Shown: positions 1-46,804 of the stretch, piece by piece
Numbering within the stretch: the stretch's first letter is position 1
How the letters are laid out: each line of letters opens with the position of its first letter
Origin: Alphaproteobacteria bacterium
GTDB lineage: Bacteria; Pseudomonadota; Alphaproteobacteria; Rhizobiales; JAKIUO01
NCBI GenBank assembly: GCA_024279115.1
Contig: JAJRRW010000093.1
Span: 1-46,804 of the forward strand
Direction of reading: 5' to 3'
Length of the DNA: 46,804 nt
Program-made: the position numbers and the translations under genes
Notes under the pieces: generated by a model
Database searches by the model: none
What the model was told of the DNA's origin: nothing
What the model saw: the letters and a program-made list of their open reading frames with translations, nothing else

Positions 1-212
1 CGGGCGCGGGCGACTCTGGGACTGATGCGTCTTAGATTTCGGCGGTTTTTCCTGGCATTCGCTCTGCTTGAGCGATAACGCGCTTGATAAGCGCCATCGT
101 TCCGGGAAATACCATCTTGAGAAACATATCGCTGGGCCTGTACAGACCCGGAACCGCCAAACAGCAATCCTATCGCCACAGCAAGAAAAGTAAGCCGAAG
201 CATCGATCTCAT
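1..212 (-). CDS. Secreted protein, 5' part only (runs off the window)
   Basis: An open frame reads leftward from an ATG at 212 to the window edge with no stop, giving about 70 residues. It begins MRSMLRLTFLAVAIGLLFGG and has a clear signal peptide: basic start, hydrophobic core, and a likely cut after SVQA. The visible mature part is rich in Arg, Ser and Asn (QRYVSQDGISRNDGAYQARY, then a very basic stretch). I do not recognise the family; the basic, low-complexity character fits a small periplasmic or surface protein. The coding frame and signal peptide are seen directly; export is inferred. The 3' end lies outside the window, so size and function stay open. Confidence 0.6.
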   Translation of the reverse strand, partial: MRSMLRLTFLAVAIGLLFGGSGSVQAQRYVSQDGISRNDGAYQARYRSSRANARKNRRNLRRISPRVARA

Positions 213-630
213 ATTAATACTATCCCTTTTACACGTAATTACTTATGGCGCTAAATACTCTGTGGGTATACTTACGTTAACGCCTGAACAAAACCAGAAA
301 ACACACCGGTCAATATTTAACCAAATTTCCAAACATTTGTCCAAGCCCCTTTGGGGTCGGCTAATGTTTACGTCCTTTATTGTGATAAAAGTGCCGTATT
401 GCAGCGGGTACGTCAATAGTCCAGCCACAACTCAAAGGCCATTTTTGTCAATTAAATGTTGAAATAACGGGTGAGAGAGCCAGGGTCCAGGGCCAGGACA
501 CGAACCCTGGGACCAAACAGCCCTTTGCCCCGGGGCAAGCCCTGGGAGCCGATGGGTGCCGCACATAAGTCATATCCAGTCCTCATGTACGTAGCTCACG
601 AAACCCTACATATTAAAGTGAGGCAGGCCA
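213..630. other. Intergenic region with a GC-rich repeat
   Basis: About 420 bases separate two leftward genes. Short overlapping frames exist on both strands around 243-462, but they have no ribosome-binding site or recognisable protein character. The right half (about 481-550) carries a GC-rich inverted-repeat element. I see no RNA gene. Confidence 0.5.
481..550. repeat. GC-rich palindromic intergenic repeat (degenerate copy)
   Basis: Contains CCCCGGGGCAAGCCCTGGG at 528-546, a near copy of the CCCGGGGCAAGCCCGGG element found at 28249-28265 and 39404-39420. Just upstream, GTCCAGGG and CCCTGGGAC form a second imperfect inverted repeat. Elements of this kind are scattered in intergenic DNA of many alphaproteobacteria. 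Confidence 0.5.
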
Positions 631-1170
631 CTATTCCCCTCCTTTGACGGCTGGCAGACCGAACAGCTCAGCATATGATTTCCAGCGCTCCTTGGGCGCG
701 ACATTTGTCTTGTGAACAAACAGGGGCAGTGTCTTTTTGTCGTCGCGATGTTTTAGCTCAATGATCTGGTAGATGGTTTGCGTGCGCCCTGATTTGGCTT
801 TGCGCCGGCGCATGTGAACCTCTTTGAAATCCTTATAAGAGGCTGTCCAGTGACGATCCCCGAACAAGCGAGCTTCCGTAACAGCAACGCCGTTTTTGTC
901 AAAATTGATGATATTCTTGCGCTCACTGCGCTGCACCAGATAATAGGCGACCAGGAGCAAGCCAATTCCTGTCCCCAACAACACCGTCAGGGAAAACGAG
1001 GGAGCAAAGCTGCTCAGAGCCACATATAAAAACACCATCACGAACAAGGAAAAGGGCAGGAATTCGAGCGGGCTATTGTTTTTCTCCAGTTCAATTTTCA
1101 CTGGAAATCGTTCAATATCAACGGCGAAGGGCTCATCACTGCCCGCGTTGATTTTTATACTGATACTCAT
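631..1170 (-). CDS. Small membrane protein of unknown function
   Basis: Encodes 179 residues starting MSISIKINAGSDEPFAVDIE. I chose the ATG at 1170 because GAGGGGAG lies at good spacing before it; a TTG at 1188 would add six residues but has no such site. Two adjacent hydrophobic segments at about residues 42-62 and 66-86 form a membrane hairpin. A basic cytoplasmic tail follows, with beta-strand-like stretches (KNIINFDKNGVAVTEARLFG, then TIYQIIELKHRDDKKTLPLF). That layout, a TM hairpin followed by a small PH-like beta domain, is common in bacterial membrane proteins. No catalytic motif is visible and no specific function can be assigned. Confidence 0.7.
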   Translation of the reverse strand: MSISIKINAGSDEPFAVDIERFPVKIELEKNNSPLEFLPFSLFVMVFLYVALSSFAPSFSLTVLLGTGIGLLLVAYYLVQRSERKNIINFDKNGVAVTEARLFGDRHWTASYKDFKEVHMRRRKAKSGRTQTIYQIIELKHRDDKKTLPLFVHKTNVAPKERWKSYAELFGLPAVKGGE

Positions 1171-1453
1171 CGGTGCAACTCCCCTCAAACGCCATAATTG
1201 CCTGCCAACATCATGAAACTATCGCCCCCCTACTCGTCAACAAGTTATTTTTCAATGCAAGTCACTTTACTCTTTCTATGCAAGTCACTGGGGTTGGGGA
1301 CAAAATATTCTTGGGGCAACGGGCCTTGTGATGATAAAATCAGCGATAATGATTCGGAGATCAATTGCGATGATGAGTGCTAAATTGAATAATTGGCTAA
1401 TCAGCCCACTGAAATTTATCGGCGGCCCTCGTCGCCAGATTGGGAAGCTAACC

Positions 1454-2695
1454 ATGAGATCTTTGTCACTTTTCGCATTGGTGCTGTCTTTGGGAATTGT
1501 CCTGCCTGCGGGAGTTAGCATGACCACTATAGAGAGCCAAAAAGCCTATGCCGCACCGGCATCTGACAAGCGTTTTCGGCAATGGGTCGAACGGTTTTGG
1601 CCCCAGGCACGACGAAAAGGCGTTTCGCGTCGCACCTTTGACACCGCCTTTCGCGGGATCAGCCCAGACCCCGAGGTGATACGCTCGGCCCAGTACCAGC
1701 CAGAATTTGTCCGCCCCATCTGGGATTATTTGGCAAGCGCTGTTTCCGACAAACGGATCAGCACCGGGCAAACCTTGTTGCGCCAACACAAGCCCCTGCT
1801 TGATCAGCTCGAAAAGCGCTACAAGGTTGACCGTCACATCATCGTCGCCATCTGGGGGATGGAGAGCAATTATGGCGCGACAAAGGGTGATAAAAACGTC
1901 ATCCAATCCCTCGCTACGCTTGCCTATCGTGATCGCCGCCGCCGCCGTTTTGGTCGCCAGCAATTATTGAGCGCCCTGCGTATTTTGCAAAAAGGCGACA
2001 TCAGCGCCAAAAACATGAACGGCTCGTGGGCTGGGGCCATGGGGCATACCCAGTTTATCCCAACCACCTATTCGGCCTATGCGGTTGATTATGATAGCGA
2101 TGGCAAACGCGACATATGGAACAATTCCGATGATGCCCTGGCATCGACCGCCAACTATCTGAAAAAATCGGGTTGGCGGAGCAGCCAGACCTGGGGCTAT
2201 GAAGTCAGGTTGCCTAAAAATTTCAAATCGGCGCGCAGCCGCCTCAAACGCCGCAAACCGCTGCGCTACTGGAAGAGAAATGGACTAAAACGGGTTGGTG
2301 GCAAAGAGTTTCCCCGCCTCAATGACAAGGCCGCCCTGTTCTTGCCGGCCGGTCGCAATGGCCCCGCCTTCCTCGTTCTCAAGAATTTCCGCGCCATCCT
2401 GCGCTATAATAATGCCACAAGCTATGCGCTCGCCATTGGCCATCTTGCGGACCGTATACGAGGTGCGGGAGGCTTTGTGCAAAGCTGGCCTACCAAGCAC
2501 AAGCCCCTTGCCAGAGATGAGCGGCTGGAGCTGCAAGAGCTTTTGACAGCAAAAGGATTTGATACCGGCGGCACTGATGGTATATTCGGGAACGAGACCC
2601 TTCGCGCCTTGCGAAATTATCAAAAATCACGGGGCTTCAAGGTTGATGGCTGGCCCAGCGCGCGCATCTTGCAAAAGCTCCGCAATGACAGTTAG
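1454..2695 (+). CDS. MltB-type lytic murein transglycosylase with peptidoglycan-binding domain
   Basis: Periplasmic enzyme that cuts the MurNAc-GlcNAc bond of peptidoglycan to give 1,6-anhydro ends. The SLT_2/MltB fold shows in GMESNYG, whose Glu137 is the expected catalytic acid, and in GSWAGAMGHTQFIPTTY, followed by DYDSDGKRDIW, the Asp-rich loop of this family. A C-terminal PG_binding_1 domain follows (LQELLTAKGFDTGGTDGIFG to the end). The start at 1454 puts a normal signal peptide (MRSLSLFALVLSLGIVLPAG, cut near AYA/AP) at the N-terminus and has GGGAAG upstream. The frame is open back to an ATG at 1328, which would add 42 basic residues before the signal. The DUF459 gene follows after 23 bases, a pairing I recall from rhizobia. 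Confidence 0.92.
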   Translation: MRSLSLFALVLSLGIVLPAGVSMTTIESQKAYAAPASDKRFRQWVERFWPQARRKGVSRRTFDTAFRGISPDPEVIRSAQYQPEFVRPIWDYLASAVSDKRISTGQTLLRQHKPLLDQLEKRYKVDRHIIVAIWGMESNYGATKGDKNVIQSLATLAYRDRRRRRFGRQQLLSALRILQKGDISAKNMNGSWAGAMGHTQFIPTTYSAYAVDYDSDGKRDIWNNSDDALASTANYLKKSGWRSSQTWGYEVRLPKNFKSARSRLKRRKPLRYWKRNGLKRVGGKEFPRLNDKAALFLPAGRNGPAFLVLKNFRAILRYNNATSYALAIGHLADRIRGAGGFVQSWPTKHKPLARDERLELQELLTAKGFDTGGTDGIFGNETLRALRNYQKSRGFKVDGWPSARILQKLRNDS

Positions 2696-2718
2696 CCAAT
2701 TTAAATTCGAGAGATAAC

Positions 2719-3966
2719 ATGAAAATCGGCGATTTCAATTTTGTGCCGGGCGACCGCCCAGCCCCAGGGACCCCAATCCCAATTGGCTCAGTCCAAGCGG
2801 TCCCAGTCCCAATAGCCCCAGTCCAGGTATCCCCTTGGACTGGTTCGGCTTTCATGCTGACACTGATCTGCGCGGTCATGCTTTTTCCCATCACATTCAT
2901 CACCCGTGCGGCAGCGCAAGGTAACAGTTTGCAATATTCGAGCTATGTCACCCCCTTCCCTGAACGCGGAACTTACCGGGTGCTGATCCTTGGCGACTCG
3001 ATTGGCGAGGGCCTGTCAAACGGGCTGACCAAAGCGTTTCAAAATGATCGCAGTTTGCAACTCATCAACAGAGCCAGATGGGGCAAGGGGTTTTCGCGCC
3101 GCAAGCATATTGGCCGGGCACGCGAATTCGAACCTCTTTTGGCCGCGATCAAACCAGATATTGTGCTTATTTCAGTTGGTGCCAAGGATGCCATTGCCCC
3201 GATCCTTGAGGGCAACAAGAAACACCGTTTTGGCAGCGATCGCTGGAAGCAAATCTATACCCGGCGTCTGGATAATATCCTGCGCCGCCTGAAGAAACAA
3301 AAGACCGCTATTTACTGGATTGGCCTGCCCATTATGCGCGACCCGGTGTTCAATGAAAATATGAACACCCTCAATGAACTGTTCCGCGAAAAAGCCCATC
3401 TCAATAATATCAAATTCATTGATACCTGGAATGGCTTTGTCGATCAGTATGGCAATTTCAGTCCCTACGGTCCTGATCTGGATGGCCGGGTATTGCGGTT
3501 GCGAGACAAGGATGGTATCCGCTTCACTGGCAGCGGATATCGCAAGCTGGCTCACTATGTGGAACGCGAAATTCGCCGTGATCTTATCGCCGCTCGCTCC
3601 GAGCGTAATGTGCCGTTGGCCGGGGACGCCAGCGAGCAACGCGAAATCAATCAAAAGAAAAGTATCAGCAAACAGGCCAAAATACCCGGGGCCAAAAATG
3701 GCGGAAGCCAATCTGGTGCGACCCGCAAAGGGGCCTCTCGCGCAACGAGTTCGGCAACCGCTTTTGGCGAGGTGATTGCCAGTGACCGGGCCAGCGGGCT
3801 GACGCTGCTATCCTCGATCACCCGCACCAATGACCCCTCCCTTTCAGGAGGGCGGCACACCCTGCCCTTGACCTTGCGACCCTATTACCGCGTGCTGGTC
3901 AAAGGTGAGACCCTGGCCAGCAAGCCGGGCCGCTCCGATGATTTTAGCGCCAATAAAATCAACTGA
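2719..3966 (+). CDS. DUF459 SGNH-hydrolase-like protein, probably catalytically impaired
   Basis: A 415-residue membrane-anchored protein. After a Pro-rich start (PGDRPAPGTPIPIGSVQAVP) comes one hydrophobic segment at about residues 45-68, then an SGNH/GDSL fold that should lie in the periplasm. Block I is intact (GDSIGEGL, nucleophile Ser). In block III the usual G-x-N-D reads GAKD (bases about 3178-3189). In block V the usual D-G-[IV]-H reads DGIR (DKDGIRFTGSGY). Both the oxyanion Asn and the catalytic His therefore appear replaced. The flanking family signature KLAHYVEREI is well kept, so this is selective change, not decay. The last 100 residues are low-complexity. It probably forms an operon with the upstream transglycosylase and may bind rather than hydrolyse cell-wall ester groups; that role is inference. 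Confidence 0.8.
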   Translation: MKIGDFNFVPGDRPAPGTPIPIGSVQAVPVPIAPVQVSPWTGSAFMLTLICAVMLFPITFITRAAAQGNSLQYSSYVTPFPERGTYRVLILGDSIGEGLSNGLTKAFQNDRSLQLINRARWGKGFSRRKHIGRAREFEPLLAAIKPDIVLISVGAKDAIAPILEGNKKHRFGSDRWKQIYTRRLDNILRRLKKQKTAIYWIGLPIMRDPVFNENMNTLNELFREKAHLNNIKFIDTWNGFVDQYGNFSPYGPDLDGRVLRLRDKDGIRFTGSGYRKLAHYVEREIRRDLIAARSERNVPLAGDASEQREINQKKSISKQAKIPGAKNGGSQSGATRKGASRATSSATAFGEVIASDRASGLTLLSSITRTNDPSLSGGRHTLPLTLRPYYRVLVKGETLASKPGRSDDFSANKIN

Positions 3967-4008
3967 TGCTCGCCGAGCGTTTGCAGCCCTGAACGCAAGT
4001 TGGCGCTT

Positions 4009-4113
4009 TTACAGCCATCCCCGGCCATAGGCATTGAGAACAATGATGACGATGGCAGCGATGATCACCGCAACCATGCCCATCTTGATCTTTTTAGGTG
4101 TGTTCTCCTCCAT
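4009..4113 (-). CDS. 34-residue single-span membrane peptide downstream of gltD
   Basis: A small gene read by eye. An ATG at 4113 is preceded by TAGGAG eight bases upstream, and the frame runs to TAA at 4009-4011. The peptide starts MEENTPKKIKMGMVAVIIAA, continues with a strongly hydrophobic IVIIVL run and ends NAYGRGWL. It therefore has a charged N-terminus, one transmembrane helix (about residues 11-27) and a short tail. It lies 11 bases after the gltD stop on the same strand, so it is probably the last gene of the gltBD operon. No family is recognised. The ribosome-binding site and the clean helix argue for a real gene; expression is not shown. Confidence 0.6.
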   Translation of the reverse strand: MEENTPKKIKMGMVAVIIAAIVIIVLNAYGRGWL

Positions 4114-4124
4114 GGCGAGAACTC

Positions 4125-5543
4125 CTATCTTGGTAACAGAGTTTTCCCCATCAGATATTTATCGATGGCACGGGCTGCCTGACGCCCTTCGCGGATGGCC
4201 CAGACAACCAGAGATTGCCCCCGGCGCATATCACCAGCTGCATACACGCCAGCAACAGAGGTGGCATAATCCATTTCATCGGCACTGACATTGCCGCGCG
4301 GATCTTTTTCAAGCCCAAGCTCGTCGACCATGCCTTCGTGGATTGGATGCACAAATCCCATGGCGAGCAATACAAGACCGGCTTTGAGTTCGAACTCACT
4401 GCCTTCTACGGGCTGAAATTTATCATCGACCCGCACACAGCTAATCGAGGTTACGTGGCCCTCTTCGCCGTTGATTTTCGTGGTCATCACCGAAAAGTCG
4501 CGGGTCACGCCTTCTTGCTGCGAAGATGACGTGCGCAAACGGTTGGGCCAATCGGGCCAGGTCAGCCTCTTGTCGGGATGCTCTGGCGGCTTGGGCATGA
4601 TTTCCAACTGCGTCACCTTGGCGGCGCCCTGACGGATCGAGGTGCCAATGCAATCAGAGCCGGTATCGCCGCCACCGATTACCAACACATGCTTGTCGGT
4701 GGCAAGAATAGGATCAACCGGACCAATGGGTTCGTCACCGTTGCGGCGGTTCTGCTGGGTCAGGAATTCCATGGCGAAATGAACACCATCCAGATCGCGG
4801 CCCCCGACCGGCAGATCACGGGGCTTTTCAGAGCCACCCGTCAACAAAACAGCGTCATGACCGGCTTGTAAATCACCCAGCTTCACATCCACACCAATAT
4901 GCGAACCATAGTGAAATGTCACCCCCTCGGGCGCCATCTGATCGGCGCGCCGGTCAATAATGTGTTTGTCGAGTTTAAAGTCGGGAATACCATAGCGCAT
5001 CAGCCCGCCGGGCTTTTTGTTCTTTTCATAAAGATGTACCTCATGTCCAGCGCGCGCCAATTGCTGCGCGGCTGCCAGACCCGCTGGTCCCGCCCCGATG
5101 ACAGCAACTTTCTTGCCGCTTTTATGTGGCGCAATCTGCGGCTCGATCCATCCCTCCGTAAAGCCCTTGTCAACAATCGCACATTCAATGGTGCGGATGG
5201 TAACGGGCACATCTTCAATATTGAGCGTGCAGCTTTCCTCGCAAGGAGCTGGACAGATGCGGCCCGTGAATTCGGGGAAATTATTCGTGGAATGTAAATT
5301 AATGCAGGCTTCTTGCCAGTCATTTTGATAAACCAGATCATTCCAGTCAGGGATCTGATTATTAACCGGGCATCCCGTATGGCAAAACGGAATACCGCAA
5401 TCCATGCAACGCGAGGCCTGCTTGATGGTCTCACCCTCGCCAAGATCGCGCAAAAACTCGCTATAATGGCCGATACGCTCCTCGACCGGTGCATAAGAAC
5501 GCTCAAGACGCTCCACTTCCAAAAATCCGGTTGGCTTTCCCAT
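4125..5543 (-). CDS. gltD: Glutamate synthase [NADPH] small subunit
   Basis: The 472-residue beta subunit of GOGAT. It oxidises NADPH on FAD and passes electrons through iron-sulfur clusters to the large subunit, which makes glutamate from glutamine and 2-oxoglutarate. The N-terminal cluster region shows [15 protein letters not shown] and CPAPCEESC. The FAD-binding [20 protein letters not shown] and the NADPH-binding [13 protein letters not shown] follow. The C-terminus has the usual [20 protein letters not shown]. The start is two bases after the gltB stop, so the two genes are almost certainly cotranscribed and translationally coupled. Length and motifs are normal. Confidence 0.97.
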
Positions 5544-5545
5544 AG

Positions 5546-8500
5546 TTATGCTCCCTCCGGCACATCGGCGCGGTCCACATTATTGCTCTTTTTCTTGGCC
5601 ATCTCATCCAATGCATGCGCATATTCCACCGGCATCACCTTGACGAATTTGGGCAAATAATCTGCCCAGTTATCAAGAATGTTGCGGGCATGATTTGAGC
5701 CAGTATAACGATGATGATTTTTGATCATCTGGTGCAGGCGCTGCGCATCTTGCGAACGCATATCGCTCATCAGATCGCTCAGATCCTGTTCCGCCGAACT
5801 TGCCGTTCCGCTCGAAAGGGCTGCTATCACATCGCTCGATGCCTCGACCGGCTCAAGCCGTGCCTGAGCCATATTGCAGCGCGTTTCAAAATCGCCATGC
5901 TCATCCAGCACATAGGCAATACCGCCCGACATGCCCGCCGCGAAGTTACGGCCTGTTGTCCCCAGAACGACCACACAGCCCCCTGTCATATATTCGCAGC
6001 CATGATCGCCTGTGCCCTCGACGACTGCGAACGCTCCAGAGTTACGAACGGCAAAACGTTCTCCCGCGACGCCCTGGAAATAGCACTCACCTGATATGGC
6101 TCCGTACAAGACGGTATTGCCGACAATGATGCTGTTCTCTGGCACAATGGCACTTTCGCTTGGCGGGCGCACAATAAGCTTGCCGCCGGACAATCCCTTG
6201 CCCACATAATCATTGGCTTCGCCCACCAGATCAAACGTTGTGCCCTTGGCCGCCCAGGCGCCAAAACTTTGCCCGGCGGTACCCTTGAGGCTGACATGGA
6301 TGCTATCATCGCGCAGACCGGCATGGCCGTGCCGCTTGGCGACTTCGCCGCCCAGCATGGCCCCGGTGGTACGGTCGGTATTATTGATGGTGACGCCGAT
6401 TTTAACCGGATCACCGCCCTCCAGTGTTGATTGCGCCTGCTTGATCAGCTCGCGGTCCAGCACATTGTCAAGGCCGTGATCCTGTTTTTCGACGTGATAG
6501 AACGCGATGCCCTGCGCCACGTCGGGTTTTTCGAACAGACGTGAGAAATCAAGCCCGTTGGCTTTCCAGTGATCGATGGCACGGCTCTTTTCGAGATAAT
6601 CTATCTGACCGATTAGCTCGTCCAGTTTGCGAACCCCCATCTGGGCCATCAGCTGCCTTGTTTCCTCGGCCACAAAGAAGAAGTAATTGACCACATGGTC
6701 AGGTGTGCCGGTAAAGCGCTTGCGCAGCTCGGGATTTTGTGTCGCCACGCCGACTGGACAGGTATTGAGATGGCATTTGCGCATCATGATACAGCCAGAG
6801 GCGATCAATGGTGCGGTCGCAAAACCAAATTCATCTGCTCCCAGCAAGGCCCCCATAATGACGTCGCGTCCGGTGCGCATGCCGCCATCCACCTGCACGG
6901 CCACCCGGCCACGCAGATTGTTGAGAACGAGCGTCTGGTGAGTTTCGGCCAGGCCGATTTCCCAGGGACCGCCAGCATGCTTGATCGAGGTCAGCGGCGA
7001 AGCGCCAGTGCCGCCATCAAACCCGGCGATGGTCACATGATCGGCCTTCGCCTTGACCACGCCAGCCGCCACGGTGCCAACCCCGACCTCACTGCCAAGT
7101 TTGACCGAAATATCAGCATCCGGGTTGGTGTTTTTCAGATCATAAATCAGCTGTGCCAAATCTTCGATCGAATAAATATCATGATGCGGTGGCGGCGATA
7201 TAAGCCCCACGCCCGGCGTTGAATAACGCACCTTGGCGATCACTTCATTGACCTTGTGGCCAGGCAATTGCCCGCCCTCTCCCGGCTTGGCTCCTTGAAT
7301 GATCTTGATCTGGATCATGTCGGCATTGACGAGATATTCCGTGGTCACGCCAAAGCGGCCAGAGGCCACCTGCTTGATGGCCGAGCGCATGCTGTCGCCA
7401 TTCTCCATCGGGACGAAACGGTCCGGCTCTTCGCCGCCCTCGCCGGTGTTGGACTTGGCCTGCAAGCGGTTCATGGCAATCGCCAGATTGGTATGGGCCT
7501 CGCGCGAAATCGAGCCAAAAGACATGGCCCCCGTGGCAAAGCGCTTGACCAGCTCGCTGGCGGGCTCCACCTCTTCCAGTGGCACGCTTGTGCGGCCGAT
7601 TTGTTCGGCGGTCTTGATGGTCATGAGCCCGCGAAAGGTCATGAGGTTCTCGTTTTGATTATTGATGGCGCTGGCAAAGGCATCATATTTGACCTGTGCG
7701 CCCTCACTGCCTTTTGGCGAGCGCACCGCGTGCTGGAGATCACCGATAGTCTGCGGCGTCCAGCTATGACGTTCACCGCGCAGACGATAAGCATATTCAC
7801 CACCGACATCGAGCATATTGCGATAGATCGGCGCATCCGAAAAAGCCAGTTGATGTCGCTGCGCCGTTTCTTTGGCGATTTCATCAAGGCCAACCCCTTC
7901 AACCTGCGAATGGGTGCCGGTAAAATAGGTTTTGATAAAATCATTCTTGAGGCCAATGGCGTCGAAAATCTGCGCGCCGCAATAGGACTGATAGGTGGAA
8001 ATACCCATTTTCGACATGACTTTAAGCATGCCCTTATTGACCGCTTTGATATATTTCTTGAAGGCCGCAACATGAGGCATATCGGTATCCAGGTCCGGCA
8101 GCATCTCCTTGATGGTGGCAAAGGCCAGATAGGGATTGATGGCCTCGGCGCCATAGCCTGCCAGCGTGCAGAACTGATGCACCTCATGGGCTTCACCGGT
8201 TTCAACCACCAGTCCCACCGATGTGCGCAGGCCCGTGCGGATCAGGTGATGATGCACCGCAGAGGTCGCCAACAGCGAGGGAATGGGGATATTGTCGGCA
8301 CTGGCGGCACGATCGGACAATATGATGATATTGTAGCCATCTCGCACTTCGCGCTCGGCATCCGCGCACAGCTTGTCAATGGCCGCTTTCATACCCTTGC
8401 GCCCCTCACTGGCCGGCCAGGTAATATCTTGCGTGATAGTCTTGAAATCATTATCGGGGATATCGCCGATTTCGCGGATTTTACGCAACTCGCTATTCAG

Positions 8501-10255
8501 CAAAATGGGTTGCGGCACCTCAAGGCGCTTTTGCCCCGATGAGGTTTCCAGATCCAGCAGGTTGGGGCGCGGGCCAATGAACGATACCAGCGACATCACC
8601 AATTCTTCGCGAATAGGGTCAATCGGCGGGTTGGTGACTTGTGCAAAATTTTGCTTGAAATAGGTATGCATGAGCTTTGGCCGCACCGACAAGGACGATA
8701 GCGGCGTATCAGTGCCCATCGAGCCAACAGGGTCCATGCCCGACATCACCATGGGTTCGATATAATATTTGGCGCTTTCTTGCGTATAGCCAAAGGTTTG
8801 CTGCAAATCGAGCAGCCGCTCATCGACAATCGTTTCTGGGCCCTCTTCGGCAACCGGCAAATCGGCCAGACGAATTTGCCCGGCTTCCAGCCATTCTTGA
8901 TAGGGGTGCGAGGCCGCAAGCTCGTCCTTGACCTCATCATCTGAAATGATGCGGCCCTGCTCGAGATCAACCAACAGCATTTTACCTGGCTGCAAGCGCC
9001 ATTTTTGCACGATGGTCTCTTCGGGAGCAGGCAGCACACCCATTTCAGAGGCCAGCATAATCATGTCATCGCTGGTCACATAGTAGCGGGCCGGACGCAG
9101 ACCGTTGCGATCAAGCGTGGCGCCGATCATTTTGCCATCCGTAAAAGTGACGGCGGCGGGGCCATCCCATGGCTCCATCAATGCCGCGTGATATTCATAA
9201 AATGCGCGGCGCTTGGCATCCATGGAAGGATTGCCAGCCCAGGCCTCGGGGATCAGCATCATCATGGCGTGAGGCAAGGAATAGCCCGAACAGACCAGCA
9301 GCTCCAACGCATTGTCAAAACAAGCGGTATCAGACTGACCTTCTGGAATAAGCGGCCACAAGCCATCCAGATCCTCACCAATGACCTTGGAGTGAGCCGT
9401 GCTCTGGCGCGCCGCCATCCAGTTGACATTGCCGCGAATGGTATTGATTTCGCCATTATGACTGATCATGCGGAACGGGTGCGCCAGTTTCCATGACGGA
9501 AATGTATTGGTCGAGAACCGCTGATGCACCATGGCCATCGCCGATTTCATGTTTGGATCGTTGAGATCAAGATAATAGGCGGCCAGCTGATAGGACAGCA
9601 ACATGCCCTTGTAAAGAAGCGTTTGCGATGAAAACGAAACGATATAAAAGTCTTCATGCCCCTCGGGGTGCTCGTTCATCACGATGAGTGCTATTTTGCG
9701 GCGCAGCAAAAACGCCTTTAGCTCAAACGGCTGTCCCGCCTCACAGGCCTCACCGCGGCCAACAAAGACCTGCAAATGAAACGGCTCGGTAGGTAAAACG
9801 GAATAGCCAAGATCGCTATTATCGACAGGGACTTCGCGCCAGCCAAGAAATGTCAGGCCAGAGGCGGTGGTCTGTTTTTCGATAAGATCCATATAGGCTT
9901 GATGAACAGCCTTGTTGCGCGGCATAAACAGTTGCATGACCGCATAATCACCAACGTCAGGAAGAAAGAAATCAAACCCGCGGCTGACGCTTTGAAAAAA
10001 CTCATGCGGCATCTGAATAAGAATACCACAGCCATCTCCCGCCTTGGGATCAGCGCCAACGGCCCCTCGATGCTCCAGATTTTTGAGAATCGACAAGCCC
10101 TTTTGCACGATATCGTGGCTTTTGTTATTTTTCATATGAGCCACAAAACCCAAACCACAAGCATCATGCTCGAAGGCTGGATCATAAAGACCTTGCGGAC
10201 CGCGCGGCCCGAAATGAGTTTGCGCGTCTTTGTTTGTATCGTTGCGACAGACCAT
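5546..10255 (-). CDS. gltB: Glutamate synthase [NADPH] large subunit
   Basis: The 1569-residue alpha subunit of GOGAT, the main route of ammonium assimilation with glutamine synthetase. A short propeptide (about 32 residues) precedes Cys33 in HDACGLGF, the expected N-terminal nucleophile of the glutamine amidotransferase domain after cleavage. The amidotransferase domain is followed by the central domain and then the FMN-binding synthase domain ([19 protein letters not shown]). The 3Fe-4S motif [15 protein letters not shown] lies near residues 1154-1168. The C-terminal beta-helix domain has the Gly-rich repeats ([13 protein letters not shown] and onward). The frame is intact across 4.7 kb. 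gltD follows directly. Confidence 0.98.
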
Positions 10256-10837
10256 GATCGTTAAAAACCTTTCAGGGCTTTTCCCGTAATATGTCCCGTT
10301 CCCACCAAGGAGAGCGAAGGACGTTATCTTTGGTATTCAGCTTTGCTCCCCTTGGCGCTCATGGTTATGAGCAAGGTTATTTGGAGCGGAGGCTTGCTCA
10401 AGACATGCATTCATTGCGCCTTGAACCAAACCCCGTTTTTGCGCGACTTTTGTCCGCATTGCAGCGCCATTTTCATAAAATGACAGTAAAGCTGACCTAT
10501 TTGTAGCACCTCATTGCCACAAATTAGCATTTTTGGCAAGAGATAACCAATCCCCACGTCGCCGCTCCAAACGCCAGCGATCGTCAAATAGCGTTGCGTC
10601 CAGGCAATTTTCAGCCCTCAAATAGCGACGTGACGGGAAAAAATCCCCTCGAACAAGCCCACGGAGCAGGGCCATATCGGGGTGTCGAATAACCAACAGA
10701 ACCCCGTTTGGGGGCCGCACATGACAAAAGGTTGCATAAAGCCTAACTTTGGCCATATGCTGCGAACAACATCAATCAAGGGCCGCATACCGCTCGCATA
10801 AAACATGCGGGATATTTTGAACTCAAGGAGAGCTACA
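10256..10837. other. Intergenic region between divergent gltB and DUF2282 genes
   Basis: Holds the promoters of gltB (leftward) and of the DUF2282 gene (rightward), though I cannot point to convincing -35/-10 pairs. Leftward frames at 10511-10756 and 10618-10845 overlap each other and lack ribosome-binding sites and family resemblance. No RNA gene is evident. Confidence 0.45.
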
Positions 10838-11140
10838 TTGACCAATTTCCTCGCAAAACGACCGACATTTGTCGCCCTGACAGGGGGCCTCGCATTTGGC
10901 TTTGCCGCTTTCGTTCTGCCAACCGGATCAAGTGCCGCTGATCTTGAAAAATGTTATGGCATTGCCAAAGCTGGTCAGGATGATGGTAGCAAAGAAGTCA
11001 ATATTCCTGGCATGTCTACCGTCGATTTCCAGGGCGGCGCCTTTAAATATGTGACCAAGGGAACCTGCGTAGAGATTTCCACGCCGTTTGGCGCTGGCAG
11101 CCTGAAACCGCTGGAAAACCGCCCCCCAAAAAGCAAATAA
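10838..11140 (+). CDS. DUF2282 (bufferin/BufA-like) small secreted protein lacking the central cysteines
   Basis: A 100-residue protein starting at TTG 10838, chosen because AAGGAG sits seven bases upstream; the ATG at 10805 has no such site. A signal peptide (FVALTGGLAFGFAAFVLPTG, cut near SSA/AD) precedes a DUF2282 domain: KCYGIAKAGQDDG, STVDFQGGAFKYVTKGTC. DUF2282 proteins include the bufferins, metal-binding peptides modified on Cys by a DUF692 (MNIO) enzyme. Known bufferins have four Cys, two of them in the middle (NDC and TCAG). Here the equivalents read DDG and PGMS, leaving only Cys39 and Cys77. No DUF692 or DUF2063 partner gene lies nearby. Family membership is solid; metal binding or modification of this copy is doubtful. 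Confidence 0.8.
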   Translation: MTNFLAKRPTFVALTGGLAFGFAAFVLPTGSSAADLEKCYGIAKAGQDDGSKEVNIPGMSTVDFQGGAFKYVTKGTCVEISTPFGAGSLKPLENRPPKSK

Positions 11141-11386
11141 CCTCGCTGGAGCTACAAGCGGTTGCAATCAGCTCATTGCCGATCACCCAAGCAACAGGTT
11201 CTGGACATAAAAGCTGGAACGCCGCAAGTTTAATGATCGACCTGCTGATGTGATCAACGGGGCCTGCAAAACCATAGGCCGCGATACCAAGGCCGGGGCG
11301 CGGCTCATCTTTTCCTGCCAGCTGGCCAAAATTATTGCCAGCCGGGCGTGTTTGCGACCAAAAACTTCTGATTGTCCCTTTCGATT

Positions 11387-13348
11387 ATGACCAAGCAAAC
11401 CCTCAAATTTGGTAACTGGCCCTCAAATGTCAGTGCCGAATTTGTGGCAGGCAAAAGCCTGCGTTTTCAGTCCGTGCAAGCGCTTGACAACCGGCTCTAC
11501 TGGAGTGAGTTGCGCCCCTTGGAAAAAGGACGCGCAGCCCTTGTTTGCGCGCCCCTTGAGGCAGCACCAGCCACCGCCGTCATAACCGACTTGCTCGCCG
11601 CTCCTTGCTCCGCTCGCTCAAAGGTGCATGAATATGGTGGGGGGGCGTTCCTTGCGACCCCAACGCAGATCTTTTTTGTCAATGCCGATGATCAGCAAAT
11701 CTGGTCCGTTGAGAATATTACCAATGGCACCAGTCTGCCAGCCGCCGCTCCGCGCCAAATCACAAAGGCACCAGAGTGGCGATTTGCCGATTTGTGCCAC
11801 GACCCCCGACGCCAGCGCTTGATCTGCGTGGGAGAGCAGCAAACCGGCGCTGGACGCCATCCAAAAAATTTGCTGGTGAGCATTTCCCTTGCAGAAAGCG
11901 GCGAGGACAAAAAGGCTGGTCAGCAGATCGTCCCACTGGTGGAAGGGGATGATTTCTACGCCTCCCCGTGCCTCTCGCCGGACGGCCAAAAACTGGCCTT
12001 TGTGAGCTGGAACCTGCCTGCCATGCCTTGGGAGAGCGCCGTTCTGCAAATCGCCGATCTGGAAGCTCAAACATCCACGCCCCCCCTCACCTGCCCCAAC
12101 ACGGCTCAAACTGGCGCATCGTTTCAACCCGCATGGGATCACCACGGAAATCTGTGGTTTATCAATGATCATTCCGGGTTTGGACAGCTCTATCGCCATG
12201 ATGGCAAGGCGGTGATGGCGTTCCCCCTGCCAGACACCGAAATGGGCGACCCCTTGTGGGTGTTTGGGATGAAAACATACGGCTTTTTGGAAGATGGCCG
12301 CATCGCCGTTCTTTGTCGTGCCAAGGGGAAGGCATGGATTTCACGGCTCGATCCGCTCGACAAAAGCCACAGCCCGTGCCCTGACACCAAGCGATCTGGC
12401 TTTTGCGGGTTAGATCAACTGGTGACCGCTGGCAATCAGATTGCCGGCATTTTATCGAGCATAGATAAACCAAATGCCATTGCCTCGCTATCAGCGCACA
12501 TCGGCGAAACAACCATCTACAAACCAAGCATCGCGCTGCCCTTGGCCCGCGAGCAAATCTCCATCGCCAAAGCGCTCGCATTTGAAAATGAGTTGGGGCA
12601 AACCGTCTATGGCAATTATTACCCCCCCACCAACCAGCTCTATCAAGCCCCGCCAAACGAGCTGCCACCGGTCATTCTAACCGCCCATGGCGGCCCAACG
12701 GCCTATGCGCACGCTGGCCTTACCCCCAAGGTTCAATATTGGACCTCGCGCGGCTTTGGCTATTTCGACGTCAATTATGGCGGCTCATGGGGCTTTGGCA
12801 AAGCTTACAGGCAACGCCTTGACGCGCAATGGGGGGTGCGCGATGTCGCCGATATGGTGGCCGCAGCCAGCTATCTGGTGGACGCCGATCTCGCAGATCC
12901 CTCCCGCCTGTTGATCTCGGGATCCAGTGCCGGGGGCTATACGGTATTGATGGCGCTGGTAAAATCCAAGCTGTTTGCCGCCGGAGCTTCTTATTATGGC
13001 ATCTCGGACCTGTCTCGATTATATGAGAGTACGCACAAGTTTGAAGCGGGCTATATCGAGAAATTACTGGGCCTCTCCCCCCACAACAGAACCAAAATTC
13101 TCAAGCAGCGATCACCGCTGTTCTGTGCAGATCAAATCAGCGCTCCCGTGATCTTTTTTCAAGGTCTGCAAGACAAGGTCGTTCCCCCCGACCAGGCCGA
13201 GCTTATGATTGCCGCCCTTGAACAAAACGGCATAGAAACCACCTATAAAAGCTTCGCAATGGAAGGACATGGCTTTCGCACCAAGCAGGCAATAGAGACC
13301 GCCTTGACCATGGAATACGAATTTTATGCAAATATTCTAGGGCTTTAG
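11387..13348 (+). CDS. S9-family prolyl oligopeptidase-like serine peptidase
   Basis: 653 residues from the ATG at 11387; a TTG at 11372 is in frame but adds nothing typical. The N-terminal half is a beta-propeller-like region (ASPCLSPDGQKLAFVSWNLP is a TolB/WD-type blade). The C-terminal half is an alpha/beta hydrolase with the full triad: Ser514 in GSSAGG, Asp596 in GLQDKVVPP and His628 in EGHGF. The motif TAHGGPTAYAHAGLTP is the oxyanion-side HGGP loop of S9C (acylaminoacyl) peptidases. There is no signal peptide, so it is probably cytoplasmic and degrades oligopeptides. The 246 bases before it hold no supported gene. Substrate preference cannot be read from the sequence. Confidence 0.9.
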   Translation: MTKQTLKFGNWPSNVSAEFVAGKSLRFQSVQALDNRLYWSELRPLEKGRAALVCAPLEAAPATAVITDLLAAPCSARSKVHEYGGGAFLATPTQIFFVNADDQQIWSVENITNGTSLPAAAPRQITKAPEWRFADLCHDPRRQRLICVGEQQTGAGRHPKNLLVSISLAESGEDKKAGQQIVPLVEGDDFYASPCLSPDGQKLAFVSWNLPAMPWESAVLQIADLEAQTSTPPLTCPNTAQTGASFQPAWDHHGNLWFINDHSGFGQLYRHDGKAVMAFPLPDTEMGDPLWVFGMKTYGFLEDGRIAVLCRAKGKAWISRLDPLDKSHSPCPDTKRSGFCGLDQLVTAGNQIAGILSSIDKPNAIASLSAHIGETTIYKPSIALPLAREQISIAKALAFENELGQTVYGNYYPPTNQLYQAPPNELPPVILTAHGGPTAYAHAGLTPKVQYWTSRGFGYFDVNYGGSWGFGKAYRQRLDAQWGVRDVADMVAAASYLVDADLADPSRLLISGSSAGGYTVLMALVKSKLFAAGASYYGISDLSRLYESTHKFEAGYIEKLLGLSPHNRTKILKQRSPLFCADQISAPVIFFQGLQDKVVPPDQAELMIAALEQNGIETTYKSFAMEGHGFRTKQAIETALTMEYEFYANILGL

Positions 13349-13580
13349 GCCGCTGGCGGATTGAGGGAGTATTGATGCTTTCTCCCTGGCCATATCTTAG
13401 CTTCCTAGCCAGCGCCAATCATCATGTTCTTTGCGGCGCCAGAGCGTTACCTCTATTATTTATTCAACTTTTACTGTTTGGTAAGAAAAACCACAATAAT
13501 GCTTCACAATGTTCAATCATGGCGATATAACAAGGACTGCGTCAGATTGTAGCGTTGCGCAACTATGAAGGAGAGCGATT

Positions 13581-14009
13581 TTGCTGGATATTAGAGATAA
13601 GCGGTTCTTGGGTCAGGGCATGTTTGCCTGGCTTTTTTTGCCACTGGTTGCTCTGTTCAACATATTTCTGCGCGATGGGGTGATTATCCCCTTGGTCGGC
13701 CCCGAACTGGCCGTGCCGATCAGCACTGTCACCTTGCTTGTTATGCTTTATGCCACCGCGTTCTTCCTGCTGACGGGTGTCGAGCGCCCCACCAGTTGCC
13801 GGATATCGCTGCTGCTTGGCGTTATCTGGGTTGGTTTCGCAGTCATTTTCCAGGCCCTGTTTGTGATGTTTGCGCTCGGCAACCCCCTTAGCGAACTGTG
13901 GAAAGCTCTAAGCCTGCCAGCCGTGCTGGAGGGCAATTTATTTCTGGTGGTTCTGGCGATGCTGTTTATCGCCCCGGCGGTCTGCGCCTCCAAACGATTG
14001 CGCGACTAG
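13581..14009 (+). CDS. Four-helix integral membrane protein, unknown function
   Basis: 142 residues starting at TTG with AAGGAG eight bases upstream, which decides the start. Four hydrophobic segments lie at about residues 14-34, 42-64, 76-98 and 111-130. Polar residues are few, and the short C-terminus is basic (CASKRLRD). No motif or family is recognised. It follows the S9 peptidase gene after about 230 bases and precedes the DUF1499 gene on the same strand, but spacing does not require an operon. Confidence 0.65.
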   Translation: MLDIRDKRFLGQGMFAWLFLPLVALFNIFLRDGVIIPLVGPELAVPISTVTLLVMLYATAFFLLTGVERPTSCRISLLLGVIWVGFAVIFQALFVMFALGNPLSELWKALSLPAVLEGNLFLVVLAMLFIAPAVCASKRLRD

Positions 14010-14186
14010 CGAGGCGTGGGCTCCCTCGCGATATTTTCAATCATCCAACCGATAGTGTCCGTTCATCGAGCAGCCTTGCATCCTGCTCGATAACAAAGTG
14101 GCAAACGGCCATCTCTTGAGCACAAATTTGTGATTTTTCACATAAAGTGCAGTTGTATTCCCCGGCCAAAAGAACATAATGCGATC

Positions 14187-15320
14187 ATGAAGAGAATCAC
14201 TGAACATCAAGTTTCCTCCAGGGCCCGCTGGAGCTTAAGATTGGCGCTTTTTTCAGCGCAACTGATTATCATTGCCATTTTACTGCACCGCTTCACATCG
14301 CTTTCAACACCGGTTGCCACCAATCTTATTGTCGTCTCGCTGATGGGCGCTGCAACGGCCATTTTACTGTCTGTTCTGGGGTTTGCACAAATCTGGAACA
14401 AAGGCATCAAAGGCACCGGCATTGCCCTGTCGGCACTGATTGTCAGTCTGATCATATTTGCCGTTCCCGCCTACCATCTGCCAAATCTTATCCGCCTGCC
14501 AGCCATCAATGATATCACCACTGACCTGCTGACGCCGCCGCAATATAGCGCCATTGCCACCTTGCGCGATCCACAGGCCAATAGCCTCGACTATCCCGGC
14601 AGCTCTTTTATTGCCGCCCAAGCAAGCGCCTACCCCGATATCAGCACGTTGATGCTGGAGCGCTCCAACCAGGATTCTTATGAACTTATTCATGGCGTCA
14701 TACGTGACCTTGGCTGGGAAATCGTTGGTGAACGCCAACCCGGTAGCAAGAACCAAACCGGCTATATCGAGGCCATTGATCAATCCTTGCTGCTTGGCTT
14801 TCGTGACGATATTGTCGTGCGCGTCAGAGGCGATGCAAATTTCACGCGCATCGATATGCGATCGGCATCAAGGTATGGGAGCCATGATCTAGGGGCCAAT
14901 GCCAACAGAATTCGTGAAACATTCGCGATCATGAAAACCCGTATCGCCAGAGCTGAAACCAACCGGATTGACAGTCTGGAACGTCGGCGTATCGCCAAGC
15001 TGACAATCATCGAGAAGAAGAAAAAAGAACGCCAGGACCAGCTCCGAAAGAAACAACAAGAAGCCAGTCAAGAAACCTTCATGCTTCCCAAAGCCAATTT
15101 CAATCAAGAAGACGGCTTCTCGCCAAACGAGTTTGGTCAGGGCTTGAACCGGTCTGGCCAGCCAACCCGAAAAAGGCAGGCCTATGGCGCCACCGGTTTT
15201 GGCAATCAATCGCCCGGGACAATCAGAACGCCTCGCGTCAAAAAACAAAAGATACGAAAAATACGTCGTTCAAAACGCAAACGTAAAAGTAAAAAATGGA
15301 TCCCGTTTAATCAGTTTTAA
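14187..15320 (+). CDS. DUF1499 membrane protein with long basic C-terminal tail
   Basis: About 377 residues from the ATG at 14187 (MKRITEHQVSS); a start at 14130 would add 19 unconvincing residues. Three hydrophobic segments lie within the first 110 residues. Then comes a DUF1499 domain (DPQANSLDYPG, LIHGVIRDLGWEIVG, DDIVVRVRGDANFTRIDMRS). The final 120 residues are unusual for the family: a charged helix (IEKKKKERQDQLRKKQQE), then a disordered segment ending in a very basic run (KIRKIRRSKRKRKSKKW). DUF1499 proteins have no established reaction. The basic tail might bind nucleic acid or acidic lipid; that is inference. The gene ends 19 bases before the hexanucleotide repeat. Confidence 0.75.
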   Translation: MKRITEHQVSSRARWSLRLALFSAQLIIIAILLHRFTSLSTPVATNLIVVSLMGAATAILLSVLGFAQIWNKGIKGTGIALSALIVSLIIFAVPAYHLPNLIRLPAINDITTDLLTPPQYSAIATLRDPQANSLDYPGSSFIAAQASAYPDISTLMLERSNQDSYELIHGVIRDLGWEIVGERQPGSKNQTGYIEAIDQSLLLGFRDDIVVRVRGDANFTRIDMRSASRYGSHDLGANANRIRETFAIMKTRIARAETNRIDSLERRRIAKLTIIEKKKKERQDQLRKKQQEASQETFMLPKANFNQEDGFSPNEFGQGLNRSGQPTRKRQAYGATGFGNQSPGTIRTPRVKKQKIRKIRRSKRKRKSKKWIPFNQF

Positions 15321-15339
15321 AGCGCCAGCGCACAAGCAC

Positions 15340-15369
15340 GTGGGCGTGGGCGTGGGCGTGGGCGTGGGC
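15340..15369. repeat. Five tandem copies of the hexamer GTGGGC
   Basis: Five perfect copies of GTGGGC lie just after the stop codon of the DUF1499 gene, followed by GTTTGA. The array is outside any supported coding frame. Such short tandem arrays can change length by slippage. Confidence 0.9.
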
Positions 15370-15397
15370 GTTTGAGCGGATAAACACACATGATGAG

Positions 15398-16333
15398 CTA
15401 GCTCATTTTGAACCGGGCAGAAAATCCCTCCCCCTGGTCTTTTTGCAGCTTGCCCTTGTCAAGCAGGTGTTCCAGATGTGCCAGAACGGAGAGTGAGGCA
15501 GCGGTTTTCAAGACCTCATCAATGTCCTTGTACAAGAGCGGCACCACTTCATCGACCTGCTCGCTGCCCTCCTTGATCGCCTTGAGAATACTTTGTTCGC
15601 GCCATTGCCGGTGTAAAACATAGGCCCGCACCAACCGATGAGGCTTGCGAACACGCCCGCCATGACCTGGCAGATATAGCTCATCATCCCGGTTCGAGAG
15701 CCTTGACAATGACGCCATATAGTCGCGCATATTGCCTTCTGGCGGGGCAATCACACTGGTACTCCAGGGCATGATATGATCGCCCGTAAACAGTGCTTTT
15801 TCCTGCGGGAGAGAATAACAGATATGATCGGGAGCATGTCCTGGCGTATGAACACTGTGCAAGCTCCAGCCCTCACCCTCAACCACATCGCCCTCCCCCA
15901 GGGGATTGTCGGGTGTAAAGCCCAGCTCCGCAAAGCCTGTCACAAGCGCGCCCGCTGGCGTTGCTTGCCCCTCCAAAATGGGCTGATAGGCGCCTCGTGG
16001 AGCCCCGCTCATGCCAAATCCGTAGGTTCGGGCGCCCGTGATGGCTTTTAGCCTCTCAAGCCCCCCACAATGGTCCTTGTGGGTATGGGTGAGGAATATT
16101 CTGGTGATGGTCTCTCCTTGCAGCGCTTGCAGCAAGGCATTGATATGGCTCTCATCGTCGGGCCCGGGGTCGATGATTGCCACCTTCCCATGCCCCAGCA
16201 CATAGACATTTGTCCCCTTGAAGGTAAACGGCCCTGGATTATGCGCTACAAATCGCCGCAAAATGGGAGACAAAGGCGTGGCAACGCCATATTCAAAGTC
16301 AATCTCACGAGTAAAAGGACTAGCTTCAGCCAT
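15398..16333 (-). CDS. MBL-fold metallo-hydrolase
   Basis: A 311-residue metallo-beta-lactamase superfamily hydrolase. The metal motif THTHKDHCGGL (H-x-H-x-D-H) lies about a third of the way in, followed by HTPGHAPDHICY and LFTGDHIM, which supply the other metal ligands, and LYLPGHGG near residue 220. The N-terminal NPGPFTFKGTNVYVLGHG and the C-terminal winged-helix-like segment (LHRQWREQSILKAIKEG) match the LACTB2-like group, some members of which act on RNA or thioesters. It has no signal peptide. It converges on the DUF1499 gene and is not in an obvious operon. The substrate is unknown. Confidence 0.9.
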   Translation of the reverse strand: MAEASPFTREIDFEYGVATPLSPILRRFVAHNPGPFTFKGTNVYVLGHGKVAIIDPGPDDESHINALLQALQGETITRIFLTHTHKDHCGGLERLKAITGARTYGFGMSGAPRGAYQPILEGQATPAGALVTGFAELGFTPDNPLGEGDVVEGEGWSLHSVHTPGHAPDHICYSLPQEKALFTGDHIMPWSTSVIAPPEGNMRDYMASLSRLSNRDDELYLPGHGGRVRKPHRLVRAYVLHRQWREQSILKAIKEGSEQVDEVVPLLYKDIDEVLKTAASLSVLAHLEHLLDKGKLQKDQGEGFSARFKMS

Positions 16334-16700
16334 TACACAATGTCACCTGCTTTGCTCTTTCCAAGTTTCGAGACAATTGATCGAGATGGCAGCGGTGCAA
16401 TCTGCGACCTTCGCGTTCCGCACAACACGCCGCCAGGCGGTGCCAGCCCCCAAAATCCGAGTGTTAGGCCATAAGCACCCAAATTGCAAAATCTGTTTAA
16501 AATCTGACGCCCCCTGCCAGCCCCAGTATCGCCCCGTATAAAATCACTCCCAAAGGCCCTCATACAGGTTTTTTCGGCTGCGACGCAAATAGGCATTGCA
16601 GGCTCCAAAATGTGTCGCTATGTTGCGGCATTGTGGAAGCCGTCACCCCGCTTTGGCAGACTTATTGCCGAATATTACGGGGCCTTGGTGATCCGCATAT
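16334..16700. other. Intergenic region before tRNA-Gln
   Basis: About 370 bases without a convincing gene. Frames across it are short shadows without ribosome-binding sites. It should contain the promoters for the leftward hydrolase gene and for the tRNA. Confidence 0.45.
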
Positions 16701-16775
16701 TGGGGCGTAGCCAAGTGGTAAGGCAACGGGTTTTGATCCCGTCATTCGCAGGTTCGATCCCTGCCGCCCCAGCCA
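16701..16775 (+). tRNA. tRNA-Gln (anticodon TTG)
   Basis: A full cloverleaf is visible. The acceptor arms TGGGGCG (16701) and CGCCCCA pair perfectly; the anticodon stem ACGGG/CCCGT encloses the loop TTTTGAT with anticodon TTG; the T-loop is GGTTCGATCC. The discriminator G is followed by an encoded CCA. It reads CAA (and CAG by wobble) as glutamine. It stands alone, with no second tRNA nearby. Confidence 0.97.
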
Positions 16776-17013
16776 ATCATCAAGGCAATCATCAAGCCAG
16801 CCACATCAAGTTCCGCTCAAAACACTGATGCAAACCACCAAAACCCGTGATAATGCGCCCAATCGGGGTATTATCCAAGTCTGCAGGGCAGTAAAGCGCC
16901 TGCTTGGCAAGGGCTTTATTCACTAACAGACAATATTACACATTGTTTTTGTTGATAATCCCAAATATTTATGGCTTCTAATTTCTATCTAGCCCGGTTG
17001 TTGGGAGTATTGC

Positions 17014-17979
17014 ATGCGTTCTTTGGGGTTTGGGATCGAAAAGCTGGGACTGGCTCCCCTTCGATATCCCTGGCAAATATTGGTTTTACTACTGGCTTTT
17101 ACCGCCTTTTGCTTTGTTGGTTTGTTTAATTTGCAGCCCGAGGGCCGGTTGAGTGAGGTTTACCGTGGCGATTCCGCAAATTATACGGACTATGAAAAGA
17201 TAAACGAGCTGTTCCCGGTCAGCGAACTGGATGTCTTGTTGCTGATCAGCGGTAAAAACCTGCTGGAGCAAAAAACCCTTGCTGAAATCCGCGCTATTCA
17301 AGAAGAAGTCGAATTCTTCGACGGCGTCGATAGCACGATTTCCATGTTCTCCCTGCGCGGCAAACCATCTGCCACTGGCGCCGCGCCCCCCTTGTTTGCC
17401 GCCGATCTCACAGAAGCCAAGAAAGAGGCGTTTGACAAGGCCATCACACAGATCAAAGAGCATCCTGATGTGCTGGAAAACATGCTGACACGCGTGGCAC
17501 CCGACGGCCACCAAACCAGCTTGATCATTGTCACCTTGAAGGAAGAGGCCATCAAGGAAGGCACGCTGTATGGCGTTTTGGAAAATCTCAAGAAACAGGT
17601 GGGTGAGCTGACAGAACCGGCCAATCTGACGTTCCAGCTATCGGGCGTGCCGGTCATACAGCAAGAAATCCGCAATTCCATCAATCATGATGCTGTGGTT
17701 TTTAATATTGGCGGCTTTTTGCTTGGCACAATGATCAGCTTCTTTTTCATTCGCCGTTTCGCACTGGTCATCATGGTATCAATCGCCAGCATATTCGCCA
17801 ATATCTGGGTGCTTGGCATTCTGGGGCATTTTGGCCAGACATTGAATGCCTTTATGACCATTGTACCCCCGTTGATCATGGTGATTGCCGTGTCGGACGG
17901 CATGCATATGGTGTTGGCCATCCTGGCTGATCTGCAAAAGGGCAAAAGCAAACACCAAGCCATCAAAACGCCGTGCTGA
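17014..17979 (+). pseudogene. RND/MMPL-family exporter, 5' part (frameshifted)
   Basis: First 321 residues of an RND-superfamily permease of the MMPL type (COG1033-like), a proton-driven exporter of lipids or hydrophobic compounds. GGGAG precedes the ATG. TM1 (PWQILVLLLAFTAFCFVGLF) is followed by a periplasmic loop of about 190 residues, then TM2-TM4 and the start of the family signature VSDGMHMVLAILADLQKGKS. The frame breaks at the A-run 17965-17968: reading goes ...HQAIKTPC-stop, whereas one extra A would give ...HQAIKNAVLTIGP and join the next entry exactly. Either a one-base deletion has inactivated the gene, or the base is missing from the assembly. Confidence 0.85.
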
Positions 17980-19385
17980 CTATTGGCCCGGCCTGCGTGC
18001 TGACCTCGATCACCACCACCATTGCCCTGCTCTCCATGACCATCACAGACTCAGCCGTGATCCGCACCTTTGGCATCACCGCCGCCATGGGAACCCTGGC
18101 CGCCTTTGTCGCTGTTATCCTGGTGATTCCCACCTTGAGCATGCTGATGATCAGGGACGAGAAAAATTACCGCAGCGACGAAAATAATAGCTGGACGGCC
18201 CTGCAAAAAATTGAAGACCTGTCACGCTCCTTTGCCGATTGGACCTTTAAATGGTGGCGCGATCTGGCGGTGGTTGGCCTGGTGGTTTGTGGCTTTTTCT
18301 CCATATTGCATTACCAGCTGGCACCAAAATACCAGCTGCGCGATGAAATACCCAATATTCCGGCCCTGACCAAAGCCATGAACCTCGTCGATGACAAGCT
18401 AGGCGGCGGCGACTATATCCACATTCTCGTCAATCATCCAAAAGACAAGACCGCCACGTCCAAAGATGTGCTCGCCTCCATTGGCGAGGCCCATCGATTG
18501 CTGGGCAATCTGCCGCAAGTCAGCGATGTAAATTCTCTCGAAAAAACCAGATTATGGTTCCGTAATAACGGCATAGACAATCCCGCCTATTTGAAGAACT
18601 ATATTGATAAAATGCCGGATTATTTACGCCAGCGCCTCATCAATAAAGATCGAAATGCCGCGATTGTCAGCGCCAAAATTGCCAATATGCCGTCGCCAGA
18701 GATTGCGAGACTGGTTAAAAATATCAAGGAAAACCTCAAAAATATGGAAGAGGAGTTTCCGGGCATCAAGTTCACGATCTCGGGGCTGTCGACCGTCTCT
18801 GCGTTGCAAAGTACCAATATCATTTCGCAGCTCAATCAAGGGCTGCTGCTGGCCATCGTGGTGGTGGTATTCCTGATCGGCATTGCCTTTCGCTCGGTTC
18901 GGGTTGCCTTGATCAGCATCCCCACCAACCTGTTGCCAATTGTCGCCGCCGGGGCCGTGCTGCATTTCACCGATAGCGGCCTGCAATTTGCCAGTATTCT
19001 GGGGCTGACTGTGGCCTTTGGGCTCGCGGTGGATGACAGTATCCATTTTTTCAACAGGCATCGTATTGAGCGACACCTACTGCTTGGCGCGGCGGCCGAT
19101 AGCGCTGTGGGACACCTTCCCCAGGACATTTTTGACAAGGAAATTCAGTGTGTAAAAAACACCATCACCCATATGGGGCCCGTTCTCATTCTCACGACGC
19201 TCATTTTGATCTGTGGGCTGGCAGTGACCGTTTTGAGTAACTTGTCGGTCACCAGATTGTTCGGCGAACTCAGCATGGCAACCTTGACCGCCGCCCTGTT
19301 GGCCGACTTGTTCTTTTTGCCAGCGATCATTCTTGCGACACTCTATCTCATGCAGACTTATTTCTCCTTGCGTAAGTCTAGCTAG
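17973..19385 (+). pseudogene. RND/MMPL-family exporter, 3' part (frameshifted)
   Basis: Continues the exporter in the next reading frame for about 470 residues. It begins LTIGPACVLTSITTTIALLS, a standard MMPL segment that should follow directly on the 5' part. It holds the rest of the first membrane domain, the second periplasmic loop (about 18290-18830) and the second TM bundle, with the repeated signature GLAVDDSIHFFNRH in place of the first domain's SDGMH. The only nearby start is a GTG at 17973 overlapping the upstream stop, without a ribosome-binding site, so independent translation is unlikely. The 3' part has no other damage, which points to a recent mutation or a sequence error. Confidence 0.85.
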
Positions 19386-19517
19386 GTCGTGGGGCGATAA
19401 ACCGATTTCGGCTGTGCTTGTCTTGATTCTGCTTCCCTCAAGACAAATCTACAAGATTGACTTAGTTGTAGTTTCCAAAAACATTGTAAAAATCCCGCTT
19501 GAAATGGAACCAGACAG

Positions 19518-20942
19518 ATGCGCCAATCTCAAACAGCCATGCAAGTTCTTGAAAATCTGCAAGCCAGCGACGCCGTTGCTCTGGAATTGGCCCATGGCAA
19601 TAGCGATCTCATCAAGGCCCTGAAAATTGCGGGTATTGCCGGACCCTATAAAGTGGTGGACCCCTGGCAGCTTGAGGATGAAAAGGGCGAGATTCGGATT
19701 AATGCCGGCGGCTATTCAGCTGTTCCCTTAGGGGACCGCTATCCCGATCTGATCGATTTCGTAATCCGTTATCTGCGCGATGGCTCCTCCATGGGACTGC
19801 CTCAGCAATCAGCAAGTGAATGGCGCGCAGAACTCGAATACAGACTGATCGAAAAGCTCACGAAATTTGCACCAAGCCATGCCGACAGTCAGGTGTTTTT
19901 CTCAAATAGCGGCTCGGAAGCCATTGAGAGCGCTATTAAATTCACCACCAATTACCGACCACGCGCCAGCTATTTCATCAATTTTTCCAAAGCCTATCAC
20001 GGCAAGACCACCGGGGCGCTCAATCTCACGCCCAATCCAGACTATCAGCAGCAATTGCTGCGCCCGGCTCTGGATGTCGTGACCTTGCCCTATGGCGATA
20101 GCAAGGCGTTCACACAAGAAGTAAACCGTCTTGGCGCGGACAAGATTGCCGGAGTGATTTTTGAGCCGATCCAGGGAGAAGCTGGCGTCATTATACCCCC
20201 AGCCGAATTTCTGCGCCATGTCGATGAAACCTGTAAACGCCATGGCATCCTCACCATCGCCGATGAAATTCAAACGGGCCTTGGACGCAGCGGCTATTGG
20301 TTCGCAAGCATTGAATGGGGCGGCATGGATCCCGATATTATCGCCCTTGCCAAACCTTTGGGCGGAGGCCTCACCGCAACCGGCGCCACCATAGCGCGCA
20401 ACGACATTTTCAAAAAAATGCTTGGTGGCTTGAAGGCCAAGCACCAGTCGAACACTTTTGGCGGCAATTCTCTGGCCATGGCCATAGGCCTCAAATCTCT
20501 GGATATTATCGAAGATGAAAAGCTTATCGAACGCGCCCAACGTCTGGGCAAAATTGGTGCCAGACGCCTCCGGGCCATTGCCGATCTGGCCCCGGGGCTG
20601 ATCACCGACACACGGGCGTTTGGAATGTTGTTTGCCGCCCAGTTCGCACCGATCACGCCAACCAGGAATATTATCTATGGTCCCCAAAAGCTGAATAGCG
20701 AATTCACCGGTCTGCTGGCCCTGATGATGTGGCACAAGGCGGGCGTGCTCGCCAATTTCTCGCTAAATGCGCATCGCTCCATACGCCTGACGCCAGCTCT
20801 GACCATGCCGGACGAGATGTTCACGCAGATGTTCGATCGGCTGGAAACGGCGGCCCTCCAACACAAGACCTCGTGGCGCATGTTGACGAACACGCCCAAA
20901 AAAACCGTCCTCAAACTGGCAAATTTTGCGCTCTTTAACTAG
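19518..20942 (+). CDS. Class III PLP-dependent aminotransferase
   Basis: A 474-residue fold-type I aminotransferase of the ornithine/diaminobutyrate/putrescine type. The PLP-lysine is Lys279 in IIALAKPLGGG. IADEIQTGLGRSGYWFA supplies the Asp that contacts the PLP nitrogen, and FFSNSGSEAIESAIKFT the phosphate loop. An N-terminal extension of about 60 residues (LAHGNSDLIKALKIAGIAGP) makes it longer than ArgD. It differs clearly from the argD product of this window. It starts about 130 bases after the RND exporter on the same strand. The amino acceptor cannot be deduced; options include diaminobutyrate, putrescine or a lipid-linked substrate. Confidence 0.88.
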   Translation: MRQSQTAMQVLENLQASDAVALELAHGNSDLIKALKIAGIAGPYKVVDPWQLEDEKGEIRINAGGYSAVPLGDRYPDLIDFVIRYLRDGSSMGLPQQSASEWRAELEYRLIEKLTKFAPSHADSQVFFSNSGSEAIESAIKFTTNYRPRASYFINFSKAYHGKTTGALNLTPNPDYQQQLLRPALDVVTLPYGDSKAFTQEVNRLGADKIAGVIFEPIQGEAGVIIPPAEFLRHVDETCKRHGILTIADEIQTGLGRSGYWFASIEWGGMDPDIIALAKPLGGGLTATGATIARNDIFKKMLGGLKAKHQSNTFGGNSLAMAIGLKSLDIIEDEKLIERAQRLGKIGARRLRAIADLAPGLITDTRAFGMLFAAQFAPITPTRNIIYGPQKLNSEFTGLLALMMWHKAGVLANFSLNAHRSIRLTPALTMPDEMFTQMFDRLETAALQHKTSWRMLTNTPKKTVLKLANFALFN

Positions 20943-20999
20943 ACGGCAAACTGACATCTCAAAGATCAGCCAGCGATCGGCAATCACCAGCGCCCGAAC

Positions 21000-21359
21000 C
21001 TAACACACCGAGCCAAAAGAACCATCGCTCGATCCTTGTGGTGGGGTAAGGCCGGCCAGACGACAGCCTTGCACAACGGGACCGCCTGGAAGAATACTGA
21101 ATAAGTAGCGACTGCCACCTCTGGCGCCAAAATGGGCTTCCAGAGCATCGTGACACATGCGAAGCGGCAGACTTTGATCTTCGGAATAGACCGCCTGCAC
21201 GGTCCGGATGACTTCCCAATGTTCGTCAGTCAGTTCCAAACCATCTTTTTTGGCGATCATTTTGGCATCATGCATGGTCCAGCCGACAGGAGCATTGCAA
21301 AATCGCTTGTCTGTTTCGGCGCTGCCGGGGTGCAAAATATCGTGCATTGTCGTTGGCAT
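21000..21359 (-). CDS. DsrC/TusE-family sulfur-carrier-like protein with altered C-terminal arm
   Basis: 119 residues starting MPTTMHDILHPG, with GAGGAGAG upstream of the ATG fixing the start. The DsrC/TusE signature is clear: FCNAPVGWTMHDAKMIA, GLELTDEHWEVIRTVQAVY, SRYLFSILPGGP and QGCRLAGLTPPQG. DsrC and TusE carry sulfur on a C-terminal arm, on a Cys next to the C-terminus (CysA) and, in DsrC, a second Cys eleven residues earlier (CysB). Here the CysB position is kept (Cys99), the CysA position is Ser110, and nine extra residues end in a terminal Cys119. No other dsr or tus genes are near. Family assignment is firm; the role is open. The start of the divergent or upstream DUF2189 gene is on the same strand. 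Confidence 0.82.
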   Translation of the reverse strand: MPTTMHDILHPGSAETDKRFCNAPVGWTMHDAKMIAKKDGLELTDEHWEVIRTVQAVYSEDQSLPLRMCHDALEAHFGARGGSRYLFSILPGGPVVQGCRLAGLTPPQGSSDGSFGSVC

Positions 21360-21503
21360 TTTTCTCTCCTCGCGATTGAACTGTGACCTGCCCACCTCAA
21401 CTATATGCGCCAAACTGTCGCAGGCCAAGAGCAATCCAGAAGAAATTTCAATCAAACACCAACAGAGGCCGGTAAACACGAGCAAAGGCCGAAAAAACGC
21501 CCC

Positions 21504-22304
21504 TTATTCATCCGGAATGAGCTTGCGATACAAATGCCAGGTGGCGTGACCAAGGATCGGCAGGGCGAAAAACAACCCCACCAACAATGTCATGAACGAT
21601 ACAATGAATGACATGCCAATGATAAATAACCAGATAAGCATGGCTTTGGGGTTTTTGACCACGGATTTTACGCTGGCAATCATCGCCGTCACAAAGTCAA
21701 CATCCCGGTCGTACAGCAATGGAAATGATACAACCGTCAATGGAAAGACCGTCAGGGCGAAGACAGCTCCAAAGAAGTTGCCAATGACAAAGAACAAGGC
21801 CCCGGACGGTGTCGTCAACACGGCATTGATCAAATCAGGTAGCGAAATGGCCTGCAGGCCAAAAAACATCAAATAGATGAAGACCGCAAAATCCACCCAG
21901 ACAATCAGCGAGAAAACAGTCACAACAGCCATCCAGGCGAGGTCCTTGCCGCAGCACAGACGCATCGCTGAAAAGACATGTCCCCAGTTTAACTCTTCTT
22001 CGCGCTCGCGGCGCCTTGAGACCTCATAAAAACCGGCTGCTAAAAAAGGCGCAACCAGAGCAAAGCCAGCAAGAAGAGGATAAAACAGGTAGGGAAGCTC
22101 AAGGAGCATGAGAAGCGCATAAAGAAACCAGCCGCCAATCGCATAGATTCCGCCAATCGCAAGTCCATATTTGGGGTCATTGCGAAAATCTCGAATACCT
22201 TTGCCCAAACTATCAATAACATCCCCATATTCAATCTTATTAATATTTATGGATGTGTTTTTATTCTGTATCGAACCCGTTTTTTCTGCGTTTGCATTGC
22301 TCAT
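21504..22304 (-). CDS. DUF2189 integral membrane protein
   Basis: 266 residues, with GGAGGG before the ATG. After a polar 30-residue N-terminus (KIEYGDVIDSLGKGIRDFRN) there are six hydrophobic segments, arranged in pairs, at about residues 48-70, 74-96, 120-145, 165-185, 190-205 and 235-260. The pattern and the motif VAPFLAAGFYEVSRRREREE match the DUF2189 family of alphaproteobacterial inner-membrane proteins, whose function is unknown. It is transcribed toward the DsrC-like gene (145 bases apart), so they may share an mRNA. It diverges from the phosphatase gene. Confidence 0.85.
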   Translation of the reverse strand: MSNANAEKTGSIQNKNTSININKIEYGDVIDSLGKGIRDFRNDPKYGLAIGGIYAIGGWFLYALLMLLELPYLFYPLLAGFALVAPFLAAGFYEVSRRREREEELNWGHVFSAMRLCCGKDLAWMAVVTVFSLIVWVDFAVFIYLMFFGLQAISLPDLINAVLTTPSGALFFVIGNFFGAVFALTVFPLTVVSFPLLYDRDVDFVTAMIASVKSVVKNPKAMLIWLFIIGMSFIVSFMTLLVGLFFALPILGHATWHLYRKLIPDE

Positions 22305-22442
22305 AAAATATTCCCTCCGTACTTTGTACTACAATAAAAATGATCTATTGACTAGACTGGCCGGGGCGGAAATGATGGAGCACAATCGAGGCTTTTTCGC
22401 TCAAGCAACCGATCCGCGCCAACCAGATATGGACCTTAGTCA

Positions 22443-23189
22443 ATGCCTCCAGGCGTTCTCGAAAATATGCGCATCTATGCCATTGGTGACATTCATGGAT
22501 GCCATGATCTGTTAACAGCCCTGCTTGGTCAGATTGCCACCCTTGACCTCGTGCGCCCGCGCGTTGAAACAAAAATACTTGTTTTCCTTGGAGATTATGT
22601 CGACCGGGGGGAAAATTCAAAAGCCGTTATTGATATTTTGCTACAGGTCTGCCCGCACGGATATGACACAGTATTTCTTAGGGGGAACCACGAAGAAATG
22701 CTGTTGAATGCGCTTGGTGACAACGGTGCTGCTGATTTCTGGCTACGCAATGGAGGCCGTCAGACACTGGCCTCTTACGGTGTTGACGGCGCTATCGAGC
22801 CTACCGAATTTGCACCTGGAAAATTAATCGAGGATTTCACCGCGCGACTGCCGCAACAGCATCTTGAGTTCCTGAAAAACCTGCCACTGACCTTTGAATG
22901 TGGGGATTATTTCTTTACCCACGCCGGTATTCATCCCGACAAGCCTCTCGATCAACAAGAAGAACGCCATCTCTTGTGGATCAGAGATCGTTTTTTATTT
23001 TCCAATGAAGATTTTGGCAAAGTGATCATTCACGGGCACACGCCAACAAGAGATGTTGATCACGCGCAAAACCGGATCGGTATAGATACGGCCGCCGTCT
23101 ATGGCGGGAAACTAACCGCCTTGATGCTGGAGGGACAAGAGCAAGCTTTCCTCTATGCCAAGGCACCGCGACCGCGCAAAAACAAATAA
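22443..23189 (+). CDS. PPP-family metallophosphoesterase (serine/threonine phosphatase-like)
   Basis: 248 residues with the complete PPP metal-site motifs in order: GDIHG (near residue 14), GDYVDRG, RGNHE, a conserved His in THAGIHPD, and GHTPT. This is the bacterial PrpA/ApaH-like group, which removes phosphate from phosphoproteins or cleaves dinucleoside polyphosphates in the cytoplasm. The first eight residues (MPPGVLEN) may not be translated, since MRIYAIGDIHG at 22467 is the typical family start; neither start has a strong ribosome-binding site. It stands alone between divergent and convergent neighbours. Confidence 0.88.
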   Translation: MPPGVLENMRIYAIGDIHGCHDLLTALLGQIATLDLVRPRVETKILVFLGDYVDRGENSKAVIDILLQVCPHGYDTVFLRGNHEEMLLNALGDNGAADFWLRNGGRQTLASYGVDGAIEPTEFAPGKLIEDFTARLPQQHLEFLKNLPLTFECGDYFFTHAGIHPDKPLDQQEERHLLWIRDRFLFSNEDFGKVIIHGHTPTRDVDHAQNRIGIDTAAVYGGKLTALMLEGQEQAFLYAKAPRPRKNK

Positions 23190-23408
23190 GGAGCTAGATA
23201 TGGTGTCTCGACAGGGTCTTCATATCCAGCCCTGAGCGACCTTTTTGCGCCATCTCAAAGGCAATAATCTCGTCCGTATGGCCTATAGGCACTGCGATTT
23301 TTCCCAATCACCTGACACAAAGCGAATCTGACATAATAACCGCGTATGAACACACGATGCCTGTCTTGTGATTTTTGTGTCTCATTGAAAAGATGGTGCC
23401 ACTCCAGC

Positions 23409-24395
23409 TCAGGCGTCGACCTGCCCGCCCAGTTTGGACACATTTTTCAAACGGTCCGCCAGACTGCGCTTGGCGCGGCTCATATCTGCACTGGTCAGCT
23501 TGCCGCCCAGCATCTGTTTAGAGGTTGCAGGTGCCTCTGCGTCCTCCACTTTAGGCACCTCGGCCACCCGTAAAACTTCTGTTCCAAGCTGCCGCAGCTC
23601 CTGGCGCAGCATTGGCACCTCTTTGGCCTCAAATGTTTTCGCCCTGTCCAGTTGTGCTTTGGTCTGCGCCACCGTCTTACGCAGCTGGCTGTTTTCTTGT
23701 TGCAGAGTTTGCACGGCGGACGCCCCTTTGTCCCCATGGATCAATTCAAGTTCGGCCAGATCGGCATCGCTGACTTCTTTATTGGCAGCAATAATGCCGC
23801 CTTCTTTACGGCCACGCCCAAATGGAAACACGGCATTCATATGCGGCCGCACATTGACGGCCTGGCGCAATTTATGGATTTCGGCTTCGCGCAATTTAAT
23901 ATCGCGATCCGCCTCTTCTAGCTGATGGGTGGTTTTTTGCAGGGTTCCCTCCAATGTCACCACGGTATCATTCAAGGCGATATTAGCTCCCAGCTCTGTT
24001 TCCATGCGCTCTTTCATGCGCGGCACATTTGCATTGAGGGTCTGCTCCATCACGGAAATCAGGCTTTTGCGCTCCGACAAAGCGGACCGCAGCTCGCGGA
24101 TCTGCCCCGTAAGAGACATGTTATCGGCGCGCTGGCGACCAATTTCAACCATCTGGCGTGCGGTTTTTTCCTTGGCCAGATCGAGACTGACCTCAAGTGC
24201 CCGCACTTCGATGGCATGCTTGGCCCGCAACTGATCTTTTTCGGCATGGAAATCCGTCAGGGAAATGGGCAATGATTCCTTCAACCGCTTGGTCGCCAGC
24301 CGAGCGGCCCGGCGCCAGACCACAGGGGCCAGCAACAAGGATACAAGGGTCGCCAGTAAAAACCCAAGGGCGATTAGCATAATGGACTGGACCAT
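23409..24395 (-). CDS. Membrane-anchored coiled-coil protein, unknown function
   Basis: 328 residues. An N-terminal transmembrane segment (IMLIALGFLLATLVSLLLAP) is followed by WRRAARLATKRLKESLPISL and then a long Glu/Lys/Leu-rich region with heptad character from about residue 50 to 185 and again near 215-275. There is no catalytic motif. Proteins with this layout occur widely in Hyphomicrobiales as conserved hypotheticals; the role is unknown but the layout suits a scaffold at the inner membrane. It lies downstream of the EipA-like gene on the same strand (158-base gap). Confidence 0.75.
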   Translation of the reverse strand: MVQSIMLIALGFLLATLVSLLLAPVVWRRAARLATKRLKESLPISLTDFHAEKDQLRAKHAIEVRALEVSLDLAKEKTARQMVEIGRQRADNMSLTGQIRELRSALSERKSLISVMEQTLNANVPRMKERMETELGANIALNDTVVTLEGTLQKTTHQLEEADRDIKLREAEIHKLRQAVNVRPHMNAVFPFGRGRKEGGIIAANKEVSDADLAELELIHGDKGASAVQTLQQENSQLRKTVAQTKAQLDRAKTFEAKEVPMLRQELRQLGTEVLRVAEVPKVEDAEAPATSKQMLGGKLTSADMSRAKRSLADRLKNVSKLGGQVDA

Positions 24396-24553
24396 GATCT
24401 TCGAAGGCTCCCGATTTCGCTATAGACAGGCCAGCATCGCTCTAGCCAACACAGTACGACCTCAAATCATGATCTTAGAGTGATTCTTTTCGACCTTGAT
24501 AATGTTTATACAATAAACCCACGGGCCTCATCAAGACGCCCCTATAGACCGGC

Positions 24554-25636
24554 CTAGAACGGGTTCCAGGTAGGCCTGCGGGTGTATTTGAGATAGCCCA
24601 CATTGGCACCAAGTCGCACACCAACACCGCTGCGAATAAGCGCTAGAACAACGCGCCCGCGCTTTTGAAACGTCACGCCGATGCCGCCCACCAGATAGGC
24701 CGAGCCATCGACACCGGCAAATCTCTTATAGAGCTTGTTAATGTCACGCAAGTGATAGACCAGAACCATGGTCTTGGCCCCCTCTGCGCCAATATCATAG
24801 CCAATCGAGGGTCCTTGCCAGTAAATACGGCGGCGTTCGCCGCGCTTGGTGTACAAGGTGCCTTCGCCATAGCGCGCACCAACCACCCAGGCCCCACTGC
24901 CCTCTTCTCCTAAAATATAGGCGTTGGGCCGCCCGGATCTCTTGAACACATGAGCGATCGCCTTGGCGAGCCCTTTGGTCACCTTGCCAAAGAACCGGTG
25001 GCCAGCATCAAGAATTTCATCATCCGTGTAGGTCTCATCAAATTCTGGCGTTCTGGCTGGACGCTGATGATTGGGCGCGTATTTTCCATAAGCCCCTGCC
25101 GGAGGGGCATAAGCCTGCCCCGGCCCTGAATTGGCGGGCGGCTGATAGCCTTGTTGAGGATAGTTTTGGCGCGGGGGTTGATAGCCTTGTTGCGGACGCT
25201 GGTAACCGGGCTGGCGCGCCTCGCCTTGATAGCGGCCTGACCTGTCATATCCTGTCCCCCCCTGTGAGGGCCGGGTTTGCTGGTTCTGATACCCCTGTGT
25301 GGTACGATTATTGTTGCGCAAGGCATCATAGCCGCTGTCGTACCTGCCCTGAGCACTGGTCGGCCCGCCCTGAGCACTGGTTTGACCGCTGCCCTGCTGA
25401 TTGGGTTGCTGATAGCGATCATATTGCGACGTCGAGCCATCTCTGGAGGGATCATATTGCTGACCTGGATCTGTATATGTCCGACCATTGTTCGCGCCAT
25501 ATTGGCCTTGTGTATTGGCGCCCTTTTGCCAAGGTAAATCCTGCTGCGCGTGAGCCGACAGGGAAACCCCAAGCACCAAAAGCGGCAAAAAACTGGCAAT
25601 CTTCAAAAGTCGCCTCAAAATTGATCCCATTGTCAT
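24554..25636 (-). CDS. DUF1134 (EipA-like) envelope protein with long Gln/Pro/Gly-rich region
   Basis: 360 residues from the ATG at 25636; a longer frame to 25702 would put 22 residues ahead of a perfect signal peptide (LLKIASFLPLLVLGVSLSAHA, cut before QQD). The C-terminal 165 residues are a DUF1134 domain (FDETYTDDEILDAGHRFFG, GPSIGYDIGAEGAKTMVLVY, GSAYLVGGIGVTFQKRGRVV). DUF1134 includes Brucella EipA, a periplasmic protein needed for envelope integrity. Between signal and domain lie about 160 residues of low-complexity sequence rich in Q, G, P, Y, R and N, absent from the roughly 200-residue Brucella protein. It may span the periplasm or contact peptidoglycan; this is inference. Confidence 0.85.
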   Translation of the reverse strand: MTMGSILRRLLKIASFLPLLVLGVSLSAHAQQDLPWQKGANTQGQYGANNGRTYTDPGQQYDPSRDGSTSQYDRYQQPNQQGSGQTSAQGGPTSAQGRYDSGYDALRNNNRTTQGYQNQQTRPSQGGTGYDRSGRYQGEARQPGYQRPQQGYQPPRQNYPQQGYQPPANSGPGQAYAPPAGAYGKYAPNHQRPARTPEFDETYTDDEILDAGHRFFGKVTKGLAKAIAHVFKRSGRPNAYILGEEGSGAWVVGARYGEGTLYTKRGERRRIYWQGPSIGYDIGAEGAKTMVLVYHLRDINKLYKRFAGVDGSAYLVGGIGVTFQKRGRVVLALIRSGVGVRLGANVGYLKYTRRPTWNPF

Positions 25637-25804
25637 CGCGGAGTTCCCGATTTGCTCAATCTGCCTGTTTAGAGGAATTTTATAGCGGTTTGGAACCGAC
25701 AAATCCCTCGTTTAAAACGGTTTTTCTGGGAAGTAAAGATAGCGCTGAACTGTGGCCGGAATACGTATTGGGCATGACAAAAACCACAGACACACGCACT
25801 GGCA

Positions 25805-25838
25805 TAAAAAAAAGACCGGGTTTTGACACCCGGTCTTT
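25805..25838 (-). terminator. Rho-independent terminator (leftward transcription)
   Basis: AAAGACCGGGT (25811-25821) and ACCCGGTCTTT (25828-25838) form a perfect 11-bp stem with a six-base loop. On the minus strand it is followed by a run of eight T. It lies upstream of the EipA-like gene, so it must end a transcript that starts further right, where no gene is known. Confidence 0.8.
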
Positions 25839-26035
25839 GAAGTTTAGCGCACCACAGAGGAAGGGTGCATTTAGATCATGAACCAATGTGGCGGTCCATA
25901 GGAAGGCCCTGAAGGGAGGGAACAGGCCTTCGCAACTGCCTCAAGCAGCATGGACTAAAGATAGGATCTCCCTCCTCATCCAGCAAGGGTGGTTGCTGCA
26001 TGTCAGCCATGCACTTGGTGCATGGCTCGCTCTCT
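25805..26035 (-). ncRNA. Candidate small RNA ending at a strong terminator
   Basis: No protein gene is supported between 25703 and 26237, yet a strong leftward terminator closes the left part. Reading leftward, the stretch has a perfect hairpin AGCCATGCAC-CAA-GTGCATGGCT (about 26006-26028), then a GAAGGCC...GGCCTTC hairpin (about 25901-25930) whose loop carries the anti-Shine-Dalgarno-like CCCTCCC, and finally the terminator stem. A short leftward frame (start near 26001) also crosses it. I found no clear promoter, so the 5' end is a guess. It does not show the signatures of 4.5S, RNase P or tmRNA. Known alphaproteobacterial sRNAs often combine such loops with a terminator. Confidence 0.35.
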
Positions 26036-26237
26036 TGAATTTTTCAAACCCGCAACCATATATGCGGACGCAAGGAGTTTGCTGGTATTTTTGCACTAAA
26101 TCGCGCCAAAATGAGTAACTCGCGCCCTTTCCCCCTCAAAGTCACAAGTGTTGCCTGCTTTTTCAACGAATAGTGGGCGACAAGCCACAGGTTCTATTGC
26201 TACAATAGGAAAAAACAAACGTTTGGGGGAGTAGAGT

Positions 26238-28142
26238 ATGGTGGAGTTTGATGGGACCTCTTTAAATCGCTGGGGTCGATTGGCTGACTATATGTTTGGC
26301 CGAAACATGCTGATTGGTATTGCCTCCATGATGCTGCTGATCATTTCAGGTTACGCGACCTGGAGCGGCATGAGTGACTTTATCATCGGGGCCTCAAGTT
26401 CCACCGCCACGCAAAGCCGTGAGATCCCTGGCGGCCTGTCTGTTTCCAATCATTTTCTGGTCATCGCCATTGTTGTGGCCCTCACCTTCTTGATGCGGCT
26501 GGCCCTGCGTGAAACCTTTGGCGCACATCGCCGCTGGTCCGAGCGCATTGTCACCTTGCCGCTCTATCTGTTTCTGGCCCTGTGGTCGATTGGCTTTGGC
26601 TATGGCTTTTGGTGGAGCCTGATTGCCGGAGAAGAGGCCACCAGAACCAGCCTTGCCGGCCTGCAAGAAGATGCCCGCGACGCCGGTGGCACCATCGCCG
26701 CGCGCCTCGATGCCGTACGTATTCAGCTCGACAATGTGGTCAGCTGGTCGGAAACCCAGATGGCCCGCGAAGAAAAAAGCGGCGGCAGTTGCGGCGTTTC
26801 ATCAGGAGCCGGTCGCGGACCGCTCTATAATGCCCGCGTCAGCGTGCGCGATAGCGTGGCATCGCTGCGCGACAATATCACCAAATCATGGGTCGGACCG
26901 GTGCAAAAACAACTGGAACTGCTACGTCGCAGCGCCGCCCGCCTTGAGGGGGGGACGTTCGCGGAACGTCAAGCCCGCTTTGAGCGTCAGGCCACCGATA
27001 TCAGAACCAGGTCCCGTAGTATCGCGGCACGCAGCAATGAGCTTGGCCGCTCAATTGCAAGCGAAATGCGTGCCTTGTCCCAAAGCGTTTCAACGGCCCC
27101 GGGCGAAGCCAGTTTTTCCTGCTATGATCCAACACTTGCCCAGCGCTTGCGCAGTGCGGCCGATCAGGCCGAGCGACCTGCTGTTCTCAACCTGCGAGAA
27201 GCCGCCTTCAACGAAGGGCCGGCTGGCGTCGCCAATGCGGTCAAAAACCTGTGGGCCAATATCGGCCAGTTCATCACCAGTGTTGGCGGCCTGTTAAGCT
27301 CAGATGACAAAGACGGGATAGAAGGCAATCCGCTCACTGGACGTGATCTCATCGCTTTACTGGCGACCCTTGGCATTGATCTTGGATTGTTCGCCTTGAT
27401 GGTGCTCAACCCTCCAGCTTCCGCCCCGCAGCGCTATGATGCCCTGTCGGACGCCCATGCTCGCCTGCATCTGCCAACGGAAACCGTTGTCCGGCATATT
27501 TCAAGCGCCGTCAAAACCGTCATTGACCGCGCTCAAAGCGCCAGCTTTGAATGGGTGCGCATGCATTTCATCCACCACAAACACGCCTCCTATTTTATCA
27601 TTCCCAATTTGTACAGCGCTGATCCGGGTGACGACGAAGAGGCCCAAAAAGCCATCGCCATGAACCAGCTGGCGGGCGTTTTGACGGATCTTGATCTCGT
27701 TCGCTGGCCAACACCCGAGGAACTCGAGCAGCTCAAAGCCGAGGAAACGCTGGTCAGCACCACGGATTTGACCGATATCCGCAAACAGCATCTCAAAAAA
27801 TTTGGCGCCAACACCAAAAATCCCGAGCGCCATACCGATCGAAATATCATCCGCAATCACGGCCTGTTCTCAAAAGCCGAACGCATGCTGGAAATTGCCG
27901 AATGGAGCGAATGGGCGCGCAATGATATCGAGATCTACAAGCTGGTCGACACAGACGGCCTCACCCCCTTACTGCTGGTCTTGAACAATGAAGCCTATAG
28001 TGAGGGCATGCCCGAGGGAAAAGAGCCGAATATCGAGGTTATTGACCCGCAGACCCTGACACCAGAACAGCTCAATCCGCCCAAAACCATCGCGGCAACG
28101 GTGATTGATGATACGTCAGTAAAACCGATAGACAAAACCTGA
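26238..28142 (+). CDS. Large membrane protein of unknown function
   Basis: 634 residues, with GGGGGAG before the ATG. Three hydrophobic segments lie near residues 25-45, 73-92 and 105-130. A soluble helical region (about 135-350) is rich in Arg, Ala and Glu and has coiled-coil character (RSAARLEGGTFAERQARFER). A fourth membrane segment (LIALLATLGIDLGLFALMVL) lies near 370-390. The C-terminal 240 residues are a conserved-looking cytoplasmic domain (ETVVRHISSAVKTVIDRAQS, HFIHHKHASYFIIPNLYS, NHGLFSKAERMLEIAEWSEW). No enzyme motif is visible. The bitopic helical layout resembles a mechanosensor or scaffold, but this is only shape. No family is named. Confidence 0.75.
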   Translation: MVEFDGTSLNRWGRLADYMFGRNMLIGIASMMLLIISGYATWSGMSDFIIGASSSTATQSREIPGGLSVSNHFLVIAIVVALTFLMRLALRETFGAHRRWSERIVTLPLYLFLALWSIGFGYGFWWSLIAGEEATRTSLAGLQEDARDAGGTIAARLDAVRIQLDNVVSWSETQMAREEKSGGSCGVSSGAGRGPLYNARVSVRDSVASLRDNITKSWVGPVQKQLELLRRSAARLEGGTFAERQARFERQATDIRTRSRSIAARSNELGRSIASEMRALSQSVSTAPGEASFSCYDPTLAQRLRSAADQAERPAVLNLREAAFNEGPAGVANAVKNLWANIGQFITSVGGLLSSDDKDGIEGNPLTGRDLIALLATLGIDLGLFALMVLNPPASAPQRYDALSDAHARLHLPTETVVRHISSAVKTVIDRAQSASFEWVRMHFIHHKHASYFIIPNLYSADPGDDEEAQKAIAMNQLAGVLTDLDLVRWPTPEELEQLKAEETLVSTTDLTDIRKQHLKKFGANTKNPERHTDRNIIRNHGLFSKAERMLEIAEWSEWARNDIEIYKLVDTDGLTPLLLVLNNEAYSEGMPEGKEPNIEVIDPQTLTPEQLNPPKTIAATVIDDTSVKPIDKT

Positions 28143-28248
28143 TGCTTCCCGGTCAAGCAAAGCGCCGATCCCGGGATCAAGGGGGGCAAAAGGGTCAAGG
28201 GGGCGCGCAATCACCCTCCCCAAAAGCTCATTTTCTGTTACTCTGGGT

Positions 28249-28265
28249 CCCGGGGCAAGCCCGGG
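28249..28265. repeat. CCCGGGGCAAGCCCGGG palindromic element
   Basis: A perfect copy of the element also present at 39404-39420, with a degenerate copy near 528-546. It sits in the 186-base gap between the convergent membrane-protein and lysR genes, where it may form a hairpin. Confidence 0.8.
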
Positions 28266-28328
28266 AAACGACGTAGCTTCTCGCTGGCCGCAATCCTAGA
28301 AGCGCACCACTTCTAAAAGCGTCCCACT

Positions 28329-29216
28329 CTAAAAACGCCATTGCCGGGCTTTGTTGAATAAAAAGTCGCGAAAAACCATGACGCGCTTGGAGTTTCGCAG
28401 GTCTTCGGGATAGACAAAATAGCTCACCATATCGGGCACATCGACCTGCTCAAGCAAAGGCACCGTCAGATCATCTTCGCTGACCATATAGTCAGGCAGA
28501 ACCGCTATTCCCACCCCCGAGCGCACTGCCAGACGCAAGGCCTGCAAATTATTGATGCCCAGATTGGCTTTGCGCCGATCTTTCCCCTCCAGGCCCGCCC
28601 CCATCAGCCAGTCCAACTGGCGGATAGGCGTCGGTGCCCCCGCATAAGTAATGATGCGATGCTCATCCAATTCGTCAATGGATTGCGGCGCTCCATGCTG
28701 CTGCACATAGCCAAGCGAGGCATAAATATGAAAATGTACCGTGAACAGGCGCTTGCGAATAAGATCGCCTTGCGTTGGCTCGCGCAGCCACAACGCTACA
28801 TCGGCTTCACGAGCGCTTAAATCCAGCTCATCATCGTTCAACAATAATTGCAGATTAATGTCGGGATAAAGCTCGATAAAATCGCCCAGCCTTGGGGTCA
28901 ACCATGCCGATCCAAGCCCAACCGTGGTGGTCACCCGCAGATCGCCAAACGGTTTTTCGGTTGAATCGATCAATCTGGTCCGCGCCGTTTCAAGGCGCGC
29001 ATACATATCCTGCGCCGCGCGATGTAAATCATCCCCCTGCTAGGTGAGCGCCAGCCCGCGCGCATGACGACGAAACAAGATCACCCCAAGCTCTTCTTCA
29101 AGCGCCGCAATCTGACGTGAAACGGCAGGCTGGCTCATCTCCAGCTCATCGCCTCCCTTGGTGAAGCTCCCCGCCTCTGCCACCACCCGGAATATTCTTA
29201 GCCGATCCCAATCCAT
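28329..29216 (-). pseudogene. LysR-family regulator interrupted by an in-frame amber codon
   Basis: A LysR-type transcriptional regulator reading MDWDRLRIFRVVAEAGSFTK from the ATG at 29216, which has AGGAG upstream. The winged helix (MSQPAVSRQIAALEEELG, VILFRRHARGLALT) is complete. Codon 59 is then TAG (29040-29042). The same frame continues at once with QGDDLHRAAQDMYARLETAR and the whole substrate-binding domain to residue 295. Family members normally have Glu at this site (LTEQG), and GAG to TAG is one change. Nothing else is damaged. The effector domain could be read only by suppression, or from an internal start. The target genes are unknown. Confidence 0.88.
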
Positions 29217-29270
29217 TTTGGCCCCTCTCCTAAATGGCATAAAAATACATCCTCATTTCTAGCAATAAAA

Positions 29271-29305
29271 AAGGCTGGAAGCGAACTTTGTTCGCTTCCA
29301 GCCTT
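29271..29305 (-). terminator. Terminator of gcrA
   Basis: A perfect 16-bp inverted repeat, AAGGCTGGAAGCGAAC and GTTCGCTTCCAGCCTT, with a three-base loop. The minus strand continues with a T-rich tract. It lies about 70 bases after the gcrA stop. Confidence 0.9.
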
Positions 29306-29376
29306 GCCCCCACCAAAACACACATTTGGCAGTCATATCTCGTCAAACAGTCACAGCAACCTGATCTGGTCAAATC

Positions 29377-29922
29377 CTAGCGATAGGAGGCGAGTTGCTT
29401 TTGAGCTTTTTTGCGAGCCGTACGACGGGCGGGCTGATAGGCCTTTGCGGTATGAAATTCGCAATAAACCCCGTCCCCATGGCGATCATGTCCGCAATAG
29501 TGAAAATCCTCTTCGGAGGGATCTCCAAGGGGCCATTTGCAATGTTTTTCCTTCAAGGTTGCCATCGTCACCCGGTCGGCCAGCGGGATCACCAGCTCAT
29601 CAATGGGCGTAATCATGGCGGTCGGGAAGTTTTCGAGGCCGGGTGATTGATGCGGACTGGCCGCTTTGGCGCTGACAGCCGCTCTGGCGGTTTGCGGGGT
29701 CGCCCCAATCGAGGTTTTGACGCCCCCATCCACGCGCTTCTTGCGAGGCCGCATGGTTTTGGCACGCGATGTTGTGGCCCGCCCCGACAGGCCCAACCTG
29801 TGGACCTTGCCGATCACCGCATTGCGCGTCACGCCGCCCAATTGGTCAGCAATCTGCCGGGCACTCAAGCCCTCGGCCCATAATTTCTTCAATAGCTCCA
29901 CACGCTCGTCAGTCCAGGCCAT
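29377..29922 (-). CDS. gcrA: GcrA-family cell-cycle regulator
   Basis: 181 residues, close to the 173 of Caulobacter GcrA. The N-terminus is the typical helix-turn-helix: MAWTDERVELLKKLWAEGLS, ARQIADQLGGVTRNAVIGKV, HRLGLSGR. A basic linker follows, then the conserved C-terminal domain with CKWPLGDPSEEDFHYCGHDR and YCEFHTAKAYQP. GcrA binds sigma70-RNA polymerase and stimulates promoters that carry CcrM-methylated GANTC sites, tying transcription to chromosome replication. The gene diverges from argD-argF-hslO, an arrangement I associate with Hyphomicrobiales. A strong terminator follows. Confidence 0.95.
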   Translation of the reverse strand: MAWTDERVELLKKLWAEGLSARQIADQLGGVTRNAVIGKVHRLGLSGRATTSRAKTMRPRKKRVDGGVKTSIGATPQTARAAVSAKAASPHQSPGLENFPTAMITPIDELVIPLADRVTMATLKEKHCKWPLGDPSEEDFHYCGHDRHGDGVYCEFHTAKAYQPARRTARKKAQKQLASYR

Positions 29923-30816
29923 GCGAATGCCTCCTCATCAAGTTCCCAAAATTGTTGAGGCAAAGTGTCCGATCATGGTCAACTCCCACGGCCTTTATGA
30001 GCCGTCGGGGAGAGGCACTGGCTGGGCATTGGCCGCAGCTAGAATATCCAGCAACGTCAATATACGACCACGTTATAAAAATGCCCGAAATCTGATCGGA
30101 TGACACATATCGTCCACACCCACCGCGCTCATAACGATCCTTTTTGAAGGTCGTTCAGGCACAGGTTTCCCAGGCGTGGGGACCGTGTTTCCCCTTGCTC
30201 CACACTATTATTATGATTTTATTGGCTACATACTCATGAGCAGGAATGATGTTGGACCACCATCCGCAAAACTCAATAAAAACTTGCAACCTGTACAACG
30301 AACCAAACACCCAAATATCGCAATCTACAGGGCGTTCCATTGGAAAAACCTGATGCAAATCAAAATATAAGCGGTTACTTGAACTGATGGTACTCGTGAG
30401 GCAGACACTCAAAAACGAGGAGCCCCGGAACATTTATTCTAATGTTTACTCGAACGTCTAGGAGGTCACAATGGCACGATTGGCACCCCATGTCCAAGAG
30501 GGCTTGTTTACTAATTCTTAACCTGTGATATTTTAGAGCCATATCGGTAAAGACATGAAATTGGCTCGTTTGTCCTGACACTGTGAGAGCTGCGGGAGCT
30601 ACGGTGCGAGAACTCATGGTTGACTTGCCAATATATATGTCTAAAGTACCATCCTTTCGCTGCCTCCAGTGCTTGTTAAAACCAGCATGATGGCGGCGTT
30701 TTAGTTTTCAGGAGACAAAACTTCTGGACGAATAGTGTGAACAGGAAAAACTGGGGATAATTTTCTCTGCGAAGCGAGCATGTATATCTATTTGGTTTTG
30801 GGATTGGACAACAGGT
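29923..30816. other. Long intergenic region between gcrA and argD
   Basis: About 890 bases, AT-richer than its surroundings, between two divergent genes. Frames here are short and unconvincing. One possible leader peptide is noted: an ATG at 30471 preceded by AGGAGGT, running 16 codons (MARLAPHVQEGLFTNS) to a TAA at 30519-30521. No RNA gene or mobile element is recognisable. Confidence 0.4.
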
Positions 30817-32013
30817 ATGAACGGGACAAAAAAATCGTCACTTTTTTCAACCTATGGCCACCCGTCCCTTGCCTTTGATCATGGCAAGGGCAGTTATTTA
30901 TTCACACAAGATGGCACGCGCTATCTGGATTTTGCCGCCGGTGTCGCCGTCAACTCCCTTGGCCATGCTCATCCAAAGCTGGTGGAGGCCCTGACCGAGC
31001 AGGCCAGCAAGCTTTGGCATGTTTCAAATCTGTTTGCCATTCCAGGTCAGGAAAAACTGGCCCAGCGCTTGTGTGAGGTGAGCTTTGCGCAAAGGGTGTT
31101 TTTCAATAATTCGGGCGCCGAGGCGATGGAAACCTCTATAAAAACCGCGCGCCGCTATCATGCCCACAACGGCGTCCCCGAACGCAACCGGCTGATTACC
31201 TTCTCGGGGGCCTTGCACGGACGTACCCTGGCGACCATCGCTGCTGGCGGCAAGCAACAGCATCTGGACGGCTTTGCTCCCAATATGGAGGGTTTTGACC
31301 AGATTGTTGCAGGGGATCTTGATCTCGTGCGCGACACCATCAGTCCAGCGACTGCGGGTATTATTGTGGAACCCGTACAAGGTGAAGGCGGCGTCAATGT
31401 TCTGTCGCCCTCCTTCTTGCAAGGCCTGCGCACCTTGTGTGACGAGCACAATATTCTGCTGATTTTTGACGAGGTGCAAACCGGCATGGGACGCACCGGT
31501 AAATTGTTTGCCTATCAATGGGCTGGCATCGAACCTGACATAATGGCCCTTGCCAAAGGCATTGGTGGCGGCTTTCCGCTTGCCGCGTGCCTGGCAACCA
31601 GCGAGGCTTCCAGCGGCATGATCCATGGCTCTCATGGCTCGACCTTTGGCGGCAATCCTTTGGCCATGGCGGTCGGCAATGCCGTGCTTGATGTGATGCT
31701 TGAGGACGGCTTTGTCGAAGATGTTGCTGACATGGGTCTTTATGCCTTGCAAAAACTGGCCGCTCTCAAAGATGGCAATGATGACCTGATTGAGGATATT
31801 CGCGGCAAAGGTCTGTTGCTGGGCATCCAGTTTAAAGAGCCTCCCGCACAAATCATCAAATGCCTCGCCGATGAACATGTTTTAAGCGTCCCGGCGGCGC
31901 AAAATGTCCTGCGTTTATTGCCGCCGCTCAACACATCACGCTCGCAAATTGACGAAGCGATCGAGGCTCTTGAGCATGCTTTAAGCAAATACCGAAAAAG
32001 GCGAAGCAGCTAG
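30817..32013 (+). CDS. argD: Acetylornithine aminotransferase
   Basis: 398 residues. It converts N-acetylglutamate semialdehyde to N-acetylornithine in arginine synthesis (and can serve succinyl-diaminopimelate in lysine synthesis). The class III motifs are complete: [41 protein letters not shown]-lysine Lys247 in [13 protein letters not shown], and the C-terminal RLLPPLNTS. Length is normal. argF follows 77 bases downstream on the same strand, so the two probably form one operon. The distinction from succinylornithine transaminases rests on gene context. Confidence 0.95.
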
Positions 32014-32090
32014 CTCCCCTCCTCACGCATTCCGATTAAAAGACAGATCAGGCCAGACCTAAATGGCAAACGTTCTGAAAGACAAGCAAT

Positions 32091-33041
32091 ATGAATATAT
32101 CAAACCATACATCAAAAACCACTCCACGGCATTTTCTCGATATTCATGAGACCCCGGCCACTGAGCTTCGCAAAATCATCAACCTCGCCCACACGATGAA
32201 AAAGATGGATCGCCAGCATTTGCCCGACCATCTCTCTTTACATGGTGACTTGACCGTTCTGGCGATGATTTTCGAGAAACCATCAACCCGCACAAGGCTG
32301 TCTTTTGATATGGCGATGCGTCAACTCGGCGGCGAAACAACCATTTTGAATGCCAATGACATGCAGCTGGGACGCGGCGAAAGCATCGCTGACACGGCGA
32401 AAATCCTGTCGCGCTTCGTCGATATTGTGATGATCCGCTCCAATTCCCATCATGACCTTGAAGAACTGGCCCGCCATGCCAGCATCCCGGTGATCAACGG
32501 CCTGACCGACTTTTCGCATCCTTGCCAGGTCCTTGCTGACATCATGACCTTTGAGGAATATCTTGGCCCCATCAAAGGCCGCACAGTGTCCTGGGTTGGT
32601 GACGGTAATAATATGGCGACCTCCTGGATCCATGCTGCCAGGCAGTTTGATTTCACCCTCAAGCTCGCCTGCCCCAAGGACCTTTCGCCAACAGGGCAAC
32701 AGCTTGAAGATATTAACAATAGTGGTGGCACTATCATCTTGACCAGCGATCCCGGTGAAGCCGTTGCGCACAGTGATTGCGTTGTCACCGACACCTGGGT
32801 GTCCATGGGCGACGAGGATGAAGAGCGGCGCAAGAAACTGCTGGCCCCCTATCAGGTCAACGCGGCCCTCATGAAAAAAGCCAGCAAGAACGCCATTTTC
32901 ATGCATTGTCTGCCGGCCCACCGCGAGGAAGAAGTGACAACCGACATCATTGATGGCCCGCAATCAGTGGTGTTTGATGAAGCAGAAAACAGGCTGCATG
33001 CGCAAAAAGCGGTGCTTGCCTGGTGCTTGCAGCTTGTATAG
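32091..33041 (+). CDS. argF: Ornithine carbamoyltransferase
   Basis: 316 residues. It joins ornithine and carbamoyl phosphate to give citrulline. The carbamoyl-phosphate motif [13 protein letters not shown] lies near residue 65, the [15 protein letters not shown] segment near 135, and the ornithine loop [12 protein letters not shown] near 270. All key residues are present and the length matches anabolic OTCases. It lies in the argD-argF-hslO run; the hslO start is 10 bases after its stop. Confidence 0.97.
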
Positions 33042-33051
33042 GTCGAACAAG

Positions 33052-34065
33052 ATGAGCGCCACGCAAACAAGCCTGCACGATGATGATCACGTCCTGCCAT
33101 TTTCGATTGAACATCTGGAGGTCAGCGGGCGGCTGGTGCGCCTTGGCCCCGCCATTGATGAAATTCTCACACGCCACGCCTATCCGGACCAGGTTTCGCA
33201 GGTGCTGGGACAAGCGCTGCTACTGGTTGCGATGTTTGGCTCCATGGTCAAGGATCGCCAAACCATGCAGCCAAGCGCCCCCGACTCCTCCCCAAAAGAG
33301 CGTTTCATTTTGCAAACCCAGTCTGATGGCGCCATCAATTTGATTGTTGCCGACTATGTGCACCCGGGGCACCTGCGCGGCTATGCCCGTTTTAACGAAC
33401 AAAAGCTCAATGATCTGGGCCAGCATGAACTCGAAGCCAGGCTGCTTGGCAAGGGGCATCTGGCCATGACGATTGATCGCGGATCGGATACAGACCGCTA
33501 TCAAGGGATTGTCTCTCTTGATGATGAAGGACCAAATATCGGCCTGTCAGGGGCCGCCAATCAATATTTTCAGCAATCCGAACAGCTCCCCACCTTCATA
33601 CATCTGGCCATGGCTCGGCATTTTGATGCAATGGCCGCAAAATCCGACCATCAATCGCAAGGCTGGCAGTGGCGGGGCGGCGCTTTGATGATCCAGAAAT
33701 TGACATCGGTTGGCGGTCACAAAGCATCGGAACTTGCAGACCCTGCTCCCTTGTCCGACATATTCGATGATGAAGAAAGCTGGAACCACACGCATATCCT
33801 CTCGCAAAGCATCAAGGATCATGAGCTGCTCGACCCGGTGTTATCTTCAGGCGATCTTTTGTACCGCCTCTATCATGAAGACGGCGTGCGCATCTACGAT
33901 GCCCTCGACATGAAAGCGGCCTGTAGCTGCTCCCTCAAAGGGGTTGAAAACATGCTGGCCGGCTTCACCAGAGGCGAGCGAAAAGACATGATCAAGGACG
34001 ATGGCAAGGTCCACATCACCTGCGAATTTTGCAATCGCGCCTATGAAGTGACGCCCTCCATTTAG
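33052..34065 (+). CDS. hslO: Redox-regulated chaperone Hsp33
   Basis: 338 residues from the ATG at 33052 (MSATQTSLHDDDH); a longer frame back into argF is an artefact. Hsp33 is a cytoplasmic holdase switched on by oxidation. The zinc-binding redox switch is complete: Cys291 and Cys293 (CSC) and Cys324 and Cys327 (CEFC). The N-terminal domain has VSQVLGQALLLVAMFGSMVK, typical of the family. It is about 40 residues longer than the E. coli protein, as usual in alphaproteobacteria. It sits ten bases after argF and is probably cotranscribed. Confidence 0.95.
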   Translation: MSATQTSLHDDDHVLPFSIEHLEVSGRLVRLGPAIDEILTRHAYPDQVSQVLGQALLLVAMFGSMVKDRQTMQPSAPDSSPKERFILQTQSDGAINLIVADYVHPGHLRGYARFNEQKLNDLGQHELEARLLGKGHLAMTIDRGSDTDRYQGIVSLDDEGPNIGLSGAANQYFQQSEQLPTFIHLAMARHFDAMAAKSDHQSQGWQWRGGALMIQKLTSVGGHKASELADPAPLSDIFDDEESWNHTHILSQSIKDHELLDPVLSSGDLLYRLYHEDGVRIYDALDMKAACSCSLKGVENMLAGFTRGERKDMIKDDGKVHITCEFCNRAYEVTPSI

Positions 34066-34073
34066 GTCAGGAA

Positions 34074-34676
34074 CTAAGCCGGTGGTGCCGTGGTCACCAT
34101 GGCGGGGCGCTGCGCAATTGTCGCAAACCATGTGGCAAGCGCTGGGGCTTTGTCCCGCCATTGCAACGCGCCATAGCGCAGATCGAGATAGGCAAGCGAG
34201 GCCCCATAAGCAATCGTCCCCAGATCGAGCTGGCCATCGAACAAGGGCACCTCACTCTCCATCACCTTGAGCGCCGCTTCAATCTTGCCGAGCTGGCGCT
34301 TTATGGCCGGTGTATCTGGATTATCGCCATTATCCTTGCGAGCGAAAAAGGTGGCAACCGCCACGTCTGACATACCATCGGCCAACGCTTCCCTGCGCAA
34401 TATGACTACTCTTTCCATGCCGTTTGGCGGAATAAGCGCTGGCTCCCTTCTCAAACCATCCAGATAGGTACAGATGACCCGGCTGTCATAGAGGCATTGA
34501 TCAGGGCTGATCGCCAGCACCGGCACCTGACTAAGGGGATTTTTGCTCGTCAGCTCGGGTGGGCTCTGCCACGGATTAACGGCGATGATTTCGACCTCCT
34601 CGGCCAGGCCTTTTTCAAGCATCATCATCCAGGTTTTACGGGCATAGGGCGAGGTGGGAGAAATATAGAGCTGCAC
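34074..34676 (-). CDS. Glutathione S-transferase-family protein
   Basis: About 200 residues. The start at GTG 34676 gives the typical opening (M)QLYISPTSPYARKTWMMM and has AAGGA six bases upstream; the frame also extends to an ATG at 34691 and TTG at 34694. The thioredoxin-like N-terminal domain carries Ser/Pro at the glutathione site (SPTSPYARK), cis-Pro in SQVPVLA, and DSRVICTYLD. A helical C-terminal domain follows, with AYGASLAYLDLRYG. The substrate is unknown. It converges on hslO (8-base gap) and diverges from the radical SAM gene. Confidence 0.88.
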   Translation of the reverse strand: MQLYISPTSPYARKTWMMMLEKGLAEEVEIIAVNPWQSPPELTSKNPLSQVPVLAISPDQCLYDSRVICTYLDGLRREPALIPPNGMERVVILRREALADGMSDVAVATFFARKDNGDNPDTPAIKRQLGKIEAALKVMESEVPLFDGQLDLGTIAYGASLAYLDLRYGALQWRDKAPALATWFATIAQRPAMVTTAPPA

Positions 34677-34764
34677 GGGATATCCTTCCATCAAAACGAT
34701 CGCCAGAGTGACATAGCACGAAAGAAAGCGCTGTTGTTGATCGAATGGCTGACATAACCAAAAA

Positions 34765-34792
34765 GTGACAAACTTGCCTCATACTTTATGAT
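34765..34792 (+). promoter_or_regulatory. Possible sigma70-type promoter of the radical SAM gene
   Basis: GTGACA at 34765-34770 and TATGAT at 34787-34792 are separated by 16 bases, upstream of the radical SAM gene. Its ATG at 34845 has AGGAGAT upstream. The -10 is good, the -35 imperfect. Confidence 0.4.
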
Positions 34793-34844
34793 ATAGTTCA
34801 AGATTGAAACTTACGCGGCACCATCAGGAGATCCGCTTACCAAT

Positions 34845-35840
34845 ATGAATAGATTTGAGAAAGAGCCTGCCCCCGGCGCTCCTTTGGGCATCGAAAAATT
34901 CAGCGCCCCTGACTGCACCGCCAAGGGGGAGATCCGCGCCCAGGTACCGCTGAACCAATTGGATACCTTGTGGTTCAATACCGGCACCTTGTGCAATATT
35001 GAGTGCGTGAACTGCTATATTCAATCAAGCCCAACCAATGACCGGCTCTCCTATATCAGCGCCCCCGAAGTCGCCGCGTTTCTCGATGAAATCGAGCACG
35101 ACAAACTCGGCACGACCGAAATTGGTTTTACGGGCGGCGAACCCTTCATGAACCCGCAATTCCTTACAATGCTCAACGATACGCTGGAGCGCGGCTTCAA
35201 GGTCCTTGTGCTCACCAATGCCATGAAACCCCTGCAGCGCAAGAAGGTCAAAAAAGCGCTACTTGATTTGCAGGCCCGGTTTGGCAAGCAAATGACCCTG
35301 CGCATCTCCCTCGACCATTACACAAAAAAGCTCCATGACCTGGAGCGCGGCGAAGGCAGTTTTGACAAAGCAATCATCGGCATTGACTGGTTGTCCGAGC
35401 ACCGTTTTTCCCTCAATATCGCCGGGCGTACCATGTGGAATGAACAAGAAGACAAGGAGCGCCTTGGCTATAGCCAGCTGATCAAGGCCCGCGACTGGTC
35501 TATTGATGCGCAAAACCGCGAGCAACTGATCCTGTTTCCCGAAATGGATGACAAACCCGATGTGCCCGAAATTACCACGGCCTGCTGGGATATTCTCAAT
35601 GTGCGTCCAGATGCCATGATGTGCGCCACCAGCCGGATGGTCATCAAGCGGCGCGGCTCGCCCAGGGCGCAGATTGTCCCCTGCACACTGATCGCTTATG
35701 ACGAGGCCTTCGATATGGGGCACAAGCTGCACGACGCGGCCAAAGCAGATGGCGGTATGTTCGCAAATGGTGCCGTCAAACTGTGCCATCCCTATTGCGC
35801 AAAATTTTGCGTATTGGGTGGTGGCAGCTGCTCGGTTTAG
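34845..35840 (+). CDS. Radical SAM protein with extra C-terminal cysteine cluster
   Basis: 331 residues. The radical SAM cluster motif is C-x3-C-x2-C at Cys50, Cys54 and Cys57 (TLCNIECVNCYIQ), followed by the SAM-binding GFTGGEPFMNP. The C-terminal third has more Cys (CWDIL, MCATSRM, VPCTLIAYDEAFDMG, KLCHPYCAKFCVLGGGSCSV), which suggests an auxiliary Fe-S cluster as in SPASM/twitch enzymes. Such enzymes modify peptides, proteins or small molecules. No short precursor peptide is evident beside it; the divergent neighbour is a glutathione transferase and the downstream gene an XRE regulator on the opposite strand. The substrate is unknown. Confidence 0.85.
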   Translation: MNRFEKEPAPGAPLGIEKFSAPDCTAKGEIRAQVPLNQLDTLWFNTGTLCNIECVNCYIQSSPTNDRLSYISAPEVAAFLDEIEHDKLGTTEIGFTGGEPFMNPQFLTMLNDTLERGFKVLVLTNAMKPLQRKKVKKALLDLQARFGKQMTLRISLDHYTKKLHDLERGEGSFDKAIIGIDWLSEHRFSLNIAGRTMWNEQEDKERLGYSQLIKARDWSIDAQNREQLILFPEMDDKPDVPEITTACWDILNVRPDAMMCATSRMVIKRRGSPRAQIVPCTLIAYDEAFDMGHKLHDAAKADGGMFANGAVKLCHPYCAKFCVLGGGSCSV

Positions 35841-35924
35841 ATCATAATTTCACGCCCGAAAATCGCCCCTGACTGTATGATCCCTGAGTTTTTGGTCTAT
35901 GAGTTTATGACCCAAGGCACGATC

Positions 35925-36650
35925 TTATTTATTGAACAGCAGCATGGGGTCATGACCCATTTCAATGAAGTGCGCATGCAGTTCCGCCACCACCTCATGA
36001 TCGCGGCGCACCAGCCCGGTCAGATCGCGCCATTGCGCATACTCATCGGTTAATCGGTGGAACAATATAGGCGTTGCGGCGGGATGCAAATCGGTGCCCT
36101 TGTGCTGACTGGAAATGGTCAGCGAGAGGCCGCGCATAACGTTTTTGCCGCGCACCATATGATACATGGTCATCAAGCGCGCTGAGCCACCTGACAGGGT
36201 TAAAAAATGCAGAAATGGCGTGCCGATTGGCACCATGATCTGCCCCCCCTGCTCATAGCCGGGATTCTTGTCACGAAACATCAGGCCAGGCCCCACATCC
36301 GACCAGTATATTTGCATTTGATAAATCATATATCGCTCGGGATCGACAAAGGCTGGACGCAGACAGATATAGTCGCCTTCATAATAGTCATATAGCTGCT
36401 TGTGATAGCCGCCATAGCGGATATCGGCGATCATGTTGTTTTCTTCGGTGCGCGATTTTTCTTCTTCAATATCAATGCCCAGCGCCTGCTCGATGCGTCG
36501 CAGGGTTTTGATGGTATAGTCACCGCGAAAGAACCGGAAAATCGTCGCATCTCCCAGTAGTGCTTTTTCGGCAAGCCTGGTTTGCGACCAGCCCTTGCGA
36601 GCGATTTCGTCGCGGATGCGCGCAACGATAAGATCTGTGTCCTTGGACAT
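35925..36650 (-). CDS. XRE-family transcriptional regulator with C-terminal sensor-like domain
   Basis: 241 residues. An N-terminal Cro/CI helix-turn-helix (ARKGWSQTRLAEKALLGDAT, IFRFFRGDYTIKTLRRIEQA) occupies residues 5-60. The remaining 170 residues form an unrecognised domain rich in aromatic residues (YGGYHKQLYDYYEGDYICLR, MIYQMQIYWSDVGPGLMFRD) that probably senses a ligand or partner. It converges on the radical SAM gene and has a 480-base upstream region, so self-regulation is possible. Targets are not deducible. Confidence 0.8.
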   Translation of the reverse strand: MSKDTDLIVARIRDEIARKGWSQTRLAEKALLGDATIFRFFRGDYTIKTLRRIEQALGIDIEEEKSRTEENNMIADIRYGGYHKQLYDYYEGDYICLRPAFVDPERYMIYQMQIYWSDVGPGLMFRDKNPGYEQGGQIMVPIGTPFLHFLTLSGGSARLMTMYHMVRGKNVMRGLSLTISSQHKGTDLHPAATPILFHRLTDEYAQWRDLTGLVRRDHEVVAELHAHFIEMGHDPMLLFNK

Positions 36651-37133
36651 GCTCCCCCTAAACTCTTCTTGATTGTGTGATCAAAAATACCGACCGCACA
36701 AATTGCGCCACTGCCCCTCTCCAGTGTCTATCATCCTTTCCAATTTCTCCCAAATGCATAAAAAATGAGGGGAATTGAGCGCACGTGATAATGAAGTGAT
36801 GGTTGGCACAAGGAGGAATGCTTGCCACAATATTGATCAAGGAGGGCAACAAGTTCCCAGCGTCGCTCTTCCCATATTGAGTACCCATGCAAGACATGGA
36901 AGCGAGCATACCTGTACCCCCCCAGTTCGCTCCTGTCATGTATCGGGGATGGGTAAGGACTTCTAATCAGTTAGTCCTTACCCGTCGCCGCCGCTCCAGG
37001 GCTTTTTCAGTCTTTTTAGCGCCGCAAAGTCGAATTATTCTCCCAATATGTTGTCACGTCAGTGCGAAACAACGTAGACTTGCAACGAGTTCACCGGCAG
37101 GAATCATTAATCGCCTAGCGCAAAGGCCTGTAT
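36651..37133. other. Intergenic region between divergent XRE and DUF2865 genes
   Basis: About 480 bases without a supported gene. It contains an 11-bp inverted repeat, GGGTAAGGACT (36951-36961) and AGTCCTTACCC (36973-36983), with an 11-base spacer and no T-run. It could be an operator or an RNA hairpin rather than a terminator. Confidence 0.45.
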
Positions 37134-38180
37134 ATGGAACACGCGGCCACCGTTATCTTTTTGACCACTGCGCTTTGCGCATTGATTTTGACTGGCCAAA
37201 CGCCTTTCAACCCGCTTGCTGGCAACATGGACGCCAAGGCCCAGAGGTTTTCAACAGACCGCCAGGACGGGCGCTATCGAACGCAAAGCAATTATTGCCG
37301 GGAGCTTGAACGCAAACTGGCCAGCGACTGGGTGCGAGGACGCCAATCCAACGATATTCTTCCCAAACTCAATAAAAAAATCCGCAAAAAAGACGCTCTG
37401 TTCAACTTGTTGCAAAACAAGGCCGACCGCATGGACTGTTACGAAAACATGTTCATTTTCGGCCGCTCCTTGCGACGCACCAAGAAGTGTCATGCCATTG
37501 ATCGCAAAATCCGCACCGCCAAACGTGATCTGACAAGATTGCGCGACGAACGCAGATCCCTCAAGGACTCGCGCCAAGGAGGAGATCGCCGCGCCCGCCT
37601 GATTGATGAGCTGGCCCGCAATGGCTGCGGTGAGCAATATCGCTATGAAGCTCGCAGAGGGACCGGAAACTGGATCGAAGACAGTCTTGGTGAACTGTTT
37701 GGTGGCTCCAACCGCCCGCGCCGCCGTCCACGCGATAACGGCTTCTCAAGTACCATCCAGCCCTATGCAACCTATCGCACGATGTGCGTGCGCCTTTGCG
37801 ATGGCTTCTATTTCCCTGTCAGCTTTTCGACCCTCCCCAGCAGCTTTCCCAAGGATTTTGATAAGTGCCAGAATAATTGCGCAGCCCCGGCTGAACTTTA
37901 CGTCTACCAAAACCCGGGCGGCGAAGTCGAGCAGATGATTTCACCCGATGGCCGTCCCTATGACAGCATCGAAAATGCCTGGCGCTATCGCAAAGAATAT
38001 ATCAAGGGCTGCTCGTGCAAACAGACCGAGTTTTCGCAAGCTGATATTGACGCCCATAATGACCCGGAAAAACAGGCCAGCAGTACCGCTGCCCCTGGCC
38101 AAAAACCCGCGAACCAAAAAGTCAAAAAAGCCCACTCCCAGTTCGACAAAGCCAAAACCATCGACGACCTCATCCGCTAA
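37134..38180 (+). CDS. DUF2865 secreted protein
   Basis: 348 residues with a signal peptide at the N-terminus (ATVIFLTTALCALILTGQ). The middle is basic and helical (LNKKIRKKDALFNLLQNKAD, CHAIDRKIRTAKRDLTRLRD). The DUF2865 domain lies at about residues 205-300: YRTMCVRLCDGFYFPVSFS, DFDKCQNNCAAPAEL, ENAWRYRKEYIKGCSCK. Several Cys pairs suggest disulfides in the periplasm. DUF2865 proteins are found mainly in Hyphomicrobiales and have no known reaction. The C-terminus is low-complexity. Confidence 0.85.
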   Translation: MEHAATVIFLTTALCALILTGQTPFNPLAGNMDAKAQRFSTDRQDGRYRTQSNYCRELERKLASDWVRGRQSNDILPKLNKKIRKKDALFNLLQNKADRMDCYENMFIFGRSLRRTKKCHAIDRKIRTAKRDLTRLRDERRSLKDSRQGGDRRARLIDELARNGCGEQYRYEARRGTGNWIEDSLGELFGGSNRPRRRPRDNGFSSTIQPYATYRTMCVRLCDGFYFPVSFSTLPSSFPKDFDKCQNNCAAPAELYVYQNPGGEVEQMISPDGRPYDSIENAWRYRKEYIKGCSCKQTEFSQADIDAHNDPEKQASSTAAPGQKPANQKVKKAHSQFDKAKTIDDLIR

Positions 38181-38387
38181 TCCCAGCCTTCGCCAAAGTC
38201 ACCGACTGTTTTTTGATTTGAGCATCAAGACAGCACAGTGCGCTGGCATCGCGTATGTATGATCGCTTTTCCTGTGCAAAAACTCCCTCGAACACATTGC
38301 GGACAAATCATCGTCTTGTGCCCGCCGCAAGTGATTGATCTCCTGATCTTGGGGGGTTCATTATTGTATTATCGTGGGGATAATTAA

Positions 38388-38987
38388 ATGTCTGAACTAT
38401 TTGTATCAAAATTCGATCTCATGAAACTTACTTCAATAGTACCTTGTACTCCTGAAGACTACTCGGATTTACGTGACTTGCATAAAATGACGATTAACGC
38501 GACAGGATGGCGTTTTTACAGCCTTGCCGAGGTCGCCGCCAAGCTCGCATAGATTGATCAGCCTGACTATACAATCGCTCTTATGAGCGAGAGTGTCCTG
38601 CTTGCCAAGATCAACGGCTTTCTCGTCGGTGCGGCCTCCTGGCGGCCCTCTAACGAGCATCCGCAAACAGCTGTCATCTCGGCCCTTTACCTGCATCCAG
38701 CATTTGCCAATGGCGGCATTGCCACCGCACTCATCGAAAGTTGCGAACAAGCATCCTATGATAGTGGCTTTCGCTGGATCTCCGCCCTGTCGGACTTGAA
38801 TTCGCGCCCCTTCTTCACAAAACTTGGCTACGAATCCAAGGGATACAGAAACAGCAAACGTGACCAGTCTGTGCAATATCCCTTGCAGATCATGACCCGC
38901 CATATCAGTGCCCAATATGGGAAGGCAAAAAAGACCCAATCCCCGACGCGACCCACACACACAGAGGAACCGGCGGTCAATGAGTAG
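38388..38987 (+). pseudogene. GNAT N-acetyltransferase interrupted by an in-frame amber codon
   Basis: From an ATG at 38388 the frame reads MSELFVSKFDLMKLTSIVPC, then a normal GNAT start (TPEDYSDLRDLHKMTINATG, WRFYSLAEVAAKLA). Codon 55 is TAG (38550-38552). The same frame continues IDQPDYTIALMSESVLLAKI, then the acetyl-CoA-binding core (ISALYLHPAFANGGIATALI) and ends with 198 sense codons in total. Both sides of the stop look intact, so this is one nonsense mutation. An internal ATG at 38583 could give a 134-residue fragment that lacks strand 1 and helix 1 of the fold. The substrate is unknown. Confidence 0.82.
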
Positions 38988-39087
38988 TGACCCATGGAAA
39001 CCAAAGCACGGTTTAGTGGTCTAGCTACTAAACCCGAACAATGGATAAGCAAAAGTATTAATCATTGTTTTACAACAATAAATTTAT

Positions 39088-39213
39088 GTCATCCCCGCGC
39101 AGGCGGGGAACCATAACCCCAGACCTGTCATTTTCACGTACAAATCCATCAACAGACTCCCGTTCCAAATTGCCAAGTCAGGGAGTATGGATCCCCGCCT
39201 GCGCGGGGATGAC
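39088..39213. repeat. Inverted-repeat (MITE-like) intergenic element
   Basis: A 22-base arm beginning GTCATCCCCGCGCAGGCGGG at 39088-39109 recurs inverted at 39192-39213. Each arm also forms its own hairpin (CCCCGCGCAGGCGGGG-type). The 82 bases between are AT-richer and noncoding. This family is abundant in proteobacterial intergenic DNA and often gives spurious short protein predictions. Confidence 0.85.
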
Positions 39214-39403
39214 ACTGATGTATAACGATAAATCAACGTGTATTATTTAAAGTCGGAGATATTCCTTATCCATTATTCAGGTTACTAAAACATATAGACG
39301 GCTCCATTCGCTCCCCGGACAAGCTTGGGAGCGGAAGCGAGCAAACGCCGAGCCGGGGTCAAGAGTATTGGAGACGATAGTTCGCGCCGTATTGCCCCTG
39401 GAT

Positions 39404-39420
39404 CCCGGGGCAAGCCCGGG
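39404..39420. repeat. CCCGGGGCAAGCCCGGG palindromic element
   Basis: Identical to the element at 28249-28265; both are preceded by a G-G-[AG]-T-like context. A degenerate relative lies about 90 bases upstream (CCCCGGACAAGCTTGGGAG). Confidence 0.8.
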
Positions 39421-39440
39421 AAGCGTAAGAATAGTATAGA

Positions 39441-39484
39441 GTGCTTCCGAGAAAAGTGGGTACCGGTTTTCCGATAAGAAGCAC
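39441..39484. repeat. Rhizobial-type short palindromic repeat
   Basis: GTGCTT at the left end pairs with AAGCAC at the right end of a 44-base element. Its core AAAAGTGGGTACCGGTTTTC resembles the AAAGTG...CCGGTTTTCC repeats scattered through Hyphomicrobiales genomes. The full hairpin is imperfect. Confidence 0.75.
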
Positions 39485-39568
39485 GATAAAACAAAGAGCT
39501 AGGGGCTTTCATTTGTCAACCTAAAACGGAAAGACCCTAGATTTCTAGAGGCAACGCTCTACCAACAC

Positions 39569-39603
39569 AAAAATGTCCCCCCGCTTTGCGGGGGGACATT
39601 TTG
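39569..39603 (-). terminator. Terminator after the outer-membrane protein gene
   Basis: AAATGTCCCCCCGC and GCGGGGGGACATTT form a 14-bp stem with a TTT loop, flanked by A and T runs. It can end leftward transcription from the outer-membrane protein gene, which stops at 39696, and could also work in the other direction. Confidence 0.85.
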
Positions 39604-39695
39604 TAATTTCTAACCCTCTTTTCGCGAAGCTCTCATTCTTTGTGCCTTGCACATGGAACTTGAAAAGATTTGCGTATTGCCAACCTCGCAGCGCC

Positions 39696-40541
39696 CTACT
39701 TGTAAGGAGCTGAATAGGTTGGAGCAGGGGGAATATCTTTGTAAGATACTTCTTCGATTGCATCTCCGCCACGGGCAAATTTATAGGCCAGTGTCAGACG
39801 TATAGAATGGCTATCGAGATCAAAAGTATCATTTTCCAAAACGTTACCTGCCAGATTAACGACAGCAGCGCCGAAGCTTTCTGCCCCATAATTGGTATAG
39901 CGATATTCACCTTTGAGCGAGAAGCCGTTGCCAATATCCTGCTCGAGACCAGCACCAAGAACGAGGCCGCTGAAATCAATTTCTCTGGAGATCTTGAATG
40001 AACCACCTGGAAGCCCGGTGCCATTATTTTCAGTAACGGCAATATCGGCACTGGTGCGCGAATAGCCAACAAGACCATAAAGCATTTAGGTGTTTGATGT
40101 CAGCAAGCCAACACGAGCACCAATAGTCCATGTGCTGTTGCGCTGCATATCCCAGCCATAGGGACCAGCAGTACCAAAGAAATCTTTTTCTTCGTGGTCG
40201 GAACCACCAAAATCAAAATCCGTAAAGGCACCAAGTACAAAGCGCTCACGAACCTGCCAGTCATAGCCCACACCAATGGTTCCAAACAGGCCATCTCCGC
40301 CACGACTATCGTCAGTGCCTGTACCTGTAATAGTGGTAGGGTCAGCAACAGTCGTTGTATTGTATTTATGACCGATCATATCGGCATTCACCCCAATACC
40401 GGCACCGAGCCACAAACCATTCCAGTTTGTTGCTCCATCACAACCCACCGGACATGCTCCTTGAGCGGCAGCAGGGTTGGCACCAGCGGCAACCATCATC
40501 ATTATACCGGCGACGCCAGCAATTGTACTCCGAATAACCAT
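39696..40541 (-). pseudogene. Outer-membrane beta-barrel protein interrupted by an in-frame TAA
   Basis: An Omp25/31-like small beta-barrel protein. AAGGAG precedes the ATG at 40541. A signal peptide (IAGVAGIMMMVAAGANPAAA) is followed by alternating barrel strands (NWNGLWLGAGIGVNADMIG, GTIGVGYDWQVRERFVLGAF). Codon 152 is TAA (40086-40088), right after STWTIGARVGLLTSNT. The frame continues MLYGLVGYSRTSADIAV, the expected next hairpin, to the final strand SHSIRLTLAYKF. A further 23 residues (GDAIEEVSYKDIPPAPTYSA...) follow the usual terminal Phe, which is unusual. The stop lies mid-barrel, so a truncated product could not fold into the outer membrane. TTA to TAA would be one change. Confidence 0.85.
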
Positions 40542-41219
40542 TTTACACTCTCCTTAAATTGCGTTAACTCGCATTGGAACTACATCGTCAAAGCCATTTC
40601 TGACGCTGACTGGTTGCCTTCATGTCTTTTAAAAAATGCAATACAAGGAGTAAGACCGAACGCTCCAATACGCTGTACTCAGCAGCTCCGAACATACGAA
40701 CTACTTGAGCAAATTTATAAACAAAAAGGGTGAATAAACCGATAAATTGAGGTTTACACATCGTTTACTTTTGGAGGGGAAGAAGGTGCAATAACCACAG
40801 TGAATTTACCCACCTATACGATGCATCTACGCAACTTAACTATTTGCAATATAGACGTTTTTCCAGAACTATTCGAATGTAAACATTTAAAAGTGTTTGC
40901 TTTGGGTGCTGGCAAAAAAACAACTGGTTCGCGAAAATATTGCGGGTAATTCGTCGCAAAACGAATCACTTTGGGACAGTTTTTATTGATAAGAAGACCC
41001 CGTCCGCCTTAAGCACCGCTTCACTGACTGGCGGCCATTGCACGAAGGGGTTTAAGCGGCACCTCGACAGATCGCCAGGAGTGGATCCTCGATAAATATG
41101 CGGGACGAATTCATGGCCCTGAACAAACAATGTGGCCGCATATTTTCAAGGATGACCATGGGGAGAGATCCCCCCCCCTCGCCATCCCGGATGACCATGA
41201 ACTGTACTAATTGCGCCTA
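40542..41219. other. Intergenic region upstream of the outer-membrane protein gene
   Basis: About 680 bases, AT-rich in its left half. It must hold the promoter of the leftward gene; TTGACG about 40 bases before its ATG is a possible -35. A rightward frame ending at 41208 (with EWILDKYAGRIHGPEQTMW) has no start or family match. Nothing else is supported. Confidence 0.4.
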
Positions 41220-41768
41220 TCACGGTCTGTTCGCGAAAATTCTCACACATTTTTGTAACATCCTGAACGTTTTTTGAGTTTGCGCAATAGCGTGCCGTTC
41301 CCAAAATCTTTTGCACCGCCGGGGAATTTGAGGGGGCATTGGATTGCCTTGCGCAATCGTTGGAAATCCGTACTGGGAGACGCATTTTTCACCATACCAC
41401 CAAGGGAGTTGCATTTTTCCGCGGTAGGCTTTTCGTCTTTTCCAAATTATGGAGCATTGCTTCCTCCAGGCCGTAGAACCAGGCTTTTTGTGGCCATTGC
41501 CTACGCCAGGGTTGTTGTTATGGTGACGGTGACGATAGCTGCGGGAATGAACCCGTTGAACAAGCCCATGCTCAAACATTGCCAACGGCGCGCTTTTTGT
41601 TGTGATCTGGTTTGGTGCCATCATCACCGCTTGCGCGGTCCCTGTCGTGAGAACCGCTGCAACGAAGATGGCGGCAAGGACAAGTTGTTTTAGGTGCGCG
41701 CCGCCTGCACAAAAGAACTGCTCTGCATCACATATTTTCTTTCTGGTTGATTGTGTATGTTTCGGCAT
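41220..41768 (-). CDS. Small basic secreted protein, unknown function
   Basis: About 182 residues from the ATG at 41768 (MPKHTQSTRKK), which has AAAGGA upstream; the frame extends nine residues further. A long polar N-region precedes a hydrophobic signal segment (LKQLVLAAIFVAAVLTTGTA) with a cut near AQA/VM. The mature part is basic, His/Arg/Asn-rich (HSRSYRHRHHNNNPGVGNGH), and has several Cys (CSIIWKRRKAYRG, EKCVSQYG, RRCKRFW, LQKCVRIF) that may form disulfides. No family is recognised. The His-rich stretch might bind metal; that is a guess. Confidence 0.65.
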   Translation of the reverse strand: MPKHTQSTRKKICDAEQFFCAGGAHLKQLVLAAIFVAAVLTTGTAQAVMMAPNQITTKSAPLAMFEHGLVQRVHSRSYRHRHHNNNPGVGNGHKKPGSTAWRKQCSIIWKRRKAYRGKMQLPWWYGEKCVSQYGFPTIAQGNPMPPQIPRRCKRFWERHAIAQTQKTFRMLQKCVRIFANRP

Positions 41769-41958
41769 TTTAATGATCCTTTTCATGCTGTGCAACGATG
41801 ATTGCCGGGTGACAATTTTGTTGCCGTTGAGAAAAAGATACGCAAAGCACGTGTGGGATCATATGGGGGGAAACCCCCATTCCGCAGCGGGGCACTTCAT
41901 CCTACATTCATATTGCGATAATGATTTACACGAGGAATGACACGATGGCGTTTATTGA

Positions 41959-42621
41959 CTATAGGAGCTTTTGTTGCTCGATGAGATTTTCTCTCAATGC
42001 CTTGGACATCAACTCAACCAGCGAGCGGACCTGCAGTTTTGCCATCAGGCTGGCCCGGTGTTTTTCAGCTGTCTTGGGGCTGATGCCCATCAGATCCGCA
42101 ATTTCGACGTTGGTTTTCCCCGCCACAAGTATATTGAGCGTTTGGCGCTCTCTTGGTGTCAGCTCGGGCAATGGGGGAACCTGCTCCAGGAGCGCAAGTA
42201 TTTTTGTTTCAACATGCTTGCTGCCACGAAGGATCAAGGGCAGTTTTTCAAACAGCTCCGTACTGTCAGAGGCTTTGGAAAACAGGCCCTCGACCCCCGC
42301 TTCAACCAGACCGGCCAACAGGCCGCTTGACGTCACCGCCGTCAACACCACAATCTTGGTATCGGGGCTCCAACGCTGGATATCCAGTAAAATTTCGGCA
42401 CCCGAGGCGAACGGCATGGATATGTCAAGCAGCAACAGATCAGGCCGCAGGGTCTTGACCAGCTCTATGGTTTGCAGGCCATTCTCCGCTTCGCCAACCA
42501 CTTCAATTCCCTCGACCTCAAGAAAGCCCGGCTCTTCCAGCGCGGTCCTTAAGCCTGATCGCACAATCGTGTGGTCATCGGCAATTATCGCAGTAAACTT
42601 ATTTCCAGTATGGTATGGCAT
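41959..42621 (-). CDS. NarL/LuxR-family response regulator
   Basis: 220 residues. The receiver domain has the acidic pair Asp15/Asp16, the phospho-acceptor Asp66 in LLLLDISMP, Thr94 and Lys116. The C-terminal LuxR helix-turn-helix is complete: LTPRERQTLNILVAGKTNVE, IADLMGISPKTAEKHRASLM. It diverges from the histidine kinase gene, with only 38 bases between the two start codons, so their promoters overlap and the pair almost certainly forms one signalling system. Target genes are unknown; the downstream secreted protein and outer-membrane gene on the same strand are possible candidates. Confidence 0.93.
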   Translation of the reverse strand: MPYHTGNKFTAIIADDHTIVRSGLRTALEEPGFLEVEGIEVVGEAENGLQTIELVKTLRPDLLLLDISMPFASGAEILLDIQRWSPDTKIVVLTAVTSSGLLAGLVEAGVEGLFSKASDSTELFEKLPLILRGSKHVETKILALLEQVPPLPELTPRERQTLNILVAGKTNVEIADLMGISPKTAEKHRASLMAKLQVRSLVELMSKALRENLIEQQKLL

Positions 42622-42659
42622 AAAAAAAATATCTCCAGCCGAGTTGGGAGTAGGATAGC

Positions 42660-44276
42660 ATGTTTGGTCCAGGCAAACTATCGCAGGCAGGTTTCCATCG
42701 TTACCACGGCCCGGTGGCGATGGCGGTCATGCTGGCAAGCGGCTTGTCTTGCGGTCCCGCCTCTGCGATCGAATTCGCCGAACGAAGCGCACAACTGGGC
42801 GACCTGAATGCAACGGTTGTCAGCTCAACGGTGTTTTATACCAGCTTGTTCACCCTGATTTTTGCGCTGCTTGCCGTGTCGATCGCTCTCAAACGCTATA
42901 TTTGGTCCGGCTATATGGGCCTTATTGCCATGGGCCTGGCCTATGTGGGCCTGCTTGAGCAAAATGTCACCGGCATTGTCTGGTCAGGCTTGGCGCTTGA
43001 ACCGCGCCAACTTCAGGCATTTGGCTATGTGATGGTGAGTTGCATCGTCGCCCTTGCATCTTACGCCATTACTCCAGACCACCCCTTCACCCGTTTCAAA
43101 ATCCCCTTGCGCGTCGCCGCCGCATTGGTCTGGATAATCTGGTTGACCAGCCTTCGTCTATCGCTTGACACCTCATATTTATTATTCAACGTGGTGGCTG
43201 CCTCCTCGGGCATCACGCATTTCATACCGCTGGTTACGTTTACGCGGTTGCAAGGAGGACCAGACCGGCTCATTCGTTACCTGATCGGCTTTGTTCTTTT
43301 GTGTGCTGTATTCGCCGCCGTCTTTATCTCTTTTGGCTGGTTCGGGTTTGACGTCCATCTCGTTACAGTCAACAGGGTCGTCATGGCCCTGTGCCTGATG
43401 GCCTTCTCGTTCCTATTCCTGCACCAGATTATTGCGGTGCGTTCCGATCGCGAACAGGTCATTCAAAAATCGCTGGATCAGGCCATGCAACAGATACGCA
43501 TCAACAAGGAGCTACTGGAAGCGGAAAAACGCTATAGCGCGGCACGCGAAGTCGCGCGCCTGCAAAGCATGCGCATGGCAACCGCCTCACACGATATTCG
43601 ACAGCCCATATCCTCGCTACGCACCAGTATCGCAGTGCTGGCCAAGAACAAGCCACCAGAAGTGCGCGAGCAACTCAAAGCAGCGTTTGAATATCTCGAT
43701 CAGTTGGCCGCCAGCTATATGGAAGAAGCAAGGGAGCGCAACGGCCCCGATAGCGCGACGCCCACGCCCGCTGCAAATCCGGTCCATGATGAGCAACAGC
43801 GTGTCCTTGAGCCCAATGCAAGCGAACCGGTATCGGTCGACCTGATCACCAAAACACTGCAGCGCATGTTCCGCGATGAAGCCAAAGGCAAGGCCCTTGG
43901 CTTCAATGTTAAATCCGTGGATCGAACGATCGAGGTACAGCCCCTTGCCTTGATGCGCATTTTGTCAAATTTGGTTTCCAATGCGATCAAGCATACCAAG
44001 AACGGTACAATCAGCCTGACCGCGAGGGATGACGGAGCTAATGTGGCGTTTGAAGTTGCCAACGACGCCCATGGTGATTTTGAAAAACAAACCCCCGATG
44101 GAAAGGGATTATTCAACTCCTGGCAAAAGGGAGAGGGGTCACCGGGTTTCGGGTTAGGCCTTGCAATCGTGCGTCAACAGGCTGAAACTGCGGGACTATC
44201 ATTGCACCACACCAGCAGCCCCGAGGCTGGAACGACATTTACACTGCTCGTGCCGCTTAACAAGGAAACGCCATGA
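42660..44276 (+). CDS. Membrane sensor histidine kinase
   Basis: 538 residues. About seven hydrophobic segments fill residues 45-265 and form a membrane sensor domain. A coiled-coil linker (DREQVIQKSLDQAMQQIRIN) leads to the HisKA box with His311 in ATASHDIRQPISSLR. The HATPase domain shows the N-box SNLVSNAIKHTKNG, a degenerate G1 region and the G2 box GFGLGLAIVRQQAE. There is no large periplasmic domain, so it probably senses a signal in or at the membrane. It is divergent from the NarL-type regulator; DUF2147 overlaps its end by four bases. Confidence 0.92.
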   Translation: MFGPGKLSQAGFHRYHGPVAMAVMLASGLSCGPASAIEFAERSAQLGDLNATVVSSTVFYTSLFTLIFALLAVSIALKRYIWSGYMGLIAMGLAYVGLLEQNVTGIVWSGLALEPRQLQAFGYVMVSCIVALASYAITPDHPFTRFKIPLRVAAALVWIIWLTSLRLSLDTSYLLFNVVAASSGITHFIPLVTFTRLQGGPDRLIRYLIGFVLLCAVFAAVFISFGWFGFDVHLVTVNRVVMALCLMAFSFLFLHQIIAVRSDREQVIQKSLDQAMQQIRINKELLEAEKRYSAAREVARLQSMRMATASHDIRQPISSLRTSIAVLAKNKPPEVREQLKAAFEYLDQLAASYMEEARERNGPDSATPTPAANPVHDEQQRVLEPNASEPVSVDLITKTLQRMFRDEAKGKALGFNVKSVDRTIEVQPLALMRILSNLVSNAIKHTKNGTISLTARDDGANVAFEVANDAHGDFEKQTPDGKGLFNSWQKGEGSPGFGLGLAIVRQQAETAGLSLHHTSSPEAGTTFTLLVPLNKETP

Positions 44277-44671
44277 AAACATACTTGCTCCATGTCTCCA
44301 CGGGTATTGCTACGATATTATTGGCGCTTGCGATCCCTGCCATTGCCCACGCCGACATCCTTGGCACATGGAAGACCGGTGCCAAAAACGGCTCGTGGGG
44401 TTATATCAAGTTTTACCGTTGCGGCACCAGATATTGCGGCAGGCTGGTTGGCGGCGGAGGGCGCAAGGTGAACCGCAAACTGTTTGGTACCCTTATCGTC
44501 AAGCGCATGCGCCGCAAGGGCCGCTCTTACTCTGGCGGGCAAATCCTCGATGCCGATGCTGGACAATGGTATCTTTCAAAAATGCGTCTGATCGGCAAGA
44601 ACCGCCTGCAAGTGCAAGGCTGCGTGCTGGGCGGTCTTATTTGTGGCGGACAAAACTGGTCCCGCCGATAG
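44273..44671 (+). CDS. DUF2147 secreted protein
   Basis: 132 residues with a signal peptide (GIATILLALAIPAIAHA, cut before DILG). The DUF2147 domain follows: DILGTWKTGAKNGSWGYIKF, CGTRYCGRLVGGG and, near the end, KNRLQVQGCVLGGLICGGQNW. The four Cys in two pairs suit disulfides. DUF2147 proteins are small periplasmic proteins of unknown role. Its ATG overlaps the kinase stop (ATGA), which indicates translational coupling, so it may take part in the same signalling pathway. Confidence 0.85.
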   Translation: MKTYLLHVSTGIATILLALAIPAIAHADILGTWKTGAKNGSWGYIKFYRCGTRYCGRLVGGGGRKVNRKLFGTLIVKRMRRKGRSYSGGQILDADAGQWYLSKMRLIGKNRLQVQGCVLGGLICGGQNWSRR

Positions 44672-44794
44672 CAGGGGTTGGACACTCTTTTATCTAACCG
44701 CCACGGGCTCGTCGTAATGAGCTGCGCACCCCGCCCACACGGGGATCAAGCGGTTTGAATGAAAAGCGGGGGTGACAGGAAAAACCCATGCTCT

Positions 44795-45400
44795 TTACAT
44801 TTCTTTTCTGGCCTTGATGGCGGCGGCCAGGGTGCCCTCGTCGAGATAGTCCAGCTCGCCGCCCACCGGGACGCCGTGGGCCAGTTGCGAGACTTTGACA
44901 TTGCAAGGGGCCAGTTGTTCCATGATGTAATGACAGGTGCTTTGCCCCTCAATGGTGGCATTGAGGGCGAGCAGAACTTCGCTGACGCTGTTGGTGCTGG
45001 CGCGTTCAATGAGGGAGTTCAGATTGAGGTCTTCGGGGTCAATGCCATCAAGGGGCGAGCGCACACCGCCCAGCACATGATAGCGCGCTTTGGTGACCTT
45101 TGCCCGCTCCAGCGCCCACAGATCGCCGACCTCTTCCACCACCACAATCATCGAATGATCGCGGCGTTCATCGCGGCAGATGGCGCAGGGTTCCAGCACA
45201 TCAACATTGCCGCAACGCGAGCAGATCTCAATTTTTTGCGCCGTTTCTGACATGCTGGCCGCCAAAGGCTCCAGCAGGCTTTCACGTTTTTTGATGAGAT
45301 GCAGGGCGGCCCGTCTGGCCGAACGGGGGCCAAGCCCCGGCAATTTCGCCAGTAGCGAAATCAGTCGCTCTATTTCAGGACCTGCAACTTTATGAACCAT
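44795..45400 (-). CDS. recR: Recombination mediator RecR
   Basis: 201 residues from the ATG at 45400 ([20 protein letters not shown]); the open frame extends further but has no support. RecR, with RecF/RecO, loads RecA at gaps. The helix-hairpin-helix ([16 protein letters not shown]), the Cys4 zinc finger ([16 protein letters not shown]), and the Toprim domain ([25 protein letters not shown]) are all present. The length is standard. In many bacteria recR follows dnaX-ybaB directly; here an RRM gene lies between. Confidence 0.96.
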
Positions 45401-45616
45401 AAGGAAAACCCTGTCTTGATGTATGGCCCAATACCAAATCGGTTGGCAAAAGGTCATCATAACGCAGGACATCATAACGCTGAAAATGAAATTGAGCGAC
45501 AAATATTCCAGAGCCGCTCCCCACAAAGAGACGGGGACCCCCGTAAAGAGCGGTTTCTTGTATCTTGCCTGATCTGCAAAATACAGATCAAAAGCGGTTC
45601 GTTCGATCAGCTCGGA

Positions 45617-45871
45617 TTAACGACGATCTGGACGAGGACGCGCTTCGTTGACTTTGATGGTGCGGCCATCAAGATCAGTACCGTCAAGCGCTTCGATGGC
45701 TTTTTTGCCATCATCATCATTGGCCATTTCAACAAAGCCGAAGCCTTTCGAACGACCGGTGTCGCGGTCCATGATCACTTTGGCGCTGGAGACTTCGCCA
45801 AATTCGGCAAATGCTTCGTGAAGTTCGTTATCTTGCGTATTGTACGAAAGATTACCTGCATAAATATTCAT
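45617..45871 (-). CDS. RRM-type RNA-binding protein
   Basis: 84 residues, a single RNA recognition motif: RNP2 is IYAGNL, RNP1 is KGFGFVEM, and the sheet ends KVNEARPRPDRR. It resembles the small glycine-poor RRM proteins of cyanobacteria and some proteobacteria that bind single-stranded RNA, sometimes in cold response. It lies between ybaB and recR on the same strand with large gaps on both sides, which suggests its own promoter. A small hairpin (ACGGGG/CCCCGT at 45531-45544) lies downstream. A structured stretch at 45985-46079 is about 110 bases upstream of the start. Confidence 0.92.
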   Translation of the reverse strand: MNIYAGNLSYNTQDNELHEAFAEFGEVSSAKVIMDRDTGRSKGFGFVEMANDDDGKKAIEALDGTDLDGRTIKVNEARPRPDRR

Positions 45872-45984
45872 CAGTTCTCACATCAAATCCGTGCATTGTC
45901 ATAATTAAACACTATTGATGGATCAACGCACAAAATCGAACAATAGCCACCACGTCCATATACGGGATAGATCATTACAGGTGG

Positions 45985-46079
45985 TACACAGGTCCCATTG
46001 GCAACCGTAGTCCTCAACAGGCCCCAAGGCCTCTACAAAAATCAGTGCCTCCCAAAAGGCTGTCGGCGAGACCTGTGTA
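45985..46079. other. Structured segment with a 10-bp closing stem (possible RNA element)
   Basis: TACACAGGTC (45985-45994) and GACCTGTGTA (46070-46079) pair perfectly and enclose 75 bases. Inside are further short complementary pairs (GTAG...CTAC, AGGCC...GGCCT). The layout suggests a multi-branched RNA on either strand. If on the minus strand it lies in the long leader of the RRM gene. No known riboswitch signature is recognised. Confidence 0.3.
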
Positions 46080-46160
46080 GGCCCATATAGCGCCCACGTA
46101 AAGGGTAAATATCAACTGCTGGCAGGCAATCAGGCGCCCAACTGCCTTGCCAGGCATCTC

Positions 46161-46481
46161 CTAAAACAGCTTCATGCCAGGAGGCAGCGGCATATCTCCT
46201 GCCATCGACTGCATTTTTTCCGCCGTGACCTGCTCGAGTTTGCCTTTGGCATCATTGTGAGCGGCGATAACAAGGTCTTCCAATATCTCTGCTTCATCTG
46301 GTTTCAAAAGGCTGCCATCGACCTGCATCGCCTTCATGGCCCCCTTGCCATCCAGCGTCACGCGCACCAGTCCGGCCCCTGCCTGTCCTTCGACTTCCAA
46401 CAAAGCAAGTTCGTCCTGCATCTTGCTCATCTTGGCCTGTAAATCCTTGGCCTGAGACATCATATCCATGAAACCCTTCAT
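46161..46481 (-). CDS. ybaB: YbaB/EbfC-family nucleoid-associated protein
   Basis: 106 residues, standard length. [20 protein letters not shown] and [20 protein letters not shown] are typical of the family, ending PLPPGMKLF. It forms dimers that bind DNA and is linked to nucleoid organisation. Its ATG overlaps the dnaX stop (ATGA), so it is translationally coupled to dnaX, as in most bacteria. Confidence 0.95.
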
Positions 46482-46804
46482 TGCCCGTCCTCCTTGCTAT
46501 TTGTCGTGCTCTTGTCAATCGCGCGAATATCAGTGATGCGCGCATCGGGAAATTGTTTCAGCGCCTCCTTGACGAGGGGATGCTGTTTGACCTCTTCGAG
46601 TTCGCTCTGGTGCTCGCGCTGTTTTTTCTCATACAAGGTTTCAACACCTTGCTGATCGCCCAGCACCACGACCCAGTTGTCCCTCGTCGAATTGTTCAAC
46701 AAACGCTTGATGTCATTGGCAAGCCCGCGCGGTGCTTCATCGGTGAGCGAAATCTCAATGGTGCCTTGCTCAAAGCGGATCGGGCGCACATGTTCTTCAA
46801 AGGC
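46478..46804 (-). CDS. dnaX: DNA polymerase III subunit gamma/tau, C-terminal part (partial)
   Basis: About 108 residues read in from the right edge (first visible residues [20 protein letters not shown]) to a TGA at 46478. The region [20 protein letters not shown] and the charged end match the tau C-terminal domain. The assignment rests mainly on gene order, since ybaB follows with an overlapping start. The N-terminal ATPase domain lies outside the window. Confidence 0.88.

Follow-up and report, generated by a model that had tools for sequence, protein, structure and literature searches.

An FGSV-tailed clade of DsrC paralogs associated with reverse-Dsr genomes

A 119-residue protein encoded at positions 21000..21359 of the 46,804-nucleotide stretch of DNA analysed here (the window) belongs to a real clade of DsrC paralogs, which is marked by a conserved C-terminal FGSV tail and by the absence of the arm cysteine CysA, and which is tied to genomes with reverse-Dsr (rDsr) genes, with linkage to sulfur genes in several lineages. 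With a probability of about one half, the FGSV protein serves reverse-Dsr sulfur oxidation as a DsrC-fold accessory, which would not carry sulfur in the way DsrC does and whose tail would bind a partner.

The initial annotation named the interval without a strand. It is the minus strand that encodes the protein (ATG at 21359, stop at 21002-21000); on the plus strand of the same interval, the frame read is interrupted by a stop codon. GAGGAG at 21366..21371 of the minus strand is a likely ribosome-binding site judging from its position before the ATG. The next gene upstream, at 21504..22304 on the minus strand, encodes a DUF2189 integral membrane protein. Within the window's genus, dN was 0.06-0.23 in 10 pairs and dS was 0.64-2.6 in the 8 pairs where it was computable, indicating that the gene behaves as one under purifying selection.

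Profile searches placed the protein above the cut-offs of Pfam DsrC PF04358 (66.7 bits, cut-off 24.9) and TIGR03342 (62.5, cut-off 53.5), in agreement with the DsrC/TusE-like assignment of the initial annotation, and below that of the TusE equivalog NF008562 (59.1 vs 191). Alignment with the DsrC chains of the PDB and the genome's own DsrC put Cys99 (21063..21065, minus strand) on CysB and Ser110 (21030..21032, minus) on CysA, past which nine residues, SDGSFGSVC (codons 111-119, 21003..21029, minus), run to the terminal Cys119, exactly as had been read initially. DsrC in the strict sense has a penultimate CysA with CysB eleven residues earlier; here, CysB is kept and serine replaces CysA. TusE is characterized by the presence of CysA, and Cys occupied this column in 0/35 aligned rows of the clade. 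The protein is thus neither an ordinary DsrC nor an ordinary TusE and has a longer arm, and the cysteine pattern, described earlier as the reverse of that in TusE plus an extension, is confirmed as such: according to the available part of PMC3397948, organisms without DsrAB keep the CysA equivalent and in most cases have A, S, or T in place of CysB. The possibility that Cys119 is an ordinary CysA following a loop insertion was rejected, since the CysA column aligns gap-free and holds S, A, T, or V in 35 relatives.

For the phylogeny of DsrC-like proteins with this tail, which the initial annotation had suggested, 134 matches were reduced to 89 distinct closed proteins, and 37 two-cysteine DsrC were thinned to 17. 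Trees were built from approximately W27 to P107, with the N-terminus and the tail removed, leaving only 85 columns, a number the tool warns is few. Although made without the tail columns, a separate FGSV clade was recovered both in a tree of 69 (35 rows, support 98/91) and in a tree of 84 with more paralogs (36/36 with zero outsiders, support 98/93; L070, L148, and L078 were left out). Among 61 genomes, namely the window's own and 60 relatives, a full-length relative was present in 11 and some match in 16. Of the 31 relative loci, 26 (L040-L065) fell in the clade and L066-L070 were other DsrC-family proteins. The hosts of L040-L065 were mainly Alphaproteobacteria or Hyphomicrobiales metagenome-assembled genomes, plus the named strain Thermopetrobacter sp. 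TC1. Eight further clade genomes came from class, phylum, and order samples, bringing the clade to 36 proteins in 35 genomes (two in G658) and extending it beyond the window's class (G658, G706, and G789). The class sample contained the clade in 2/385 genomes (any match in 6) and the order sample in 20/397 (any match in 43/397).

The tail motif D-x-S-F-G-S-V-x is conserved across the clade. Counts over the 35 rows were 30 for D112, 29 for S114, 32 for F115, 34 for G116, 32 for S117, and 25 for V118, compared with a median of 0.67 for the top-residue fraction at residues 20-119. The CysA column comprised S in 15 rows, A in 15, T in 4, and V in 1, and the CysB column C in 32, S in 2, and A in 1; with the second G658 copy, which has M at this position, CysB is missing in 4/36 proteins, all of which retain the tail. 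That second copy (L131, G658:C1:1272900-1273500) therefore bears the FGSV tail without any arm cysteine. Position 119 was Cys in 5/35 rows, exclusively in the window's genus (5/5 members), and the last residue of the remaining 30 rows is A, R, S, L, V, H, M, Y, or Q; of these 30, 27 keep the FGS core. The motif was lost in three clade members (L049, L059, and L109). The proposal that the displaced terminal cysteine is the functional point of the arm is thus not borne out: the tail itself is the conserved feature of the clade, with the terminal cysteine a genus-level detail. Since FGS is kept in rows without Cys119 and a single clade is recovered without the tail columns, the tail is an old, retained feature and the terminal cysteine a recent one.

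The window's genome carries five DsrC-family genes, all above the PF04358 cut-off in a profile search, and a dsr cluster on contig 15, read as dsrB, EFH, C, M, K, L, J, O, P, and N with gene calls that, like those for the neighbour loci, come from simple scripts. In this cluster dsrB, a TusB/DsrH subunit, DsrK, and DsrO were above the NCBIfam cut-offs, whereas DsrM (155.8 vs 300), DsrJ (53.7 vs 100), and DsrP (63 vs 350) gave matches below them; the cluster DsrC was above the family cut-off, dsrN matched CobB, and DsrL was named by reading alone. Of the genome's own dsrA, only an 81-base piece was seen, on a different contig from the cluster. A check for DsrE genes, also suggested at the outset, found three of the DsrE family (PF02635), two in the dsr cluster and one on contig 65. 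The gene content of the organism is thus that of a reverse-Dsr sulfur oxidizer. In the 46.8-kb window a tblastn panel found no dsr, apr, or sox gene, and its lone DsrL match (28%) was dropped as actually being the small subunit of glutamate synthase. The initial statement that no sulfur oxidation genes are nearby thus holds for the window, within the reach of this panel, and fails for the genome.

Several other features were recorded. One DsrC paralog of the window's genome (L007:8158-8493, contig 93) has neither arm cysteine and an RRKGGY tail; KGGY endings recur in L025, L063, L078, L079, L135, L139, and L143, and the proteins with this ending do not group as a single clade in the 84-row tree, from which L078 was left out. 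A second paralog (L003:1465-1830, contig 130) has CysB only and the tail RQPRAWSTG, and ten tree rows with an ending of this type form one clade (100/99). A third (L004:1483-1782, contig 28) has CysA only and ends in MKPITKYGGLPKPTGCV, and is resembled by L144, L146, and L147. Two DsrC-family proteins of two lineages (L138 and L066), without arm cysteines and with an RTKGEH ending, pair at 100/99. In addition, an MMPL-type transporter at 17014-19385 of the window reads as an ORF of 321 aa overlapping one of 470 aa, in place of which a relative from the genus has a single ORF of 796 aa. The dsrN-like gene of contig 15 (L006:10563-11966) is likewise divided between ORFs of 223 and 242 aa, the former of which matches no more than the front half of CobB. 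Each split is a frameshift or an assembly error.

In none of the samples examined for both did the clade turn up without dsr genes. A dsrA gene above the curated cut-off was present in 33/35 clade genomes, and the remaining two had dsrB plus pieces of dsrA. Among the named genomes the figure was 25/26, with a dsrB-like match in the 26th accompanied by two dsrA pieces, each at the start of a contig, and a further 13/13 handles, representing eight new genomes and five identical to named ones, were also above the cut-off. In the 61-genome set, which overlaps with the 26 named genomes and is thus not independent of them, the clade occurred in 11/16 dsr genomes versus 0/45 others (Fisher 1e-8, shared ancestry ignored). 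These 16 comprise 14 genomes above the dsrA cut-off plus G000 and G002, counted on dsrB; with both counted as dsr-less, the comparison becomes 9/14 versus 2/47 (5e-6, shared ancestry ignored). In the phylum sample, where loci were retrieved for some matches and others were judged by where they end, the clade was present in at least 7/398 genomes, that is, in at least 7/53 dsr genomes (52 by search plus G000) versus 0/345 seen elsewhere (Fisher 5e-7, shared ancestry ignored). The earlier impression of a protein remote from sulfur oxidation therefore does not extend beyond the window, as the genome has a dsr cluster and the clade co-occurs with dsr. The clade protein was absent from 5/16 dsr genomes among the relatives and was not seen, among the matches listed, in 46/53 of those in the phylum sample. 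With so many dsr genomes lacking it, the protein is an accessory to rDsr rather than a requirement.

Linkage to sulfur genes was found in 10/34 loci read, in several lineages. The neighbours were dsr genes at L046, L048, L056, L057, L060, L124, and L126, apr genes at L058 and L123, and soxA at L061; at L056, L057, and L060, the FGSV gene lies between dsrAB and soxB-soxA. In the other 24/34 loci, including the window, the flanks read, many of which are short, contained none of these genes. Within the loci, dsrA, soxB, soxA, aprA, aprB, and the CobB-type dsrN were checked, and the remaining names rest on tblastn, from which the dsrC query, matches below 60 bits, and DsrL matches of 28-33% in the window and L127 were excluded; L048, L056, and L058 supplied query genes and hence match themselves. 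A DUF2189 homologue lies upstream in 5/5 members of the window's genus, where it is a constant neighbour, and a DUF4202 gene directly precedes the FGSV gene, in the same orientation, at L046, L048, L058, and L126, beside dsr or apr genes; at L124 it is 4.9 kb away. Neither qualifies as a fixed operon partner: DUF2189 turned up upstream in the window's genus alone, and a search for DUF4202 gave no match in the window's genome, where the gene may still be present, as the control genomes gave none either. A literature search found no paper naming this domain. At L044, L047, L059, and L062-L065, the scanned neighbour genes showed nothing in common.

Structure prediction, proposed initially for the arm, gave an AlphaFold model with a mean pLDDT of 77.7 in which residues 113-119 were below 50, leaving the tail without a confident model. 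Foldseek returned A. vinosum DsrC as the top hit (E 1.7e-4, TM 0.61) and the sole match under E 0.001, followed by a DsrC-family protein of Acinetobacter (E 0.02).

According to the available text of PMC3397948, sulfur from DsrEFH binds A. vinosum DsrC at Cys111 (CysA) only, loss of Cys111 makes the binding to DsrEFH much weaker, and Cys100 (CysB) is irrelevant to sulfur binding. The FGSV protein has kept the helical core of DsrC and the arm up to CysB, and CysA, the sulfur-accepting cysteine of DsrC, is replaced by an extension ending D-x-S-F-G-S-V-x. In the accessory reading, the protein might dock on DsrAB, DsrEFH, or DsrMK/DsrL as DsrC does, or elsewhere via its tail, and would modulate or help the docked partner without carrying sulfur. 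Docking on a Dsr partner is plausible because the helices and the arm to CysB are kept, and sulfur carrying in the same way is not expected because CysA, the sole sulfur site in A. vinosum DsrC, is missing. The missing sulfur-carrying cysteine together with the conserved tail suggests a helper or control role rather than sulfur carrying, and the kept FGS tail is, from its conservation, the best candidate for the contact site of a partner; the initial idea that the longer arm serves a different partner is plausible. Against the accessory reading stand the 24/34 loci without a dsr, apr, or sox gene in their often short flanks, the dsr genomes that lack the protein, the three clade members without the tail motif, the low model confidence of the tail, the disregard of shared ancestry in the Fisher tests, and the few tree columns, as well as the retention of CysB in 32/36 proteins, for which a purely structural role offers no explanation. 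DsrC-like proteins without CysA are reportedly described as RspA-like in Venceslau 2014, with a regulatory role proposed, and the window protein fits this definition, a regulatory function being putative for it.

A more specific variant, which is tentative, holds that sulfur oxidizers have a set of DsrC-fold paralogs with distinct conserved tails (PTGC, FGSV, RAWSTG, KGGY, and KGEH), each addressing another Dsr partner, and that the FGSV protein, which lacks a sulfur-carrying cysteine, enters the DsrC site of a partner, for example DsrAB, and blocks or gates it. It is doubtful, in turn, that the protein regulates or co-regulates the transcription of dsr genes, with its helical DsrC core sitting on DNA or on a regulator and the tail providing the contact. 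The available part of PMC7787665, citing Venceslau 2014, ascribes a putative role in transcription regulation to DsrC itself, the loss of CysA is compatible with a non-catalytic role, and the weak Foldseek look-alikes include the DNA-binding proteins Cre and Zur, which at E 0.5 or worse carry no weight alone; against this, 24/34 loci have no dsr, apr, or sox gene in reach, and a literature search on DsrC with promoter or DNA binding gave only unrelated work. Sulfur carrying through CysB as a single cysteine is unlikely: Cys occupies that position in 32/36 proteins, but the equivalent Cys100 does not matter for sulfur binding in A. vinosum DsrC (PMC3397948, available part), and the four members without CysB keep the tail. 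For the window's genus, Cys99 could pair with the terminal Cys119 on the longer arm as a new redox or persulfide couple, and both cysteines are present in 5/5 members at dS 0.64-2.6 where computable. This pairing is nevertheless improbable, as Cys119 is missing from 30/35 rows of the clade, CysB is lost in 4/36 proteins, and with dN at 0.06-0.23, the constancy of the last residue over five species says little. The reading as an ordinary tRNA-thiolation TusE, whose Pfam family the protein shares, has next to no chance given the NF008562 score and the absence of CysA, whose position contradicts it.

A literature search found no description of an FGSV-tail clade, although one may exist in subscription papers, which were mostly outside its scope, and no two of the terms SFGSV, FGSVR, and DsrC were found together in one paper; the available parts of PMC10504309, PMC13293266, and PMC11636981 describe no such tail. 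A viral DsrC group without the second C-terminal cysteine is known (available part of PMC4164917), and in a scan of viral contigs for phage carriage, 8 stretches matched the pattern and none was confirmed as a relative. Genomes of sulfur oxidizers hold several DsrC-family genes with unsettled roles, such as the four besides dsrC in A. vinosum (PMC3368242, available part), and several occur in the Riftia symbiont, four of them detected as proteins (PMC7787665, available part). The present clade, marked by its tail rather than by cysteines and present in the named strain Thermopetrobacter sp. TC1, offers a concrete experimental handle. Should the FGSV protein turn out to gate DsrAB or DsrEFH, biological sulfur oxidation would have a control point in it.

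Compared with known systems, the FGSV protein shares family and fold with the TusE type (E. coli-like; PDB 7syb, a DsrC-family sulfurtransferase), whereas TusE retains CysA and the window protein retains CysB instead and adds the tail. A. vinosum DsrC (PDB 1yx3) is its best PDB match both by sequence (1.9e-18) and by fold. The two, together with the DsrC encoded on contig 15 of the window's genome, have in common the Pfam DsrC core, the arm through CysB, and the AGL-x-x-P segment. The FGSV protein differs from DsrC in lacking CysA, in its nine extra residues with the FGSV tail, and, like most of its relatives, in the stretch before W27. Finally, the extra copies of A. vinosum and the Riftia symbiont, whose tails the available parts of the cited papers do not describe, are a likeness in that both of these sulfur oxidizers also have multiple DsrC-family genes.
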